From NCBI GenBank assembly GCA_036569045.1, contig DATCRI010000007.1, positions 1 to 64,000 on the forward strand: a stretch of DNA of 64,000 bases. Direction: 5' to 3'. The translations under genes and the position numbers were made by a program. Source of the stretch: Chthoniobacterales bacterium (GTDB taxonomy: Bacteria; Verrucomicrobiota; Verrucomicrobiia; Chthoniobacterales; JAATET01). Shown here in pieces: positions 1 to 64,000 of this stretch; within the stretch, counting starts at the first letter, position 1, and every line of letters starts with the position of its first letter. Below the pieces are notes generated by a model that had not been told where the DNA came from, made no database searches, and saw only the letters and a list, made by a program, of their open reading frames with translations.

Positions 1-857
1 AGCAACGCCCCGGCCGGTCCGCGACCAGCCTCGAACTGCGCCCGCGTCGTCGGCGGCCAGCCCCGCTCTCGACCGATCTCGCTGAACGTCTGGGCCCAGC
101 CGGGAAAGAAATCCTCCGCCGCCTCGTCGTCCGAGGCCGCCACGTAACCGAGCGCATGCACGCCGACCTTCAAAGACTCCGCCGGATGCCCGGCCCGCCG
201 GCCGGCTTCCCGATACATGTCGATGAGCGGGCGAAACCGGTGCGGTTGGCCGCCAATGATCGCGACCATCAGCGGCAGGCCGAGCGCACCCGCGCGGATG
301 AACGATTGCGGCGTGCCGCCGACGCCGATCCAGATCGGCAGCGGATTCTGGATCGGTCGCGGATGCACCTCCTGCCCGCTCAGCGCCGGCCGGTGGCGCC
401 CGCTCCAATGCACCTTGCGGTCCTTCCGAATGCGGAGCAGGAGGTCGAGTTTCTCGGTGAAGAGCGAGTCGTAGTCCTCGAAGGAAAGCCCGAAGAGCGG
501 ATAGGCCTCCGTGAACGACCCTCTCCCGACGATGATCTCCGCCCGCCCGCCTGAGAGAAGGTCGAGCGTCGCAAAATCCTGAAACACCCGCACCGGATCG
601 TCCGCGCTGAGCACCGTCACCGCGCTCGTCAGCCGGATTCTTTCGGTGCGTGCGGCCGCCGCCGCGAGCAGCACCGCCGGCGCCGAGTCGGCGAAGCCTT
701 CGCGGTGATGCTCACCGATCCCGAAGACATCCACACCCGTCCGATCGGCCAGAGCGACTTCCTCGAGCAGGTTTGCGAGCCGCTTCGCAGGATCGAGGCG
801 GACGCCGGTGACGGGGTCGGGAGCCGTGGCGACAAAACTATCGAGACCGATTTGCAC
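1..857 (-). CDS. LLM-class flavin-dependent oxidoreductase (partial)
   Basis: Luciferase-like (bacterial luciferase superfamily) TIM-barrel oxidoreductase using FMN or F420; the substrate is unknown. The reverse frame opens with VQIGLDSFVATAPDP and contains the typical blocks DVFGIGEHHREGF, RLTSAVTVLSADDPVRVFQDFATLDLLSGGRAEI and PLPIWIGVGGTPQSF. It is open to position 1, so the C-terminus lies outside the window. I chose the GTG at 857 because family members begin at this point; the frame stays open further upstream, so an earlier start is possible. It is divergent from the glycerate kinase gene, with about 150 bp between them. Confidence 0.8.
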   Translation of the reverse strand, partial: MQIGLDSFVATAPDPVTGVRLDPAKRLANLLEEVALADRTGVDVFGIGEHHREGFADSAPAVLLAAAAARTERIRLTSAVTVLSADDPVRVFQDFATLDLLSGGRAEIIVGRGSFTEAYPLFGLSFEDYDSLFTEKLDLLLRIRKDRKVHWSGRHRPALSGQEVHPRPIQNPLPIWIGVGGTPQSFIRAGALGLPLMVAIIGGQPHRFRPLIDMYREAGRRAGHPAESLKVGVHALGYVAASDDEAAEDFFPGWAQTFSEIGRERGWPPTTRAQFEAGRGPAGAL

Positions 858-1010
858 GTCCGCAGCATGCCGGCGTTCCGGCCGGCAGGCCACGCCGAAT
901 TGTCCGTTCGAGATTTTCCGCGTCGTCCGGTAATTCGGGATCGCCTTCACCGCGAAATCGTTCCACGTTCTCCACCGAACCGGCCTCCGGTTTCCTCTTC
1001 CCCCAGGAGC

Positions 1011-2159
1011 ATGGCCCACCACCCGCGCAACAATCTCCGGATCCTCGTCGCGCCCGATAAGTTCAAGGGCTCGCTCACCGTGATGGAGGCGGTGGACGCC
1101 ATTTGCGAGGGCTTCGATCGCGCCCTGCCCGACGTGCGCCTTCACAAGCTCCCGCTCGCCGACGGCGGCGAGGGCACGGCCGAACTCTTCGTGCGCTCGT
1201 TCGGCGGCCAGATGGTCGAATGCGAGACCACCGACCCCCTCGGCCGTCCGATCACCGCGACTTACGGATGGACGCCCAGCATGCACCAAGCCGTCATCGA
1301 AATGAGCGCCGCGAGCGGCCTGTGGCGCCTGCGCGAGGAGGAGTATGATCCCCTGCAGGCCACGACCTTCGGCACCGGCACGCTCATGATCGATGCCGCC
1401 CGGCGCGGTGCGAAACGCATCATCGTCGGACTTGGCGGCAGCGCGACGAACGACGCCGGCGCGGGCGCCGCCTTCGCACTCGGCGCGCGTTTCCTCGACG
1501 AACGCGGCTCTCCCCTCACCCCCTCGCCTCGCAATTTCCACGAAATCGCGCGGGTGGAGCACCCCTCCCGCGTCTTCGTTTCAGAGATCGTCGTCATCTC
1601 CGACGTGCGGATTCCGCTGCTCGGCGACCACGGCGCCAGCCATGGCTACGGCCCGCAAAAAGGCGCCTCGCCCGAGACCGTCGATCTGCTCGAGCGCGCT
1701 CTTCGGCATCTCGCCGATGTCGTGCAGCGCGATTTGTTCTGCGATTTTCGCTCCACGCCGGGCAGCGGCGCGGGCGGTGGACTCGGCTTCGGCCTCCAGT
1801 CGTTTCTCGGCGCCAAAATCCGCTCCGGCTTCGACACGTTTGCCGAGCTGATGGAACTCGACCGCCTCATCGGCGAAGTCGACCTCGTCATCACCGGCGA
1901 AGGCCTGCTCGATCCCCAGACGCTCGATGGCAAGGGCCCGGGCGGCATTGCCCATCTCGCCCAGCGGGCGCGCAAACCCGTGATCGCCTTCGCCGGCGCC
2001 ATTCGCAGCGACCGGCGCCTCGAGGACTTCTTCGACGCCACGTTCGCCCTCGCAGACGGCCCCATGGCCGCCGCCGACTCCATTCGCGATGCGAAGGTTT
2101 TACTGGTGCGCGCGGCCGAAAGGGTCGCTAGGCTCATCGCCCTCTCTCGAAACTTATGA
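1011..2159 (+). CDS. garK: Glycerate kinase
   Basis: Glycerate 2-kinase of the GarK/GlxK family (382 aa), which phosphorylates D-glycerate with ATP and links glyoxylate or glycerate metabolism to glycolysis; cytosolic. Visible family blocks are the N-terminal RILVAPDKFKGSL, the LPLADGGEGT segment, the IIVGLGGSATNDAGAGAAFALGARF loop and the C-terminal LVITGEGLLDPQTLDGKGP. The ATG at 1011 is preceded by a purine-rich CAGGAG and is followed directly by the family N-terminus; longer readings upstream only add unrelated sequence. The stop overlaps the fabD start (ATGA), so the two genes are probably co-transcribed. The gene symbol is by family; glxK is an equally valid name. Confidence 0.93.
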   Translation: MAHHPRNNLRILVAPDKFKGSLTVMEAVDAICEGFDRALPDVRLHKLPLADGGEGTAELFVRSFGGQMVECETTDPLGRPITATYGWTPSMHQAVIEMSAASGLWRLREEEYDPLQATTFGTGTLMIDAARRGAKRIIVGLGGSATNDAGAGAAFALGARFLDERGSPLTPSPRNFHEIARVEHPSRVFVSEIVVISDVRIPLLGDHGASHGYGPQKGASPETVDLLERALRHLADVVQRDLFCDFRSTPGSGAGGGLGFGLQSFLGAKIRSGFDTFAELMELDRLIGEVDLVITGEGLLDPQTLDGKGPGGIAHLAQRARKPVIAFAGAIRSDRRLEDFFDATFALADGPMAAADSIRDAKVLLVRAAERVARLIALSRNL

Positions 2160-3091
2160 GTCAAAAAATCGCTCTCCTCTTCGCCGGCCAGGGTGCTCAA
2201 ACCGTGGGCATGGGCAAGGACCTCGTCGCCGCCTCCCCCTCCGCCGCAGATCTTTTCTCCCGCGCGGACGCCCAGCTCGGCTACGCGCTCAGCGAGATCG
2301 TTTTCGAGGGTCCCGCCGAGGAACTCACCCGCACCGCCATCTGCCAGCCCGCCCTCTACGTTCACGGCCTCGCCTGCCTCGTCGCCCTGCGCGAACGCCT
2401 GCCCGACTTCACGTTCCACGCTGCCGCCGGGCTTTCGCTCGGGGAATTCACTGCCCACGCCGCCGCCGGCACGTTCGATTTCGAGGTCGGTCTCGACCTC
2501 GTTGCGAAGCGCTCCCGCGCCATGCAGGACGCCTGCGACGAGACCCACGGCGGCATGGCTGCCGTCATCGGAGCGGACGAAAGCGCCATCCGCAACCTCG
2601 CCGCGGCCGCCGACGTCGACGTCGCGAATCTCAACTGCCCGGGACAGATCGTCATCTCCGGCGAGGCCCCGAAGGTCGCCCTCGCCGTCTCGCTCGCGAA
2701 GGACTACGGCGCCCGCAAGGCCGTGGAGCTCACCGTCGCCGGCGCGTTCCACTCCCGCCTCATGGAGTCCGCCTACCAGCGCCTGAAGACCGCGCTCGAA
2801 GAGACCGCCATCACCACGCCTGGCGTTCCCGTCGTCTGCAACGTCGACGCCGTGTCCGTCTCCGAGCCCGACGAAATCCGCCGCACCCTCGCAGACCAGG
2901 TCACCGGCAGCGTCCGCTGGACCGAGAGCATCGAGTATCTCCTCGACCACGAGAAATGCGACCTCCTCATCGAGCTCGGCCCCGGCGGCGTGCTCGCGGG
3001 ATTGGTCAGCCGCATTCGCAAGGGCACGCCCGTGCTCTCGATCTCGAACCTCGCCACCCTCGAGGAAGCCGTCGCGAAACTCACGGCCTGA
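2156..3091 (+). CDS. fabD: Malonyl-CoA:ACP transacylase FabD
   Basis: Transfers malonyl from CoA to acyl carrier protein for fatty acid synthesis type II. The 311-residue length is usual for the family. Seen: N-terminal LLFAGQGAQTVGMG, the nucleophile elbow GLSLGEF with Ser94, and the GAFHSRLM block with the catalytic His near residue 201. The gene starts inside the glycerate kinase stop codon (4-bp overlap). No other fab genes are in the window, so it is separated here from the usual fab cluster. Confidence 0.96.
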   Translation: MSQKIALLFAGQGAQTVGMGKDLVAASPSAADLFSRADAQLGYALSEIVFEGPAEELTRTAICQPALYVHGLACLVALRERLPDFTFHAAAGLSLGEFTAHAAAGTFDFEVGLDLVAKRSRAMQDACDETHGGMAAVIGADESAIRNLAAAADVDVANLNCPGQIVISGEAPKVALAVSLAKDYGARKAVELTVAGAFHSRLMESAYQRLKTALEETAITTPGVPVVCNVDAVSVSEPDEIRRTLADQVTGSVRWTESIEYLLDHEKCDLLIELGPGGVLAGLVSRIRKGTPVLSISNLATLEEAVAKLTA

Positions 3092-3122
3092 TTCCCCGCG
3101 CGGGAACGGGAATTGCGGCGCA

Positions 3123-3157
3123 CTTCCGCATTCCGCAATCCCGATTTCGCATTACAT
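3123..3157. repeat. Heptameric repeat tract, five units
   Basis: Five consecutive 7-mers of the form NTTYCGN: CTTCCGC, ATTCCGC, AATCCCG, ATTTCGC and ATTACAT, ending just before the nadA start codon. The same heptamer grammar recurs at 7512-7546, 10588-10622 and 60683-60717. Confidence 0.6.
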
Positions 3158-3163
3158 TTCCCC

Positions 3164-4096
3164 ATGGTCTCGACCGATCTCGTTGAAGAAATTCTCGCCC
3201 TCAAAAAGGAGCGCAACGCCGTCATCCTCGCGCACAATTACCAGGATCGCGAGATCCAGGAACTCGCGGATTACGTCGGCGACAGCCTCGGCCTCAGCTA
3301 CCACGCCGCCGAGACGAACGCCGACGTCATCGCCTTCTGCGGCGTCCACTTCATGGGCGAGACCGCGAAGATCGTGAATCCCACGAAGACCGTCGTCATC
3401 CCCGACATGGATGCCGGCTGCTCGCTGTCGGACTCCTGCCCGCCCGAGCAGCTCCAGGCCTTCCTCGAGGAAAACGCCGAGAAGAACTACTACGTCATCG
3501 CCTACATCAACTGCTCCGCCGGCGTGAAGGCCCTCAGCGACGTCATCGTCACCAGCGGCAACGCCATGAAGATCGTCGAAGCCGCGCCGAAGGACCGGAA
3601 CATCCTCTTCGTGCCCGACCAGAATCTCGGCAGCTGGGTGATGGAAAAGACCGGCCGCAAGATGGACCTCTGGCGGGGCAACTGCTACGTCCACGTCGAG
3701 TTCACCCGCAACAGCGTCGCGAAGATCCGCGAGCAATACCCGGCCGCGCAGGTCGTCGCCCATCCCGAGTGCACCTACGCCGTGCGCATGCTCGCCGACG
3801 AAGTCTGCTCCACGGAGAAGATGATCAGCTACTGCCGCGACACGGCTTGCGACGCATTCATCATCGTCACCGAGAGCGGCATGCTCCATCGCCTCCGCCG
3901 CGAGATTCCCGGCAAGACCTTCATCCCCGGTCCGACGGACGCCTGCGCCTGCGCCGACTGCCGCTACATGAAGATGAACACGCTGGAGAAGCTCCACGAC
4001 TGCCTGCTCAACCTCACGCCCGAGATCATCATCCCCGAGGATCTCCGCGCTCGCGCCGAGCTCCCCATCCGGCGCATGCTCGAGCTCAGCCGCTGA
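3164..4096 (+). CDS. nadA: Quinolinate synthase NadA
   Basis: Condenses iminoaspartate with dihydroxyacetone phosphate to quinolinate in de novo NAD synthesis; a [4Fe-4S] enzyme. The 310-aa protein has the NadA signatures AVILAHNYQDREIQELADYVGDS (cut here into its blocks AVILAHNYQ and ADYVGDS), GVHFMGETAKI, MDAGCSLSDSCP, VVAHPECTYAV and PTDACACADCRYMKMNTLEKL; the Cys in the first and last of the three Cys-containing blocks and in HPEC are the expected cluster ligands. The ATG at 3164 is chosen because sequence upstream is encoded by a heptamer repeat tract. nadB and nadC are not seen nearby. Confidence 0.96.
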   Translation: MVSTDLVEEILALKKERNAVILAHNYQDREIQELADYVGDSLGLSYHAAETNADVIAFCGVHFMGETAKIVNPTKTVVIPDMDAGCSLSDSCPPEQLQAFLEENAEKNYYVIAYINCSAGVKALSDVIVTSGNAMKIVEAAPKDRNILFVPDQNLGSWVMEKTGRKMDLWRGNCYVHVEFTRNSVAKIREQYPAAQVVAHPECTYAVRMLADEVCSTEKMISYCRDTACDAFIIVTESGMLHRLRREIPGKTFIPGPTDACACADCRYMKMNTLEKLHDCLLNLTPEIIIPEDLRARAELPIRRMLELSR

Positions 4097-4122
4097 TCCC
4101 TCGCCGCCCTCCGGCCCGCCCC

Positions 4123-4707
4123 ATGAAATTTCTCCTCGCCCTCGCGATCGCCGCATTCGCCCTCCCGCTGCGCGCCGCGGACACCCCCGCGCAAATCCTC
4201 GCCGGCTGGACCCCCGCCGAGATCCTCCGGCTCATGCCCAGCGACACGCCGCCGAACCAGCGCCTCGCCGGCCTCGCCTTCGTCGCCGGCTACGAAGTCA
4301 TCGGCCAATCCGTCTCCATCCCCGCCGAAAAATCCGCCGCCCTGCTCGCCGCGCTCACCGATCCCGCCGCCTTCACCGCCGAGAAAAACGAGGAGCACAT
4401 GCGCCCCGGCGTCGCCATCCGTTTCCGCCCGACCGGCCCGACCGACAAGACCGCGATTCTCTACCTCCTCGTCTGCTTCTCCTGCGACAAGGTCGCCCTC
4501 ATCCCGCCCGGCGCCGGCGCCATCACCGCCACCTACCAGATCGCCCAGCCCACCCGCGACGCCCTGCTCGGCCTCTCCAAGGAACTCCTCCCGCAGGACG
4601 AAGCCATCCAGGCCCTCCCGAAGATCCGCAGCAAGAGCGCCATCCCTCCGCCCGCAGCCCCCATTCCCGCCGACGCCCCCCGCGCCGGCCAGTCCTCCGA
4701 GAACTAG
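4123..4707 (+). CDS. Secreted hypothetical protein
   Basis: Small (194 aa) exported protein I do not recognise. Residues 1-19 form a clean signal peptide (MKFLLALAIAAFALPLRA, cleavage after AA). The mature part contains a GYEVIG segment, a hydrophobic strand AILYLLVCFSCDKVALI with two Cys two residues apart, and a proline/alanine-rich C-terminus. It lies 26 bp downstream of nadA on the same strand, so read-through is possible, but nothing links it to NAD synthesis. Confidence 0.75.
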   Translation: MKFLLALAIAAFALPLRAADTPAQILAGWTPAEILRLMPSDTPPNQRLAGLAFVAGYEVIGQSVSIPAEKSAALLAALTDPAAFTAEKNEEHMRPGVAIRFRPTGPTDKTAILYLLVCFSCDKVALIPPGAGAITATYQIAQPTRDALLGLSKELLPQDEAIQALPKIRSKSAIPPPAAPIPADAPRAGQSSEN

Positions 4708-4822
4708 GCCGCCTTCCGCTTTCACCTTTTGACAAGCGTTCCTTGACCCCCGGAAGCGTCCAAACCGGTAGGGGCAAAATCTTCCACCCCGACGGTTTAA
4801 AACATCCGCCGCAGGCGAGAAT

Positions 4823-5548
4823 CTATCCCAACGCCGTTTCCACCGCGTCCAGCACTGTTTTCACCACGCGGACGCGGGCGTGCCATTTGTAGTTCGCGGC
4901 AATGACGGTCCAGGGGGCGATGTCGGTCGAGGTCTTCTCGAACATGTCCTCGGCGGCGGTGATGTGTTCGTCCCACTTCTTGCGGTTGCGCCAGTCTTCG
5001 TCGCTGATTTTCCAGTGCTTGTAGGGGTCCGCCTCGCGGCGGCGGAAGCGGAGGAGTTGCTCGTCTTTCGAGATCTGGAGGAAGAGCTTCACGATGATCG
5101 CGCCGTCGTCGTGGAGCTGGCGCTCGAATTCGTTAATCTCGCGGTAGGCCCGCTTCCACTCGACTTCGGTGGCAAAGCTCTCGACGCGCTCGACGAGCAC
5201 GCGGCCATACCAGGACCGATCGAAGACGGCCATTTCTCCGTAGGGCGGAAGCTTGTTCCAGAAGCGCCACATGTAGTGGTGGCAATATTCCTCGGGCGTG
5301 GGCTTGATGATCGAGTAGACGCGGTGCAGGCGCGGGTCGAGCCGCTCGACGAGGCGCTTGATGGCGCCGCCCTTGCCGCTGGCGTCGGGGCCTTCCATGA
5401 CGACGACGAGCGAGCGCTTCGACTCGCGGAGGACGAGCTGCTGGTTGAGGAGCTTGAGCTGATATTTCTTCAGCTTGTCCTTGTAATCGGCCTCGGCGAG
5501 CGAGGTGTTTTGGTCGAGCTCGGCGAGATTGACGCGGTCTTTTGGCAT
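4823..5548 (-). CDS. ppk2: Polyphosphate kinase 2 family protein
   Basis: PPK2-type polyphosphate:nucleotide phosphotransferase (241 aa), cytosolic; it moves phosphate between polyphosphate and nucleotides. Walker A is GPDASGKGG at 53-61, the lid/Walker B block is FDRSWYGRVLVERVE with DRSWYGR at 110-116, and the HHYMWRFWNKLP block is typical of single-domain PPK2. The start MPKDRVNLAEL is preferred over a longer reading because the 22 extra residues do not look like family sequence. Whether it prefers ADP, GDP or AMP cannot be told from sequence alone. Confidence 0.92.
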   Translation of the reverse strand: MPKDRVNLAELDQNTSLAEADYKDKLKKYQLKLLNQQLVLRESKRSLVVVMEGPDASGKGGAIKRLVERLDPRLHRVYSIIKPTPEEYCHHYMWRFWNKLPPYGEMAVFDRSWYGRVLVERVESFATEVEWKRAYREINEFERQLHDDGAIIVKLFLQISKDEQLLRFRRREADPYKHWKISDEDWRNRKKWDEHITAAEDMFEKTSTDIAPWTVIAANYKWHARVRVVKTVLDAVETALG

Positions 5549-5633
5549 GGCGGAGAGGATCGCCAGTGTGCGCGAGAACCCGAGGCAGGCACAAGCCCGG
5601 GTTCCAACGCGCAATCTTCCCGCCAGCCGCGGC

Positions 5634-6227
5634 TCAGTATTTCACCGAGCAGCCGTAGGACTTCGTCTCGGCGGTGGTGACGGGTTTGCCGGCCTTGAGG
5701 TCCGCGAGCGCGGCGACGACGTAGTTCTTCGCGCCTTCGAGGGTGGCAGGATCGGGATTCGGCTGGTCGTCGATCGCGCCCTTGTAAACGAGAGTGCCCT
5801 CGCCGTTGATCACGAACATGTCCGGCGTGGTGCGGGCCTCGTAGAGATGGCCGACGGCGCCGTCCGGATCGAGGAGCAGCGCGGTGGAATTGATCTCCTT
5901 CTTCTTCGCGGCGGCGGCCTCGGGCGTGAGGTAGCCCTGCTTGCCGGGGGCGGAGGAGACGATCGAGAGCCAGACGACGCCGTCGTCGGTGGCCTGCTTC
6001 TGCGTCTTCTGCATGCTGCCGGAGCCGTAGTGCTTCTTCACGAAGGGGCAACCCTCGTTGAACCATTCGAGGACGACGGTCTTGCCCTTGAAGTCGGCGA
6101 GCGAGACGGATTTGCCGTCGCTGTCCTTGAGCGTGAAGTTCGGGGCGGGCTGGCCGATCTCGGGGGCGGCGCGAAGCGCTGCGGTGACGGCGAGAAGGGC
6201 GACGGTGGCGAGGATGGGGATTTTCAT
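5634..6227 (-). CDS. Secreted thioredoxin-fold peroxiredoxin-like protein
   Basis: Redoxin/AhpC-TSA family protein of 197 aa with a signal peptide (residues 1-21, ending RAA). The thioredoxin fold is recognisable from IGQPAPNFTLKDSDGKSVSL and VVLEWFNEGCPFVKKHY; this subfamily has a single active-site Cys (C60, NEGCPFV) instead of CxxC. A second Cys near the C-terminus (C194, SYGCSVKY) could be a resolving Cys. It follows dsbD on the same strand; an alternative start at 6251 would overlap the dsbD stop. The pairing suggests DsbD supplies electrons to it in the periplasm (inference). Confidence 0.85.
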   Translation of the reverse strand: MKIPILATVALLAVTAALRAAPEIGQPAPNFTLKDSDGKSVSLADFKGKTVVLEWFNEGCPFVKKHYGSGSMQKTQKQATDDGVVWLSIVSSAPGKQGYLTPEAAAAKKKEINSTALLLDPDGAVGHLYEARTTPDMFVINGEGTLVYKGAIDDQPNPDPATLEGAKNYVVAALADLKAGKPVTTAETKSYGCSVKY

Positions 6228-6247
6228 GATGGGATGACGTTGAGGGT

Positions 6248-8359
6248 TCATTTCGCGCGGCTGAGGGCATCGAGCACGAGCGACTCGGTGAGCAGCTCGG
6301 GCAGCGTGATGGGCGCGTCGGATTTTCCGGCGGGATACAGCACGTAGAAGGGAACCCCGACGCGATCGAAACGTTGCAGGGCAGCGGTGATTTCCGGGTT
6401 CGCATTCGTCCAGTCGGCCTTGATCGGCACGATGCCGAGCTCGGCGATCTTCCGGCGCACGGCGGGCACATCGATCGCGGTGCGCTCGTTGAATTTGCAG
6501 CTCAGGCACCAGTCGGCGGTGAAGTCGATGAACACCGGCTTTCCCTCGGCGAGGAGCTTGTCGACGGCGGCCTTCGAGTAGGGCTGCCACGGAATGCCGT
6601 CGCCGTTTTTCTCGATCGCGGCTCCCGCGGCCGGCGCGAGTTTTTCGTTCGCGAAATACTGGCCGAGGAACAGCCAGCCCGCGCCGCCCACCAACGCCAG
6701 CGCCACCAACAGCCCCATCGCGCGGGCGCGGCCCCGGATATGCGGGGCGGAAACGAGCCCGTAGATCCAGAGCGCAAGCCCGAGCACGAGCAGGAAAGCC
6801 GCGGCCCAGATGATCGCGCGCGGCCCGCGCTGGCCGCCGATGATGTAGAGCAGCCAGAGCAGGGCGGCGAGCAGCGGGAAGCCCATGAATTGCTTCAGCC
6901 GCTCCATCCACGCGCCGGGCTTCGGCAGGAACCGCACCCAGCCGGGCTGCAGCGAGAGCGCGAGATACGGGAGTGCCATGCCGGTCGCGATGCTGGCGAA
7001 AAGCAGCAGCGTGATCGGCGCGGGCTGCGTGAAGGCGAAGCCGAGCGACGAGCCGAGGAACGGGCCCGTGCAGGGCGTGGCCAGCAGCGTCGCGAAGACG
7101 CCCTGGAAGAACGAACCGCCGTAGCCCTCGCGGCCACTGGCTTCACTCAATGCGCTGGTCGCGCGGCCAGGCAATGTGAGCTCGAAGACGCCGAAGAGAT
7201 TCAGCGCAAAGGCAAAGACGAGCGTGGCGATGCCGAGATTGAACCACGGATTCTGGAACTGAAACGCCCACGTCGCCTGCGCGCCCGTGGCCTTGATCCC
7301 GACAATCACGAGGCCCAGCGCGAGAAACCACGCGAAGATGCCGGCCGCGAAGGCGAAGCCGTGCAGCGCGATGCTCCGGTGACTGCTCCCCGCCTGCCGC
7401 ACGAAGCCGAAGATCTTGAGCGAGATCACCGGCAGCACGCACGGCATGAGGTTGAGAATGATGCCGCCGAGGAATCCGGAGAAGAGCGCCGCGAGCAGAG
7501 CGGAGAGGGACGATTTTGGATTTCGGATTTCGGATTCTGGATTTTCCGAAGCGGCGGGTGCGCTCGGCGCAGAGGCGGTCACCCACCAGCCGCGTTCACC
7601 GGTGGAGTTCTTCACCGCGATCACTCCGCGCAGGTCGCCCTTCGTGTCGATGCGGAGAATGTAGCCTTCCCCGGCTTTCTCGATCTTGGCGTGCCCGACT
7701 TCCTGGTCCTTCCCGGGCAGCGGGAAGAAGTCGACGCCGGTCGTTCCCTCCGGGACGGGGAAACTTCCGGTCAGCGTGCCGCCGGATCGCGTCCACAAAA
7801 TCTCGAACGGCGGCGCTTCCGGCGACGGCAGGCGTTTTGCGGCCTGTGCGAACGCCTCGACATTGGCGGGCTCTGCCTGCGTCGCCACGGGCAGATCGAG
7901 CGAAAGCGCGGCTTTACCGGGGATGCAGATCTCGGCGCACACGAGCCACGAGGCGTTCGCCCGGAGCGTGACGCTCGCGCCGGGCCCGAGATTCGCCGGC
8001 GGCTGGATCGTCTGGAGAAGCAGGATCTCGCCGCCGTAGGCATAGACCTGAATGTCGCCGGGCTCGAGGATGGCCTCGGGCAGCGGCCACTCGATGGGCC
8101 CCGCGCCAAAGCCCGGCGGCAGATCCCATTTGATCTGCGTCGGGATGCCCGCGTCGCCCGCATATTCCCAATACGTGTGCCACTCCGGCGCCATCTTCAG
8201 GCGCAGGCCGACGCGGAACGGCTTCCCGGGGACGATCGCGGTCGTGTCCGCGATCAGCGCCGGCTCGACGAGCGTGCGGCCCTGGTAAACCTGCGCGTGG
8301 GCCGCGCCCAGGGCCGTCACAAACAAAAACAGGCCAGCCAGCGCGGCGCGAAAATTCAT
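6248..8359 (-). CDS. dsbD: Thiol:disulfide interchange protein DsbD family
   Basis: Three-part DsbD-like protein (703 aa) that carries electrons from cytosolic thioredoxin to periplasmic thiols. In order: signal peptide (residues 1-23, ending AHA); an N-terminal beta-sandwich domain with ASWLVCAEICIPG; a central CcdA-like membrane domain with PCVLPVISLKIFGFV and TPCTGPFLGSSLGFAF, each carrying one of the paired membrane Cys; and a C-terminal thioredoxin domain with DWCLSCKFNE (about C618/C621). A heptamer repeat tract encodes the linker between the N-terminal domain and the first transmembrane helix. The redoxin gene downstream is a likely client. Confidence 0.9.
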   Translation of the reverse strand: MNFRAALAGLFLFVTALGAAHAQVYQGRTLVEPALIADTTAIVPGKPFRVGLRLKMAPEWHTYWEYAGDAGIPTQIKWDLPPGFGAGPIEWPLPEAILEPGDIQVYAYGGEILLLQTIQPPANLGPGASVTLRANASWLVCAEICIPGKAALSLDLPVATQAEPANVEAFAQAAKRLPSPEAPPFEILWTRSGGTLTGSFPVPEGTTGVDFFPLPGKDQEVGHAKIEKAGEGYILRIDTKGDLRGVIAVKNSTGERGWWVTASAPSAPAASENPESEIRNPKSSLSALLAALFSGFLGGIILNLMPCVLPVISLKIFGFVRQAGSSHRSIALHGFAFAAGIFAWFLALGLVIVGIKATGAQATWAFQFQNPWFNLGIATLVFAFALNLFGVFELTLPGRATSALSEASGREGYGGSFFQGVFATLLATPCTGPFLGSSLGFAFTQPAPITLLLFASIATGMALPYLALSLQPGWVRFLPKPGAWMERLKQFMGFPLLAALLWLLYIIGGQRGPRAIIWAAAFLLVLGLALWIYGLVSAPHIRGRARAMGLLVALALVGGAGWLFLGQYFANEKLAPAAGAAIEKNGDGIPWQPYSKAAVDKLLAEGKPVFIDFTADWCLSCKFNERTAIDVPAVRRKIAELGIVPIKADWTNANPEITAALQRFDRVGVPFYVLYPAGKSDAPITLPELLTESLVLDALSRAK
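7512..7546. repeat. Heptameric repeat tract inside dsbD
   Basis: Five 7-mers in a row (GATTTTG, GATTTCG, GATTTCG, GATTCTG, GATTTTC). On the coding (minus) strand they encode the linker ENPESEIRNPKSS of the DsbD protein, between the periplasmic domain and the membrane domain. The unit matches, on the opposite strand, those at 3123 and 60683. Confidence 0.65.
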
Positions 8360-8417
8360 CCGCGGACGGTAGCACCCTCCCCTTGCGCCCGCAACGGGAC
8401 CCCGCCAGACTTCCGCC

Positions 8418-9350
8418 ATGGCCGACCCCGCCGTCGCAAAAACCGCCGCATCCCCGCTGCCGCCGCTCTCGCCGGAGTGGTGGACGAAACACACGAACGA
8501 CGCTGTCGACTGGTTCGTCACCGACGGCCTGCGCATCGTGCTCGTCCTCGTGCTGCTCTTCGTGGGATTGAAGGTCGGCCGGGCCTTCGTGCGCCGCTCC
8601 GTCTCCATCGCCGTGCGACCGCGCGGGAAGGATCCCCTGCTCGACCTCATGCTCTCGAAGCGCCAGACGACGCTCGCCAACCTTTTCGAAGCCGTGCTCA
8701 CGATCGCTCTGATCATCGTGGCCGCGCTGATGATCTTCCAGGCGCTCGGTTTCGCGGTGGGGCCATTGCTCGCGAGTGCGGGCATCGCCGGCGTGGCGAT
8801 CGGCCTCGGGGCGCAAAGCCTTGTGAAGGACATCCTGAGTGGCGTGTTTGTCATCTTGGAACAGCAGTTTTCGGTAGGTGACGTAGTCAAAATCGGAGCG
8901 AACTCCGGAGCGGTCGAGGAGTTGAACCTCCGCACCGTCGTCCTGAGAGATGGAGATGGCAGCGTGCACATTATTCCCAACGGACAGATCGATCGCGTGA
9001 CCGTGCTCACCCGCGACTGGTCCCGCCTCGTTCTCGATCTCGATGTCGGCTACGGCGCGGACATCGACGCCGTCACCGCCCTGCTCAAGCGGCTGCTCGA
9101 CGACTACGCCGCCGCAAATCCCGATACGGTGCTCGAGCCGCCGGAGGTCCTCGGCGTGCAGAATCTCGCCGAAAGTTCCGTGCAGATCCGCGCCTGGATG
9201 AAGGTCCTTCCCGGCAAGCAATGGCCCGCGGGCCGGGAATTGCGCGCGCAGATCAAAAAAGCTTTCGACGAGGCCGGAATCGAGATTCCCTTCCCGCAGC
9301 GCACCCTCTGGCTGCGCCCGGACCCCGCCGCCGCCACTCCCACCGTTTAG
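8418..9350 (+). CDS. mscS: Small-conductance mechanosensitive channel (MscS family)
   Basis: MscS-type membrane channel (310 aa) that opens on hypo-osmotic shock. Two or three transmembrane helices (about residues 35-55 and 90-112) precede the pore helix region GPLLASAGIAGVAIGLGAQSLVKDILSG, which carries the Ala/Gly pattern of MscS TM3. The MscS beta domain follows with EQQFSVGDVVKIGANSGAVEELNLRTVVLRD and HIIPNGQI. Divergent from dsbD, with only 58 bp between the start codons. Confidence 0.93.
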   Translation: MADPAVAKTAASPLPPLSPEWWTKHTNDAVDWFVTDGLRIVLVLVLLFVGLKVGRAFVRRSVSIAVRPRGKDPLLDLMLSKRQTTLANLFEAVLTIALIIVAALMIFQALGFAVGPLLASAGIAGVAIGLGAQSLVKDILSGVFVILEQQFSVGDVVKIGANSGAVEELNLRTVVLRDGDGSVHIIPNGQIDRVTVLTRDWSRLVLDLDVGYGADIDAVTALLKRLLDDYAAANPDTVLEPPEVLGVQNLAESSVQIRAWMKVLPGKQWPAGRELRAQIKKAFDEAGIEIPFPQRTLWLRPDPAAATPTV

Positions 9351-9359
9351 CTCTTTTTC

Positions 9360-10397
9360 ATGCCCTCCCTCACCTCTCGCCCCTACGGCCACACCCAATC
9401 CGGCACGCCAGTCCACCTCTACAGCCTCAGGAACGCCGCCGGCATGGTCGTGGAACTCACCGACTACGGCGCAACCATCATCTCCATCCTCGCGCCGGAC
9501 CGCGACCAGACTCTCGCCGACATCGCCCTCGGTTACGACACCATCGGGGAGTGGGAAAAAGGCACCTGCTACTTCGGCGCCACGATCGGCCGCTTCGGCA
9601 ACCGCATCGCGAAGGGGAGGTTCACGCTCGACGGGAAGGAGTATTACGTGCCCCTCAACAACGGCGAAAACTCCCTACACGGCGGCCACGGCTTCGATCG
9701 CAAGGTCTGGGACGCGAAGCCTCTGGACAATGGCCTGCGGTTCACCCTCGTCAGTCCCGACGGCGACCAGGGCTATCCCGGCACGCTTGCGGTCGAAGTC
9801 ACCTACACGCTCGAGGACACGAATTCCCTGCGCATCGACTACCGCGCGACCACCGACGCCCCGACCATCGTGAATCTCACGAATCACACCTACTTCAATC
9901 TCGCCGGCGCCGGCCGGGGCACCATCCTCGACCACGAGATGCTCATCCGCGCCGGACGCTTCACGGTGACCGATGCCGGTCTCGCCGCGACGGGCGATCT
10001 CCCGGAAGTCGCCGGCACGCCGATGGATTTCCGCACCGCCACGCGCATCGGCGATCGCATTGACGCGCCGTTCCAGCCGCTTCTCGACGCCGGAGGCTAC
10101 GACCACAACTACGTTCTCGATGGCGAAGGCCTCCGCTCCGTCGCCGAGGTCTACGAACCCGGCAGCGGCCGCGTGCTCGAAGTGCTCACCACCGAGCCCG
10201 GCATGCAATTCTACTCCGGCAATTTCCTGCGGGACGAGCCCGGCAAAGGCGGGAGCGTCTATCCCTGGCGCGGCGGCTTCTGCCTCGAGACGCAGCATTT
10301 CCCGGACAGCCCGAACCATCCGCATTTTCCGTCCACCACGCTGCGGCCCGGGGAGACGTTTGCGTCCACCACGATCTACCGGTTCGGCGCGCGCTGA
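9360..10397 (+). CDS. galM: Aldose 1-epimerase (galactose mutarotase)
   Basis: Converts alpha- and beta-anomers of galactose or other aldoses; a cytosolic beta-sandwich enzyme of 345 aa, the usual length. Family blocks: LTDYGATIISILAPDR, GATIGRFGNRIAKGRF, NNGENSLHGGHGFDRKVWDA (catalytic region), VNLTNHTYFNLAG (active-site His), YDHNYVLD and GMQFYSGNFL. It begins 10 bp after mscS. The nearby araFGH importer is on the other strand, so a functional link to arabinose use is only suggestive. Confidence 0.95.
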   Translation: MPSLTSRPYGHTQSGTPVHLYSLRNAAGMVVELTDYGATIISILAPDRDQTLADIALGYDTIGEWEKGTCYFGATIGRFGNRIAKGRFTLDGKEYYVPLNNGENSLHGGHGFDRKVWDAKPLDNGLRFTLVSPDGDQGYPGTLAVEVTYTLEDTNSLRIDYRATTDAPTIVNLTNHTYFNLAGAGRGTILDHEMLIRAGRFTVTDAGLAATGDLPEVAGTPMDFRTATRIGDRIDAPFQPLLDAGGYDHNYVLDGEGLRSVAEVYEPGSGRVLEVLTTEPGMQFYSGNFLRDEPGKGGSVYPWRGGFCLETQHFPDSPNHPHFPSTTLRPGETFASTTIYRFGAR

Positions 10398-10467
10398 AAA
10401 CCAACGCCCGGGCGCCGATTCCTGTTTGACCCGCCCGGGCAATCCGGCTTTATTGGCAGCCCGCCTG

Positions 10468-10555
10468 GGTGAGGTGGCTGAGTGGTCGAAAGCAGCGCTT
10501 TGCTAAAGCGCCGTAGTCCAAAAGGCTACCGGGGGTTCGAATCCCCCCCTCACCG
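10468..10555 (+). tRNA. tRNA-Ser (anticodon GCU)
   Basis: 88-nt cloverleaf with acceptor GGTGAGG / CCTCACC, D-arm TGGCTGAGTGGTCGAAAGCA, anticodon stem GCGCT/AGCGC around loop TTGCTAA (anticodon GCT), a long variable arm (GTAGTCC...GGCTAC) typical of class II serine tRNA, T-arm GGGGGTTCGAATCCCCC and discriminator G. The 3' CCA is not encoded. It reads AGC and AGU codons. Confidence 0.97.
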
Positions 10556-10897
10556 GCGGTTTTCCCAAGATGATCTTCGGGACATCGCGGAAATGCGAAT
10601 TCCGCATCCGGCTGCCCGATTTCACCCGCCTGAGTGGAGCGGGTGACGAGGGAGAAGACGGCGGCAAATCGAACGCCGCGAAAAATCCCGGCAATCCCGA
10701 TTTCCACGCAGGCTCCTGGCGGCAGTTGGCAATATCGATCGCGCTCCGATCCTTCCGGCGCCAAAGGTCGCTCCACCGGCTTCCCGCCCGATAAGGAGCG
10801 AGACCAAAACCAGAAGGATCTCATGAAGGAACGCCCGTCATTTACCGCCTTCGGGGGCGTCGGGAAGCGCTTTTGACGCAAAACGGGCGCGTCGGAA
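10556..10897. other. Intergenic region between tRNA-Ser and araH
   Basis: 342 bp between convergent units. I see no convincing gene in it. It holds the heptamer tract at 10588-10622 and a hairpin at 10622-10646 (TCACCCGC, 9-nt loop, GCGGGTGA) without a T-tract, which may contribute to transcription stop from either side. Confidence 0.6.
10588..10622. repeat. Heptameric repeat tract after tRNA-Ser
   Basis: Five 7-mers (CGGAAAT, GCGAATT, CCGCATC, CGGCTGC, CCGATTT) that follow the same 7-base rhythm as the tracts at 3123 and 7512, less regular here. Confidence 0.45.
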
Positions 10898-11854
10898 TCA
10901 GCGCCGCCGTTTCAATCGATCAAACAGCACGGCAGCGAGAAGGATGCTGCCACTGGCCACATATTGATAGAATGGCGGCACGTTCAGCAGGTTCATCGCA
11001 TTCTGCACCGTGCCCATGATGAGCACGCCGACAATCATCCCGGTGATCGTGCCGACTCCGCCGGTGAGCGAGACTCCGCCCAGCACGCACGCGGAGATGA
11101 CCTGCAACTCGAGGCCCTGCGCCGTCGCCGGCTGGCCGCTCGTCATCCGTGAGGCCAGGATCACTCCCGCAAAGCCCGCCATCAGCCCCTGCAGGGTGAA
11201 AATGATGATCTTCGTGCGAGTGACGTCGATGCCGGCCAGGCGCGCTGCCTCCGCGTTGCCGCCGATGGCCAGCGTGTTCCGGCCGAAGATCGTCCTGTTG
11301 AGCAGAATTCCGAACACCACGAAGCAGGCGACCATGATCAGCACGGGCGTGGGAATGCTCAGAAAGCTGGAAATCCCAAGCGTGAAGAACGAACTCTCGC
11401 CGACTCCCACGGCCTTGCCATCGCTGACGATGTAGGAGAAGCCGCGCACGATCTGCATCGTGGCGAGCGTCGTGATCAGCGCATTGATCCCGATCCCGGC
11501 AACGACGGTGCCATTCACCAGTCCGACGAGTCCGCCTGCGGCAATTCCGGCGGCGATTCCCAGAAAGACGTTGTGGGTGACATTGATGACGACCGCCGCA
11601 AGCACGCCGGACAGGGCCACGACGGACCCCACCGAGAGGTCGAAGTCCCCGGCCGCGAGGCAGAAGAGCATCGTGCACGAGATGATGCCCACCGTGGCCA
11701 CCGAAAGCGCCAGCCCCCGCATATTGATCACGCTCAGAAAGTTCGGAACGAAGAGGGAAACGCCGACGAACAGCACGAGAAACACGGCGAGCATGCCCAT
11801 GTTTTCACAAAGTTTTCCCAGATGTTGACGGATGGTAAGCGGCGAGGAATTCAC
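10898..11854 (-). CDS. araH: L-arabinose ABC transporter permease AraH
   Basis: Inner-membrane permease (318 aa) of the carbohydrate uptake 2 (CUT2) family. It closely follows the AraH pattern: YGMLAVF-like NMGMLAVFLVLFVGVSLFVPNF, GIISCTMLFCLAAGDFDLSVGS, GINALITTLATMQIVRGFSYI, FGRNTLAIGGNAEAARLAG, RTKIIIFTLQGL and SGQPATAQGLELQVISACVLGG. I start it at the GTG at 11854 because no ATG lies at the expected distance; the first Met of the family block is 20 residues further in. Third gene of the minus-strand operon araF-araG-araH. Confidence 0.9.
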   Translation of the reverse strand: MNSSPLTIRQHLGKLCENMGMLAVFLVLFVGVSLFVPNFLSVINMRGLALSVATVGIISCTMLFCLAAGDFDLSVGSVVALSGVLAAVVINVTHNVFLGIAAGIAAGGLVGLVNGTVVAGIGINALITTLATMQIVRGFSYIVSDGKAVGVGESSFFTLGISSFLSIPTPVLIMVACFVVFGILLNRTIFGRNTLAIGGNAEAARLAGIDVTRTKIIIFTLQGLMAGFAGVILASRMTSGQPATAQGLELQVISACVLGGVSLTGGVGTITGMIVGVLIMGTVQNAMNLLNVPPFYQYVASGSILLAAVLFDRLKRRR

Positions 11855-11871
11855 AAGGATTCGAAAAAGGT

Positions 11872-13380
11872 TCAGGCGTTCGGCGGCGGAGTGGAAACGG
11901 GAAGCGCCAGGGAGAGAATCTTTTCGGCCGTCGCGTCCTCGCGGGACACCTCCGCGACGACGACGCCCTGCCGCATGACGAGGATGCGATCGCAAATGCC
12001 CATGACCTCGGGCAGTTCGCTGGAAACGACGATCACGCCGACGCCCCGTTTTGCGAGATCGTAGATGATCGAATAGATCTCGCTCTTCGCGCCGACGTCG
12101 ATGCCGCGCGTCGGCTCGTCGAGCATGATGACCTTTACCTCCTCGCTCAGCCAGCGCGCCAAAATGACCTTCTGCTGATTGCCGCCGGAGAGGTGGACGA
12201 TGGGCTGCTCGAGCGATGGCGTCCTGACACCGAGCGCCCGCACGTGCCGGCCCGCATTCTCGCGCTCCCATTTTTCGTTGATGAAACCCGCGCGCGCATG
12301 GTGCCGGCGGGCGCTGAGATTGAGATTTTCCATCACGGACCGAATCGGCACGATGCCCTCCTTCTTTCGATCCTCGGGGCACAGCACAATTCCCGCGCCG
12401 ATCGCATCCTGCGGCCGCCGAATCGTCACCGCGCGCCCGTCGACCGCCACGCGGCCCGACTTCGTGCGCTCGGCGCCATAAATGAGCTTGAGCAGTTCGC
12501 TGCGGCCCGCACCGACGAGGCCGAAGAAGCCCACGATCTCGCCCTTCGCAACGGAAAAGCTCGCCGGCTCGCGCAGCCCCGGCCCGAGCATTTGCGTCAC
12601 CTCGAGCGCCGCCGTTCCCCGGGCGCGCGGCTCGTAGTGAAAGATGTCGTCGATGGCGCGACCGACCATCCGGCTGATCAGTGTCCCAGGTTCGACCCGG
12701 TCCAGTGTCGCAAAGGTCTCCACGTGGCGCCCGTCGCGCAACACCGTCGCCGCGTCGCAGATCGCGAAGATTTCCTCCATGCGGTGCGAGACATAGAGGA
12801 TCACCCGCCCCTGCTTTCGGAGATCGGCGATGACGCGAAACAGGCGCTCCGACTCGCGCGCGGTCAGGCTGCTCGTGGGTTCGTCGAAGGCAATGATCTT
12901 CGCATCTCTCGAAAGCGCCTTCGCGATTTCCACCATCTGCCGTTGCGCGATGGAAAGCGACCCGACCTTCACCCGGGGATCGATCTCCTCCCCGAGGATC
13001 TCGAGCTGCCGGCGGGCAGCCTCGAGGAGAGAGCGGCGATCGACCCAGCCTGCACGGGCGGGCAGATGGCCCAGGAAAAGATTCTCCGCGACGCTGAGCT
13101 CCGGGGCGAGATGGAGCTCCTGATAAATCACCGCCACACCCGCCCGGATCGCATCCGCCGTCGAGGCAAATGCGCAGTCCACGCCGCCGATCACGAGCGT
13201 GCCATCGGTCGGCCGATGCGCGCCGCTCAGCGTCTTCAGCAACGTGCTTTTTCCCGCACCGTTCTCCCCCATCAGGGCATGGACGCTTCCCTCCGCGACG
13301 CCGAACGTCACGCCATCCAGCGCCCGCACGCCGGGAAAATGCTTTCTGATGCCCTTGAACTGGAGATAGCCGGCCGTCAC
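11872..13380 (-). CDS. araG: L-arabinose ABC transporter ATP-binding protein AraG
   Basis: Double-cassette sugar ABC ATPase (502 aa) that energises arabinose import. N-terminal half: FPGVRALDGVTFGV, Walker A GENGAGKST, signature LSIAQRQMVEIAKAL, Walker B KIIAFDEPTSSL. C-terminal half: GEIVGFFGLVGAGRSE (degenerate second Walker A), LCPEDRKKEGI, LSGGNQQKVILARWL and VIMLDEPTRGIDVGAKSEIY. The C-terminal blocks and the LYVSHRMEEIF loop match AraG more closely than RbsA. Spaced 11 bp after araF and 17 bp before araH. Confidence 0.92.
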   Translation of the reverse strand: MTAGYLQFKGIRKHFPGVRALDGVTFGVAEGSVHALMGENGAGKSTLLKTLSGAHRPTDGTLVIGGVDCAFASTADAIRAGVAVIYQELHLAPELSVAENLFLGHLPARAGWVDRRSLLEAARRQLEILGEEIDPRVKVGSLSIAQRQMVEIAKALSRDAKIIAFDEPTSSLTARESERLFRVIADLRKQGRVILYVSHRMEEIFAICDAATVLRDGRHVETFATLDRVEPGTLISRMVGRAIDDIFHYEPRARGTAALEVTQMLGPGLREPASFSVAKGEIVGFFGLVGAGRSELLKLIYGAERTKSGRVAVDGRAVTIRRPQDAIGAGIVLCPEDRKKEGIVPIRSVMENLNLSARRHHARAGFINEKWERENAGRHVRALGVRTPSLEQPIVHLSGGNQQKVILARWLSEEVKVIMLDEPTRGIDVGAKSEIYSIIYDLAKRGVGVIVVSSELPEVMGICDRILVMRQGVVVAEVSREDATAEKILSLALPVSTPPPNA

Positions 13381-13391
13381 GGGTCGCGACG

Positions 13392-14411
13392 CTACTGGAG
13401 CATTCCCTGTTTCCGGAGTTCGTCCTGCCAGTTATCGCGCGTGATGAGCGTCGCCGACTTGATGTAGGTCTCCTTTGGCGGCTCGACCCCATCCTTCACC
13501 CAGCGATAGACGAGCATCGCCGTCTCCTTGCCGTGGCGATTCGGGCTAAGCAGCAACGACCCGTAAAACCCGGTCTGCGCCGGTTTTTGAAACTCGCTCT
13601 GGCAATCGGTGCCGTTGATGCCGATGCCGATCACGTCGGCAGGGCTGAATCCGCGTCCCTCCGTGGCCCGCACGCCGCCGAGCACCGCATTGTCGTTCAT
13701 GCCGACGATCAGCCAGTGTTTCACCTCGGGATGCTGCGTGAGGCAGACGTTCACGGCGTCGAAACTCCCGGGCAGATCGGTCGTCTTGTTCGGCGCCTGG
13801 AAGATCCTGTCCTTCGGGAAGCCGCCGGCGATCAGCGCCGCCGTCGCGCCGTCGGTGCGTTGCTTCGCGGTGTCCAACTCGTCGAAGCTCGAGACACATG
13901 CCGCAGTCTCCTCGGGCTTCCAGCCCCGCTTTTTCATCTCAGCCAGTTCGAGCGTTCCGGCCTGGTGGCCGATGTCCCACGGCGACATGCCGAGGTGCGG
14001 CACGTCGGCCATGATCTTTCCATCCGGGCCGACGAACTGATCGTCCACGGTCATGAACTTCATCCCGGCCATTTGCGCCTTCGCCGCCAGCGCCGGCCCA
14101 AGCCGAACGTCCGGCGTGCAGATCACGAAGCCCTTCGCGCCAAGCGCTGCGAGATTGTCGATCGCGGCCAGCGCCTTCTCGCCATCCGGCGTCGCGATCT
14201 TGATCAGCTCAAACCCGTTTTCGTCCGCCGCCTTCTGCGCAAACGCCCATTCCGTCTGGAACCATGGCTCCTCGGGCTGTTTCACGAGGAAGCCGATCCT
14301 GATCTTCTCGGAGCCCCCGGGCGCATTCGACGCTCCAGCCGGCTGTTTGTCGCATCCAGTCGTGACCAGCAAAAGGACGGCCGCAGCGCCGCCAAGGAGG
14401 AGATTTTTCAT
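13392..14411 (-). CDS. araF: L-arabinose ABC transporter substrate-binding protein AraF
   Basis: Periplasmic-binding protein (339 aa) for L-arabinose. The mature region begins IRIGFLVKQPEEPWFQTEW, a near-signature of AraF, followed by IKIATPDGEKALAAIDNLAALGAKGFVICTPD, KHWLIVGMNDNAVLGGVRATEGRGF and IGIGINGTD. Unlike the enterobacterial protein it seems to be a lipoprotein: the hydrophobic signal ends LLLVTTGC, then a Ser/Gly/Pro-poor linker. I start at MKNLLLGG (14411), with AAGGAGGAG-like purines just inside and a weak upstream RBS. First gene of araFGH; no araBAD genes are seen in the window. Confidence 0.92.
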   Translation of the reverse strand: MKNLLLGGAAAVLLLVTTGCDKQPAGASNAPGGSEKIRIGFLVKQPEEPWFQTEWAFAQKAADENGFELIKIATPDGEKALAAIDNLAALGAKGFVICTPDVRLGPALAAKAQMAGMKFMTVDDQFVGPDGKIMADVPHLGMSPWDIGHQAGTLELAEMKKRGWKPEETAACVSSFDELDTAKQRTDGATAALIAGGFPKDRIFQAPNKTTDLPGSFDAVNVCLTQHPEVKHWLIVGMNDNAVLGGVRATEGRGFSPADVIGIGINGTDCQSEFQKPAQTGFYGSLLLSPNRHGKETAMLVYRWVKDGVEPPKETYIKSATLITRDNWQDELRKQGMLQ

Positions 14412-14633
14412 GGGAAGAACCCCCAAGGCTTGGAGGTTTCTCCTCCCTCTGTCAAATCCCGCGATCGCGCCCACAACCGGCTTTCGCAGGATCGACCGCT
14501 CGCGGATATCAACGAGCCCATTTCAGCGACCCATTGGTTCTCAACGTCCCGCACGTGGCGAGAAATGGCCGCCGGCGCAAGGTATTAGAAAATCTTATAG
14601 CGGATTTCATCAACCCGTGCTTAACTGCCGTCC

Positions 14634-16157
14634 GTGACGACTGAAATCCTCGCTCGGGCGCAGTTCGCATTCACGGTGATGTTTCATTACATCTACCCGC
14701 CGCTTTCGATCGGACTTGGCGTGGCCCTCGTGATCATGGAGGGCCTGTGGCTGAAGACCGGAAACATCCTCTTTCACAACATGGCGCGCTTCTGGACGAA
14801 GGTCTTCGCGCTCACCTTCGCGATCGGCGTGGCGACCGGCATCGTGATGGAGTTCGAGTTCGGAACGAACTGGGCCACGTATTCGCGCTTCGTCGGCGAC
14901 ATCTTCGGCAGCGCGCTGGCGGCGGAGGGCATCTTCGCCTTCTTCCTCGAATCCGGCTTCCTCGCCGTCCTGCTCTTCGGCTGGAACAAGGTCGGCCCGA
15001 AGCTGCACTTCTTCTCGACCTGCATGGTCTGCCTCGGCGCGCACTTCAGCGCAGTCTGGATCGTCGTGGCGAATTCCTGGATGCAGACGCCGGCCGGCTA
15101 CCATCTCGAGCGGATGGTTGACGGACAACCCGTGCGCCTGCCACCCGACCACGCCGTGGTCCCGGCGGATCTCGGCAGCGTGCGCGCCGTGGTGGACGAC
15201 TTCTGGGCGATGGTGTTCAACCCTTCGTCGGTCGACCGCCTCACCCATGTCGTGCTCGGCGCATGGATGGCCGGCGCATTCCTCGTCGTCAGCATCAGTG
15301 CGTATTTTCTACTCCGCGGCCGGCACACGGTCTTCGCCAAAGCATCCCTGAAGGTCGGTCTCGCCTTTGCGACCGTGGCCACCCTGCTGCAGATGGTCAG
15401 CGGCGACCTCACGGCGGGAGGCGTCGCGAGGAACCAGCCCGTGAAATTCGCCGCACTCGAGGGACTCTACGAAACGCAGCCCTTCGCGCCCCTCAGCCTC
15501 GTCGGCTGGGTGAATCCGAAGACCGAGACGACGCATGCCCTGGAGATTCCCGGCTTGTTGAGCCTTCTCACCTATCACGATCCCGCCAAGCCCGTCGTCG
15601 GCCTGAAGGACCTCCCCTCGGACGCCTTCCTGCTCCGCCATCATCCGGAGGCCACCCCGCAGGAGCTGCCGGCCATCCGCCGCAACTACTGGCCGATCGT
15701 TCCGGCGGTCTTTCAATTCTACCATCTCATGGTCGCCGTCGGCTGCGCGCTCTTCGCCTTGGTCGCTGTGGCGATGTTCTTCTGGTGGCGCGGCTGGCTT
15801 TTCCGCACCGACTGGCTGCCGACCCGTCTGCTGCTATGGGGCTGCGTGCTCTCGGTCCTCGGCCCGCAGATCGCAAATCAGGCCGGCTGGTTCACCGCGG
15901 AAATGGGCCGGCAGCCTTGGATTGTTTACGAATTGCTGAAGACCTCCCAGGCGCTCTCGAAGGCGGTCACCGCGGAGCAAATCGTCATATCGCTCCTCAT
16001 GTTCGCCGCAGTCTATATCCTGCTCTTTATCCTCTTCGTCTATCTGCTCACCCGCAAGATCCAGCACGGCCCCGACGAAGAAGAGGGCGGCCATCACGAA
16101 TTGACGGACAGCTGGAAGGCCGTGCTGCGCACCGACGATCAGGAGGCACGGACCTGA
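14634..16157 (+). CDS. cydA: Cytochrome bd ubiquinol oxidase subunit I
   Basis: Haem-bearing subunit of the bd-type quinol oxidase (507 aa, inner membrane), which reduces oxygen to water with high affinity. Seen: [20 protein letters not shown] with the b595-ligand His18; [22 protein letters not shown] (His near 186 in the E. coli count comes from this part of the fold); [25 protein letters not shown]; and [15 protein letters not shown] with the conserved Met ligand region. The loop between helices 6 and 7 is short, as in CIO-type enzymes. GTG start at 14634. Forms an operon with cydB. Confidence 0.95.
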
Positions 16158-16192
16158 GCCCGCCACCGCAAAACTGAACCCACCCCTGCCTC

Positions 16193-17209
16193 ATGGATCT
16201 CAACCTCATCTGGTTCATTCTCGTGGGCGTCCTGCTCACCGGTTACGCGGTGCTCGACGGCTTCGATCTCGGCGTCGGCACCCTGCAACTCTTCGCGAGG
16301 AAAGACGAGCATCGCCGCCTGTTTCTCAACGCCATCGGCCCCGTGTGGGACGGCAACGAGGTGTGGCTCGTCACCGGCGGCGGCGCACTCTTCGCGGCCT
16401 TTCCCGAGGCTTATGCAACGGTGTTTTCCGGCTTCTACCTGCCCTTCATGGCGCTGCTGTGCGCACTCATCTTTCGCGCCGTGGCCATCGAGTTCCGCAG
16501 CAAGGAGCCGTGGCCCTGGTGGCGGCAGATGTGGGACATTCTCTTCGCCCTCGGCAGCACGCTCTCGGCGTTTCTCATCGGCGTCGCGATGGGGAACATC
16601 GTCCGCGGCATCCCCCTGGATGCCGACCACGAGTTCACCGGCACCCTGCTCGGCCTGCTCAACCCCTACGCGCTCCTCATGGGCGTGACTGTCGTGCTCC
16701 TCTTCGCCATGCACGGCGCGATCTATCTCGTCATGAAGACCGAGGGCGAACTCCACGCGCTCGTGCGCGGCTGGGTGCCCACGCTCATCGGCCTCTTCCT
16801 CGCCGCCTACATCCTCTTCAATTTCTACACCCTCATCGCCCTGCCGCACGTTTATCACACCGTGCAGGCTCGCCCGTGGATCCTCATCATCATGGCAGCC
16901 GCCGTGCTCGTCATCCTGAACATTCCTCGCGAGTTCAGCCGCGGACGGGACTTCAACGCCTTCCTGTCCTCCTGCATCGGCATGGCGCTCATGATGGCGG
17001 CCTTCGGCGGCACCTATTTTCCAAACATGGTGCTGTCCAATCCCCTGCCGGAAAACAGCCTCACGATCACGAACGCCGCCTCATCGCCCAAGACCCTCGG
17101 CATCATGCTCGTGATCGCCTGCATCGGCATCCCCATCGTGCTCACCTACACGGTCTGCATCTATTACATCTTCCGCGGGAAGACGAAGCTCACCCCCCAG
17201 AGCTACTGA
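16193..17209 (+). CDS. cydB: Cytochrome bd ubiquinol oxidase subunit II
   Basis: Partner membrane subunit of CydA (338 aa). It starts MDLNLIWFILVGVLLTGYAVLDGFDLGVGTL, the CydB signature, followed by NAIGPVWDGNEVWLVTGGGALFAAFPEAYA and several hydrophobic helices. It lies 35 bp downstream of cydA. The C-terminus is on the cytosolic side (IFRGKTKL). A CydX-like small subunit is not evident after it. Confidence 0.95.
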   Translation: MDLNLIWFILVGVLLTGYAVLDGFDLGVGTLQLFARKDEHRRLFLNAIGPVWDGNEVWLVTGGGALFAAFPEAYATVFSGFYLPFMALLCALIFRAVAIEFRSKEPWPWWRQMWDILFALGSTLSAFLIGVAMGNIVRGIPLDADHEFTGTLLGLLNPYALLMGVTVVLLFAMHGAIYLVMKTEGELHALVRGWVPTLIGLFLAAYILFNFYTLIALPHVYHTVQARPWILIIMAAAVLVILNIPREFSRGRDFNAFLSSCIGMALMMAAFGGTYFPNMVLSNPLPENSLTITNAASSPKTLGIMLVIACIGIPIVLTYTVCIYYIFRGKTKLTPQSY

Positions 17210-17235
17210 GCGAGCAAACATCGGCATCGGCAACC

Positions 17236-17257
17236 CCGGGGTGCGAAATCACCCCGG
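17236..17257 (+). terminator. Hairpin downstream of cydB
   Basis: Perfect 8-bp stem CCGGGGTG, loop CGAAAT, CACCCCGG, beginning 27 bp after the cydB stop. There is no T-tract, so it may be a weak terminator or an RNA-stabilising hairpin. Confidence 0.4.
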
Positions 17258-17373
17258 TTCGCAAAGGTCGCCGTAATCGGCCTCGCGACCCGCCCGGATC
17301 GCGTGATCCGCGATTTTCCGTTTCAGGAAATGTCCTCACCTCTCCGGTGGTGGCATGGCGTGTGCTGCAACGC

Positions 17374-17401
17374 GTATTACGAACTTTAAAAGTCGTAATA
17401 C
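17374..17401. promoter_or_regulatory. Candidate NikR-like operator upstream of importer operon
   Basis: Perfect inverted repeat GTATTACGA-N10-TCGTAATAC, 28 bp in total, ending 22 bp before the start of the substrate-binding protein gene. Size and symmetry equal those of the NikR operator class (6-bp half-sites, 28 bp overall), but the half-site sequence differs. Copies occur at 20493-20520 and 62204-62231, the latter in front of the NikR-like gene. Confidence 0.8.
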
Positions 17402-17423
17402 TACCACCTCATTGAATCACCCG

Positions 17424-18416
17424 ATGAAAAAGACACCGCGCCTTCAAAATTCCTTCCGCCGTCTCGCCCTTGCTGCCGCGCTTGCCGTGGGAATCACCGC
17501 CGCCAACGCCGAACCGCTCAAGATCGGCTACAGCGACTGGCCGGGCTGGGTCGCCTGGGAAATCGCCATCCAGAAAGGCTGGTTCAAGGAAGCCGGCCTC
17601 GATGTCGACTTCGAATGGTTCGAATACGTTCCGTCGATGGAAGCCTTCGCCGCCGGCAAACTCGACGCCGTTAGCATGACCAATGGCGACGCTCTCGTGA
17701 CCGGCGCCACCGGCGCCCCGAGCAAGGCCATCATCATCAACGACTACTCGAACGGCAACGACATGATCGTTGCGAAGCCCGGCATCGAGAGCGTGAAGGA
17801 CCTCAAGGGCAAGAAGATCGGCGTCGAGGTCGGCTTCGTCGATCACCTCCTCCTGCTCAAGGCGCTCGAGGCCAACGGGATGACCGAGTCCGACGTCGAG
17901 CTCGTGAACGTCCCCACTGGCGAAACGCCGAAGGCTTTCGCCTCGGGCGACGTCGATGCGATCGGCGCCTGGCAGCCCAGCTCCGGTCAGGCCTTGAAGG
18001 CCGTTCCCGGCTCGAAGGCGATCTATACCAGCAAGGACGTCCCCGGTCTGATCTACGACGTGCTCGCCGTCAGTCCGTCCAGCCTCTCCGCCCATCCCGA
18101 CGAATGGAAGAAGGTCGCCGAGGTCTGGTATAAGGTCGTGAAGTATTTCTACGATCCCGCCACCCGCGAAGACGCGATCAAGATCATGTCGGCCCGCGTG
18201 AATCTGAAGCCGGAAGAATACAAGGCCTTTGTGAACGGCACGAAGATCCTCACCCTTCCCGAGGCGCAGGCCGCTCTCAAGGTCGGCAAGGGTCTCGACT
18301 CGGTCTACGGATCGAACATCGTCGTCGACGAGTTCAATGTCGCGAACAAGGTCTACGAGAAGCCGCAGCCGACCGCGGATTACATCGATCCCACGATCAC
18401 CAGCTCGCTGAAATAA
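17424..18416 (+). CDS. ABC transporter substrate-binding protein, urea-carboxylase-region type
   Basis: Periplasmic binding protein (330 aa) of the nitrate/sulfonate/taurine-like (NMT1/SsuA) fold. Signal peptide at 1-29 (ends ITAANA). The mature start [24 protein letters not shown], the [29 protein letters not shown] block and [10 protein letters not shown] match the family usually encoded next to urea carboxylase and its associated proteins; here those associated proteins are 45 kb away but share the same putative operator. The ligand is unproven (urea, guanidine or another small nitrogen compound by context). First gene of a three-gene importer operon. Confidence 0.85.
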
Positions 18417-18428
18417 CTCCTCTTTCGC

Positions 18429-18455
18429 GGACGCCGGCTCCTCCAGCCGGCGTCC
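18429..18455 (+). promoter_or_regulatory. Intercistronic hairpin after the binding-protein gene
   Basis: Perfect 10-bp stem GGACGCCGGC, loop TCCTCCA, GCCGGCGTCC, in the 70-bp gap between the binding protein and permease genes. Such hairpins in importer operons commonly protect the upstream message and lower downstream expression, giving excess binding protein (inference). Confidence 0.6.
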
Positions 18456-18486
18456 TCACCCTCTTTCTCAAAATCCCGCAAGGCCG

Positions 18487-19536
18487 ATGACCGAATCCAG
18501 AAAACGAGCCCCCCGGCGACCGTGGCTGAAGCCCTATGGCGAACTGCCCGCCTCCGGACAGGCCGCATTTCTCTGGGCCTCATTCCTTCTTCCGCTCATC
18601 GCCTGGGCGATCGTGAGCTACGTGCCCTTCGTCTGGCATCCGCTCGTCGAGATCAAGGAACCCGGCGGGGTCTCCTATTTCCATCCCGGCACCCTGATCG
18701 ACCGGAAAATCTTCAAGGCGGAGAACGCAAAGATGCGCGACGCCGGTCTGCCCATCGCCACCGGCCGACCAGCCAATCCCGTTTTCCTCCCGGCCCCCCA
18801 CGAGGTCGCCATCTCGTTCTACAAGAGCTTCACCACACCCCCGCGCCGCAAGGGCGAAAAATGGCTGCACGAGAGCCTCTGGCAGAGCATTCAGGTCATC
18901 TTCTGGGGCTTCACGGTCAGCTCGCTCATCGGCGTGCCGCTCGGCATTCTTTGCGGCGTTTACGCGCCGATCTCGCGGATCACGGAGCCCTTCGTGGACT
19001 TCACCCGCTACATGCCCGCGCCAGCCTTCGGCGCACTCGCCGTGGCGGTGCTCGGCATTTACGATCCTCCCAAGGTCGCCATCATCTTTCTGGGCACCTT
19101 CTTCCAGCAGGTGCTCGTCATCGCGAATACCACGCGCAAGCTCGACACCTCGCTCATCGAGGCCGCCCAGACGCTCGGCGCCAACCGCCTCCACCTGCTC
19201 TTCCGCATCATCGTCCCCGGCATCGCCGTCGACCTCTACAACGACATGCGCATCCTGCTCGGCTGGGCCTGGACCTACCTCATCGTCGCCGAATACATCG
19301 GCGCCAGCTCCGGCATCACGTATTTCATCAACCAGCAGGCGAAATACCGCATCTACGACAACGTCTTCGCCGCCATCATCATGATCGGCATCATCGGTTT
19401 CACCACCGACCGCGTTCTTGCCGTCCTCGGCTCGAAACTCTTCCCGTGGAAGCGCCGCCGCGGCGCCGCGGTCGCCCGGAAAACCTGGTGGAAGAAACGC
19501 GCACCGAAACCCGCCGCCGAACCCGCGACCGCCTGA
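18487..19536 (+). CDS. ABC transporter permease of the nitrogen-compound importer
   Basis: BPD-type inner-membrane permease (349 aa), partner of the preceding binding protein. The first helix (about 30-50) is followed by an unusually long extracytoplasmic loop of about 60-80 residues before the core BPD fold. The core shows SLWQSIQVIFWGFTVSSLIGVPLGILCG, FTRYMPAPAFGALAVAVLG, the EAA-like loop EAAQTLGANRLHLLFRIIVPGIAVDLYNDMR (cytosolic contact with the ATPase) and GWAWTYLIVAEYIGASSGI. The C-terminal tail is rich in Lys, Arg, Ala and Pro. Followed 6 bp later by the ATPase gene. Confidence 0.88.
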   Translation: MTESRKRAPRRPWLKPYGELPASGQAAFLWASFLLPLIAWAIVSYVPFVWHPLVEIKEPGGVSYFHPGTLIDRKIFKAENAKMRDAGLPIATGRPANPVFLPAPHEVAISFYKSFTTPPRRKGEKWLHESLWQSIQVIFWGFTVSSLIGVPLGILCGVYAPISRITEPFVDFTRYMPAPAFGALAVAVLGIYDPPKVAIIFLGTFFQQVLVIANTTRKLDTSLIEAAQTLGANRLHLLFRIIVPGIAVDLYNDMRILLGWAWTYLIVAEYIGASSGITYFINQQAKYRIYDNVFAAIIMIGIIGFTTDRVLAVLGSKLFPWKRRRGAAVARKTWWKKRAPKPAAEPATA

Positions 19537-19542
19537 TCTGTC

Positions 19543-20448
19543 ATGTCCGCGCACCTTCTCGACCTGCCCGATTACCGTGAACAATCCCCGGAAGTCGCCG
19601 CCCGTTTCGCGCGCATCCGCGAACGCCCCGTCATCCTGCAGGTGCAGGATCTCGAGAAAGCCTTCGGCACCGGCGACGAACGGCATGTCGTTTTCAACAA
19701 CGTCTCGCTGAACATCCACCGGCGCGAATTCATCACCGTCATCGGCCCGTCCGGCTGCGGCAAATCGACGCTGGCCCGCATTGTGGCCGGCCTCGACGAG
19801 TCCACCGGCGGCAACATCCTGCTCGATGGCCATCCCGTTTCCGGCCCCGGTCCGGACCGCGGCATGGTCTTCCAAGGTTACACGCTCTTCCCCTGGCTCA
19901 CGGTCAAACGCAACGTCATGTTCGGCCTTGAAATGCGAGGCAAAACCAAGGCAACCGCCGAAAGCGAGGCCCGCTCCTGGATCGATATGGTTGGCCTCGC
20001 GAAGTTCGAAAACTCCTATCCCCACGAACTCTCCGGCGGCATGAAGCAGCGCGTCGCCATCGCCCGCGCTCTCGCCAACGAGCCTCGAATCCTCCTCATG
20101 GACGAACCATTCGGCGCACTTGATGCCATGACGCGCTGCAAGATGCAGAATTATTTACTGCAAATCTGGAAAAAGGTCGATGTCACCATTCTCTTCATCA
20201 CCCACGATTTGGACGAAGCGATCTATCTCTCCGATCGCATCCTCGTGCTCGGGACAAATCCCGGTGGCGTGCGCGAAGTCATCGAAAATGCCGTCCCCCG
20301 TCCCCGCAGCGTCCACCAACTCCTCTCCCCGGAATTTCTGGCTCTCAAGGGGCGTCTCGACACGCTGATCCACGGCACCCCCTCGGAAACCGAAGAGGAC
20401 AAGCTGCCCATGGGCCGCATGACCCTCGCCGGCGACGACGTCGAATAG
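19543..20448 (+). CDS. ABC transporter ATP-binding protein of the nitrogen-compound importer
   Basis: NrtD/SsuB/TauB-type ATPase (301 aa). A roughly 30-residue N-terminal extension precedes [18 protein letters not shown]; Walker A is [10 protein letters not shown]-loop [15 protein letters not shown], signature [15 protein letters not shown], Walker [17 protein letters not shown] and H-loop [16 protein letters not shown]. Beyond the ATPase core is a tail of about 60 residues with [24 protein letters not shown], as found in importers of this class. It ends the operon; the next operon has its own operator copy 44 bp downstream. Confidence 0.92.
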
Positions 20449-20492
20449 CTCTCACCTCCTTCCCCGAGACCTCAAAAATTTTGCCCACACCA

Positions 20493-20520
20493 GTATTACT
20501 CCCTCAGCATTTCGTAATAA
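20493..20520. promoter_or_regulatory. Candidate NikR-like operator upstream of glutamine synthetase-like gene
   Basis: GTATTAC-N14-GTAATAA, the same 28-bp layout as at 17374-17401 with one mismatch in the right half. It ends only 7 bases before the ATG at 20528, so a bound protein would cover the promoter or the translation start, and no Shine-Dalgarno fits in the gap. Confidence 0.75.
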
Positions 20521-20527
20521 CGTAATC

Positions 20528-21889
20528 ATGAAATCCGACTCCGAAATCGAAGCCCTTCAGGCCGATCTCGCCGCCAAAGGCGTGAAATATTGCATCGGCG
20601 CCTACGTGGATATTCACGGCGTGCCGAAGGGCAAGGTCGTCCCACTCTCCCACTTTTCGCATTTCGCCCATGGCAGCGAACTCTATACCGGCTACGCCCT
20701 CGACGGACTCGGCCAGAGCCCGAACGACGACGAAATCAATTCCGTGCCGGACCTCGACCGCGGCTTTCCGCTTCCCTGGAATCCCGAGGTCGCGTGGTTT
20801 CCCGCCGACAACGAATTCCACGGCCAGCCCTACGAGATCAACGCCCGGGTTGCCCTCCAGAAACAGCTCGCCGAGGCCGCGAAAATGGGATTCGGCTTCA
20901 ATCTCGGCATCGAATGCGAGGTCTACGTCGTCAAACAGACCGCCGACGGCCGCCTGGAGATTCCCAACGCCGACGACGACCTCGTGAAGTCCTGCTACGA
21001 CGTGAAGCGATTCCTCGATCGTTACCCGTGGCTCGACAAGGTCGCGACCGCGATCGACACCCTCGGCTGGGACCTCTATTCGCTCGACCACGAGGACGGC
21101 AACTCGCAGTTCGAATTCGACTTCAAATACGCGGACGCGCTCACGATGTGCGACCGTTACACGTTCTTCCGGTTCATGGCGAAGCACTACGCCGCCGAGG
21201 AAGGCCTCCTCGCGACGTTCATGCCGAAACCCTTCGCGGACAAAACCGGAACCGGCGCGCATTTCAACATGTCGCTTTTCGATCCCCACACCGGCGCGAA
21301 TCTCTTCGCGCGCGACCCGGCGGAGGATCCGCGCGGCCTTGGGCTCACCGAACTCGGCTACCAGTTCATCGCCGGTATCCTGCGCCACGGCCCCGCCCTC
21401 TGCGCGACCTTCGCGCCGACCGTGAACAGCTACAAGCGCCTCGTCCGCCGCGGCCTCATGGCCTATTACTCGTGGGCGCCCGTCTTCAACAGCTATGGCC
21501 GGAACAACCGCACGAATTCCGTCCGCGTGCCCATGGGCGGTGGCCGGGTGGAATCCCGCAACGCCGACGGCGCCTGCAATCCCTACCTCGCTGCCACTCT
21601 TGCTCTCGCCGCCGGATTGGAAGGCATCCGCGAAGGACTCGATCCCGGCGCGAGCAACGAGGAGAACCTCTACGAATTCACCCCCGCCCAGCTCGCCGAG
21701 CGCGGCATTCGGGAACTCCCGCAGACCCTCAAGGAAGCGGTGGACGCGTTTGCCGCGGATCCCTTTGTCGAAGAGATTCTCGGCGCCGATCTGCGCCAGG
21801 AGTTCATCACCTACAAAAGCGAGGAATGGCGGCAATACCATCAATCCATCAGCCAGTGGGAAATCAACCAGTATGCCCGGCTTTTTTGA
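20528..21889 (+). CDS. glnT: Type III glutamine synthetase-like ligase (GlnT/GMAS family)
   Basis: Glutamine-synthetase-fold ATP-dependent ligase of 453 aa, the GlnT type that joins glutamate to ammonia or a small amine such as methylamine. Metal and substrate motifs are intact: GIECEVYVV (E129, E131), SQFEFDF (E196), [13 protein letters not shown] (H245), NSYKRL (N300 to R304, the glutamate-binding Arg), [10 protein letters not shown] (R328, R333) and [14 protein letters not shown] (E342, R344). It is controlled by its own operator copy and its 3' end overlaps the LuxR regulator gene. The choice of amine cannot be told from sequence. Confidence 0.85.
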
Positions 21890-22661
21890 TCCCCCGTCTA
21901 ATCAGGGAACGCAAGTTGCTGTCACCGGAACCAACCCCAGTCCCAGCTCCGTGAAACCGTCCGATCGTCCCGTCGAAGTCCTTGCCGAAACCATCTCCCG
22001 CCTGCGCACGCTCGGCGTGAAAAGCCGCACGCTTTACTCCGAGATGCTACGGGAAATTCTCATCGCCAATCCCGCGAGCTTTGCGGTCTGGTGCGCGTGG
22101 GAACCCAACGCCTTCGACGGTCGCGACGCGGACTTCCGCAACGCAGTCGGGCACGACGCCTCCGGCCGCTTCGTTCCCTACTGGCACCGCGCCAACGGCG
22201 AACTCGCCTGCGAGCCCCTCACCGGCTACGAACCGCACGCGCCCGGCGACTGGTATTCCACGACCCGCCGCTACGGCCAGCCGTGCGCGATTTCCCAGCC
22301 CTTCCTCTATCCGGTCTCCGGAAAACCACGTTGGATCACCGGAGAAATCACCCCGCTCTTCGAGCAGGGCCGGTTCGTCGGAGTCGTCGGGATCGATCTG
22401 GCCGCACAGCCCGCACGACGCCCCGACCCCACCGTGCCGGCGCTTCGCGCCCTTGGTCGATCGGCGGCCGCGGAGAAATTGCGCCTTCTCACGTCCCGCG
22501 AACGCGAGGTCCACTACTGGCTCTGCCAGGGAAAAACAAACGATGAGATCGCCGTCATTCTCGGCATCAGCAGCCACACCGTGAAAAATCATCTCAGCCT
22601 CATTTTTCAAAAACTCGGCGTGGAAAGTCGCTACGCCGTGATTGCTGAAGAGCGCACCTGA
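21873..22661 (+). CDS. Cytosolic Cache-LuxR regulator 1
   Basis: One-component regulator of up to 262 aa. No signal peptide or transmembrane helix is visible. After a helical segment comes a Cache-like sensor block: [54 protein letters not shown]. The C-terminus is a LuxR-type [38 protein letters not shown] (cut at its HTH core) and [13 protein letters not shown]. The ATG at 21873 overlaps the glutamine synthetase stop by 17 bp; the GTG at 21951 would give a length closer to the two paralogues (22914 and 54802 regions) and is an equal candidate. Confidence 0.82.
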
Positions 22662-22692
22662 GGCCTCCGCAATTCCTACTGACTCGCAAATG

Positions 22693-22712
22693 CTTCACCC
22701 AAATGGGTGAGG
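22693..22712 (+). terminator. Probable terminator after Cache-LuxR 1
   Basis: Hairpin CTTCACCC-AAAT-GGGTGAGG (one G-T pair) followed by ATTTTC, 32 bp after the stop codon. Confidence 0.5.
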
Positions 22713-22800
22713 ATTTTCGACTGATCACCCCGGGATTGCTCCGCCATCTTTCCGCCTCACACTCATAGGGACAAAACAAGGAAATATTTTACCAACAAAT

Positions 22801-22819
22801 TATCTGCCCGTGGCAGATA
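22801..22819. promoter_or_regulatory. Palindrome upstream of Cache-LuxR 2
   Basis: Perfect 8-bp inverted repeat TATCTGCC-CGT-GGCAGATA, 77 bp before the start of the second Cache-LuxR gene, in an A+T-rich stretch that could hold the promoter. A candidate operator, possibly for the LuxR protein itself; I found no second copy elsewhere. Confidence 0.4.
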
Positions 22820-22895
22820 GTCAGCAACCGGGTTTCATCGAAGCTTAAAAAAATACAGAAAAAAGGTCGCCAATCACCCAAGGGAAACGTATCCT

Positions 22896-23651
22896 ATGAT
22901 AACCCATCGCACCATGCCACTCTTCGTCGAACGCCTCGCCCAAACCATCACTGCGCTGCATTCCGTGGGAATCGTCAGCCGCGATCTCCATACCGAGATC
23001 CTTCGCCACGCCTTGGAAAGCCACCCCGAAGTTTTCAGTGTCTGGAGCGTCTGGGAGCCCAATGAATTCGATGGCCGCGACGACGAATTCCGCAACACGG
23101 AAGCGCACGATGCCACCGGTCGCTTCATTCCTTCCTGGCACCGCAAGGATGGCCGCCTCGAGCTCAGCCCCGTGCACGGCTACGAGACGCAGGGCCGCGG
23201 CGACTGGTATTGGATTCCCAAGAAGACCGGCGAGGTCTGCGGAATGGATCCCTACGCGGTCCTGATCGCCGGCTCCGTCTGCGTGATCACGAGCGAACTC
23301 GCACCCATTCTCGCCGCGGGCAAGACCCTGGGCGTTGTCGGTGTCGACACCCTCGTTCCCCAGCCTCCCGCCGGTTCCGACTCTCGTTCGCCGCGCCTCA
23401 TCCCCCGCTCCTACCCGAGCGTCCGGGTGCTCAGTGCGACCGAGCAGAGTGCCGGCCTCCTGCGCCTGACCAAGCGTGAGCGCGAGGTGCACTATTGGCT
23501 TTGCCAGGGCAAGTCGAACGAAGACATCGCCCAGATCCTCGTGGTGAGCCCGCACACCGTGAAGAATCACATCGATCACATCTTCCAGAAACTCGGCGTG
23601 GAAAACCGCTACGCCGCGGCGCTGCTTCATCCGAGCCGTTCGGCCGGTTAA
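22896..23651 (+). CDS. Cytosolic Cache-LuxR regulator 2
   Basis: 251-aa paralogue of the preceding regulator. Helix (about 8-45), Cache-like sensor block at 50-152 (SVWEPNEFDGRDDEFRN, HDATGRFIPSWHR, GYETQGRGDWYWIPKK, LGVVGVD), a proline/serine linker at 155-180, and a LuxR HTH at 191-243 ([43 protein letters not shown]). No membrane helix, so it should sense a cytosolic ligand. It is monocistronic, with its own promoter region and an intrinsic terminator. A start at 22914 (MPLFVERL) is also possible. Confidence 0.85.
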   Translation: MITHRTMPLFVERLAQTITALHSVGIVSRDLHTEILRHALESHPEVFSVWSVWEPNEFDGRDDEFRNTEAHDATGRFIPSWHRKDGRLELSPVHGYETQGRGDWYWIPKKTGEVCGMDPYAVLIAGSVCVITSELAPILAAGKTLGVVGVDTLVPQPPAGSDSRSPRLIPRSYPSVRVLSATEQSAGLLRLTKREREVHYWLCQGKSNEDIAQILVVSPHTVKNHIDHIFQKLGVENRYAAALLHPSRSAG

Positions 23652-23675
23652 GCGATTCCGGAAGCGAATCTTTCC

Positions 23676-23714
23676 AGCCCGCCCGCGAGCGATCGCCGGC
23701 GGGCTTCTTTTTTT
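23676..23714 (+). terminator. Intrinsic terminator after Cache-LuxR 2
   Basis: Stem AGCCCGCC / GGCGGGCT with a 14-nt loop, directly followed by TCTTTTTTT. It lies between convergent genes and is a strong Rho-independent terminator for the plus strand. Confidence 0.85.
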
Positions 23715-23737
23715 GCCGCGAGCGGCATCCGGCAGGG

Positions 23738-24979
23738 TTAGTCCCCCTTTTTCGCGAGCAATCGGGCGATGGCCTGCGCGTTCATCACCGCCTTCGGCAC
23801 GAAGGAATCGACATCCACCCACTCCGGCACCTTGCGGCCGTCGGCACTGCGTTCCGAGCAATGCGAATGCTCGCCCCGAGGCCCCAGTCCATCGATCGTC
23901 GGAAAGCGGTGCCAGAGCACGTTTCCATCGCTCAGCCCCCCCCGCTCCTGCCGCTGCACGGTCAGTCCCATCTCCCGGCCAGCCGCCTGCCATTCGCGAA
24001 TCAGCCGTTCCGTCTCCGGGTTTGCCGGCCACGGCGGGCATTCATCGACGGGCGTCACCGTCACCTGACACGCGTGGCCGTCCTGGCTGCTCACGCTTCC
24101 CTCGCCGCCGAGCGCGAGGATGGCCTCCCGCGTCCGCGCGAACGCCTCCGGATCGAAGGCCCGCATTTCCAGCGTCGCGGTCGCCTCATGCGGCACCCGG
24201 TTGTTCACGGTGCCGCCGGCAATCGTCCCGACGTTCACCGTCACCCCGGCGGCGTAATCCGTGAGGCCCGCCAGTTGCCGGACCGTCTCCGCGAGCTGCA
24301 CGATGGCATTCGCGCCGTGGGCATGACCGCCGCCGGCGTGCGCTCCCCGGCCCTCCACGCGCACCGTGAAAGTCGCCCGGCCTTTTCGCGCTGCCACGAC
24401 CGCCCAATTGTCATCCGCGCCGCCATCGGCTTCGAAAATCAGGCACGCGCGGAGGTCCGCCGGAAGCTGCTGTGCGCAGGCCGCCCCGAAATCTTCGGAA
24501 TCGAGCTCCTCGCAGGCATTCAGCGCCACCACCCAGTTCGCCGCGACGAAGAGTGCCGGCTCCGCGGCGCGCATTGCCGCGAGCATCAGCCAGATGAGCG
24601 CCGTGCCGCCCTTGATGTCGTTCGTGCCGGGTCCGTAGATCCGCCGTCCCTCCCGCCACCATCGGAAATCGTTGCGCCGCTCCTCCTCTTCGGGGAAGAC
24701 CGTGTCGAGGTGCGAGACGAGCGCCAGCGTCGGCCGGTCGTCCCGCCGGGGCGTCGCCAGAAAAAAATGGTCGCCCCGCTGCGTTCCCGCGGGAGCCTTC
24801 GCCGGCACGGTGACGGCCGAGAATCCCAAGGGCGCGAAAGTCTCGGCGATCAAGCGCCCGACAGCGTTCACGCCCGCTGCATTCGCAGTGAAACTGTTGA
24901 TTTCCACCATGCCCCGCAGGAATTTCAGCGCCGCGGGTAACCGTTCCTCACACGCCGCCGAAAAAGTTGGTGTTTGCAT
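23738..24979 (-). CDS. M20 family metallopeptidase (carboxypeptidase G2-like)
   Basis: Zinc-dependent M20 hydrolase of 413 aa, likely cleaving a C-terminal glutamate, an N-acyl amino acid or a dipeptide. Zinc-site blocks in order: LALVSHLDTVFP (His, Asp), YGPGTNDIKGG (bridging Asp), ALNACEELDSEDFG (catalytic Glu-Glu), LIFEADGG (Glu/Asp) and the C-terminal GLGPRGEHSHCSER (His). The dimerisation domain carries RGAHAGGGHAHGANAI. I start at MQTPTFSAACEER. Convergent with Cache-LuxR 2; whether it acts in the nitrogen circuit is unknown. Confidence 0.85.
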   Translation of the reverse strand: MQTPTFSAACEERLPAALKFLRGMVEINSFTANAAGVNAVGRLIAETFAPLGFSAVTVPAKAPAGTQRGDHFFLATPRRDDRPTLALVSHLDTVFPEEEERRNDFRWWREGRRIYGPGTNDIKGGTALIWLMLAAMRAAEPALFVAANWVVALNACEELDSEDFGAACAQQLPADLRACLIFEADGGADDNWAVVAARKGRATFTVRVEGRGAHAGGGHAHGANAIVQLAETVRQLAGLTDYAAGVTVNVGTIAGGTVNNRVPHEATATLEMRAFDPEAFARTREAILALGGEGSVSSQDGHACQVTVTPVDECPPWPANPETERLIREWQAAGREMGLTVQRQERGGLSDGNVLWHRFPTIDGLGPRGEHSHCSERSADGRKVPEWVDVDSFVPKAVMNAQAIARLLAKKGD

Positions 24980-25031
24980 TGGGTCGATACGGTCGGAAGG
25001 TAGACCCGTTGCGATATGGGAGCAACGACAC

Positions 25032-26015
25032 ATGAGGGAAGACATCACACAAACCGCCGCGGAGCCGTTGCCCCCGCTGGATCTCGCCGTGCGCATCGGC
25101 TGCGAGCTCACCTATCAATGCGAGACCGAGACGCCCGCCCTCGTGACCTTCAAGCCGCGGCATGATGCCTACCAGTCGATCCGGCAGGAGAGCGTGATCT
25201 TCGAACCCGAGCTGCCGGCCACGGAATTCGAGGACGACCACGGCAACATCGTGTTCCGCACGGTCCTGAAACCCGGAACGAATCTCCTGCGCTACGACGC
25301 CGTCGCGATGGTTCCCAGCCTGCGGGAGGATTTCCTCCACGTCGACGAACCGATCGCCCCGCACCTTTTGCCCGCGTCGATTCTGCGTTACACGCTGCCC
25401 ACGCGCTACTGCGACTCGGACAAACTTCTCGATTTTGCGTGGAAGAACTTCGGCCATCTTCCGAACGGCCTCGCCCGCGTGCGCGGCATCTGCGAATGGC
25501 TGCACCACCACATCGAATATCGCACCGGCTCCGGCAGCCCGAATATTTCCGCCCACGACGTCATCGAGCGTCGCTACGGCGTCTGCCGCGATCTCGCCCA
25601 CTGCGCCGTCGCGCTCTGCCGCACGTTCAACATTCCCGCCCGCTACGTCAGCGGCTATGTGCCCGACATCGCCTGCTACGATCCCGGCACTCCCATGGAT
25701 TTCCACGCCTACATGGAGGTCTTCCTCGGCGGCCACTGGCAGGTCTTCGACGCCCGTTTCAACGAACCCCGCGTCGGTCGCATTCGCATCTCCGCGGGTT
25801 ACGATGCCGTGAACGGCGCCTTCACCACGCTCTACGGCGCCGCGGTTCTCACGAATTTCCAGGTGTGGTCGTATCAGATCGATCCCGAGGAAGTGCACGT
25901 GGGCGATCCCGTCGATCTTTCGAAGCGCCTCTGCGGCACGCCGGAAGTGCGCCACCCCGCCCACCATGTGCCGCATCCGCATACCAGCCCGTCGCTGGTC
26001 GTGAATCCGAACTGA
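25032..26015 (+). CDS. Transglutaminase-like cysteine peptidase family protein
   Basis: Transglutaminase-fold protein of 327 aa, cytosolic by appearance. The N-terminal half is a beta-rich domain (VRIGCELTYQCETETPALV) seen in many bacterial transglutaminase-like proteins; the core has YGVCRDLAHCAVALCRTFNIPARYVSGYVPD with the nucleophilic Cys, then MDFHAYMEVFLGGHWQVFDARF with the His and Asp of the triad. The C-terminus is His/Pro-rich. Divergent from the M20 gene (52 bp between starts). Substrate unknown. Confidence 0.88.
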   Translation: MREDITQTAAEPLPPLDLAVRIGCELTYQCETETPALVTFKPRHDAYQSIRQESVIFEPELPATEFEDDHGNIVFRTVLKPGTNLLRYDAVAMVPSLREDFLHVDEPIAPHLLPASILRYTLPTRYCDSDKLLDFAWKNFGHLPNGLARVRGICEWLHHHIEYRTGSGSPNISAHDVIERRYGVCRDLAHCAVALCRTFNIPARYVSGYVPDIACYDPGTPMDFHAYMEVFLGGHWQVFDARFNEPRVGRIRISAGYDAVNGAFTTLYGAAVLTNFQVWSYQIDPEEVHVGDPVDLSKRLCGTPEVRHPAHHVPHPHTSPSLVVNPN

Positions 26016-26019
26016 TCCC

Positions 26020-27009
26020 TCAGAATACCGCCAGCGCCATCGGCGCGTCGTGGTCGAGATGCTCCGCGCACACCCGGAACAGATCCTCCTCCGTGTCGAC
26101 CCGCCGGATGTCGTGCAGATAGCGCCCCGTCGGCTCCACGCCCACGCCGAGGAAGTTCAGGTATTTCTTCATCTTCTGGACTTGGAGCTTCTCGGTGCCG
26201 CCCGCCGGGAACGTCGCGTCATAAAGCTCGCGGATGTAGGCCAGCACCTCGCGACCGCTCGGCAGCGCCACCTCCTCGCCCCGCTGCCGCTGGCGGATCT
26301 GCGAGAAAATCCACGGATTCCGGATCGCCCCGCGCCCGATCATCAACCCGCGCGCGCCGGTCTCGGCGATCACGCGTTCCGCCGTGCCGGCCGAATCGAT
26401 GTTGCCATTCGCGATCACCGGGCATGGCAATGCCGCAACCGCCCGCCCGATGAATTCGTAGTGCACATCGCTGCGATACATTTCGAGCACCGTGCGGCCG
26501 TGGACCGTGAGCAGGTCGATCGAATGCCGCGCAAAGATCGGCAGCAGCTCCTCGAAAATCTCCGGCGTGTCGAAGCCGATTCGTGTCTTGACCGTGAAAG
26601 GAATCGTCACCGCCTCGCGCAACGTGCCGAGAATGCGATCCACGCGCGGTAGATCGCGCAGCAGACCGCCGCCCGCGCATTTGCGATAAACCACCGGCGC
26701 GGGACAGCCGAGATTCAGGTCGACCGCCGCCACCGGATGGCGCTGGAGTTCCCTTGCCGCCCGCGCGAGGTGCGCCGGATCGTTGCCAATGAGCTGGCCG
26801 ATCGCCGGGCGACCGGTGGGATTTTCCGTGATCGAGCGCAGGATATCGCGGTCCAGCCGCGACGTATCCGTCACCCGGAAGTATTCCGTGAAATACACAT
26901 CGGCGCCGCCGTAGCGCGCCATCAGTTTCCAGAACGCCCAGTCCGTCACATCCTGCATCGGCGCCAGCGCCAGCACCGGCGCATCCTGTTTCATCAACGT
27001 CTCAAACAT
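26020..27009 (-). CDS. dus: tRNA-dihydrouridine synthase
   Basis: FMN enzyme (329 aa) that reduces uridine in the tRNA D-loop. Seen: LALAPMQDVTDWAFWKL, the phosphate/FMN region, AAVDLNLGCPAPVVYRKCAGGGLLRD with the catalytic Cys in RKCAGGGLL, FTVKTRIGFD, VHGRT and VIANGNIDSAGTAERV plus GLMIGRGAIRNPWIF. I use the ATG of MFETLMKQ at 27009; the gene then overlaps the flavoprotein gene by 8 bp, so both may be co-transcribed. Confidence 0.92.
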   Translation of the reverse strand: MFETLMKQDAPVLALAPMQDVTDWAFWKLMARYGGADVYFTEYFRVTDTSRLDRDILRSITENPTGRPAIGQLIGNDPAHLARAARELQRHPVAAVDLNLGCPAPVVYRKCAGGGLLRDLPRVDRILGTLREAVTIPFTVKTRIGFDTPEIFEELLPIFARHSIDLLTVHGRTVLEMYRSDVHYEFIGRAVAALPCPVIANGNIDSAGTAERVIAETGARGLMIGRGAIRNPWIFSQIRQRQRGEEVALPSGREVLAYIRELYDATFPAGGTEKLQVQKMKKYLNFLGVGVEPTGRYLHDIRRVDTEEDLFRVCAEHLDHDAPMALAVF

Positions 27010-28213
27010 CGCGCACCCATCGTAGCGCACCCTGCGCCGCGCGCCTACCCGTCGCAAACGCCCCCTGCATGAGATAGCCGCCCGTCGGCGCCTCCCAGTC
27101 GATCATCTCGCCCGCCGCGAATACGCCCGGCATTCGCCGCAGCATCAGCGTCTCGTCGAGCTCGCTCCACCGCACGCCACCCGCCGAGGAAATCGCCTCC
27201 GCCAGCGGGCGCGGCCCGAGCAACGCCACCGGAAAATTCTTCACCGCCGCCGCCACGTCCGCCGCGGCATTCCACATCGCCGCATCGGGATGCGTGGCGA
27301 AAATGGCTGCCGTCGCGTCGTCCAGTCGCCAGCGCTGCCGCGCCTCGGCGATCCAGTTGCGCCGCGCCGGGCCCATCTTTCTGACGAGATCCTCCGCGCT
27401 GACGTCCGGCTTGAAATCGATCACCAGCTCCGGCCGGTCCATCGCCCGCAACGCCGCGCCAAGCGCGTAAATCGCGCCACCCTCCAGGCCATGGCGCGTC
27501 ACCATCAGCTCCCCGCGCACCGCGGCATCGCCCGCCCGCCCGCCGACGTTCTTCAGCGGACGCCCCTCCGCCACCGCGAGCACCTCCGCCAGCCACGCCA
27601 CCGCCCAGCCGCAATTCGCCGGCCGCAGCGGCGCCACCGCGATCCCGCGCGCCTCCAGCGCCGCGACCCAGTCGCCGTCGGATCCCGTCTCCGGCCACGA
27701 GCCGCCCCCGAGCGCGAGAATCGTCGCGTCGGCCTTCACCGCTCGCGGGCCGTCGGGCGTCGCAAATTCCAGCGCGCCGTCCGCGTTCCATCCCACGAAA
27801 CGATGATGCATCGCAAAGCGCACGCCCGCCCGCCGCAGCCGCTGCACCCAGCCGCGCAGCAGCGGCGCCGCCTTCATCTCGCGCGGATACACGCGCCCCG
27901 TCGAGGCCTCGAAAGTCTCCACGCCCAGCCCCGCCGCCCACGCGCGCAAATCCTCCGGTCCGAACTCCGCGATCAGCGCCGGCCAGAAATTCGCCGGCAT
28001 CTCCGGCCCGGAATACCGCGCCGCGAAGCGCTCCGTCGGCTCGCTCTTCGTGAGATTCAGCCCGCCGCCGCCGGCCACGAGGAACTTGCGCCCTACCGAC
28101 GCCTTCGCATCGAACACCGTCACCGCCGCGCCGCCTTCCGCCGCGATTTCCGCCGCCCGCAGCCCCGCCGGGCCGCCGCCGATTACCGCGATTGAGAAGG
28201 TCGATGCATCCAC
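27002..28213 (-). CDS. HI0933-family NAD(P)/FAD-dependent flavoprotein
   Basis: Predicted flavin oxidoreductase of 403 aa (BaiN/HI0933 family). FAD-binding GGGPAGLRAAEIAAEGGAAVTVFD at residues 11-34, then GRKFLVAGGGGLNLTKSE, typical of this family, the ILALGGGSWPETGSDGD block, and a C-terminal GVFAAGEMIDWEAPTGGYLMQGAFATG that closes the FAD site. The function of most members is unknown. It is the first gene of a minus-strand pair with the dihydrouridine synthase gene. Confidence 0.88.
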   Translation of the reverse strand: MDASTFSIAVIGGGPAGLRAAEIAAEGGAAVTVFDAKASVGRKFLVAGGGGLNLTKSEPTERFAARYSGPEMPANFWPALIAEFGPEDLRAWAAGLGVETFEASTGRVYPREMKAAPLLRGWVQRLRRAGVRFAMHHRFVGWNADGALEFATPDGPRAVKADATILALGGGSWPETGSDGDWVAALEARGIAVAPLRPANCGWAVAWLAEVLAVAEGRPLKNVGGRAGDAAVRGELMVTRHGLEGGAIYALGAALRAMDRPELVIDFKPDVSAEDLVRKMGPARRNWIAEARQRWRLDDATAAIFATHPDAAMWNAAADVAAAVKNFPVALLGPRPLAEAISSAGGVRWSELDETLMLRRMPGVFAAGEMIDWEAPTGGYLMQGAFATGRRAAQGALRWVRDV

Positions 28214-28272
28214 AGATTTTGCAGATTAGCGCAGTTTGGATGAATTCTGTCCAAATCCGTGTAATCTGCGGA
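28209..28272. repeat. REP-like imperfect inverted repeat before the ABC-F gene
   Basis: Left arm TCCACAGATTTTGCAGATT and right arm AATCCGTGTAATCTGCGGA are imperfect reverse complements around a 26-bp centre; the core GCAGATTA (28221-28228) and TAATCTGC (28262-28269) pair perfectly. It fills the 80-bp gap between divergent genes. A related arrangement is at 59853-59925. Confidence 0.55.
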
Positions 28273-28292
28273 CCCTTCTTCCGATTTTCTCA

Positions 28293-29903
28293 ATGCTCAC
28301 GATTCGCAAACTCAAGAAAACCCTCGGCGGCCGCACGCTGTTCGAGGACGCCGCCATGCAGGTCAACTACGGCGAACGCGTCGCCCTCGTCGGCCCGAAC
28401 GGCGCCGGCAAATCCACGCTCTTCGGCCTCATCCTCAAGAAGGACGAACCCGACACCGGCACCATCGAGCGCGACGAGTGGACCATGATCGGCCACCTTG
28501 CCCAGGAAGGCGAAGCCCTCGGCGAAGAGACCGTGATGGACGTCGCCACCGGCCGCGCCGGCGAAGTCCCCGCCCTCGAAAAACGCCTCGCCGAGATGGA
28601 GGCCTCCGGCGACGTCGAGAGCGCCGAGTATCAGGAAGCCACGAACAAACACACCGCCCTCGTCGATCCCAAGGTCGAGGCGAAGGCCAAGAAGATCCTC
28701 GTCGGCCTCGGCTACAAGGAGGGCGACTTCGAGCGCAAGGCGAAGGAGCTGAGCGGCGGCTGGGTGATGCGCGCCCACCTCGCGCGCCTCCTCGTGATGG
28801 AGCCCGACCTCCTCCTCCTCGACGAGCCGACGAACCACCTCGACCTCCTCTCGCTCCTCTGGCTCCAGCAGTATCTCAAGACCTACTCCGGCGCTGTGCT
28901 CCTCATCTCGCACGACCGCCAGTTCATGGACGAGATCATCGAGACCGTCTACGACATCGCCGACCAGAAGCTCGTCCAATACACCGGCAACTACACCGCC
29001 TACCTCGAACAGCGCGAGCAGCGCTACGAGCAGCAGAACGCCGCCTACAAGAACCAGCAGAAGCAGATCGCCCAGCTCCAGGAGTTCTACGACCGCTTCC
29101 GCCAGGTCGCCTCGAAGGCCTCGCAGGCCATGAGCAAGCTCAAGGAAATCGAGCGCATGGAGCTCATCGAGAAACCCACGCCGCCCAAGAAGCCTTTCCG
29201 CTTCCAGATTCCCCAGCCGCCCCGCGGGGGCCAGCGCGCGATTTCACTCGAAGGCATCCACATGGCCTACGGCGCGCACAAGGTCTACGAGGGCCTCGAC
29301 CTCACCATCGAGCGCGGCGAGCGCACCGTGCTCGTCGGCCCGAACGGCGCCGGCAAATCCACGCTGCTCAAGATCCTCGCCGGCGTGCTCGAGTTCCAGA
29401 AAGGCGTCCGCAACGAGGGCCACAACGCCAAGATCGGCTATTTCAGCCAGCACCGCGCCGCCACGCTCGACCCGAACAAATCCATCCTCGACGAAGTCAT
29501 GGCCAGCAACGGCGAGCTCGCCGAGAACGAAGCTCGCGGCATCCTCGGCTCCTTCCTCTTCCGCAAGGACGACATCTACAAGAAGACCAGCGTGCTGAGC
29601 GGCGGCGAAAAGACGCGCCTGAACCTCATCAAGTTCCTCGTCGACCCGCCGAACCTCCTCCTCATGGACGAGCCCACGACGCACCTCGACATCCACACGG
29701 TCGAGTCGCTCATCCTCGCGCTGGAGAAATACGAGGGCACGCTCGTGTTCATTTCGCACGACGTCCACTTCATCCGCCACCTCGCGACGAAGGTCCTCCA
29801 TGTGAATGCCGGCACCGTCACCGGCTACCCCGGCGGCTACGACTACTTCCTCGAGAAGACCGGCGCCCTCGGCAACGACCGCGCCGCCATCACCGCGGAT
29901 TGA
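28293..29903 (+). CDS. ABC-F family ATP-binding cassette protein
   Basis: Soluble protein with two ABC cassettes and no membrane domain (536 aa), as in translation-associated ABC-F factors (Uup/EttA-like), which act on the ribosome. Both Walker A motifs read VGPNGAGKST; signatures are LSGGWVMRAHLARL and LSGGEKTRLNLIKF; Walker B are LLLLDEPTNHLDL and LLLMDEPTTHLDI. The linker YEQQNAAYKNQQKQIAQLQEF is helical, like the P-site tRNA-interaction motif. Start MLTIRKLKKTLGG at 28293. The precise subfamily is not decided. Confidence 0.93.
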   Translation: MLTIRKLKKTLGGRTLFEDAAMQVNYGERVALVGPNGAGKSTLFGLILKKDEPDTGTIERDEWTMIGHLAQEGEALGEETVMDVATGRAGEVPALEKRLAEMEASGDVESAEYQEATNKHTALVDPKVEAKAKKILVGLGYKEGDFERKAKELSGGWVMRAHLARLLVMEPDLLLLDEPTNHLDLLSLLWLQQYLKTYSGAVLLISHDRQFMDEIIETVYDIADQKLVQYTGNYTAYLEQREQRYEQQNAAYKNQQKQIAQLQEFYDRFRQVASKASQAMSKLKEIERMELIEKPTPPKKPFRFQIPQPPRGGQRAISLEGIHMAYGAHKVYEGLDLTIERGERTVLVGPNGAGKSTLLKILAGVLEFQKGVRNEGHNAKIGYFSQHRAATLDPNKSILDEVMASNGELAENEARGILGSFLFRKDDIYKKTSVLSGGEKTRLNLIKFLVDPPNLLLMDEPTTHLDIHTVESLILALEKYEGTLVFISHDVHFIRHLATKVLHVNAGTVTGYPGGYDYFLEKTGALGNDRAAITAD

Positions 29904-29953
29904 AGCACGAATTTTTCCCTGCGCCGTGTGGAACCTTCGGCGAGAGTCCGGGC

Positions 29954-30847
29954 ATGAACGCCTCCGCTCTCGCCGAAGCTCTCGCCAGCCCTCATTCGCC
30001 CCGGCTCCTCCACGTCCTGCCCGCGGAGCATTTCGCCGCGGCCCACATCGCCGGGGCCGTGAATGCGTGCATCTACGAGACCGCCTTCCTCGAGAAGGTG
30101 CGCGCCCTCGCTCCTGACCCCGCGCTCCCCATCGTCGTCTACGGCGAAGGCGCGCCTTCGCTCGACTCCGAGGAAGCCGCAACGACGCTGCGCGCGGCCG
30201 GCTACACCGACGTTTCGGACTTCCGCGGCGGCCTGCGGGAATGGCGCGCGGCGGCTCTGCCGGTCCTCGGCCATGGGGCTCTACCCGTCCCACCCGTGCC
30301 GGACGGACGCTACCTCGCCGACCCTGCGACGAGCGTGATCCGCTGGACCGGGCGCAATCTGTTCAACCACCACCACGGCCGCATCCCGCTTGCCGAGGGC
30401 GCGGTCGAATGGCGCCGCGGCTCGCTGATCGCCGCGACATTCGCCATCGATCTTCGCGAGATCGTTTGCGAGGACCTCGCGGATGCCGGCTACAACGCGA
30501 TGCTCATCCGCCACCTGCACTCGCCGGACTTTTTCGACATCGAGCGGCACCCGACCGCGCGTTTCGAAATGACGCGCGCCGAGGCGATTCCCACCGCGAC
30601 GGAGGGCACCCCGAACTTCGCGATCGCCGGCCCCTTCACCCTGCGCGGGGTCACTCGCGAGATCACCTTTCCCGCCACCATCGCCGCGGCCGACGCCGAT
30701 CACCTCACCGCGCAGGCCGTGCTGGAGATCGATCGCACCCAATGGGGCAGTCATTACGGCTCGGGCCGGTTCTTCGCCTTCCTCGGGCCGCACGTGGTGA
30801 ACGACCACATCCTCCTGCACCTCAAGATTCACGCCACGCGCGCCTGA
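29954..30847 (+). CDS. Rhodanese-like/YceI fusion protein
   Basis: 297-aa two-domain protein. Residues 1-95 follow the rhodanese fold (LLHVLPAEHFAAAHIAGAVNACIYE; GYTDVSDFRGGLREWRAAALPV), but the active-site loop reads VVYGEGAPSLDSEEA, so the usual Cys is Gly and sulfurtransferase activity is unlikely. Residues 125-297 are a YceI-like lipocalin-fold domain (FNHHHGRI, AVEWRRGSLIAATFAID, FAIAGPFTLRGVTREITFPA), which in other proteins binds isoprenoid lipids. No signal peptide is visible, unlike typical YceI. It follows the ABC-F gene by 50 bp. Confidence 0.82.
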   Translation: MNASALAEALASPHSPRLLHVLPAEHFAAAHIAGAVNACIYETAFLEKVRALAPDPALPIVVYGEGAPSLDSEEAATTLRAAGYTDVSDFRGGLREWRAAALPVLGHGALPVPPVPDGRYLADPATSVIRWTGRNLFNHHHGRIPLAEGAVEWRRGSLIAATFAIDLREIVCEDLADAGYNAMLIRHLHSPDFFDIERHPTARFEMTRAEAIPTATEGTPNFAIAGPFTLRGVTREITFPATIAAADADHLTAQAVLEIDRTQWGSHYGSGRFFAFLGPHVVNDHILLHLKIHATRA

Positions 30848-30868
30848 GGCGACCTTCGGGATCGAAGG

Positions 30869-31984
30869 CTAGTCATCCGCCTCGGCATCCGCGTCGTGCC
30901 GCCGGGCGAACCGCTTCGCCTTGCTCTTCACCTCGCGGCGCTCTCGGCGGTCGATGGTCATCTGGCGCTTCTGTCGATTCTGCCGCAGCTCCGCGACCTC
31001 GTGGTCGAGCTTGAGGAATCCCTCGTAGCGCGCCGGCGAGAGCGTGCCCGCCTCCACCGCCGCGCGCACGGCGCAGCCGGCGTTCGAGCCGTGGCGGCAA
31101 TCGGCGAACTTGCACTGCGCCGCCAGCTCCGCGATGTCGGCGAACCGCTCGCGCAGCGTCGTCTCGCTCGTCCACATCTGCACCTCGCGGATGCCTGGGT
31201 TGTCGATGATGATGCCGCCCTTGCGCAGCACCATCAGCTCGCGCGCCGTCGTCGTGTGCCGGCCCTTGCCGGTCACCTCGTTCACGCCGTCCGTGTCCTG
31301 GTAATCGCCGCCGAGCAGCTGATTGATCACCGAGGATTTCCCCACGCCGCTCGAGCCGACGAACGTCATCGTCACGCCGCGCGTGAGGTGCTGGCGCAGC
31401 GGCGTGAGCGTGCGGGACTTCGTCGCGTTCGTGATGAAGACCTCCGCGTCGGGATTCAGCCGGCGGATTTCCTCCGCGGCCGCCTCGCTCTGCGCGACGG
31501 GAAAAAGATCGGCCTTGTTCACGAGCACCATCGCCCGCGCCCCGCTCAGGCCGATGATCGCGAAGTAACGCTCCATCCGCCGCAGGTTGAAATCCGGCCC
31601 GCTCTCCGTCACCACCACCACGAGGTCCACATTAGCGGCGATCACCTGCTCCTCCGTGCTGCGGCCCGGCATCTTGCGCGAGAGGCATTTCTGGCGCGGC
31701 AGCCGCGCGCGGATCACCGTCTCCGTCTCGTCATCGCCCAGCTCCAGGGCCACCCAGTCGCCGACCGCCGGCAGGTCGGCATCCGTCTCCGCATCGTGGT
31801 AGACCTTGCCGCTCATCACGACCTCCCGCTCGTCAAACCCATCGTCCCCCGGCAGCAGCGCGCCGTAGGAAATCTTGTTGTCGCGGATCAGGCGCGCCGG
31901 CACCCACCCCTCGGCGTGAAACGGCGCAAAGGCCTCCTCGAAGGCCACGTTCCAGCCCAGATCCTCGAGCGTCTTCTCCGCCAT
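30869..31984 (-). CDS. rsgA: Ribosome small subunit-dependent GTPase RsgA
   Basis: Circularly permuted GTPase (371 aa) for late 30S maturation. N-terminal OB-fold domain (VSGKVYH-like VMSGKVYHDAETDADLPAVGDWVAL), then G motifs in permuted order: G4 LVNKADLF, G1 FVGSSGVGKSSVINQL, G3 IIDNPGIREVQMW. C-terminal zinc finger: CKFADCRHGSNAGCAV with ligands Cys, Cys, His, Cys. The C-terminal tail is basic (RRERREVKSKAKRFARRHD). It is convergent with the fusion gene. Confidence 0.96.
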   Translation of the reverse strand: MAEKTLEDLGWNVAFEEAFAPFHAEGWVPARLIRDNKISYGALLPGDDGFDEREVVMSGKVYHDAETDADLPAVGDWVALELGDDETETVIRARLPRQKCLSRKMPGRSTEEQVIAANVDLVVVVTESGPDFNLRRMERYFAIIGLSGARAMVLVNKADLFPVAQSEAAAEEIRRLNPDAEVFITNATKSRTLTPLRQHLTRGVTMTFVGSSGVGKSSVINQLLGGDYQDTDGVNEVTGKGRHTTTARELMVLRKGGIIIDNPGIREVQMWTSETTLRERFADIAELAAQCKFADCRHGSNAGCAVRAAVEAGTLSPARYEGFLKLDHEVAELRQNRQKRQMTIDRRERREVKSKAKRFARRHDADAEADD

Positions 31985-32013
31985 GCTAAGCCGTTCTCAC
32001 GAAAGCCTTCACC

Positions 32014-33219
32014 TTACCCCGCCGCCAGCACGCGCCAGCTCGACCGCGCAAGGGCCTCGCGCAGCGCCGCGGCATCCTCCGCCGCGAGGTCGCCCGTCGT
32101 CTCCGCCCCGGTGAGGTAGCCCTGCAGCGCCGTCAGGAAAACGTCCGCCTGCTCCTCCTCGTCCACCGCGATCTCCTCGGGGAACTCCGCGTCCACCAGC
32201 CAGGCGCCATCCGACGCATCGGCCAGCTCCGCCGCCCAGCGCAGGACCGTCTCGATCGCGTCGCCGGGGAAGCGCTGCGCGACCAGGTCGAGAATGTCCG
32301 CGCGGTTCGTCAGGTTCAGCAGCAGCGCGAGGAAGAAGCGATGCTCCGGGTCCTCCACCGCCGCGCGCAGCGCCACGATCCCGTCGCGCCGGAGGATCTC
32401 CTCCAGCGTCGCCGCCACGCCCCGCGCCCGCGCGCCGTGCTTCGCCTCGAAGGCCCCCAGCACATCCTCCCACGCCCCCAGGCCGCGCAGCGCGCCGATG
32501 CCATTCTGCAAAATGAAAAACCCCCGCTCGAAATCCAGCTCCTCCACCATCGCCAGCGCCAGCTCCGCGTAGTCGGGATCGCCCACCCGCTCCAGCACGT
32601 CGAGCAGCTGCTTGCGCCGCATCGTGAGCGCGTCGTGATGCACCGGATCCACCGCCACGTGCGGCGGCAGGTAGGTGAATTGCGGGCCCGTGCCGGGGTC
32701 CGAATGCGTGCGCACCACCACCGTCACCGACGGCGTATCGAGATGGAACAGCGCATGGATGCACCCCCGCCCGGAGGTGATCGGCACCGTCGCGCCCGTC
32801 TCCAGCAGCTCCGTCCCCTTCAGCCGCAGGTCGCCCACGCGGAAATGCGCCGTCACCGACTCCGCATTGTCGAACTCGAACTCCGAATGCAGGCTCGATC
32901 CCGCCATCACGTGAAACGCACCCGAGAACTCGTGCTGGTGAATGTCCGTCGTGCCGTCCATCCAGAAGAGCAGCTGGATGTAAAAGCGCGGATGGTCGTA
33001 GGCCACGATCTCCGGCTGGCCAAAGCCCGACGCCGTCTGGAACGGCTGCTCATCCTCGATGAGAAACTCCCGAATGAACGCCGCGAGGTCCACCTGCTCG
33101 GCGGGCGGATTCTCCTCCAGCGCCGCCTGCGCGATCGGGGGGAAGGCCGGCAACGAGAAATCCACCGCCTTCCAGCGCGCCAGCACCGTGCGCCCGAGTT
33201 CCGAGAAAAAAGCATCCAT
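32014..33219 (-). CDS. Cupin-like hypothetical protein
   Basis: 401-aa protein without a named function. The N-terminal half looks like a cupin-type metal site: IVAYDHPRFYIQLLFWMDGTTDIHQHEFSGAFHVMAGSSLHSEFEF (HxH and Glu in the TDIHQHEFSGAFHV part), and GRGCIHALFHLDTPSVTVVVRTH supplies the second His block. The C-terminal half is helical and Ala/Leu/Glu-rich. No signal peptide. The ATG at 33219 is preceded by a purine-poor region. Downstream of rsgA's start by 29 bp on the same strand, so possibly the first gene of that operon. Confidence 0.75.
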   Translation of the reverse strand: MDAFFSELGRTVLARWKAVDFSLPAFPPIAQAALEENPPAEQVDLAAFIREFLIEDEQPFQTASGFGQPEIVAYDHPRFYIQLLFWMDGTTDIHQHEFSGAFHVMAGSSLHSEFEFDNAESVTAHFRVGDLRLKGTELLETGATVPITSGRGCIHALFHLDTPSVTVVVRTHSDPGTGPQFTYLPPHVAVDPVHHDALTMRRKQLLDVLERVGDPDYAELALAMVEELDFERGFFILQNGIGALRGLGAWEDVLGAFEAKHGARARGVAATLEEILRRDGIVALRAAVEDPEHRFFLALLLNLTNRADILDLVAQRFPGDAIETVLRWAAELADASDGAWLVDAEFPEEIAVDEEEQADVFLTALQGYLTGAETTGDLAAEDAAALREALARSSWRVLAAG

Positions 33220-33292
33220 GTGAGCCGACCAACCTCCCCGAAGCCCGCCGCAGCGACAAGCTCGATTCACCAGCACCGCCCCGGATCTCCCC

Positions 33293-33592
33293 TCAACCGC
33301 TGCGAAGATGCCCCCGAATCCACGAGGGCGCCTTTCGGCAGTCCACGATGGCCCGCACCCGAACGAGCTCTCCCTCCACCGTGTAATAAATCGCAAAGGG
33401 GAAGCGGCGGGAGAGCGCCCGATGAAATCCCCTGTAGGCCTTTCGATGAATTCCCGCGTAAATTCTGAGCGAATCGACGTCCGAATACAGGCTATCGAGA
33501 AAATACGCGCCCAGGCCCGCCTCCCGATCCTCGTAGAAGCGGTATCCCTCGATGAGATCCCTCTTCGCCAGATCGAGGAGCAGCAGCCTCAT
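33293..33592 (-). CDS. parE: ParE/RelE-superfamily toxin
   Basis: 99-aa toxin of the RelE/ParE fold. Seen: LAKRDLIEGYRFYEDREAGLGAYFLDSLYSDVDSLR, then YRGFHRALSRRFPFAIYYTVEGELVRVRAIVDCRKAPSWIRGHL, which is the classic ParE pattern (RRFPFAIYY). The ATG at 33592 overlaps the antitoxin stop (ATGA); a longer start inside the antitoxin gene is unlikely. ParE proteins poison gyrase; RelE proteins cut mRNA. The sequence leans to ParE. Confidence 0.85.
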   Translation of the reverse strand: MRLLLLDLAKRDLIEGYRFYEDREAGLGAYFLDSLYSDVDSLRIYAGIHRKAYRGFHRALSRRFPFAIYYTVEGELVRVRAIVDCRKAPSWIRGHLRSG

Positions 33593-33807
33593 TGCAGAGA
33601 CTCTCGGATCTCTCGCTTGGCGACTTCCCAATCCACGAATTTCGCCTCACCCGATTGCACGAGCTTCTCCCGCTCGTCCAGGATGTCCTTGTGCCACTGC
33701 GGCACTTCGAGCTGGTCCTCCTGGGCGACGATTCCTTCCCAGAGGGCCTCCATCACGACGAGTTTCTCGCGAAGCGGGAGCTGTCTGATTTCGGCAAGCT
33801 CGATCAT
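33589..33807 (-). CDS. Addiction-module antitoxin component
   Basis: 72-aa acidic antitoxin of the 'putative addiction module component' family, which pairs with RelE/ParE toxins. It reads MIELAEIRQLPLREKLVVMEALWEGI, then a short helix and EAKFVDWEVAKREIRESLQ. The toxin start overlaps its stop codon by 4 bp. It lies at the downstream end of the cassette array, on the same strand as the cassettes. Confidence 0.85.
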   Translation of the reverse strand: MIELAEIRQLPLREKLVVMEALWEGIVAQEDQLEVPQWHKDILDEREKLVQSGEAKFVDWEVAKREIRESLQ

Positions 33808-33996
33808 GGGGGGATTCTAGCCAGTTTCCTGCGGCCTGCCAACAAGGCATCTCCTCGGCGCATCTGCCACGAGGGCTTCCCCTCGCCGGCCCTTTGCCCC
33901 GCTCCCGTGCGCGGAATCCAGATGGCGGGCGCGTGCGAAAGCGGAGTGGCCGAGAGAAAGGAACGCGCCGAGGCTGGAGGTTATCCGCAGCGCATT

Positions 33997-34003
33997 GTTA
34001 GAC
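33997..34003 (-). other. attC core site (R'' box) of the GFA cassette
   Basis: On the minus strand GTCTAAC, a perfect RYYYAAC core followed by AATGCGCTGCGGATAACC, like the starts of the three complete attC sites. The TAA stop of the GFA gene lies inside it. I cannot identify the matching left end between 33835 and 33990, so this last site is degenerate or truncated. Confidence 0.6.
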
Positions 34004-34408
34004 GATGGGTCCTTCATATTTTGGGAGGTCATCCGCCGAAACATACCAAGGGGCATGCTCGGCCCAGAAGATATTAGCCTGCGGTCTTATACCCGGATCC
34101 GACTCCAATAATCCACTGGGCACGACCCAGAACTGTTGATTACGGCTCATTTTGGGCAGAGGTGAACCGCAAATCCGGCAAAACCAACGGGGAAATCCCG
34201 GATTCTCCAGCGTCTCCACGAAGCGCTCGATGAGGTCTTCTCCCTGCGTCCATCTCACCGAATCCTTGGGAAACGCCATGTTTGCGACATGGAGGGAACC
34301 ACTCGATTTCTGGCATGAGCGGCAGTGACAATAGAGAAACTTGATGGGCGTTCCGGTAACCTGGAAGGCTACCCTACCACATAAACAGGACCCTGTAATT
34401 GGTTTCAT
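33998..34408 (-). CDS. GFA-family zinc protein (cassette gene)
   Basis: 136-aa protein of the glutathione-dependent formaldehyde-activating (Gfa) family. The zinc ligands are clear: GSCLCGRVAF (CxC), YCHCRSCQKSSGS (CxCxxC) and WFCRICGSPLPK (CxxC). The start ATG lies just outside the attC right end (34417-34423 on the plus strand), and its stop lies in the next attC core, as expected for a mobile cassette. Members are of uncertain function; formaldehyde activation is not established for most. Confidence 0.85.
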   Translation of the reverse strand: MKPITGSCLCGRVAFQVTGTPIKFLYCHCRSCQKSSGSLHVANMAFPKDSVRWTQGEDLIERFVETLENPGFPRWFCRICGSPLPKMSRNQQFWVVPSGLLESDPGIRPQANIFWAEHAPWYVSADDLPKYEGPIV

Positions 34409-34416
34409 AAATTATG

Positions 34417-34541
34417 GTCAAACGCCAAGCTCAGCTACCCCGAACGCGGGTTGGGGTTGGAACTCGCGTTGTGGGAGTAGCGAAACGTTCGTGAAAAGTG
34501 GCGCGTCGCGGCTAGGGGTTAGCTGCAGCGCCTTGTTAGCC
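34417..34541 (-). other. attC site 1 (integron cassette recombination site)
   Basis: 125 bp. On the minus strand it begins GGCTAACAAGGCGCTGCAG and ends GCTGAGCTTGGCGTTTGAC. The inner arms pair (AGCTACCCC with GGGGTTAGCT, one extra base as in natural attC sites). It lies between the 337-aa gene (34542-35555) and the GFA gene. The stop codon of the upstream gene directly abuts it. Confidence 0.85.
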
Positions 34542-35555
34542 CTATTTGGCTGTGAGTCTCCAGTCAAATGTTACCTCAGAAAAGCCATGCAAAATACACT
34601 TTTGTAATGTCGCGGTAAGCATGCATACTGCGAGCTCTGAAGCGTCGTGAAGAGCTTCGTAATCTTTTTCAACACTGCCATCTGGAAACCCTCCATCATT
34701 CCAACGCTGTATGGGAAAACTCCCATGAACAAAGCGTGACCGTAAATCATAAGCTTGTCCTACAATGTTAGATTTGTTCGGCCATTCTCCCAAAAATATT
34801 TTAACTTTTTCACTGAGTTGGCGCCGAAGATCGCCCACTCCTTGACAATAAAAAGCCTCTAATCCCTGCATCGCCCAAAATAGCATGCTCGGAACCTCTA
34901 CTGAGGAAAGTGAAAGCAGATTTGTAAATGAAGCTAGCGCCCTTTCAATTTTCGTATGGCCTACACCGTTTTCATGAAGCTCTAGCAATGGTGCCCAAGA
35001 AACTATTTTTTCAAATGGTAAAATAGATAGACTTGGCCAGCTTGGAGTGTCGTCTTCATCAATTGCGTTGTGAGGAAATCCAGAAACGGCACCGCATTGG
35101 TTCATCGGATGATCATGAATAAAAACACGGCCGGCAAACGAGTGTAAATCACCTGGATGAGCTAATGAACCATAAATAAGAGAATCTTGAAGAAAAGATG
35201 CGAGTTCACTTGCAGCGATTCCGTATAAGTCTTCGTCTGTGAACTTTGAGTCAGGATTGTGGCGCGCGAGTTCATCTAAATCATATTGCAATCCAGCTTC
35301 TACAAGAACGAACGTTATGAACCGTTGTTCAAACATCCAAGGGTGAGTGCCGATAGCAATTTGCTTAATTATTTTCGCCGAAGGAGCTTTTACTAAAGCG
35401 GATATAGTCGTAATGCCTGGCTGTAGCGCCTTTGCAAGTTGGGGTAAACCTGTGCAATACGCAGCAATAGCAGCTTTCGATTTTTCAACAGTTCCTGGGA
35501 AAGGTATGGTCCTTATCGGAAGCCACGCTGTCAATTCGAAGATGTTACTTAACAT
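34542..35555 (-). CDS. Hypothetical cassette protein with HEPN-like motif
   Basis: 337-aa protein I cannot name. It is markedly A+T-richer than the chromosome around it and bounded by attC sites. The C-terminal part has YDLRSRFVHGSFPIQRW (R272 to H277), which fits the Rx4H motif of HEPN RNase domains and the 'RSxxVHG' style of Apea-like HEPN proteins; the surrounding segment is helical (LLFWAMQGLEAFYCQ). The N-terminal 200 residues show no known fold. A defence role is possible for such cassettes, but this is inference. Confidence 0.75.
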   Translation of the reverse strand: MLSNIFELTAWLPIRTIPFPGTVEKSKAAIAAYCTGLPQLAKALQPGITTISALVKAPSAKIIKQIAIGTHPWMFEQRFITFVLVEAGLQYDLDELARHNPDSKFTDEDLYGIAASELASFLQDSLIYGSLAHPGDLHSFAGRVFIHDHPMNQCGAVSGFPHNAIDEDDTPSWPSLSILPFEKIVSWAPLLELHENGVGHTKIERALASFTNLLSLSSVEVPSMLFWAMQGLEAFYCQGVGDLRRQLSEKVKIFLGEWPNKSNIVGQAYDLRSRFVHGSFPIQRWNDGGFPDGSVEKDYEALHDASELAVCMLTATLQKCILHGFSEVTFDWRLTAK

Positions 35556-35556
35556 G

Positions 35557-35683
35557 GGCTAACGCTAAGCTCAGCTACCCCGAGCGCGGGTTGAACTCTT
35601 GGGTGAGTGTGGACAGAAAGGAAAGACGGTCGTGAAAAGCTGACGCGATGCGGCTAGGGGTTAGCTGCAGCGCCTTGTTCGGT
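35557..35683 (-). other. attC site 2 (integron cassette recombination site)
   Basis: 127 bp. On the minus strand it runs from ACCGAAC (then AAGGCGCTGCAGCTAACC) to GTTAGCC next to the ATG of the 337-aa gene. It is over 80% alike to attC 1 and 3 by eye in both arms (CTCAGCTACCCC / GGGGTTAGCTGCAG). R'' here matches the GTTCGGT start of its own cassette, as in a circularised cassette. Confidence 0.88.
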
Positions 35684-35685
35684 CT

Positions 35686-36237
35686 TCATGTATCTTCGGA
35701 AGGCGTTCTCGAAGAATCTCCAATCTCGATTCTAAAGCAACGGTAGCCATCTTCACTTTCCGGCATAGAAGAAGCGCGCTTATATCGGAAATACATAACG
35801 CGATCTTTCTCTCTGAATGTCTTTGTATTTTTGGTCTTTTCTAAATCGCGAAGCGCTTTATCGATTTCATTGATACTTGGTTTGTTGTCTCGCATCAGTG
35901 AGAGAATCAAAAAGCGTGCGATAGGAAGACACTGATCATAGGTATGCTCTCGCTGAGGATCGTGGCCTAAATAGAATTGAAAAAATGCTCCGTAAATTTT
36001 TCCGTGACTATCGTGGGTAATGTAAACAGAAGTGTCGTTCTGCCCGTGGAGTGTCCAAACGGTATAATGGGGAAACCTTTCGTCAGGATCGTTTCGCTCC
36101 ATGAGTTTGTCCAAGGCTGGAGCCACTTCCTTCATTGAAACACCTAAAGGGTGAAGATCGGCAGTCAGCTCATCTGGTGTTTCGCAATAGGCGCGATGGA
36201 GCGTGCAAAGAAGAATGACGGCGTAGAAAAATTTCAT
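35686..36237 (-). CDS. Secreted hypothetical cassette protein
   Basis: 183-aa protein with a signal peptide (MKFFYAVILLCTLHRAYC, mature from about 19). Acidic and hydrophilic, with an IYGAFFQFYLGHDP segment and a Lys/Glu-rich tail. No domain recognised. The gene sits between attC 2 and attC 3 and is A+T-richer than the chromosome, so it is a cassette gene. Confidence 0.75.
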   Translation of the reverse strand: MKFFYAVILLCTLHRAYCETPDELTADLHPLGVSMKEVAPALDKLMERNDPDERFPHYTVWTLHGQNDTSVYITHDSHGKIYGAFFQFYLGHDPQREHTYDQCLPIARFLILSLMRDNKPSINEIDKALRDLEKTKNTKTFREKDRVMYFRYKRASSMPESEDGYRCFRIEIGDSSRTPSEDT

Positions 36238-36247
36238 GATTTATATG

Positions 36248-36373
36248 ACCGAACGCCAAGCTCAGCTGCCCCGAACGCGGGTTGGGGTTGGAACTCGCGT
36301 TGGAGGAGTAACGGAACGTTCGTAAAAAGGTAGCGCGTCGCGGCTAGGGGTTAGCTGCAGCGCCTTGTTCGGT
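36248..36373 (-). other. attC site 3 (integron cassette recombination site)
   Basis: 126 bp. Minus-strand ends ACCGAAC (36373) and GTTCGGT (36248) are perfect complements. The inner arms CTCAGCTGCCCC and GGGGTTAGCTGCAG pair with one bulge. The 3' end of the acetyltransferase gene reads about 10 codons into it. Confidence 0.88.
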
Positions 36374-36844
36374 CTTGATAGATAGAAACTTTTCTTCTGC
36401 GAAGGTGATGAAACCCATCTTTCTCCAAAAAGCATTTGAGACTGTGTTAGCACTGACTGTCCGAAGCTCAATTCGATCTGCTCCTTGGGCGAGTAACCAA
36501 GCCTTCGCTTCTTTGAATAATAATTCACCGATTCCTTGCTTTCGCTGATCGTGTCGAACGGCTAAATCAGAAATGTAGCCATGCTTCCGATGAATAAATA
36601 CGGGCGGCTTTTCAGCAATGCGAGCTAAACAATATCCCAGGATAGAACCTTCATTTTCAACGAGGATGTTTAGCGACAATGAATCCTCTAATTTTTTCTC
36701 AAGATGGTCTCGGAAAAAATCAGGAGCTTCTGAGTTCACACAAAAAATGGAATCAATATCGGAGTGGAACTGCATGAACTCACTCCACAGTGCAATTACC
36801 TGAGAAACGTCTGATTTCCGAATGGGACGTGTGATAGGATTCAT
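36344..36844 (-). CDS. GNAT-family N-acetyltransferase (cassette gene)
   Basis: 166-aa GNAT protein that transfers acetyl from acetyl-CoA to an unknown amine. Seen: ITRPIRKSDVSQVIALWSEFM at the start, then GYISDLAVRHDQRKQGIGELLFKEAKAWLLAQGAD (acetyl-CoA loop RKQGIG) and SNAFWRKMGFITF. The last residues (TEQGAAANP) are encoded by the attC site downstream. GNAT genes are frequent integron cargo. Confidence 0.88.
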   Translation of the reverse strand: MNPITRPIRKSDVSQVIALWSEFMQFHSDIDSIFCVNSEAPDFFRDHLEKKLEDSLSLNILVENEGSILGYCLARIAEKPPVFIHRKHGYISDLAVRHDQRKQGIGELLFKEAKAWLLAQGADRIELRTVSANTVSNAFWRKMGFITFAEEKFLSIKTEQGAAANP

Positions 36845-36850
36845 TAAATG

Positions 36851-36937
36851 ACCGAACAGCTTGTTGGATTGAATGGGGTGCTGGGGAGATCGGTAGGGGG
36901 AGCTGATCTTTAAGGGAGTGGTGGCGGGATGTTAGAC
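36851..36937 (-). other. Cassette-array boundary with duplicated core-like repeats
   Basis: The array starts on the minus strand with ATCCAACAAGC directly joined to TGTTCGGTC, i.e. an RYYYAAC box next to a GTTRRRY box without the usual 110 bp between them. A 15-bp direct repeat GAATGGGGTGCTGGG lies at 36870-36884 and 36939-36953, each preceded by a GTTRRRY-like heptamer (GTTGGAT, GTTAGAC at 36931-36937). It may be a collapsed attC or an attI remnant. Confidence 0.45.
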
Positions 36938-37005
36938 AGAATGGGGTGCTGGGACAATGGGCAACTTGCGGGCGGGGCGGCTGCCCCGCCCGTGGGTTGC
37001 GGGAC

Positions 37006-37929
37006 TTAGCTGACGGTGATCTGGGCGGGGTCGCCGGGCTGGCTATCCCCGGCTTTGTTGGCGGCGAGGATGCGGACTTTGACGGTGGCGCCGACGGGGA
37101 GGTCCGTGAGGGTGGCTTCGTCGTCGGTGGTCTGCTGGTCTTCCACCCAGTCGGCGTCGGTGCCGATGACCAATTTTTGCACCTTGTAGCGTTCGGCGCG
37201 GCGGGCGCTGGACCAGTCGGCGAGGACGAGGCCGGGGCCGCCGTTCGTGAGGACGAGCTGGGCGGGGACGGCGGGCGTGGAGGGATCGTCGGGGCGGTTG
37301 AGGCCGAAGGCATACCAGCGGGGGTCGTCCCCGTCGATGAGCTGGGTGAGCTCGCGGACGAGGCCGATGAGGCGCTGGCGGAGCTTCTCGGCGGCGGCGT
37401 CGCGGAGGGCTTTCTTCTGGCCGGCGGTGGTGTTGGCATTGTTCACGGCGGCGCGGGCGTTCGAGAGGGCGGTGGCCTGCGCGTCAGCGGCGGCGGCGCT
37501 CACGCCGAGGCCGAGGTTCTCCTTGCCGGGGTTTGCGGTGAGATAGGCCTTCGCGAGGGGCAGCAGGCCGAGGCGGCCGTCGGTGCTGACGGGGAGGGCG
37601 ACGCCGGGGCCGGGGAAGCCGGCGGCGGCCCACTCGGCGCTCCACGCGTCGCCGAGGGAGATGGAGAGGACTTTCTTGTAGGCGGCGAGGTAGGCTTTGG
37701 CGTTGCTGTCGGCGATCTGCGCGGCGTTGCTGGCGGCCTGCTTCGCCGAACGGGCGGCCTGGAACTGGCTCTCGGCCGTGGTGGCGGCGCTGAGGTCCGT
37801 CGTGATGGCGGCGGCGGTGTTTTGTTGGAGGTTGATCGCGCTGCCGTGGGCGGTGGCGCCGTCGGCGGCGTCCTCGGCGAGGGCGAAGATGACGTTGAAA
37901 GGACCAGTAGGAATTTCGTTGGATGCCAT
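37006..37929 (-). CDS. Fibronectin type III domain protein
   Basis: 307-aa protein. The N-terminal two-thirds are Ala-rich and helical (ATTAESQFQAARSAKQAASNAAQIADSNAKAYLAAYKKVL), followed by a loop and VRELTQLIDGDDPRWYAFGLNRPDD; the C-terminal 90 residues are an fn3 domain (LADWSSARRAERYKVQKLVIG, TLTDLPVGATVKVRILAANKAGDSQPG). No signal peptide is seen. Related proteins with the 'DDPRWYAFG' block are common in Verrucomicrobiota, with no known function. It flanks the cassette array. Confidence 0.78.
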   Translation of the reverse strand: MASNEIPTGPFNVIFALAEDAADGATAHGSAINLQQNTAAAITTDLSAATTAESQFQAARSAKQAASNAAQIADSNAKAYLAAYKKVLSISLGDAWSAEWAAAGFPGPGVALPVSTDGRLGLLPLAKAYLTANPGKENLGLGVSAAAADAQATALSNARAAVNNANTTAGQKKALRDAAAEKLRQRLIGLVRELTQLIDGDDPRWYAFGLNRPDDPSTPAVPAQLVLTNGGPGLVLADWSSARRAERYKVQKLVIGTDADWVEDQQTTDDEATLTDLPVGATVKVRILAANKAGDSQPGDPAQITVS

Positions 37930-38121
37930 AGGTAGGATATTCGTGTGTCGTCTTAGGCCAGCGCTGGCGGTTCGCCAATCCTTTTATGTTGCCGCCTGAC
38001 TTTCTGGGGCCCTGCGCTAAAAAACGCACTTTCGCGCGGCGGCGGCGGGGGTTTTTCTCTGTAAACGCGGGAAATGGGAGCCGGCGGCGATGGCCGGGTG
38101 GTCGAAATTGCGGGAAAAAAG
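37930..38121. other. Intergenic spacer before the hairpin array
   Basis: No gene recognised. The last 42 bases (38080-38121) look like a decayed copy of the 42-bp unit that follows (GGCGATGGCCGGG versus GGAGATGCCGGG). Confidence 0.5.
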
Positions 38122-38415
38122 GTCGTCGGAGATGCCGGGACGACCTCTTTTTTGAAAAATCTGGTCATGGGAGGAGCTGGGATGACCGGTTTTCCCGCAA
38201 AACAAGTCGCCGGAGCAGCCGGGATGACTTCTTTTTCCAAAAAGGAGGGCACCGGAGGAGCTGGGACGAGCCGTTTTGCGGCAAAACAGGTCGTCGGAGA
38301 TGCCGGGATGATCTCTTTTTTGAAAAATCTGGTCGTGGGAGGAGCCGGGATGACCAGTTTTCCCGCAAAACGGGTCGTCGGAGCAGCCGGGACGGGCGGA
38401 TTTTTCGTAAAAGCG
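38122..38415. repeat. Seven tandem 42-bp hairpin repeats
   Basis: Exactly seven units of 42 bp, starting GTCGTCGGAGATGCCGGGA or variants, then a hairpin. Units start at 38122, 38164, 38206, 38248, 38290, 38332 and 38374. Units 1-3 resemble 5-7, so a 168-bp block was duplicated. Inner stems differ but stay paired: TTTTTT/AAAAA (1, 5), GTTTT/AAAAC (2, 6), CTTTTT/AAAAAG (3), GTTTTGC/GCAAAAC (4); outer GACC/GGTC is kept in most. Unit 7 is weaker. Located between the esterase and fn3 genes. Confidence 0.9.
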
Positions 38416-38510
38416 GCCTTCCGGCCATGCCCGGCGGGGCGAAATGCCGGCGCGGTCCCCTGCCCCCTCGCGGGCGGGGCCGGGACGTCTTCCCGAAGAT
38501 CCCGGCGGGG

Positions 38511-39482
38511 CTACGGGAGGGCGGCGAGGAATTCCACGGTGCGGCGTTCGCTCCAGGATTCGCCGCCCCGGCCGAGGGTGAGGAAGCCGAGGTGGCCGCC
38601 ACTGGCGGGGATCTCCAGGTGGAAGTGGGCGCTGGCGCGGGCCTCGGCCTCGGGGAAGCATTCGGGCGGGAGGAAGGGATCGTTGCGGGCCTGGACGAGG
38701 AGCGTGGGGATGGCGATGCGCCCGAGGACTGGGCGGCTGCTGGCGCGGGCCCAGTAGTCCTCGGCGTCGCGGAAGCCGTGGAGGGGGGCGGTGTAGGCGC
38801 CGTCGAACTCGCGGAAGGTGCGCATGGCGTCGAGCCCGGCGTCGCTGAGCTGGCCGGGGAAGCGGGCGATCTTGGCGCGGATCTTTTGCCGGAGGCCGAC
38901 GAGGAAGCGGTCCATATAGATGCGGTTGGCCCGGCTCTCGAGGCGGCGGGAGCTGGCGGCGAGGTCGCAGGGGACGGAGAAGGCGACGGCGCCGCGCAGG
39001 CGGGGGTCCGCGGCGGGGCCGAGGTCGCCGAGGTATTTGAGGGTGAGGTTGCCGCCGAGGCTGAAGCCGACGAGGGCGGCGCGTTCATAGCGGCCGGGGG
39101 CGAGGACGTGGTCGACGACGGCGGCGAGGTCTTCGGTGGCGCCGCTGTGGTAGGAGCGGAGGAGGCGATTCGGCTCGGCGCCGCAGCCGCGGCAGTTCCA
39201 CGCGACGACGTCCCAGCCGGCGCGGACGAGGGCGCGGGCCATGCCCTGGATGGAGGGGTTGCGGTATTCACCCTCGAGGCCGTGCGAGAGGATGGCGACG
39301 TGGTCGCGGCCGGGCGTCGCGTGCCAATGGAGGTCGAGGAAGTCGCCGTCGGGCAGTTCGAGGCGCTGGTGGCGGTCGGTGATGATGGGGACGCGGCGGA
39401 AGAGCGCGGGGAGGATGGTCTGCGCATGGCCGTTGCCGAGGCCGGGGGGCGGGCGGTAGGTGGAGCGGGCGACGAGGGGCAT
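38511..39482 (-). CDS. Alpha/beta-hydrolase, YheT-like
   Basis: 323-aa serine hydrolase of the YheT/ABHD esterase group. Start block YRPPPGLGNGHAQTILPALFRR is a YheT signature; HVAILSHGLEG, WNCRGCGAEPNRL (oxyanion region), nucleophile elbow ALVGFSLGGNLTLKYLGD, IPTLLVQARNDPFLP (acid) and SGGHLGFL (His) complete the catalytic set. Start MPLVARS at 39482; another Met upstream is possible. Substrate unknown. Confidence 0.9.
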   Translation of the reverse strand: MPLVARSTYRPPPGLGNGHAQTILPALFRRVPIITDRHQRLELPDGDFLDLHWHATPGRDHVAILSHGLEGEYRNPSIQGMARALVRAGWDVVAWNCRGCGAEPNRLLRSYHSGATEDLAAVVDHVLAPGRYERAALVGFSLGGNLTLKYLGDLGPAADPRLRGAVAFSVPCDLAASSRRLESRANRIYMDRFLVGLRQKIRAKIARFPGQLSDAGLDAMRTFREFDGAYTAPLHGFRDAEDYWARASSRPVLGRIAIPTLLVQARNDPFLPPECFPEAEARASAHFHLEIPASGGHLGFLTLGRGGESWSERRTVEFLAALP

Positions 39483-39611
39483 GCGGGGCGGGTGATTGAA
39501 GCACACGAAAGGCGCGAACGGCATGGAGAAGTGCGGCCGGGGGGGCTTCCCCTCGCCTTTTTGGGAAACTCTCCGTGCTCTCGGCGGGCGCCGTGTGATT
39601 AAAACACGGGG

Positions 39612-40070
39612 ATGAAAGCGCAGATTGTCGCCGCCATCCTGGAAAAGCTCCGTGAGGAATTCGACGTGCGCCGGGCGGTCTCGAAGAGCACGCGGGCGGC
39701 GGGCAATGACGAGCAGAGCAAGGCGGAGAACAAATACGACACGCTCTCGATCGAGCAGAACTATCTCGCCGATGGGCTGGCGAAACAGGCGGCCGCCGCT
39801 GCATCCGCCGCCGCGGCCTACGAGAAGCTGCGGCTGCGCGACTTCGCCGCGGACGCGGAGATCGACCTCGGCGCGCTCGTGGAGCTGGAGTTTCCCGATG
39901 GCCGGGAGTGGTTCTTCCTCGGCCCGGCGGGGGGCGGCACCGAGGTGGCGGTGGCGGGGCGAACGATCACCGTGCTGACGCCGGAATCGCCGCTGGGCGG
40001 GCAGCTCGTCGACCGCCGCGTGGGCGACGTGACGACCGCCCCGAAGGCGCGGATCGTGGCCGTGAGCTGA
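39612..40070 (+). CDS. GreA/GreB C-terminal-domain-like protein
   Basis: 152-aa protein: a helical N-terminal half (ILEKLREEFDVRRAVSKSTRAAG...NYLADGLAKQAAAAASAAAAYEKL) and a C-terminal FKBP-like half with ITVLTPESPLGGQLVDRRVGDV, which matches the SPLG...GxxVGD end of Gre factors. It lacks the acidic coiled-coil tip of true GreA, so it could bind RNA polymerase without cleavage-stimulating activity (inference). Divergent from the esterase gene. Confidence 0.7.
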   Translation: MKAQIVAAILEKLREEFDVRRAVSKSTRAAGNDEQSKAENKYDTLSIEQNYLADGLAKQAAAAASAAAAYEKLRLRDFAADAEIDLGALVELEFPDGREWFFLGPAGGGTEVAVAGRTITVLTPESPLGGQLVDRRVGDVTTAPKARIVAVS

Positions 40071-40178
40071 GGGATCTTCGGGGCGGCGACTTTTGCATGT
40101 GACATGTGATTCGGCGGACAAATTGACAGCCGCCACCGCACCGCCTAAGCAACGTCCCCGCCCTCGGGCCTTCTTTTC

Positions 40179-41651
40179 ATGAAAAAGCTCCTTCTTCCTT
40201 TGCTGTTGCTTTCCTGCGGCTCCCTCCACGCCTACACGCGCATCGCCACGAACCAGGCGGCAGACGTCGTGCTCGGCCAATCGTCCTTCACCGCGAGCGC
40301 TCTCGGCACGACGGCGACGGGAATGAACAACCCGCGCGCCATCGCGGTGGACCCGACGACCGGCAAGGTCTACGTCGCCGACTACCAGAACAACCGCGTG
40401 CTGCGGTTCTCGAGCACGGCGGCTCTCGCAAAAGGCGCCGCCGCGGAGCGCGTGATCGGCCAGCCGAATCTCACGACCACGACCGGCAGCTCGGCCACGC
40501 AGACGAACCTCCTGCAACCCACCGGCCTCGCCTTCGACGACGCCGGCCGCCTCTATGTGGCGGATACCGGCCACCACCGCGTGCTGCGCTACAACGCCCC
40601 CTCCGCGGCGGTGACGGACGGCATCGCTGCGAGCGGCGTGCTGGGCCAGCCGGACTTCACGACGGGGAACTCGACGATCGCCGCGGCGGGGATGTTCGCC
40701 CCGACGGCCGTCGCCGTGCAGGCCTCCGGTGGCAACATCCTCCTGTGGGTGGCGGATTCCAGCAACCACCGCGTCACGCTTTTCGTGAATCCGCAGTCGC
40801 TGGCCAATGGCGCCGCCGCCAGCAAGGTGCTCGGCCAGACGAACCTCACGACGCGCAATAACCCCATGCCGCCCACGGCCTCGAGCATGAACTCGCCGGA
40901 GGGCCTCGCCATCGCGGCCGACGGCATCCTCTGGGTGGCGGATACGGACAACCATCGCCTGCTGCGCTTCGACGCCGTCGGCTCCTCGATCACGAATGGC
41001 CGCGCCGCGGATTTCGTCCTCGGGCAGACTGATTTCACCAGCGGCGACGTTCCCTCGGCGGTGACGGCGGCGAACCTCTACCGGCCGCAGGGCATCGCGC
41101 TCGACGCCTCGGGCACGACGACGAGCCTGTGGGTGGTGGACCGCGTGCGCAACCGCGTGCTGCGTTTCGACGACGCGAACGGCGCCCTCACGAACGGCGC
41201 GAAGGCCAAGGTCGTGCTCGGCCAGTCGTCCTTCTCCGGCGAGCTGGCGCACACGACGCAGCGCGGCTTCGAGTTCCCCTACGGCATCACGGTCGACAAC
41301 TCCGACACCACGGCCTCGCCCCGCACCGTGTGGGTGGCCGACACGCTCAACAACCGCGTGATGCGCTTCAATCCGCACCTGCCGAACAAGCCCACGCTCG
41401 GCGGCGGCTCCAGCTACAAGACGAAGAAAAAGCGGATCAAGATCGCCGGCTCCGCCTCGGCCGAGGCGGGCGTGGCGTCCGTGAAGTTCCAGGCGCCGAA
41501 GAGCGGCTTCCAGGCTGCCATCGGCACCACGAGCTGGTTCTTCACCGGCAAGCTGAAGGTCGGCACGAATCGCTTCACCGTGATCGCCTACGACAAGCTC
41601 GGCCAGGCCTCCGCGGCGAAAGTGATCGTCGTGAAGCGCAAGAAGAAGTAA
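40179..41651 (+). CDS. Secreted NHL-repeat beta-propeller protein 1
   Basis: 490-aa exported protein: signal peptide 1-18 (ends SLHA), then six NHL-type repeats of about 60 residues, each with GLAFDDAGRLYVADTGHHRVLRY-like strands and a VLGQxxFT spacer, and a C-terminal Ig-like domain from about 405 (KKKRIKIAGSASAEAGVASVKF, LKVGTNRFTVIAYDKLGQAS). Propellers of this kind act in binding or as scaffolds; the role is unknown. Paralogue at 42281 lies just downstream, separated by a peroxidase gene. Confidence 0.85.
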   Translation: MKKLLLPLLLLSCGSLHAYTRIATNQAADVVLGQSSFTASALGTTATGMNNPRAIAVDPTTGKVYVADYQNNRVLRFSSTAALAKGAAAERVIGQPNLTTTTGSSATQTNLLQPTGLAFDDAGRLYVADTGHHRVLRYNAPSAAVTDGIAASGVLGQPDFTTGNSTIAAAGMFAPTAVAVQASGGNILLWVADSSNHRVTLFVNPQSLANGAAASKVLGQTNLTTRNNPMPPTASSMNSPEGLAIAADGILWVADTDNHRLLRFDAVGSSITNGRAADFVLGQTDFTSGDVPSAVTAANLYRPQGIALDASGTTTSLWVVDRVRNRVLRFDDANGALTNGAKAKVVLGQSSFSGELAHTTQRGFEFPYGITVDNSDTTASPRTVWVADTLNNRVMRFNPHLPNKPTLGGGSSYKTKKKRIKIAGSASAEAGVASVKFQAPKSGFQAAIGTTSWFFTGKLKVGTNRFTVIAYDKLGQASAAKVIVVKRKKK

Positions 41652-41663
41652 GCCGGACGCGCC

Positions 41664-42200
41664 ATGAAGCCCCTCCTCTGCCTGCTCGCGACGATCGCCC
41701 TGGCCGCGCCCGCCTTCGGCGCGGCCCTCACGGACATCCCGTTCGAGATCAAGGAGGGGCAGACGGCCACGCTCGCGGACTACGCCGGCAAGGTCGTGCT
41801 GATCGTGAACGTCGCCTCGAAGTGCGGGAACACGAAGCAATACCCCGCCCTCGAGGCGCTCTATAAAAAATACGGCCCGGAGAAGTTCGTGATCCTCGGC
41901 TTCCCGGCGAACGACTTCAAAGGTCAGGAGCCCGGGACGAACGCGGAGATCCAGCAATTCTGCACGGGCACTTACGGCATCACGTTCCCGATCCTGCCGA
42001 AGATTCACGTGAAAGGCCCCGGGCAGGCGCCGCTCTACGCCGCGCTCACCGGCCCGGACGCCGCCTTCCCCGGCGACGTGCAATGGAACTTCGGCAAGTT
42101 TCTGCTCGGGAAGGACGGCACGGTCGTCGCGCGCTTCGAACCGGCGACGAAGCCCGATGACCCGGCCGTCGTCGCGGCGATCGAAACGGCGCTGAAGTAG
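41664..42200 (+). CDS. Secreted glutathione peroxidase family protein
   Basis: 178-aa GPx-fold peroxidase with a signal peptide (1-19). Catalytic residues are the usual set: Cys54 in NVASKCGNT, Gln88 in GFPANDFKGQEPG and Trp141 in QWNFGKFLL. Cys instead of selenocysteine; thioredoxin is a likelier reductant than glutathione. It sits 12 bp after the first NHL protein and is followed by a terminator, so the two are probably one operon. Confidence 0.92.
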   Translation: MKPLLCLLATIALAAPAFGAALTDIPFEIKEGQTATLADYAGKVVLIVNVASKCGNTKQYPALEALYKKYGPEKFVILGFPANDFKGQEPGTNAEIQQFCTGTYGITFPILPKIHVKGPGQAPLYAALTGPDAAFPGDVQWNFGKFLLGKDGTVVARFEPATKPDDPAVVAAIETALK

Positions 42201-42214
42201 CCCGCCGGAGGAGG

Positions 42215-42246
42215 AAAGATGCCCCTCGGCGAGCATCTTTGGTTTT
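42215..42246 (+). terminator. Intrinsic terminator after the peroxidase gene
   Basis: Perfect 8-bp stem AAAGATGC...GCATCTTT with a 10-nt loop, followed by GGTTTTA, 14 bp after the stop codon. Confidence 0.75.
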
Positions 42247-42280
42247 ACTTCGCGAGGCGTTGCGCTACAGAGGGGCCTTC

Positions 42281-44008
42281 ATGACGCCCGTCCGCCGGTT
42301 CTTCGCCACGTTCGCCCTGCTATCCGCCAGCGCCTCTCCCCTCGTCGCCGCCACTTCCATTCCGACCAACGCCACGGCCAATCTCGTGCTCGGGCAGGCG
42401 GATTTCACGACGAACATCAGCCCCTCGCCCGCGACCGCCACGGGCCTGAACATTCCGACCGCCGTCGCGGTGGACACCGCCAGCGGCAAGGTCTTCGTCG
42501 CCGACCGCGACAACAACCGCGTGCTCCGCTACCCGAGCCAGACAGCGCTCACGAACGGCGCGGCGCCCGACCTCGTGCTCGGCCAGGTGAATTTCTCCGA
42601 GAGCGCGGTGAACCAGGGCCTCGGCGCACCGTCGCAAACCTCGCTCGCGGGACCGTCCGGACTTTTCGTGGACAGCGCCGGCCGCCTGTGGGTGGCCGAC
42701 ACGGGTAACAACCGCGTGCTGATGTTCGCCAACGCCGCGAACCTCTCCGCCGTGCCCGCCTTCGCCGATCGCGTTTACGGCCAGCCCGATTTCGTGACGA
42801 ACACCGCCGCACCCACGCAGAGCAAGCTGGCCTCGCCCACCGGCCTCTGCGTCGATCCGAACGGCGTGCTCTGGATCGCCGATACCGGCAGCCATCGCGT
42901 GCTTGGGTTCAAGAATGCCGCCACGCTCGGCAACGGCCCGAACGCCGACCGCGTGCTTGGCCAGACGACCTTCACCGGCAACACCGCCGGCACCACTCAG
43001 CGGCAGTTCTTCAATCCCACCGGCGTCTCCGCCAGCGCCACCCAACTCTGGGTGGCCGACCGCGACAACAACCGCGTCCTCCGCTTCCCGAACTTCCCGA
43101 CGCAGAACGACGCGCCGGCCGGTCTGGTGCTCGGGCAGACGAACTACACGTCCTCCACGGCCGGCACCTCCGCCACGGCGTTCACCGCCCCCTCCTCCGT
43201 GTTCCTGAGCGGCACGAATGTCTGGGTCGCCGATTCCTCGAACAATCGCGTCCTTGGCTTCGCCATCACATCGGCCACCACCTTCGGCGCCGCCGCGAGC
43301 GTCGCCGTCGGCCAGCCCTCGCTCGTCACCGGCGGCTCCGGCCTCTCCGCGCAGAATCTCACGCTCGACGCCCGCGCGCAGATCACCGTCGACGCGGAGG
43401 GTTCCCTCTGGGTGGCCGACCAGCTCAACAATCGCGTCCTGCGCTTCGGCGCGACGAACGTCATCCCCGACGAGCCGCCCACCATCGCCTTTAATTCCCC
43501 GACCAAGATCGTCACCACGAAGTCGAACATCGTCGTGAAGGGCACGGCCGGCAGCGCCGCCGGCATCGCCCGGGTGAGTTTCAAGATCGGCGCGAAGGGT
43601 TACTACCGCGCCTCCGGCACCACGAGCTGGAAGGCGACCATTCCGGTGAAAAAGGGCAAGACGCGCCTGGAATTCATCGCCGTGGACGTGAATGGCGCGC
43701 TCTCCGCGCCTGGCATCGTCAACGTCCAGCTCGTCACGAAGCCGACCGTCACAGTCAAGGGCTCCCTCCAGGTCTCGACCACGGACTCCACGATCACCCT
43801 CACCGGCACGGCCGCCGCGCCGGGCGGCGTGGACCGGGTGGGCTGCTCGGTGGAAGGCGGGGACTCTTTCTTCGCCACCGGCAAATCGAATTGGAAGGTC
43901 ACCGTCGGCCTGAAGGTCGGCACTTCGACGATCGAATTCCGCGCCATCGACAAGACCGGCAAGGAGTCCAAACCGGTGGTCGTCAAAGTCACCCGCAGCG
44001 AGCCCTGA
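42281..44008 (+). CDS. Secreted NHL-repeat beta-propeller protein 2
   Basis: 575-aa paralogue of the protein at 40179. Signal peptide about 1-25 (LLSASASPLVAA), six or seven NHL-type repeats with LWVADTGNNRVLMF / LWIADTGSHRVLGF / LWVADRDNNRVLRF strands, then two C-terminal Ig-like domains (IVVKGTAGSAAGIARVSF...LEFIAVDVNGALS and ITLTGTAAAPGGVDRVGC...IEFRAIDKTGKES). Start MTPVRRFFATF at 42281, just after the terminator of the preceding unit. Confidence 0.85.
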   Translation: MTPVRRFFATFALLSASASPLVAATSIPTNATANLVLGQADFTTNISPSPATATGLNIPTAVAVDTASGKVFVADRDNNRVLRYPSQTALTNGAAPDLVLGQVNFSESAVNQGLGAPSQTSLAGPSGLFVDSAGRLWVADTGNNRVLMFANAANLSAVPAFADRVYGQPDFVTNTAAPTQSKLASPTGLCVDPNGVLWIADTGSHRVLGFKNAATLGNGPNADRVLGQTTFTGNTAGTTQRQFFNPTGVSASATQLWVADRDNNRVLRFPNFPTQNDAPAGLVLGQTNYTSSTAGTSATAFTAPSSVFLSGTNVWVADSSNNRVLGFAITSATTFGAAASVAVGQPSLVTGGSGLSAQNLTLDARAQITVDAEGSLWVADQLNNRVLRFGATNVIPDEPPTIAFNSPTKIVTTKSNIVVKGTAGSAAGIARVSFKIGAKGYYRASGTTSWKATIPVKKGKTRLEFIAVDVNGALSAPGIVNVQLVTKPTVTVKGSLQVSTTDSTITLTGTAAAPGGVDRVGCSVEGGDSFFATGKSNWKVTVGLKVGTSTIEFRAIDKTGKESKPVVVKVTRSEP

Positions 44009-44017
44009 TCCCTCGAA

Positions 44018-44536
44018 ATGTCCGACCCGATTCCATCCCCCGCACCGGCCTCGGCCGAATCGACGCTCTGGCATGGCTACACGTCGCAATGGGTGCATTT
44101 CTGGACGTATTTCACCTGCGCGATCATCGCCCTTGCGGCCCTCGCGGGCATTCCGTTCACGGGCGGCCTTTCCGCCATCGGCCTCGTCGTGCCGCTGATC
44201 TGGGCGCCGATCCAGTGGTTCACAAACCGCGCCACGAGCTACGAACTCACCACCCAGCGCCTGCGCATTCGCCGCGGCATCCTCAACCGCCGCCTCGACG
44301 AACTCGAACTCTATCGCGTGAAGGACTACGTGATGGAGCAACCCTTCTTCCTGCGCATGCTCGGTCTCGGCAATCTCACGCTGCTCAGCGCCGACGCCAG
44401 CACGCCGACGGTCGCCATCCGGGCCATTGCCGGCGTCGAGGCCGTTCGCGAGAAGCTGCGTAACGCCGTCCAGAGCGAGCGCGATCGCAAGCGCGTGCGC
44501 GCCCTGGACGTGGACGATCCCAGCACGCTGGATTGA
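44018..44536 (+). CDS. PH-domain membrane protein
   Basis: 172-aa protein with two transmembrane helices (about 26-68) followed by a bacterial PH (bPH2, YdbS/YdbT-like) domain: TSYELTTQRLRIRRGILNRRLDELELYRVKDYVMEQPFFLRMLGLGNLTLLSAD. Function unknown; such proteins are anchored in the inner membrane. 9 bp downstream of the NHL gene. Confidence 0.85.
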   Translation: MSDPIPSPAPASAESTLWHGYTSQWVHFWTYFTCAIIALAALAGIPFTGGLSAIGLVVPLIWAPIQWFTNRATSYELTTQRLRIRRGILNRRLDELELYRVKDYVMEQPFFLRMLGLGNLTLLSADASTPTVAIRAIAGVEAVREKLRNAVQSERDRKRVRALDVDDPSTLD

Positions 44537-44595
44537 TCCCGCCGGCCGCGCGATTCCTTTTGGCCGACCTGGAGATTGCGGCTAATGTGCCGGCA

Positions 44596-44721
44596 ATGAC
44601 CACCCGGGAGCATCTCCTTCGCTACCTCCTCTACCCGCGCATCCTGTTCACGGCGATCCTCTGTCTCATCGCCCTCGTCCTGCACGTCGCCTTCGGACTT
44701 TACGTCTGGCTCGTGCCGTAA
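44596..44721 (+). CDS. Small membrane protein
   Basis: 41-aa peptide MTTREHLLRYLLYPRI..., one transmembrane helix (LFTAILCLIALVLHVAFGLYV). I start it at the ATG at 44596; a longer reading begins at 44533, overlapping the previous stop. It is a plausible small gene between the PH protein and engB but has no recognised family. Confidence 0.5.
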   Translation: MTTREHLLRYLLYPRILFTAILCLIALVLHVAFGLYVWLVP

Positions 44722-44771
44722 CCTCACTCGCAATTTTTCGCCCGGCCCTGCCGGAGTTCCGCACAAGCCCC

Positions 44772-45371
44772 GTGCAAATCCATTCCGCCACCTTCCTCCT
44801 CAGCGCCCCGGATCTGGGAACCTGTCCGGACTCGCCGCTGCCGGAGTTTGCGTTCATCGGCCGCTCGAACGTCGGCAAGTCGTCGATCATCAACATGCTC
44901 ACGAACCGGAAAGACCTCGCGAAGGTCTCCGCCACGCCGGGCAAGACGAAACTCATCAATTACTTCGCGATCAACAACGCCTGGCACCTCGTCGACCTCC
45001 CCGGCTACGGCTACGCCAGGGTCGCGCAGCGCGATCGCCGCGAGTTCAGCAAGTCCGTTGCCGAATATCTCTCCGGCCGCGAGAACCTGCGCACGACCTT
45101 CGTCCTCATCGATTCACGCCTCACCCCGCAGGCGATCGACCTCGAATTCCTCACATGGATCTCCGGAGAGGGCGTCCCCTTCGTTCTCGTCTTCACGAAG
45201 GCCGACAAACTGAAGCCCCGGCAGATCGAGCAGAACACCGACGTCTTCCGGCAGGCGCTTCTCGACGCCTGCGGCGCCGCCCCGCTGAGCTTCGTGAGCT
45301 CCTCGAAAGACCGCGTGGGTCGCACGGAAATCCTCGCCCACATCAGCGAGGAACTCGCCAATCCCCGCTAA
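44772..45371 (+). CDS. engB: Ribosome biogenesis GTPase EngB (YihA/YsxC)
   Basis: TRAFAC GTPase (199 aa) for 50S ribosome assembly. G1 IGRSNVGKSSIINML, G2 region TPGKTKLINYF, G3 LVDLPGYGYARV, G4 VFTKADKL, and G5-like FVSSSKDRVG. GTG start at 44772. Its 3' end overlaps the convergent DnaJ-like gene by 4 bp. Confidence 0.95.
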   Translation: MQIHSATFLLSAPDLGTCPDSPLPEFAFIGRSNVGKSSIINMLTNRKDLAKVSATPGKTKLINYFAINNAWHLVDLPGYGYARVAQRDRREFSKSVAEYLSGRENLRTTFVLIDSRLTPQAIDLEFLTWISGEGVPFVLVFTKADKLKPRQIEQNTDVFRQALLDACGAAPLSFVSSSKDRVGRTEILAHISEELANPR

Positions 45372-46126
45372 CGCAGGCGGCGCAGCCCGCCGGACTTTCC
45401 GCTGCCAAACCCGCGGGTGACGCGCACCTCCGGCCGGTATTGGATGCGCACCAGCAGATCGCCTCGCCCGCCGCGCGGCTTCGGCAGGCCCTCGCCCGGA
45501 ATCCGGATGATGGCCCCTCGTGCCACGCCCGCCGGAATTTCCACCCGCACGAGAACGCCCGTCGCCCCGGGAATCCGCTCCGTTCCCCCCTGCGCCGCGC
45601 GATCGGCGCTGATCCGCAAATCCGCGCGCAGGTCGGATCCGCGGACCTTGAACCGATAATCCGGTCTGGCGCGCACCCGGACGATCACGAAGCCGCCGCG
45701 AAACGGCTCGTCGCGCGGCAGACGGAAGCGCTCACCCGGCGCGGTATCCGGCGGCACGGTGAATGAATAGGTCTCGGGACCATGCGGATTCGCGGGATCG
45801 TTCACCCGCACCTCCAGCTCCGCGCCGCGCAAAAACTCCTCGATGCGCAGGTTCACGTCCTGCGAGATATTGCGCTCCACCCGGCCCGCAGTTCGCGGCG
45901 GAACCACGTCCTCGCCGCCCCCATGGTCGCGATCGTAGATCCGCCGCTGCTCCGCATCCCAGAGGATTTCGTAGGCGGCATTCAGCTCCTGCAGTCGCGC
46001 GGTGGCTTCGGCCGAGTCTGCGTTGACATCGGGATGATGCCGGCGCGCGAGTCGGCGGTAGGCCGCGCGAATCTGCGCGGTCGTGCAGCCGCGATCGAGG
46101 CCAAGGATGGCGTAGGGGTCATGCAT
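45368..46126 (-). CDS. DnaJ-like co-chaperone, CbpA type
   Basis: 252-aa J-domain protein. J domain at 3-65: YAILGLDRGCTTAQIRAAYRRLARRHHPDVN (HPD at 31-33), then a CbpA/DnaJ C-terminal pair of beta domains (QDVNLRIEEFLRGAELEVR; VEIPAGVARGAIIRIPGEGLPKPRGGRGDLLVRI). There is no Cys zinc finger or Gly/Phe linker, so it is CbpA-like rather than DnaJ. It would stimulate Hsp70 ATPase. Confidence 0.88.
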   Translation of the reverse strand: MHDPYAILGLDRGCTTAQIRAAYRRLARRHHPDVNADSAEATARLQELNAAYEILWDAEQRRIYDRDHGGGEDVVPPRTAGRVERNISQDVNLRIEEFLRGAELEVRVNDPANPHGPETYSFTVPPDTAPGERFRLPRDEPFRGGFVIVRVRARPDYRFKVRGSDLRADLRISADRAAQGGTERIPGATGVLVRVEIPAGVARGAIIRIPGEGLPKPRGGRGDLLVRIQYRPEVRVTRGFGSGKSGGLRRLR

Positions 46127-46227
46127 GTCAGCGCCCGTCATCATGCCTCGCCGGGACCGCAGGGGAACCTCGATTTTCCCTCGCAGTTCCCCTTGCCCGG
46201 GCGCGCTTCCCATTGGACGATGCCCGC

Positions 46228-46497
46228 ATGAGCCTCGACCAGCAGCTGACCCTTATCCAAGGCGGCGAATTCATTGTCTGCGACGAAATCGCGTATTCGG
46301 CCAAGTCGACTCCCGTCACCCTCACGGCGACCGCCGCTCTGCCAATCAACACCATGCGCGCCGTCTCCGTGCGCATCGACGACGAGATGGTGCCCGTGCC
46401 GTTCATTCGCAGCCAGGAACGTCGCGCGATCTCGAATCGCATCCGCATCGACGGTCCGCTGGCCGCCCGCATCGCCGCGGCCCTGGGCTTGAAATAA
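46228..46497 (+). CDS. Small hypothetical protein
   Basis: 89-aa protein without a recognised domain: MSLDQQLTLIQGGEFIVCDE, a beta-rich middle and a C-terminal helix (PLAARIAAALGLK). Its start may be 46213 or 46228; the latter gives a compact N-terminus. Flanked by the DnaJ-like gene (divergent) and the chitosanase gene (convergent). Confidence 0.6.
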   Translation: MSLDQQLTLIQGGEFIVCDEIAYSAKSTPVTLTATAALPINTMRAVSVRIDDEMVPVPFIRSQERRAISNRIRIDGPLAARIAAALGLK

Positions 46498-46509
46498 GCG
46501 CCGGCTCGT

Positions 46510-47286
46510 TCAGTCGAGGCGGAAGTGATTCCCGTAGCAATCCACCTCGATCGGCCGGCGCAGGCGATAATTCCGATCGCGCAGCAGCGTCTGGTAAACC
46601 GCGATCCGATCCACCGCATGAACCCACGTGGAATCCCTCCGCAGCACCGCGAGCCGCACCGCGAGAAACGCATCGAGCCACTTCTTCTCGCTCACCCCGG
46701 TCGCAGGGGTGCCGCCCGCGCGTCGCTTCGCCTTCGCGAGGAGCCGGTTGATGCCATCCTCGCCGTGATTCACGTAGGCGTCGTAGATCTGGCCCTGGGT
46801 GAGCGGATACCGGACGCGGAGCTTCCGCGCGACGGCCATCGCGGGATTCCAGATGAGCCGGTTCACCAGACGGATTTGCGCCCGACGAAAGGCGGGGTCG
46901 CCGCCGCAGGATTGAAAGGCCGCGGGAAATTCCTCGAGGCCTTCGGTGCTCGGATTCCGCCCCTCGCTGTCGTGCGGACCCGCGTCGATCCGGCGGAATG
47001 CGGGCAGGAATCGCACGAGCGCGTTGCCGGGATTCAGGCGCTGATACTCCTCGAGAAAAAACGTGCCGGAATACGTGCCGCTGGTGAAGCCGACGAAACC
47101 GAACGTGTAGCCGCGCTGGTCGCCGATGTTTGCCACGAACGTGTATTGGAACACCGGCGTGCTGTTCTCGAAAATCGACGAAAGCTGCTGGATCGTCTTT
47201 TTGACCGATGCCGCCGGAGCCTGCGCGCCGAATGCGAGAAGACATCCGGCAACGAGAGCGGGCACTCGGAAAGATTTCGGCATCAT
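46510..47286 (-). CDS. csn: GH46-family chitosanase
   Basis: Secreted endo-chitosanase (258 aa). Signal peptide 1-27 (GAQAPAAS). GH46 signatures: QLSSIFENSTPVFQYTFV (catalytic acid Glu40) and ANIGDQRGYTFGFVGFTSGTYSG (catalytic Asp56), then NPGNALVRFLPAFRR, and YDAYVNHGEDGINRLL. It hydrolyses beta-1,4-linked glucosamine, so it points to use of fungal or arthropod chitosan. Start at 47286 or 47283 (two adjacent Met). Confidence 0.9.
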   Translation of the reverse strand: MMPKSFRVPALVAGCLLAFGAQAPAASVKKTIQQLSSIFENSTPVFQYTFVANIGDQRGYTFGFVGFTSGTYSGTFFLEEYQRLNPGNALVRFLPAFRRIDAGPHDSEGRNPSTEGLEEFPAAFQSCGGDPAFRRAQIRLVNRLIWNPAMAVARKLRVRYPLTQGQIYDAYVNHGEDGINRLLAKAKRRAGGTPATGVSEKKWLDAFLAVRLAVLRRDSTWVHAVDRIAVYQTLLRDRNYRLRRPIEVDCYGNHFRLD

Positions 47287-47462
47287 AAATCCGGCGAGAT
47301 GATACGGATCGATCACCATCCGGCCACCGGATTCTCGAGAATCCCATGGATTTCGCATCGAGAAATTTTTTCGGAAAACTGAATGATTCCCAGCCTGCCA
47401 CGTTCCATTTGAAAACCCGGCAGATCCAAAAGCTCTGCCACCTTCGATCCCTGACTACTCCT

Positions 47463-49277
47463 ATGCAAACTCCCATACGACCCGCATCCCTCCTCACCGT
47501 GACCCGCTGGGGAGCCCGCTGCGCGCTGGCCACCGTCATCGGCTTCAGCCCGCTGATTCACGCACAGAATGCCCCGGCGCCCGCCGTGGAGAACTCCACG
47601 AACTCCGACGGCACCGAGCTCCTCTCGGACGACGCGCTGGATGAACTGCTCGGGCCCATCGCGCTCTACCCGGATGCTCTCATCGCGCTGATTTTGCCGG
47701 CATCGACCGTGCCCAGCGATATCACCCTCGCCTCGCGCTATCTCGCCAATGGTGGCGACGGAGACCAGGTCGACGACCAGTCCTGGGATCCCAGCGTGAA
47801 GTCGCTCGCTCACTATCCCGACGTCGTGAAATGGATGGACGACAACCTCGAGTGGACGACGAGCGTCGGCGAGGCCTTCGTGGCGCAGCCGGCGGACGTG
47901 ATGAACTCGATCCAGCGCCTGCGCGGGGAAGCGAACGCCGCGGGCAACCTGCAGGACACGCCACAGCAGAAGGTCGTGAAGCAGGTCGTCGAGGAGAAGA
48001 CCTACATCCGCATCGTGCCCGCGGAGCCGGAGGTCATCTACGTGCCGCAATACGACCCCGAGGTCGTCTACGTCGAGCGCGAGCCGGATTACATTGGGCC
48101 AGTCATCGGCTTCGGCGTCGGTTTCGCCGTCGGTTCCTGGCTGAACTACGACTGCGACTGGGGCCGCCGCGACGTTTACTACGGCGACTACCGCCGCGAC
48201 TGGTATCGCGATGGCGGTTGGGACCGCGGGAACAACAACAATAACAACTGGGTGAACAACACGGTCAACAACGTGAACAACGTCAACGTGGTGAACATCG
48301 ATAACTCCACGGCCCGCCCATGGAGAGCCAGCGCCAACAGCCGTCGGCAGCTCGAGCAACGCCGCCCGGCTTACAATCGCCGCGTCCAGCAGGCGAATGC
48401 CGAAGTGCGTGCCGCCCGCAATGCAAACGGCGGCAAGAAGGGTTCTATTGCCCGTCACAATGCCGTGAAAAGCATTCCGCAACCCACCCGCCTTTCCCAG
48501 AACTCGAACCGCGGGAAGAACGGAAATGGCAAGGGCCAGAATGGCAACGGAAAGAACAACAATGGCGGCAAGGGTAAGAACGGCGACAAGGCCGGAACCG
48601 CCGCAGCGCTGAAGCCGAACAACTTCGCCCCGAACGCCAATGGCAACCAGAACGGGAAGGGCAATGGCAAAAACAAGGGAGATGGAAACGGCAACGGAAA
48701 GAACAAGGGCGACGGACCGAAGCACCACGGAGTGAACACTCCCTCGGCGGCACCGAACGTTCCCGGTCAGCTGAACAGGCCGAAGAACGCCGACAACAAG
48801 CCCGGTAAAGGAAATGGCAAGGGCAACGGCAACGGCAACTCGAACGACGAGCCCAGGAATAGTGGCAAAGGCAACGGCGGTGGCGGAAACGGCGGCGGCA
48901 ACAAGAAGAACAACGACGGTCCCTCGAAGAGGCAGAACGCATCGGGCTCTTCCAGCTCTTCCACGAAGCGGGCGTCCTCCCCGGCGCCGGGCGTGGATCG
49001 CCCGAGCCCGAAAAAGGCCAGCAACGACAGACCCAAATCACAGGATCGTCCCAAGGCGTCCGTTTCCCAGCCGAGGCCCAGGTCGAACGATTCCCGGCCC
49101 AAGCAGCAGGCTCAGCCGAAGAAACAATCGCAACCGAAGTCCCAGGCCAGCAAGCCCTCCAGCGGTCCGAAGAATAACGGGGGCGGTAATGGCGGCGGCG
49201 GTCGAAACAACGGCGGCGACAGAAAGAATGGCAACAACGACAACAAGAAAAAGGGCGACAAAAAGAACAAGGACTAG
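47463..49277 (+). CDS. DUF3300 protein with long Lys/Gly/Asn-rich tail
   Basis: 604-aa exported protein. Signal peptide about 1-34, DUF3300 domain at about 50-210 (LDELLGPIALYPDALIALILPASTVP, WDPSVKSLAHYPDVVKWMDDNLEW, VEEKTYIRIVPAEPEVIYVPQYDPEVVYV), a helical/Asp-rich short part, an Asn-rich run (WDRGNNNNNNWVNNTVNNVNN), and from about 330 a 270-residue low-complexity tail made of KNGNGKGQNGNGK-like and SSKRASSPAPG-like blocks, strongly basic and without hydrophobic core. I cannot say what the tail binds. Confidence 0.82.
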   Translation: MQTPIRPASLLTVTRWGARCALATVIGFSPLIHAQNAPAPAVENSTNSDGTELLSDDALDELLGPIALYPDALIALILPASTVPSDITLASRYLANGGDGDQVDDQSWDPSVKSLAHYPDVVKWMDDNLEWTTSVGEAFVAQPADVMNSIQRLRGEANAAGNLQDTPQQKVVKQVVEEKTYIRIVPAEPEVIYVPQYDPEVVYVEREPDYIGPVIGFGVGFAVGSWLNYDCDWGRRDVYYGDYRRDWYRDGGWDRGNNNNNNWVNNTVNNVNNVNVVNIDNSTARPWRASANSRRQLEQRRPAYNRRVQQANAEVRAARNANGGKKGSIARHNAVKSIPQPTRLSQNSNRGKNGNGKGQNGNGKNNNGGKGKNGDKAGTAAALKPNNFAPNANGNQNGKGNGKNKGDGNGNGKNKGDGPKHHGVNTPSAAPNVPGQLNRPKNADNKPGKGNGKGNGNGNSNDEPRNSGKGNGGGGNGGGNKKNNDGPSKRQNASGSSSSSTKRASSPAPGVDRPSPKKASNDRPKSQDRPKASVSQPRPRSNDSRPKQQAQPKKQSQPKSQASKPSSGPKNNGGGNGGGGRNNGGDRKNGNNDNKKKGDKKNKD

Positions 49278-49295
49278 CTGACGCTTCACCCTCTG

Positions 49296-49322
49296 CCCGG
49301 AGTTTCCCATGGAAACTCCGGG
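49296..49322. terminator. Long perfect hairpin after the DUF3300 gene
   Basis: 12-bp perfect stem CCCGGAGTTTCC, loop CAT, GGAAACTCCGGG, 18 bp after the stop codon. No T-tract follows, so it is hairpin-like but possibly not an intrinsic terminator. Confidence 0.5.
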
Positions 49323-49349
49323 CCACCTCGACCTCTCCGGCTCACAGAC

Positions 49350-49694
49350 ATGACTGCACATCTCGCTCAACTCCGCCGGATCCTTTTCCTGCCGGCATCG
49401 GCCTGTCTGCTCGCGGGCTGCGTTGTCACTCCTGATGGCGCGGTGGTCCTCCCCCCGCCTCCTCCGGTGGTGGTCGCACCGATCGTTCCGACGGTTCCGG
49501 TCGTCTACGGAGGCGGCTACTATGCCGGATACCGTCCCTACTACGGAAGACGCTACGCCTACTATGGAGGCGGCTATCGTCCCTACTGGGGTGGCGGCTA
49601 CGGATATCGCCGAGGTTACGTGGCCTACAATCGGGGCTACTGGGGCGGATACCGCGGCGGCGGCTATTACCGCGGAGGCTACTACCGCCGTTGA
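49350..49694 (+). CDS. Gly/Tyr-rich small lipoprotein
   Basis: 114 aa. Lipobox LLAGC at about Cys25 (ACLLAGCVVTPDG), a Pro/Val linker (PPPPPVVVAPIVPTVPVV), then repeats rich in Gly, Tyr and Arg (GYYAGYRPYYGRRYAYYGGGYRPYWGGGYGYRRGYV). Cell-surface or outer-membrane location is likely; function is unknown. It shares the last 13 bp with the convergent flavoprotein gene. Confidence 0.75.
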   Translation: MTAHLAQLRRILFLPASACLLAGCVVTPDGAVVLPPPPPVVVAPIVPTVPVVYGGGYYAGYRPYYGRRYAYYGGGYRPYWGGGYGYRRGYVAYNRGYWGGYRGGGYYRGGYYRR

Positions 49695-50668
49695 ATCGAG
49701 CTCAGCACTTCGTGAGCGGTTGCCCGGCCGGCGAGCCAGGCGGACTCTACGCGGGATTCCGAAAACGCATCCCCCGTCACAAACAGGCCCGGTGGTAGAT
49801 CCGACACCACGGCAGCCTCCTCCCGGCAATACCGCGCGTAGCGCCAGCGATGCATGAACACATCCCGCGCTGCGGCTCGCGGCAGCTCCCATCGCTCCTC
49901 GAGGCGCTTCCGCAGGCGTTCCGCCCACTCGGCAGGATCTGCTTCGAGAAATTCCCGACTGAATCCCGGCGAGGCCTGCGCCACGAAAACCGTCGTGGCC
50001 GGCGCGATGCGTCCCATCTTGTGATTCTCGCAGGCCGACCACGCGAGATCGTCCACTGGATCGACACGGGCATAGACCTCTCGCGATCGGCCGCTCCATT
50101 CCCCCGCGTAGGCGAAAAACGCGGTGAGGCACGGCGCTAACGCGGCCAAATCCGGCTCCCGCCCCAGCACGGCCAGCGTCTGCGGCAGCGGCGCGGAGCA
50201 CACCACCGCGGCGAAGCCACCGCCGTTTCCTTCCCCCAGATCCCAGCCCTCGTCCCGACGCTCCACCCGGGTGATCAGCGCCTCCATCCGCACCGACAAA
50301 TCTCCCCGGAGCGCCTTTCCGACGCGATTGTTTCCCATGGCGTGATACCACCGCGGCCCGCCGGCCGAAATTTCCCGGCCTTGGAGGTTCACCACCGGCG
50401 CGTCGATCGGGCGCAGCTCATCGCCGCAAAGGGCCTCCATTTCGCGCTGAAACTCCGCATTTCGCATCGTGAAAAACTGGGCGCCGTGGTCCACGATGTG
50501 ATCGCCCCACCGACGAGTGGCGCAGCGGCCACCCAGGCTTCGCGATTTCTCGAAGATCGTGACCTTTGCTCCCGCGGCGGCGAGCCGGCGGGCACAACTC
50601 AATCCCGAAAGCCCCGCTCCGATAACAGCGACGGACGGAGCATCCTGGCGGAAACCGGAAAGAGACAT
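49682..50668 (-). CDS. Renalase-like FAD-dependent oxidoreductase
   Basis: 328-aa flavoprotein of the amine-oxidase/renalase group. FAD-binding VAVIGAGLSGLSCARRLAAAGAKVTIFEKSRSLGGRCATRR at 13-53, GDHIVDHGAQFFTMRNAEF, substrate-domain segments, and a C-terminal LFVTGDAFSESRVESAWLAGRATA that binds FAD. Typical of bacterial proteins that reoxidise NAD(P)H isomers; the substrate here is not known. Confidence 0.88.
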   Translation of the reverse strand: MSLSGFRQDAPSVAVIGAGLSGLSCARRLAAAGAKVTIFEKSRSLGGRCATRRWGDHIVDHGAQFFTMRNAEFQREMEALCGDELRPIDAPVVNLQGREISAGGPRWYHAMGNNRVGKALRGDLSVRMEALITRVERRDEGWDLGEGNGGGFAAVVCSAPLPQTLAVLGREPDLAALAPCLTAFFAYAGEWSGRSREVYARVDPVDDLAWSACENHKMGRIAPATTVFVAQASPGFSREFLEADPAEWAERLRKRLEERWELPRAAARDVFMHRWRYARYCREEAAVVSDLPPGLFVTGDAFSESRVESAWLAGRATAHEVLSSIQRR

Positions 50669-50714
50669 GCCTGACTTACGCGCGCCAGAGCCGGAGCGAT
50701 TCGCTTTTTTCGAC

Positions 50715-51983
50715 CTACAATTCCCCGGCGGCCTTCGGCGTCTTTCCGTCGAGCAGGCAGCTCACGTTCATGTCGCCCATCACGTTGATCGCCGTGCGGC
50801 AGCGATCGAGGAACCAGTCCACCGGCAACAGCAATGCGATGTAAACCGGATCGAGTCCCACTGCGTGAAAGACAAGCGTCATGGTCACCAGGCCGGCCTC
50901 GGGAATGCCCGCCGCGCCGACCGAGGCCACGACGGAGGTGAGCACGACGAGAAATTGCTGCCCGATGGAGAGTTCTATTCCGATGAATTGCGCGATGAAA
51001 AGCGCGGCCATCGCCTCGTAGAGCGCCGTGCCGTCGTTGTTGAAATTCGAGCCAAGCAGCGCACCGAGACTCGCGGATTTTTCCCGCAGGCCGACGCGGT
51101 CACGCAGGCTCTCGAAGGTCACCGGCATCGTCGCCGTGGAGCTGCCCGTCGAGAAGGCCATCACGAGGGCATCCCGGCCGCCCCGCAACAGGTCGAGCGG
51201 GCGCACCCACGAGCACAGCCGCACGCGCACGAGGTAATACGTGGCCTGGAGAAGCAGCGCGAGAATCACCGCGAGCACGAAAATCCCCAGCGCGTGAAAG
51301 GCGCCGAAGCCCTTGGTGCCCACGATGCTCGCCACAAGGCCGAACACCGCCAGCGGCACCACGGCAATGATCCAGTGCAGGATGATGATGAGCGTATCGA
51401 GCCCGAGATCGACCCAGGGAGCGACGCGGTCTTTCTGCACACTGCGGCGAAGCGCCATGCCGAAGGCCACCGCAATGAAGATCACGCCGATCACCTTTCC
51501 CTCGTCGCCGAGCGGGCCCAGCAGGCTCTTCGGGACGTTCTCGACGAGTTGCGAAACGATGTCGACCTTCACGACGGTCTCCTCGCCGGACGGCGCGGAC
51601 TCGTGCGGCGACCAGCGGCCAGGCTGGACAATATTGGCAACGAACAAACCGACAAAAATTGCGACCAGCGTGTTCAGCACGAGCAACCGCAGCAGGCGAG
51701 GCGCGGTTCCCGGCTCGAAGGCCGCCTTGATGAGCGCCTGCACGATGGCCAGAAGAATGAGCGCCGGAGCAAGCGCTCCGAGCAGCCGCAGCACGAGCTT
51801 GCTGAAAATCCCGAGGCCGCTCAGCAACTCGACCACGGCCTCGTTCGGAGCCTCCGGAGTGCCCTTTAAGGCGCCGAGCAGGAGCCCGACAGCCGCGCCG
51901 AGAATCAACCCGCCGACAATGCGCTGGTAGAGCGGCGTGCGCTGCCACCATCCGATGAATCCCGTGGATGTGGTGGTTTCCAT
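50715..51983 (-). CDS. Dicarboxylate/amino acid:cation symporter
   Basis: 422-aa multi-helix transporter of the DAACS (glutamate/aspartate/C4-dicarboxylate) family. Seen: several hydrophobic helices, DALVMAFSTGSSTATMPVTFESL (the SSTATMP re-entrant hairpin), GSNFNNDGTALYEAMAALFIAQ (the NxxG-type helix) and SVGAAGIPEAGLVTMTLV with LPVDWFLDRCRTAINVMGD (sodium/substrate site). Start METTTSTGFIGWW at 51983. Confidence 0.92.
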   Translation of the reverse strand: METTTSTGFIGWWQRTPLYQRIVGGLILGAAVGLLLGALKGTPEAPNEAVVELLSGLGIFSKLVLRLLGALAPALILLAIVQALIKAAFEPGTAPRLLRLLVLNTLVAIFVGLFVANIVQPGRWSPHESAPSGEETVVKVDIVSQLVENVPKSLLGPLGDEGKVIGVIFIAVAFGMALRRSVQKDRVAPWVDLGLDTLIIILHWIIAVVPLAVFGLVASIVGTKGFGAFHALGIFVLAVILALLLQATYYLVRVRLCSWVRPLDLLRGGRDALVMAFSTGSSTATMPVTFESLRDRVGLREKSASLGALLGSNFNNDGTALYEAMAALFIAQFIGIELSIGQQFLVVLTSVVASVGAAGIPEAGLVTMTLVFHAVGLDPVYIALLLPVDWFLDRCRTAINVMGDMNVSCLLDGKTPKAAGEL

Positions 51984-52249
51984 GCGTTCGCCGCGGACCT
52001 TGCCAGCCACGGCGGCGCTTTGGCAAAGGCTTTTCGCCGTCCGATCGATTTCGTGTCGCGGGCCAACGCGAACCGCCACGCTGCACGGCCCCTCACCGCA
52101 AGCAACGCCGCACCGATTCCCATGACGATGACCGCGTGAACAAAGATGAACTCACCCACCCCGGGGAACTCACTAAAACCCGCCCACGAAAGCGCCGGGC
52201 CGCGAACCATTGATGCAACCCGCTCCCACCCTCGAACCCACCCTCTCCC

Positions 52250-52396
52250 ATGCTCTGGTCCATCCTCGTCATCATCCTGCTCTTCTGGGCGCTCGGCTTC
52301 GGCTTTCACGTCGCTGGCAGCCTTATCCACGTCCTTCTCGTCGTCGCCTTGATCGTGCTGGTCGTCCAGCTCCTCACCGGCCGCCGCGCACCCTGA
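52250..52396 (+). CDS. Lmo0937-family small membrane protein
   Basis: 48-aa hydrophobic protein MLWSILVIILLFWALGFG..., with two predicted membrane segments and a basic end (LLTGRRAP). This is the pattern of the lmo0937 family of small bacterial membrane proteins. It is in the gap between the cation symporter and the DUF456 gene, and ends 10 bp before the latter's stop. Confidence 0.7.
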   Translation: MLWSILVIILLFWALGFGFHVAGSLIHVLLVVALIVLVVQLLTGRRAP

Positions 52397-52406
52397 GCGG
52401 CGCCGC

Positions 52407-52883
52407 TTAGGGCAGGAGTGCCGCGATTGCAAACCATGCGATCATCGCGACGCCCACAAGAAATTTGCCAATGAGGCCGGCCGTCGTGCCGAGAAACGTG
52501 CCCCATCCCGATTTTCCTGCCGGCAGGATCCCCCGGCCGCCAAGCAACTCTCCGAGCAGAGCGCCGATCAGAGGCCCCACAAAAATCCCGATCACGCCGA
52601 AAAAAAGGCCGACGATCGCCCCGAGAATTCCCCCGATCGCTCCCCAGCGCGTCGCCCCGAAGTATTTCGCGCCGACCGCCCCGCTCACGAAATCGAGAGC
52701 CATCGCCAGCGTGGCGAGCAGCGTCAGCCCGAGCAAGGTCGGCCAGCCCACGGCGTGGAGCGTGAAGTGATTCAGCACCGCGCCGCCGAGGATCAGGATC
52801 ACGCCGGGCAGCAGCGGGACCACCGTTCCCACGAGCCCGAAGAGCATTAATCCGACGGTCAGAATCCACCACAGCGCATCCAT
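52407..52883 (-). CDS. DUF456-family membrane protein
   Basis: 158-aa inner-membrane protein with four or five helices. Family signature: LFGLVGTVVPLLPGVILILGGAVL, then a Gly-rich part (GAVGAKYFGATRWGAIGGILGAIVGLFFGVIGIFVGPLIGALLGELLGG). Function unknown. Confidence 0.88.
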   Translation of the reverse strand: MDALWWILTVGLMLFGLVGTVVPLLPGVILILGGAVLNHFTLHAVGWPTLLGLTLLATLAMALDFVSGAVGAKYFGATRWGAIGGILGAIVGLFFGVIGIFVGPLIGALLGELLGGRGILPAGKSGWGTFLGTTAGLIGKFLVGVAMIAWFAIAALLP

Positions 52884-52920
52884 CGGCGCAGACGATAGCA
52901 CCTCCGCGCGCCCGCGCGCG

Positions 52921-53233
52921 GTGAAACCATTGACCGGAAACTTTTGCCACAAGTCCCCCGAGCTTGCTTTTCACGGTCACCTCCTTCCGCCGCCTCATTT
53001 GCAACGCCGGCTTCCGCGTCGATTCCATCCAGTGCTTCGGCCCGCCGATCGCCGACCTCACGTCGTCCCAATCCGGCCTTCTTCCCGTCGTCGATCGCCT
53101 CGCCTTCCGCCTGGCCCAGCTCTGGAAGGGCTTTTTCGGCTACCAAATTCTCATCGAGGCCACGCGCCCGGACTCCGTCGATACGCTCATGGCGAATACG
53201 TTCGTCAACCTGCGCACGCCGCCGGCCGCCTAG
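52921..53233 (+). pseudogene. Truncated methyltransferase C-terminal remnant
   Basis: The longest frame (52964-53233) reads LLFTVTSFRRLICNAGFRVDSIQCFGPPIADLTSS... and FFGYQILIEA, which resembles the C-terminus of class I SAM-dependent methyltransferases. The start codon is missing. A neighbouring frame (52921-52980: PLTGNFCHKSPEL) seems to continue the same homology upstream, which suggests a frameshift in addition to a 5' truncation. No SAM-binding motifs remain. Confidence 0.4.
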
Positions 53234-53280
53234 GCGCACCTTCTCATCGCCCGGCGCGGGATTTCCTGCATGATCGCGCC

Positions 53281-54129
53281 ATGAGCCTGCCCGGCCCCAC
53301 TCTCGATCGCATCGTCGCCGCCGCGGGGGCCGCCCCGGTTCTCCTGGACCGCCTGCCGTGGCCCGAAGTCGCCGCCCTGCGCGAACAAAACGGCGGCCTC
53401 CTCCTGCTTCCGCTCGGCGCGACCGAGCAACACGGCCCGCACCTGCCCATCTGCACCGACACGCTGCTGGCGGAATCCGCCTGCGCCTTCGCCTCGGCCC
53501 GCACCGGCGTTCCCGTGCTGCCGCCGCTCGCCTACACCGTCTCGGCCGGCCACACCGCCAAATGGCCCGGCACCTTTTCGCTGCTTCACGAGACGTTCAT
53601 CGCGTCTCTCCGCCAGCTCGCCGCGTGGTGCGCGGCCACCGGCTGGAAGCGCCTGTTGCTCGTGAATTCCCATTTCGGCAACGACGCCTCGATGCGCGTC
53701 GCCGTGGACCAGATTCGCCTCGAGCACCTCGGCCGCCTGCAGATCGCCGCTCGCAGCACCTACCAGCTCACGCCGGAAATCTGGCAGGCCTTCATCGCCG
53801 ATGCCGACGACCTCCACGCAAACAAGGCCGAGACCGACCTGCTTTTGCATCTCGCGCCGGAACTCGTGCGGATGGACCAGCTCGCCGCGGCGGACGATCC
53901 CGACCGCACGGCCAATTCCATCTTCGCCTATCCTGTCGCGCAAACGAGCCTGAATGGCGTCACCGGATTCCCCTCGCGCGCCACCGCCGAGGATGGCGCC
54001 GTCCTCTTCGCGCAGATCGGCGAGGCCCTCACCACCCTCGTCGAACGCGCGAAAACCGACGAGCCCCCGCTCGGCCCCGAGCATTGGGCGGACGTGCCGC
54101 GGCTTGCTACGAGTTTTTTCCAGCCATGA
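53281..54129 (+). CDS. Creatininase-family amidohydrolase
   Basis: 282-aa metal-dependent cyclic amide hydrolase of the creatininase family (creatinine amidohydrolase, formamide hydrolases, and relatives). Metal ligands are present: LLPLGATEQHGPHLPICTD (Glu49, His51, Asp60), LLLVNSHFGND (His131) and HANKAETDLLL (Glu184). It begins a plus-strand run of catabolic genes. The substrate is not determined; creatinine is only one of several possibilities. Confidence 0.88.
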   Translation: MSLPGPTLDRIVAAAGAAPVLLDRLPWPEVAALREQNGGLLLLPLGATEQHGPHLPICTDTLLAESACAFASARTGVPVLPPLAYTVSAGHTAKWPGTFSLLHETFIASLRQLAAWCAATGWKRLLLVNSHFGNDASMRVAVDQIRLEHLGRLQIAARSTYQLTPEIWQAFIADADDLHANKAETDLLLHLAPELVRMDQLAAADDPDRTANSIFAYPVAQTSLNGVTGFPSRATAEDGAVLFAQIGEALTTLVERAKTDEPPLGPEHWADVPRLATSFFQP

Positions 54130-54761
54130 ACAAGCTGCTCGTCCTTGTCGGTAGTCCGCGCCGCACCGGAAACTCCGCCGCCCTCGCCGCCGCCGTGCAG
54201 CGCGGGGCGGAATCCACCGGCGCCTCGGTGGCCACGCGCTTCCTCGACGACCACATCGGCTCGTTCCTGCGCGACTGCCGCACCTGCCGCCGCGCGGACG
54301 GCGAGTGCTCCATCGACGACGGCTTCCGCCGCCTGTTCCTCGAGGATTTCCTGCCCGCGAATGGCGTCGTCTTTTGCTCACCCGTCTACTGGTATGGCCT
54401 GTCCGCCCAGACAAAGGCATTCTTCGACCGCACGTTCTGCTATTACGCCGCCTCTTATCCGCAGTCGGCCAGCGTCGTCGCCCGGATGTCCGGCAAGCGC
54501 ATCGGCCTCGCGCTTGCATCCGAGGAAACCTACCCCGGCGCGTCGCTCGGCATCGTCCATCAACTTCAGGAATACTCCCGCTACACGCATTCGGAGTTCG
54601 TCGGCGTCGTCCGTGGCGTCGGCAATCGCCGCGGCGAAGTCACCCTCGACCCCACCGATCCGCTCGTGGCCGCCGAGGCCCTCGGTCGCGATCTCTTCGC
54701 CGCAAAATTCTCCGACTATCGCATCGACACGCCTCGCAGCGCGCGGGTCTGGGAGTCGTAG
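54126..54761 (+). CDS. NAD(P)H-dependent FMN reductase-like flavodoxin-fold protein
   Basis: 211-aa flavodoxin-fold protein. FMN-phosphate loop GSPRRTGNSAAL at 9-20, Cys motif DCRTCRRADGECSIDD (Cys51, 54, 61), which in related iron-sulfur flavoproteins binds a cluster, and CSPVYWYGLSAQTKAFFDRTF. It overlaps the creatininase gene by 4 bp (ATGA) and could supply reduced flavin to the oxygenase downstream (inference). Confidence 0.85.
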   Translation: MNKLLVLVGSPRRTGNSAALAAAVQRGAESTGASVATRFLDDHIGSFLRDCRTCRRADGECSIDDGFRRLFLEDFLPANGVVFCSPVYWYGLSAQTKAFFDRTFCYYAASYPQSASVVARMSGKRIGLALASEETYPGASLGIVHQLQEYSRYTHSEFVGVVRGVGNRRGEVTLDPTDPLVAAEALGRDLFAAKFSDYRIDTPRSARVWES

Positions 54762-54801
54762 GAAGCGGAGCGAGGAACGGAACCTGCTCCCCTTCCGTGC
54801 C

Positions 54802-55506
54802 ATGGAGCGTCTCGTCGAATCCCTCGCCACCGCCTTCATCGCCCTGCGTCGCCTCGGGATCACCCGGAGGGAGACGTATTCCGGCCTGCTTCACGACGCG
54901 CTCGTCACCCAGCCCGATCTGCTCGGCCTCTGGAGCGTGTGGGAGCCCGATTGCTTCGACGGGCGCGACGCCGAGTTTCGCTTCGCCGCCGGGCACGACG
55001 CCACCGGCCGCTTCGTGCCGTATTGGCATCGCGGCTACGGCAGCCCGAAGCTCGATCCCGTCACCGGCTACGAACACCCCGGCGCGGGCGACTGGTATTG
55101 GGTGCCGAAGCGCTACAACGAGCGCTGCCGCGTGGACGACTACCTCTACGCCGTCGCCGGCAAGATGATGCGCATCTCGAGCGAGATCATCCCGATCTGC
55201 GAGGGCGGCCGCGTGGTCGGCGTCGTCGGCGTCGATCAGGCCGTCTCGCCAAAACCAGGCCGCCGGCCCGCCGCCACCCCCGTCGTGCAATTCGTGGGAA
55301 CCTCGCCGGAATGCGAGCGCCTGCGCCTCCTCACCGGCCGCGAGCGCGAGGTCCATTACTGGCTCACCGAGGGGAAGTCGAACGACGAGATCGCCGCCAT
55401 CCTCGGCATCAGCGGTCACACCGTCAAAAATCACCTCTACCTCATCTTCCAGAAACTCGGCGTCGAGAATCGCTACGCCGCCGCGCTCGCGGGTCGCGCC
55501 GAATAG
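54802..55506 (+). CDS. Cytosolic Cache-LuxR regulator 3
   Basis: 234-aa paralogue of the two at 21873 and 22896. Sensor block [60 protein letters not shown], then Lux[32 protein letters not shown] and [15 protein letters not shown]. No membrane helix. It lies 41 bp downstream of the flavin reductase gene and 59 bp upstream of the second glutamine-synthetase-like gene, the same partnership as at 20528-22661. Confidence 0.85.
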   Translation: MERLVESLATAFIALRRLGITRRETYSGLLHDALVTQPDLLGLWSVWEPDCFDGRDAEFRFAAGHDATGRFVPYWHRGYGSPKLDPVTGYEHPGAGDWYWVPKRYNERCRVDDYLYAVAGKMMRISSEIIPICEGGRVVGVVGVDQAVSPKPGRRPAATPVVQFVGTSPECERLRLLTGREREVHYWLTEGKSNDEIAAILGISGHTVKNHLYLIFQKLGVENRYAAALAGRAE

Positions 55507-55565
55507 CCCGATCGAGACGAACTTCTCATTCCGCATCGCGACTCCATGCGGGAAGGTCCGCGAAG

Positions 55566-56987
55566 ATGAGCGCCCAGCCGACCTTCGCCGTTCCCGAGGA
55601 CTTCACCGTCGACGCCAACAAACTCGCCGCCACCCGCAAGGCGCTCGAAGCCGCCGGCGTGAAGTTCTGCTTCTCGACGTTTGTGGACGTCCACGGCGTC
55701 GCGAAGGCGAAGGCGACGCCGCTCGATGCCTTCGAGAAAATGGCGCACGGCTCGGAGCTCTTCACCGTCGGCGCGATGGAGGGCATGGGCCTCGTCGGCC
55801 CGCACGAGGACGAATGCGCCGCCGTGCCCGATCTCGACACGATGCTCGTCTGCCCGTGGGACCGCCGCCACGCCTGGTTCTTCGGCGACCTCTACTACCA
55901 CGGCGCGCCCTACGCGCACGACAGCCGCGTCATCCTCAAGCGCCAGATCGCGCGCGCCGCGAAACTCGGGCTGAAGCTGAACCTCGGCATGGAGACCGAG
56001 TTCTACGTGATGTTTGTCGACTCGCAGACCGGCGAGCGCCGCATCCTGCAGCGCGACCGCTACGAGGGCACCTGCCCGGCCTACGACGCGCACCTCACCT
56101 TCGGCGCGATGGATTTCCTCGAGCCCATGGCCGACGCCATGAAGGAGCTCGGCTGGGGCCTGTATTCGTTCGACCAGGAAGGCGGGCACAGCCAGTTCGA
56201 GTTCGACTTCAACTACGCCGACGCCCTCACCACCTGCGATCGCTTCGTGTTCTTCCGCACGATGGCGAAGAACATCGCCGCCAAAATCGGCGCCACCGCG
56301 ATCTTCGTGCCGAAGCCCTTCTCGGACGACTTCCGTTCCGCCGACCACTTCAACATGTCCCTCGCCAGCCTCGAGACCGGCGAGAATCTCTTTGCGCCGC
56401 AACCCGGCGAGGACAATCCCTTCCCCGCGAAATACGGCAGCCCGATGGCGAAGCTCGCCTACCACTTCGCGGCCGGCATCCTGCGCCACGCGCCGGCGAT
56501 CACCGCCGTCACCTCGCCGACCTACAACAGCTATCAGGGTCTGATCGCGCAGGGAGACATGCCCGACATCTCATGGGCGCCCGTCATCATGGCCTGGGGC
56601 AACAACAACCGCTCCGCGATGCTCCGCTTCCCGCCCAACCGCTACTGCGTGGAAAATCGCGCCCCGGACATCGCGTGCAATCCCTACCTCGCCGCCGCCG
56701 TGCAGCTCGCCGCCGGCCTCGAGGGCATCGAGCAGCAGCTTGATCCCGGTCCGCCGCTGAACGTGAATTGCTACGACCTCACCCGCGCGCAGCTTCGCGC
56801 CGCCGGCGTGCGCCTCCTGCCCCGCACGCTGCTCCACGCGCTCGAGGCCTTCGACGAGGATGCGCTCATCGACGAGGTCTTCAGCGACTTCAAGGAGATC
56901 TACCACCGGCAGAAGCTCAAGGAGTGGGACGAGGGCTTCTACGCCATCAACGAGGCGCACCTCCGCAAGCGCCTCACGTTCATTTGA
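55566..56987 (+). CDS. Divergent type III glutamine synthetase-like ligase
   Basis: 473-aa paralogue of the protein at 20528. Glu143 and Glu145 (GMETEFYVM), the SQFEFDF block and His261 (SADHFNMSL) keep the ATP/metal site. The substrate loop NSYQGL (321-326) replaces the usual NSYKRL, so Lys is Gln and the glutamate-binding Arg is Gly. The GTG-like G-loop is also changed (DDFRSADHF for TGTGAHF). The enzyme probably ligates something other than glutamate. SD-like GGAAGG upstream of the ATG at 55566. Confidence 0.82.
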   Translation: MSAQPTFAVPEDFTVDANKLAATRKALEAAGVKFCFSTFVDVHGVAKAKATPLDAFEKMAHGSELFTVGAMEGMGLVGPHEDECAAVPDLDTMLVCPWDRRHAWFFGDLYYHGAPYAHDSRVILKRQIARAAKLGLKLNLGMETEFYVMFVDSQTGERRILQRDRYEGTCPAYDAHLTFGAMDFLEPMADAMKELGWGLYSFDQEGGHSQFEFDFNYADALTTCDRFVFFRTMAKNIAAKIGATAIFVPKPFSDDFRSADHFNMSLASLETGENLFAPQPGEDNPFPAKYGSPMAKLAYHFAAGILRHAPAITAVTSPTYNSYQGLIAQGDMPDISWAPVIMAWGNNNRSAMLRFPPNRYCVENRAPDIACNPYLAAAVQLAAGLEGIEQQLDPGPPLNVNCYDLTRAQLRAAGVRLLPRTLLHALEAFDEDALIDEVFSDFKEIYHRQKLKEWDEGFYAINEAHLRKRLTFI

Positions 56988-56990
56988 CGT

Positions 56991-57674
56991 ATGACACCGA
57001 CGACGGTCGTCGTTCCCGCCGGAGAGTTCGAAATGGGCGAAAGCGACGCGGACAAATTCGCGAATGACACCGAGTGCCCCCGCCACGTCGTGCGCATCGC
57101 CGCACCGTTCCGCATGGCGGCCTTTCCCGTCACCAATGCCGACCTGCGCCGCTTTGTGCCCGACTGCGCCGCAGACGAGCCGGGCAACCTGCCCGCGGTG
57201 AACGTGAGCTGGCTCGAGGCGACCGCCTACTGCGACTGGCTCGCGGCGGAAACCGGCGAACCCGTGCGTCTGCCGAGCGAGGCCGAATGGGAACACGCCT
57301 GCCGCGCCGGCACGCGCACGCCCTTCCACACCGGCGCGGAGATCACGCCCGCCGCGGCGAACTTCCTCTACGACGAGCACGGCCTGCGCGTCGGCCTCGG
57401 CCAGCGCACGCCCGCTGGCACCTACGCGCCAAATGCATTCGGCCTCGAGGCCATGCACGGCAACGTCTGCGAGTGGTGCGCCGACACCTGGCACCCCGAC
57501 TACGCCGCGGCGCCCGCCGACGGCTCCACATGGATCGATCCCGCCAGCGAACGCCGCGTCATTCGAGGCGGCGCGTGGGATTACCTCCCGCGCCTCCTCC
57601 GCAGCTCGTGGCGCGACGCGCTCCCTGCATCCACCCGCCGCGACAATGTCGGCTTCCGCATCGTGATCGCATGA
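56991..57674 (+). CDS. SUMF1/FGE-like domain protein
   Basis: 227-aa protein of the formylglycine-generating-enzyme (SUMF1) fold: VVPAGEFEMGESDADKF, AFPVTNADLRRFV, VNVSWLEATAYCDWLAAETGEPVRLPSEAEWEHACRAG, FGLEAMHGNVCEWCADTW and VIRGGAWDYLPRLLRSSWRDA. The pair of active-site Cys of true FGE is absent in this last block, so it is not a sulfatase activator. Overlaps the next gene by 4 bp and is likely co-translated with it. Confidence 0.85.
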   Translation: MTPTTVVVPAGEFEMGESDADKFANDTECPRHVVRIAAPFRMAAFPVTNADLRRFVPDCAADEPGNLPAVNVSWLEATAYCDWLAAETGEPVRLPSEAEWEHACRAGTRTPFHTGAEITPAAANFLYDEHGLRVGLGQRTPAGTYAPNAFGLEAMHGNVCEWCADTWHPDYAAAPADGSTWIDPASERRVIRGGAWDYLPRLLRSSWRDALPASTRRDNVGFRIVIA

Positions 57675-58510
57675 AACCGCTCTTCTTCAAAACGCTCTGG
57701 GGAAACACCGCACCGCCCGCCGAGGCCGCCGCGCAAGCCGCCGCCGATGGCTTCGACGGCCTCGAAGGTCCACTGCCCGCCGAGCCCGAGGAATTCCTCG
57801 ACGCCCTCGCCGATTTCGATCTCCAGTTCATCGCCGAGATTTCCACGACGGGCTTCGCCGTGCCCGATCCCGGTTCCACGGTCGCCGATCATCTCGACGC
57901 ATTCGAGCGCCTGCTCGACCACAGCCTCACCGCCCAGCCGCTCTTCGTCAGCACGATGGGCGGCAGCGACCTGTGGTCGTTCTCCGAGAGCGTCGACTTC
58001 TTCACCCGCGCCCACGCCCTCGTCGCCGATCGCGCCATCCGCTGCGGCTTCGAGACGCATCGCAGCCGCAGCTTTTACCATCCCGTCCGCACGGCGGAAC
58101 TCCTCCGCGAACTCCCCGAGGATCTGGAAATGACGATCGACTTCAGCCACTGGTGCGTCGTCACCGAGCGCCTCGTGCTCGACGAATTGCCCGACGTCCT
58201 CGCGCTCTGCGCCGAGCGCGCGCTGCACATCCAGCCGCGCATCGGCTACGACCAGGGCGCGCAGGTGCCCGATCCCCGCGCGCCGGAATACGCCCGCTTC
58301 GTCGACGCCCACCTCCGCTGGTGGCGCGCGCTGTGGGAAGGCCAGCGCGCCCGCGGCTTCGACACCATCACCATGACGCCCGAGTTCGGCCCCGACGGCT
58401 ACCTGCACTGCGAGCCATTCACCCAGCGCCCCGTCGCCGATCTCTGGGAGCTGAACGTCTGGACTGCCGACCGCCTTCGCCGCGAATTTCAAAACTGGCT
58501 CCACCCCTGA
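57671..58510 (+). CDS. Sugar phosphate isomerase/epimerase-like TIM barrel
   Basis: 279-aa TIM-barrel protein of the AP endonuclease 2 (IolE/xylose-isomerase-like) fold: FFKTLWGNTAPPAEAAAQAAADGFDGLEGPLP at the start, CGFETHRSRSFYHPVRTAELL, MTIDFSHWCVVTERL and MTPEFGPDGYLHCEPFT. Metal ligands (Glu, Asp, His) are at the expected strand ends. Reaction unknown; its place suggests a step in the same catabolic pathway. Confidence 0.78.
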   Translation: MKPLFFKTLWGNTAPPAEAAAQAAADGFDGLEGPLPAEPEEFLDALADFDLQFIAEISTTGFAVPDPGSTVADHLDAFERLLDHSLTAQPLFVSTMGGSDLWSFSESVDFFTRAHALVADRAIRCGFETHRSRSFYHPVRTAELLRELPEDLEMTIDFSHWCVVTERLVLDELPDVLALCAERALHIQPRIGYDQGAQVPDPRAPEYARFVDAHLRWWRALWEGQRARGFDTITMTPEFGPDGYLHCEPFTQRPVADLWELNVWTADRLRREFQNWLHP

Positions 58511-58517
58511 CATCACC

Positions 58518-59852
58518 ATGGCCGCCCTGCGCAACGACACGCTCGAGAAAATCAACGCCTGCGAAGAAGCGGTGCTCCGCTCCGCGCCCTCGCGATCCAT
58601 CCGCCCCGAGCGCGCGCTCGACGAAGTCTTCGCCGACATCCAGCAAACCGCCGCCCGGCCGCTTTCGCAGGCGACGACGCTGCCGCCCGAGGCCTACACG
58701 AGCGAGGCCTTCTACGCGTGGGAGGTCGAGCACATCTTCAAACGGGAGTGGCAGTGCCTCGCGCACCTCTCGCAGATCCCGAACGCCGGCGACTTCCTCA
58801 CGCTCGACCTTCTCGGCGAACCGCTCCTCGTCGTGAACGGGAAGGACAGCGTCGTGCGCGCTCTCTCGCGCACCTGCCCGCATCGCGGGATGGACATCAT
58901 GCCGCCCGGCTTCGGCCGCGACGGTCACGGCACCGCGGAGCCGAGGGCCGACGCACCCGGCGCCGGTCACACGCGCCTCCTCCTCTGCCCCTATCACGCA
59001 TGGACGTTCGAGCTCGACGGCCGCCTGAAAGCCTGCCCCGAGATGCATCGGGCCGAGGGCTTCACTCGCGATGCCCACGGCCTGCGCGAATTCCGCACGG
59101 AGATCTGGAACGGCTTCGTCTTCGTCAATCTCGACGGCCAGGCCGCGCCCCTCGCGCCGCGCCTCGCCGAAATGAACGCCGACTTCGGCCAATGGGCCCC
59201 CGCCGACATGCAGCTCGTCATCCAGCGCGAGTGGGACTGCCCGTTCAACTGGAAGGTGCTCGTCGAGAACTTCATGGAGAGCTACCACCACCTCGGCGCG
59301 CATGCGAAGACGCTGCAGCCGATGATGCCCGCCCGCGACACGTGGAACGAACAGGAACGCGAGCTCTCCGTGCGTTGCCACCTGCCGTTCAAGGAATCCG
59401 TCCTCGACGAGCTCCACCAGCGCGAGCACGCCTTCGGCTTTCCCACGATCGCTGCGCTCGACGCTCCGAAGAAAGCCGAGTCCGGGCTATTTCTCGTCTT
59501 CCCGCATTTCCTCATCTTCACGCTGCCCGACCGCATCGTCTGGTATCGCATCGTCCCGCTCGGCCCCGGCCGCCTGAAGCTGCTCACCACGATGCTCGTG
59601 CCGAAGACGACGGCCGCCCGCCCCGACTTCGACACGCTGCTCGAGGCCGAGATGCCGCTCTTCTTCGAGTTCCACCTCGAGGACATGGAAATGTGCACCG
59701 CCATCCAGCGCGGCATGTCCTCGCTCGGCGCGCAGCGCGGCCGCCTCAGCCACCTCGAGATGTCCGTCTGGCTCGTCCAGCGCTACCTCGCCGCCCGCAT
59801 CCGCGGCACCTGGCCCACGCTCGACCAGCCCGCCGCCCCCGGCCAGCGCTGA
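58518..59852 (+). CDS. Rieske non-heme iron oxygenase, alpha subunit
   Basis: 444-aa ring-hydroxylating/N-demethylating oxygenase. Rieske [2Fe-2S] ligands: RTCPHRGMDIM (Cys120, His122) and LCPYHAWTF (Cys157, His160). Mononuclear iron: VENFMESYHHLGAHAK (His257, His262), with an acidic ligand further on (near HLEDMEMC). It belongs to the GbcA/CntA-like alpha subunits that N-demethylate quaternary amines or ring compounds. No reductase subunit is in the window; the FMN reductase at 54126 or another is needed. Confidence 0.88.
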   Translation: MAALRNDTLEKINACEEAVLRSAPSRSIRPERALDEVFADIQQTAARPLSQATTLPPEAYTSEAFYAWEVEHIFKREWQCLAHLSQIPNAGDFLTLDLLGEPLLVVNGKDSVVRALSRTCPHRGMDIMPPGFGRDGHGTAEPRADAPGAGHTRLLLCPYHAWTFELDGRLKACPEMHRAEGFTRDAHGLREFRTEIWNGFVFVNLDGQAAPLAPRLAEMNADFGQWAPADMQLVIQREWDCPFNWKVLVENFMESYHHLGAHAKTLQPMMPARDTWNEQERELSVRCHLPFKESVLDELHQREHAFGFPTIAALDAPKKAESGLFLVFPHFLIFTLPDRIVWYRIVPLGPGRLKLLTTMLVPKTTAARPDFDTLLEAEMPLFFEFHLEDMEMCTAIQRGMSSLGAQRGRLSHLEMSVWLVQRYLAARIRGTWPTLDQPAAPGQR

Positions 59853-59925
59853 TCAGACAGAATTTCCAAAATTGGACCCCACCACCCCGTTCAGAAATTC
59901 CGTCAATTCCGTGAATTCTGTCTGA
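59853..59925. repeat. REP-like inverted repeat between Rieske and SDR genes
   Basis: TCAGACAGAATT (59853-59864) and AATTCTGTCTGA (59914-59925) are perfect complements around a 49-bp centre. The outer structure resembles the element at 28209-28272, with the same internal rhythm (TC-ACA-G-ATT). It ends one base before the SDR start codon. Confidence 0.6.
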
Positions 59926-59926
59926 A

Positions 59927-60676
59927 ATGTTCTCTCTTCCCGGAAAAGTCGCCGTGGTCACCGGCTCCGCATCCGGCATCGGCCTCGCCGTCGCCGAGCG
60001 CTTCCGCGCCGCGGGAGCTGCCGTTGTCGGCCTCGACCGCAATTCCGCCTCGCCCTGCGACGTCTCCGACGAATCGCAGCTCGCCGCCGCGCTCGATGCT
60101 GTCGTCGCGGAGCACGGCCGCCTCGACATCATGGTAAACAACGCCGGTATCCAGCCGCTCGGCGTCGATTTTGCCACTCTCACGCCGCAACTCCTCGAGC
60201 GCACATTCGCCGTAAACGTGAACGGCGTCGCCCTCGGCACGAAGCACGCTGCCCGGCACATGACTGTCGGCGGCCGCATCCTGAACACCGGCTCGTTCGT
60301 CGGCATGATCGGCGTGCCCCAGGGCACCGCCTATGCCGCTTCGAAGGCCGCCGTCATTCACCTCACGCGCCTTGCCGCCGTCGAGCTCGCCTCGCGCGGC
60401 ATCACCGTGAACTGCGTCTGCCCCGGCACCGTCGCCACGCCCGCCGTGCTCGACATTCCCGACAACCCCGAGATTCCCTTCGCCGAATCCCGCACCCCGC
60501 TCGGCCGCCTCGCCACGCCGGAGGAGATCGCCGCCGCCTTCCACTTCCTCGCCTCGGACGAGGCCTCCTACATCACCGGAGCGATCCTTCCCGTCGACGG
60601 CGGCATCACCGCCGGCTGGGAACGCTACGACCTCACCACCCCGCCAAATATCCTGAACGGCCGCTGGACCGAATGA
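59927..60676 (+). CDS. Short-chain dehydrogenase/reductase
   Basis: 249-aa Rossmann-fold NAD(P) oxidoreductase. Cofactor loop TGSASGIG (13-20), NNAG, catalytic region NTGSFVGMIGVPQGTAYAASKAAV (Ser and Tyr-x3-Lys), PGTVATPAV and a C-terminal GAILPVDGGITAG. Substrate unknown. It overlaps the deacetylase gene by 4 bp (ATGA). Confidence 0.92.
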   Translation: MFSLPGKVAVVTGSASGIGLAVAERFRAAGAAVVGLDRNSASPCDVSDESQLAAALDAVVAEHGRLDIMVNNAGIQPLGVDFATLTPQLLERTFAVNVNGVALGTKHAARHMTVGGRILNTGSFVGMIGVPQGTAYAASKAAVIHLTRLAAVELASRGITVNCVCPGTVATPAVLDIPDNPEIPFAESRTPLGRLATPEEIAAAFHFLASDEASYITGAILPVDGGITAGWERYDLTTPPNILNGRWTE

Positions 60677-61554
60677 ACTCCACTTCCGAATTCCACATTC
60701 CAAATTCCCCCTTTTCCCCGCCGCCCCGCTTCACCTGGCCCGGCGGCAAACGCTGCGCCGTGATGCTCTGCTTCGACGTCGACGGCGAGACCACCGCGCT
60801 CTCCGAGGATCCCGCCCTCGCGCAGCGCCTCACCACGATGTCGCAATGCGAATACGGGCCGCGCGTCGGCGTGCCGCGCCTGCTCGGACTGCTCGAGCAT
60901 TGCGGCGTGCCGGCGACGTTCTTTATCCCGAGCTTCATCGCCGAGCACCACCCGGGAATGACCCGCGCCATCGCCGCCGCCGGCCACGAGATTGGCGCCC
61001 ACGGCCACCTGCACGAGAAACTCGCCCAACTCTCGCCCGCTCAGGAGGAGGCCGTGCTTACGAAAAGCCTGCGCATTCTCGAGGAGATCACCGGCACACG
61101 CCCCGTCGGCCATCGCGCGCCGTGGTTCGAGATCAATCCCGGCACGCCCGATCTCCTGAAAGCCCACCGCCTCCTCTACAGCGCGAGCCTGATGGGAGAC
61201 GACGTGCCCTACCTTCACGCCAACGGCCTTGTCGAGATTCCCGGCCAGTGGATGCTCGAAGACTGGGAGCAATTCGCCTTCAACGCTGATCCCGCCTGGG
61301 GCGTGATGCCCGAGAATTGCGAGAAGGTCTACGACCTCTGGATGCGGGAATACGAGGCCATGCGCGACTTTGGCTGCTGCTTCGTCCTCACGCTCCACCC
61401 GTGGCTGAGCGGTCGGCCCTCCCGCGTGCGCCTGCTCGAGCGCATCATCTGCGACATCCAGGCCGACGGCGCAGCGTGGTTCGCCACCGGCGCGGAGATT
61501 GCCCGCTACGTGCTGGCGAATCCCTCCGCCCGCCGCGAGATCGATCTTTCCTAG
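60673..61554 (+). CDS. Polysaccharide deacetylase/imidase-like NodB-fold hydrolase
   Basis: 293-aa metal-dependent hydrolase of the carbohydrate esterase 4 fold. PGGKRCAVMLCFDVDGET (Asp35, Asp37), GHEIGAHGHLHEKL (zinc His110, His114) and GHRAPWFEIN are conserved. The subfamily with 'FDVDGET' includes allantoinase (PuuE) and cyclic imidases, so ring amide opening is plausible here, given the creatininase and oxygenase nearby. The first 20 residues are encoded by a heptamer repeat and are probably not structured. Confidence 0.85.
   Translation: MNSTSEFHIPNSPFSPPPRFTWPGGKRCAVMLCFDVDGETTALSEDPALAQRLTTMSQCEYGPRVGVPRLLGLLEHCGVPATFFIPSFIAEHHPGMTRAIAAAGHEIGAHGHLHEKLAQLSPAQEEAVLTKSLRILEEITGTRPVGHRAPWFEINPGTPDLLKAHRLLYSASLMGDDVPYLHANGLVEIPGQWMLEDWEQFAFNADPAWGVMPENCEKVYDLWMREYEAMRDFGCCFVLTLHPWLSGRPSRVRLLERIICDIQADGAAWFATGAEIARYVLANPSARREIDLS
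60683..60717. repeat. Heptameric repeat tract at the deacetylase N-terminus
   Basis: CTTCCGA, ATTCCAC, ATTCCAA, ATTCCCC, CTTTTCC: five 7-mers that code for residues 4-15 (TSEFHIPNSPFS). Same unit as at 3123 and 7512. Confidence 0.6.
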
Positions 61555-61604
61555 CGGGGCCGCATCCGCCAGAGCCGCGCCCCGCGATCTCCCAGTGATC
61601 CCGC

Positions 61605-61994
61605 ATGAGCAAATCGCAGAAACAGTCCTGGTTCATCCGCTTTGCCAAACGCACGTCCACGCTCGCGGGCAAGCCGGCCACCTTCGCCGTCGCCGCCGGC
61701 GTCGTCATTCTGTGGGCCATCCTCGGTCCCGCTTTCGGGTTTAGCGACACCTGGCAGCTCGTCATCAACACCAGCACGACCATCATCACCTTCCTGATGG
61801 TCTTCCTCATCCAGAACACGCAAAACCGCGACTCCGAGGCCATCCAGATCAAGCTCGACGAGCTCATCCACGTCACCACCAAGGCGAATAACGTCCTCCT
61901 CGATCTGGAGGAACTCGACGACGAGGACCTCGAGAAGCTGCGCGACCATTACCTCGAGATGGCCGATCGCGCCCGCAAGGCCCGGGCAAAATAA
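61605..61994 (+). CDS. Low-affinity iron permease-like protein
   Basis: 129 aa: two transmembrane helices (about 25-45 and 52-70) and a helical, acidic C-terminus (DELIHVTTKANNVLLDLEELDDEDLEKLRDHYL). It matches the small bacterial members of the low-affinity iron permease family (NTQNRDSEAIQIKLDELI). Last gene before the terminator at 62055; its role is unproven. Confidence 0.82.
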   Translation: MSKSQKQSWFIRFAKRTSTLAGKPATFAVAAGVVILWAILGPAFGFSDTWQLVINTSTTIITFLMVFLIQNTQNRDSEAIQIKLDELIHVTTKANNVLLDLEELDDEDLEKLRDHYLEMADRARKARAK

Positions 61995-62054
61995 TCGCCG
62001 CCCGACGTTCTCCGCATCCGCCCGTCGTGGCTGGATGCCCTCGCCGAATCTCGT

Positions 62055-62090
62055 GGAGGTCGCCCGTCCATCACCGGCGACCTCCTTTTT
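62055..62090 (+). terminator. Strong intrinsic terminator
   Basis: 10-bp perfect stem GGAGGTCGCC / GGCGACCTCC, 11-nt loop, followed by TTTTT. It separates the 53-62 kb catabolic cluster from the NikR-like operon. Confidence 0.9.
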
Positions 62091-62195
62091 GACGATTTAC
62101 AGAGAAACGGTGCCGGAGAGCCGTCCTCGACGGCCTCCAAACCATCCCTGTCCAAAAAAAACTTCCCTCTGGCGCGCGGCTGGCCCGACCCCTGC

Positions 62196-62201
62196 TTGAC
62201 A
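62196..62201 (+). promoter_or_regulatory. Candidate -35 box of the NikR-like operon
   Basis: TTGACA, a consensus -35, 2 bp before the operator at 62204. The -10 would lie inside the operator, so binding would block RNA polymerase. No perfect -10 at standard spacing is seen. Confidence 0.5.
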
Positions 62202-62203
62202 AA

Positions 62204-62231
62204 GTATTACCGATTTTATTTTTCGTAATAC
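62204..62231. promoter_or_regulatory. Candidate NikR-like operator (autoregulatory)
   Basis: GTATTAC-N14-GTAATAC, 28 bp, 9 bp before the ATG of the NikR-like gene. The half-sites are identical to those at 17374-17401. Its location over the promoter suggests autorepression. Confidence 0.85.
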
Positions 62232-62240
62232 TTCCACGCC

Positions 62241-62717
62241 ATGACGAGCCAACCCGCCCCTACCGAGCCCCCGGCACGCCCCGTTCAGCGGATCAGCATC
62301 TCGCTGCCGGATTCCGTCTATCGCGAACTCGACGAAATGATCGAGGAGCGCGGCATCGAGAGCCGCTCGAAGCTTATCACCGAGCTCATCAACCAGGCCG
62401 TCATCGAGCACCAGGAGGACAAAGGCGACCAGATCATGGCCGGCACCATCACCCTCCTCTACGACGAGGCCAAGGGCCCGCTCCTCCAGAAGCTCGCCGA
62501 GATCGAGCGCGAGCACATCGATGAGGTCATCAGCTCGCTCCATGTCCAGCTCGAGCACAGCCACCGCATGGAGGTCATCCTCGTGCAGGGGCCGGCGGAC
62601 AAGCTCCGCCGCATCACCGACCGTCTCCTCGGCTGCAAGGGCGTCCGCACCGGCAAGCTCACGCTCTCGAGCATCATCATTCCCCCGCTCCACCCGCTGC
62701 CCCAAAAGCCCGAATGA
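62241..62717 (+). CDS. NikR-like CopG/RHH regulator lacking nickel ligands
   Basis: 158-aa regulator. RHH domain at about 16-55 ([36 protein letters not shown]), then a C-terminal NikR-type ACT domain ([51 protein letters not shown]). Aligned with E. coli NikR, only His87 of the four nickel ligands is retained (His101); His76 is Arg90, His89 is Gln103 and Cys95 is Arg109. It is unlikely to sense nickel the usual way. It overlaps the next gene by 4 bp. Confidence 0.85.
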
Positions 62718-63418
62718 GCCTCTTCGAAGAAACCCTGCCCGGCGGCGCGCCGTGGTCGATGATCATCCCGCGCCACCGCCTCGTCCGCCTCACCGCGCTC
62801 GACGCCAGTGCGAACCTCACCGCGCTCCTGTTCAACGCCCGCCAGCCGCTCGACCGCCTCAACGTGCCCGACACGCTCAAGGCCCTCCACACGGCAAAGC
62901 TCACCCGCGGCCACATTCTCATGAGCGACATGGGCCACGCGCTCGCATCGATCGTCGACGACACCCTGGGCTGGCACGATCCCCTCGGCGGCCACATCAC
63001 CGCCGCCCACGTCCGCGCGAAATACGGCGAGCACAGCTACCAGGATTTCCGGAACGACTGGTATCGCAACGCCCACGACAACTTCCTCGTCGAGCTGCAG
63101 AAGCACGGCCTCGGCCTGCGCGACCTCATCGCCAGTGTGAACTTCTTCAGCAAAGTCACGGCGGACGACGATGGCGTGCTCGCCTTCGTCGAAGACCACG
63201 CTCCCGCCGGCGCCGCCATCACGCTGCGCACCGAAATGGACGTCCTCTTCGTCCTCTCGAACACGCCCCACCCGCTCGCGCCCGTCGGCGAATACCCCCG
63301 CGCCCGCGTCCAGCTCACGATCGACGCCGCCGCGCCACCGGCCGACGACGACTTCTGCCGCAACTTTCGCCCCGAGTGCGCCCGCACCCTCGCCCTCACC
63401 GACCGCCTCTACCTATGA
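62714..63418 (+). CDS. Urea carboxylase-associated protein UAAP1 (DUF1989)
   Basis: 234-aa DUF1989 protein of the urea-amidolyase-associated family. Seen: [39 protein letters not shown], a probable metal site in [25 protein letters not shown] and the C-terminal ALTDRLYL. In other bacteria it is next to urea or guanidine carboxylase and has no settled activity. ATGA overlaps on both sides (NikR-like and UAAP2). Confidence 0.88.
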
Positions 63419-64000
63419 GCACGCTGAACTACGTCGAAAGTCCGCTGAAGCCCGAGGACGCCGTCTATCGAGAGGTCATCCCCGCCGGCGACGGCTGGAT
63501 GCACCGCATCGCGAAGGGCCAGACGCTCCGCATCCTCGACCTCGAGGGCAACCAGGCCGCCGACACGCTTTTCTACAACGCCGCCGACCTCAGCGAGCGC
63601 TACAGCGCGCAGGATACGATTCGCGAGCAGGGCGCCATCTACCTCACCACCGGCACCGTGCTCCGGTCGAACCTCGGCCGCCCCATGCTCACGATCACGG
63701 CCGACACCTGCGGCCGGCACGACACGCTCGGCGGCGCCTGCGCGACCGAGAGCAACATGGTGCGCTACAGCCTCGACAAGCGCTTCATGCACGCCTGCCG
63801 CGACACCTTCCTGCTCCAGATCGCCCTCAGCGGCCTGCCGCTCACGAAGCGCGACCTCGCCCACAACATCAACTTCTTCATGAACGTGCCCGTCACGCCC
63901 GAGGGCGGCCTGCGCTTCGCCGACGGCGTCTCCGAGCCCGGCAAATACGTCGAAATGCGCGCCGAAATGGACGTCTGGTGCCTCCTCTCGAACTGCCCGC
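63415..64000 (+). CDS. Urea carboxylase-associated protein UAAP2 (DUF1989), partial
   Basis: The first 195 codons of the second DUF1989 protein, cut by the window end. Seen: [53 protein letters not shown] (Cys/His metal site) and [19 protein letters not shown]. It overlaps UAAP1 by 4 bp. Urea carboxylase and allophanate hydrolase commonly follow, outside this window. Confidence 0.88.

Follow-up and report, generated by a model that had tools for sequence, protein, structure and literature searches.

A four-cassette integron array with an attI-like head and no adjacent integrase gene, one of several such arrays in a Chthoniobacterales genome

The window analysed here is a 64,000-nucleotide stretch of contig C7 (DATCRI010000007.1) from the draft genome of a Chthoniobacterales bacterium (GCA_036569045.1, termed G000; 3.43 Mb, 91 contigs, 98% complete). 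It carries an array of four single-gene cassettes, all on the minus strand, which is headed by an attI-like site and closed by a decayed attC site. The junctions, given as the G of G|TT, lie at positions 36857, 36254, 35563 and 34423. Cassette 1 (36254..36856; 603 bp) carries a GNAT acetyltransferase gene (36344-36844), cassette 2 (35563..36253; 691 bp) encodes a predicted secreted protein of 183 aa (35686-36237), and cassette 3 (34423..35562; 1140 bp) encodes a 337-aa protein with an Rx4H (HEPN-like) motif (34542-35555). Cassette 4 starts at 34422 and holds a GFA-family gene (33998..34408). The initial annotation of this DNA described the cassettes as richer in A+T than their surroundings, and the three complete cassettes indeed have G+C contents of 45.9, 46.5 and 45.4%, compared with 68-69% in the flanks. 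Directly upstream of the attI-like site, and co-oriented with the cassettes, lies a gene for a 307-aa protein with a C-terminal Fn3-like domain (37006..37929, minus strand; weak fn3 match), itself preceded by a tract of 42-nt tandem repeats (38113..38392).

The GNAT and GFA proteins are ordinary cassette cargo, and their assignments agree with Pfam (PF00583, 9e-18, and PF04828, 1.7e-28, respectively). The 183-aa protein has no family match and no plasmid match, and no relative of it was found. For the 337-aa protein, previously called HEPN-like, the motif itself stands: DLRSRFVHG (Rx4H) is kept in an Alteromonas plasmid protein of 25% identity. The name gains no backing from Pfam, PADLOC or NCBIfam, none of which yields a match, or from the AlphaFold model, which at pLDDT 35 is unusable; the motif makes a HEPN fold plausible. 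PADLOC found no defence gene. Among the loci of three congeneric genomes (G001, G002 and G003) compared with the window, the closest cassette gene is again a GNAT, 30% identical over 92 residues. The window therefore has no close cassette gene in common with these loci, and its contents have either turned over or arisen independently.

The cassettes are separated by three attC sites, all on the minus strand: attC 1 (36246..36376), attC 2 (35555..35686) and attC 3 (34415..34544). These are the three sites framing single minus-strand genes in the initial annotation, and all are present. They score 159.7, 140.6 and 154.3 bits, respectively, with R2, a home-made covariance model with an attC-type fold, though these values arise by construction since R2 was built from the same three sites. 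A fourth site, attC 4 (33883..34006, minus strand; 18.7 bits, E 0.013), terminates the GFA cassette and is decayed in its 3' half; its R'' (GTCTAAC) is nearly the complement of the cassette start (GTTTGAC). In cassette orientation, each site consists of R'' (ACCGAAC or GGCTAAC), the five-base spacer AAGGC, L'' (GCTGCAGCT, holding one extrahelical G), the mirrored L' (AGCTGAGC), a spacer and a GTT-type R'. A first covariance model (R1), with a fold from RNAalifold, lacked this attC architecture and was dropped. A scan against Rfam 15 returned tRNA alone and no attC match.

Related sites occur elsewhere in the genus. R2 detects 15 sites on seven contigs of G000 and 30 in the three congeners, and none in one genome from another family. 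Covariation among 46 sites supports the attC fold: double-sided changes are seen in 14 of 24 pairs (6.1 in shuffles) and 86% of cells are paired (25-40% with slid partners), in an alignment that was fitted to the structure and leans towards the model. Single-site folding of the bottom strand is weak (z-scores -1.3 to +0.1) and not diagnostic. In the GTDB collection, eight contigs carry the attC core; they belong to four genome bins of Verrucomicrobiota (titled Chthoniobacterales, Terrimicrobiaceae, Verrucomicrobiaceae and 'uncultured Verrucomicrobia'). The core was not found in viral contigs.

Complementary cassette ends, which had been read as the trace of circles, are the signature of former circles, and they can be counted with no fold model. 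Complementarity is exact over 8 nt in all three complete cassettes of the window (GTTCGGTC, GTTCGGTC and GTTAGCCC). Genus-wide, the cassette start is the exact 8-nt complement of the cassette's own far-end R'' in 26 of 34 cassettes, against a mean of 4.8 and a maximum of 12 with shuffled partners; the same complementarity is found inside one attC in only 3 of 37 cases. As is characteristic of integron cassettes, there is mostly one gene per cassette, in a common orientation and of foreign composition. The feature is confirmed as a genuine integron cassette array.

Cassette 1 abuts a 45-nt site (36855..36899, minus strand) that ends in GTT and resembles the intI-linked attI sites of the congeners; recombination is expected between G 36857 and the TT of cassette 1. 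The window reads ...CAGCACCCCATTCAATCCAACAAGCT before G|TT at 36857, and the intI-linked integrons of the congeners read ...CATCACCCCCATCAATCCAATATACT|GTT at the equivalent place. The site matches these congeneric attI sites at 33-34 of 45 positions, compared with 25-27 for the next best place in the window and a maximum of 27 in 200 simulated 64-kb sequences. Used as queries, and thus taken from genomes other than G000, the congeners' 45-nt attI sites find their best match at the 5' boundary of an array on the window, on C18, C19, C48 and C60, and on contig C47 of G002 (G002:C47). Within the genus, the core TCAATCCAACAAGCTGTT occurs at array 5' boundaries only. With two mismatches allowed, the 18-nt attI core is found at eight places in 11 genomes; all seven matches within the genus are array heads, of which three have intI and four lack it, and a reversed-core control on the same 11 genomes gave no match. 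Two of the intI-linked attI sites are 96% identical over -42 to +2, and the DNA directly upstream is not alignable. The 45 bp therefore look functionally constrained. A possible second, degenerate copy (36923..36967, minus strand) lies 68 bp upstream of the first, lacks the GTT and reaches 25-27 of 45 matches, equal to the chance maximum; a 24-nt direct repeat (D13) underlies it.

By sequence, then, the window array appears to begin at an attI, as a complete integron does, and its 5' boundary does not seem unlike attI, as that of an attG-type insertion would be. It departs from a complete integron in having no intI next to the attI. The initial annotation classed the array as a CALIN, defined by at least two attC sites with no neighbouring integrase. 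That much applies, but the label is incomplete, as it leaves out the attI-like site at the head. Since the array begins at a conserved attI-type site common to the intI integrons of three congeners, it is an attI platform without intI and not a loose attC cluster. The same annotation found no integrase gene in the window, in agreement with searches using the TIGR02249 model and congeneric IntI. Beyond its content, the present analysis adds the attI at the 5' end, the fourth, decayed attC, further arrays elsewhere in the genome and a probable gap at the intI locus.

Arrays of this kind are present at several places in the genome. An orphan attI without adjacent intI heads at least five arrays in G000 (the window and those on C18, C19, C48 and C60) and one in a relative (G002:C47). 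All five G000 arrays with at least two attC sites and an assembled 5' end have an attI and no intI beside it, though the attI on C48 has lost the G of its GTT. The array on C51 is truncated at its 5' side by the contig end, and the single attC site on C11 has another kind of boundary. No attI without cassettes was found.

Several of these satellite arrays also have flanking DNA in common. The window and C18 show one and the same order, with tandem repeats followed by an Fn3-type gene, attI and cassettes, and fragments of this flank are kept at C48, C60 and G002:C47. A duplicate of the 3' end of the window's Fn3-like gene lies upstream of the array on C60 and of that on G002:C47, the window being 74% identical to C60 over -192 to +2 and 80% identical to G002:C47 over -277 to -156. 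With C48, the DNA in common lies at the attI and in the 42-nt tandem repeats, whose only whole-genome match is at C48, upstream of its orphan-attI array. The whole genome has only three fn3 matches, two of them being the window and C18 genes. A BLASTP comparison of the two proteins is not significant (E 0.25), and their kinship is thus a matter of domain and position only. The window protein has a paralogue on C49 (38% identical, E 9e-54); the gene on C49 was considered as an empty platform and rejected, as it has no attI, no attC and no long repeat tract. Contig C64 of G001 may have a similar layout, with an upstream protein that lacks a Pfam match.

No intI was found in the G000 assembly with TIGR02249 or a congeneric IntI query, which returned only XerC/D-type and other recombinases. 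Neither C19 nor the other arrays hold intI remains, the one match being a XerC/D-type gene. In all three congeners, intI occupies one conserved locus beside STAS and ABC2, and the gene order in G001 and G002 is intI-STAS-ABC2-hldE-hisA-hisB-aguB. In G000, aguB, hisB, hisA and hldE are on C18, and the contig ends 49 bp past hldE, where ABC2, STAS and intI follow in the relatives; the gene for ABC2, 71-81% identical among the congeners, is likewise absent from the G000 assembly. The intI gene therefore probably lies in an assembly gap, which is the simplest reading, and the 5'-truncated array on C51 may be the continuation of the missing locus. It follows that 'integrase-less', as the array had been described, holds for the window and probably not for the whole genome. 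It is known that CALIN counts run too high in draft genomes (PMC9024848).

Synteny bears on how the satellite arrays came about. The C18 block, from the array through the repeats, is flanked by two PPIase genes, which in G001 and G002 follow one another directly (about 250 bp and 160 bp apart, respectively). It follows that one or more insertions lacking intI brought the block to this place; less simply, the block was lost in both relatives. The genes flanking the window array are rearranged in G001 and G003, with no attC beside them there, so the position of the array is not conserved and the gene order is not fixed among the relatives. Synteny with G001-G003 gave no clean empty site for the window array, since the region is interrupted by rearrangement in G001 and G003 and by a contig end in G002.

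The best explanation, to which we give a probability of roughly 0.6, is that the window holds a four-cassette array on an orphan attI, one of at least five satellites served in trans by a genus IntI that is encoded elsewhere. In this model IntI, whose conserved locus adjoins the his cluster, would act on a circular cassette by folding the bottom strand of its attC and recombining the attC into an orphan attI exactly as at the integrase's own attI. According to a study of Xanthomonas, a functional IntI can mobilize CALINs in trans (PMC12444791). The unit of repeats, Fn3-like gene and attI would spread by some duplication or insertion process. No promoter above chance level was found before the window array, so the cassettes would be expressed from promoters of their own or by way of the upstream gene, which has the same orientation. 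More tentatively, this model could be extended to a second, integrase-less type of platform in the genus: tandem repeats, an Fn3-type gene and attI would reach new chromosomal places together, by copying or insertion, and a single IntI acting in trans would serve the resulting network of cassette arrays.

CALINs are usually explained by the loss of intI, in place, from a once complete integron; for the window this is unlikely. CALINs have been proposed as degraded integrons (PMC9024848) and Treponema phagedenis provides a precedent (PMC3607928); the retained attI, the decayed attC 4 and the lack of intI in the G000 assembly would all fit. Yet the intI integron has a conserved locus of its own in each of the three congeners, loss would have to be assumed at five or more loci (or once, with later duplication), the C18 block, inserted by comparison with two congeners, bears no trace of intI, and the remains upstream of attI are those of an Fn3 gene rather than of intI. 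Part of the satellite arrays may nevertheless be relics, given the decay of attC 4 and the lost G at the C48 attI.

It is quite improbable that IntI put the cassettes into chance chromosomal sites of the attG type, with the likeness to attI reflecting target preference. This likeness spans about 40 bp and includes positions far from the crossover, attI is present in every G000 array with two or more attC sites and an assembled 5' end, and flanks are common to several orphan sites. Insertion at attG by integron integrases is on record (cited in PMC12444791 and PMC12901181), and the boundaries of C11, G002:C40 and perhaps G001:C64 do depart from the attI consensus. An artefact of assembly or binning, in which pieces of one intI-linked array were misjoined to chromosomal contigs, is very improbable: repeated attC sites break assemblies and the C51 array runs into a contig end, but the window array sits in mid-contig with high-GC host genes on either side, the attI boundaries vary among loci, and a platform of this kind with a common flank is found on G002:C47, in a congener that comes from a different study. 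Chance repeats that are not recombination sites are ruled out; against the weak folding of single sites stand the covariation across 46 related sites, the closed cassette ends and the intI-linked relatives.

Satellite arrays served in trans would resemble several known systems in part. Like CALINs as defined in IntegronFinder (PMC9024848), the window array has at least two attC sites, single-gene cassettes and no neighbouring intI; unlike them, it keeps a 5' attI that is common to other loci and tends to adjoin an Fn3-type gene. Sites of the attI type are poorly described outside class 1 integrons and are undetected by IntegronFinder (PMC9024848). The dispersed CALINs of Xanthomonas are likewise integrase-less arrays apart from a single intI locus (at ilvD), but the available part of that study reports no attI for them (PMC12444791), whereas the window has one, and part of its flank is duplicated together with the attI. 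With the sedentary chromosomal integrons of the genus (G001:C105, G002:C67 and G003:C52), the window shares the attC family and the attI core; in the congeners intI lies beside attI, divergent from the array, and in the window an Fn3-type gene takes this place. Cassettes of the Delta-attI type in mobile integrons also carry attI away from intI, and this attI is active in recombination assays (PMC12901181); there attI replaces attC at cassette ends in class 1 arrays, whereas in the window it heads a whole chromosomal array.

In the IntegronFinder 2.0 survey, CALINs and complete integrons were of similar frequency (PMC9024848); CALINs may originate by integrase loss, attG insertion or something else. 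Where orphan arrays keep a recognizable attI, and relatives show an empty site for one of them, the choice between service in trans and decayed relics becomes directly testable. If the satellites work, integron counts based on intI would underestimate the number of cassette ports in a genome, and attI models built for each genus would reveal such ports.

IntI, the integron integrase, carries approximately 150 additional amino acids at its N-terminus in this genus, as seen in the three congeners with intI-linked integrons. The extended genes lie at 5714-7288 of DNA piece L015 (G001), 11043-12515 of L016 (G002) and 28-1731 of L017 (G003), and further places with the extension are found in L082, L083, L087 and L088. 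This extension shows weak similarity to an additional, second core-binding domain of the SAM-like type, with E 4e-5 for the segment from G001, and a related N-terminal extension is present in other genera of the order. A literature search combining integron integrase and N-terminal extension returned, by title and abstract, no report on IntI itself.

Many cassette genes share a C-terminal peptide tail, (E)Q(G/D)AA(A/V/T)NP, which is encoded by attC sequence and is common to these proteins because their reading frames run into attC (window 36344; L028 7930; L030 8705; L032 4797 and 5345; L027 9311). The GFA cassette ends in the decayed attC 4 (33883-34006, minus strand), and immediately downstream of this site is a putative toxin-antitoxin pair (33293-33807) comprising a 72-aa Unstab_antitox protein (PF09720) and a 112-aa partner, encoded by DNA of host-like composition. 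The Fn3-type gene of the window (37006-37929, minus strand) has a 38%-identical paralogue in the same genome (contig C49, 20279; L090 7479-8534), with neither attI nor attC adjoining.

Two arrays, on contig C11 of the window's genome (L031 7813) and contig C40 of G002 (L037 986), share a 5' boundary unlike the others, reading TCGTATAATCAC.. before the junction and GTT after it; it may represent another type of attI, or else a site resembling attG. In another uncultured Verrucomicrobia bin, L063 (CAIQAB010000008.1) contains four matches to our attC covariance model. The array on contig C51 of the window's genome (28965-29151; L026), whose 5' part is cut off where the contig stops, is a candidate for the missing portion of the intI-linked integron.
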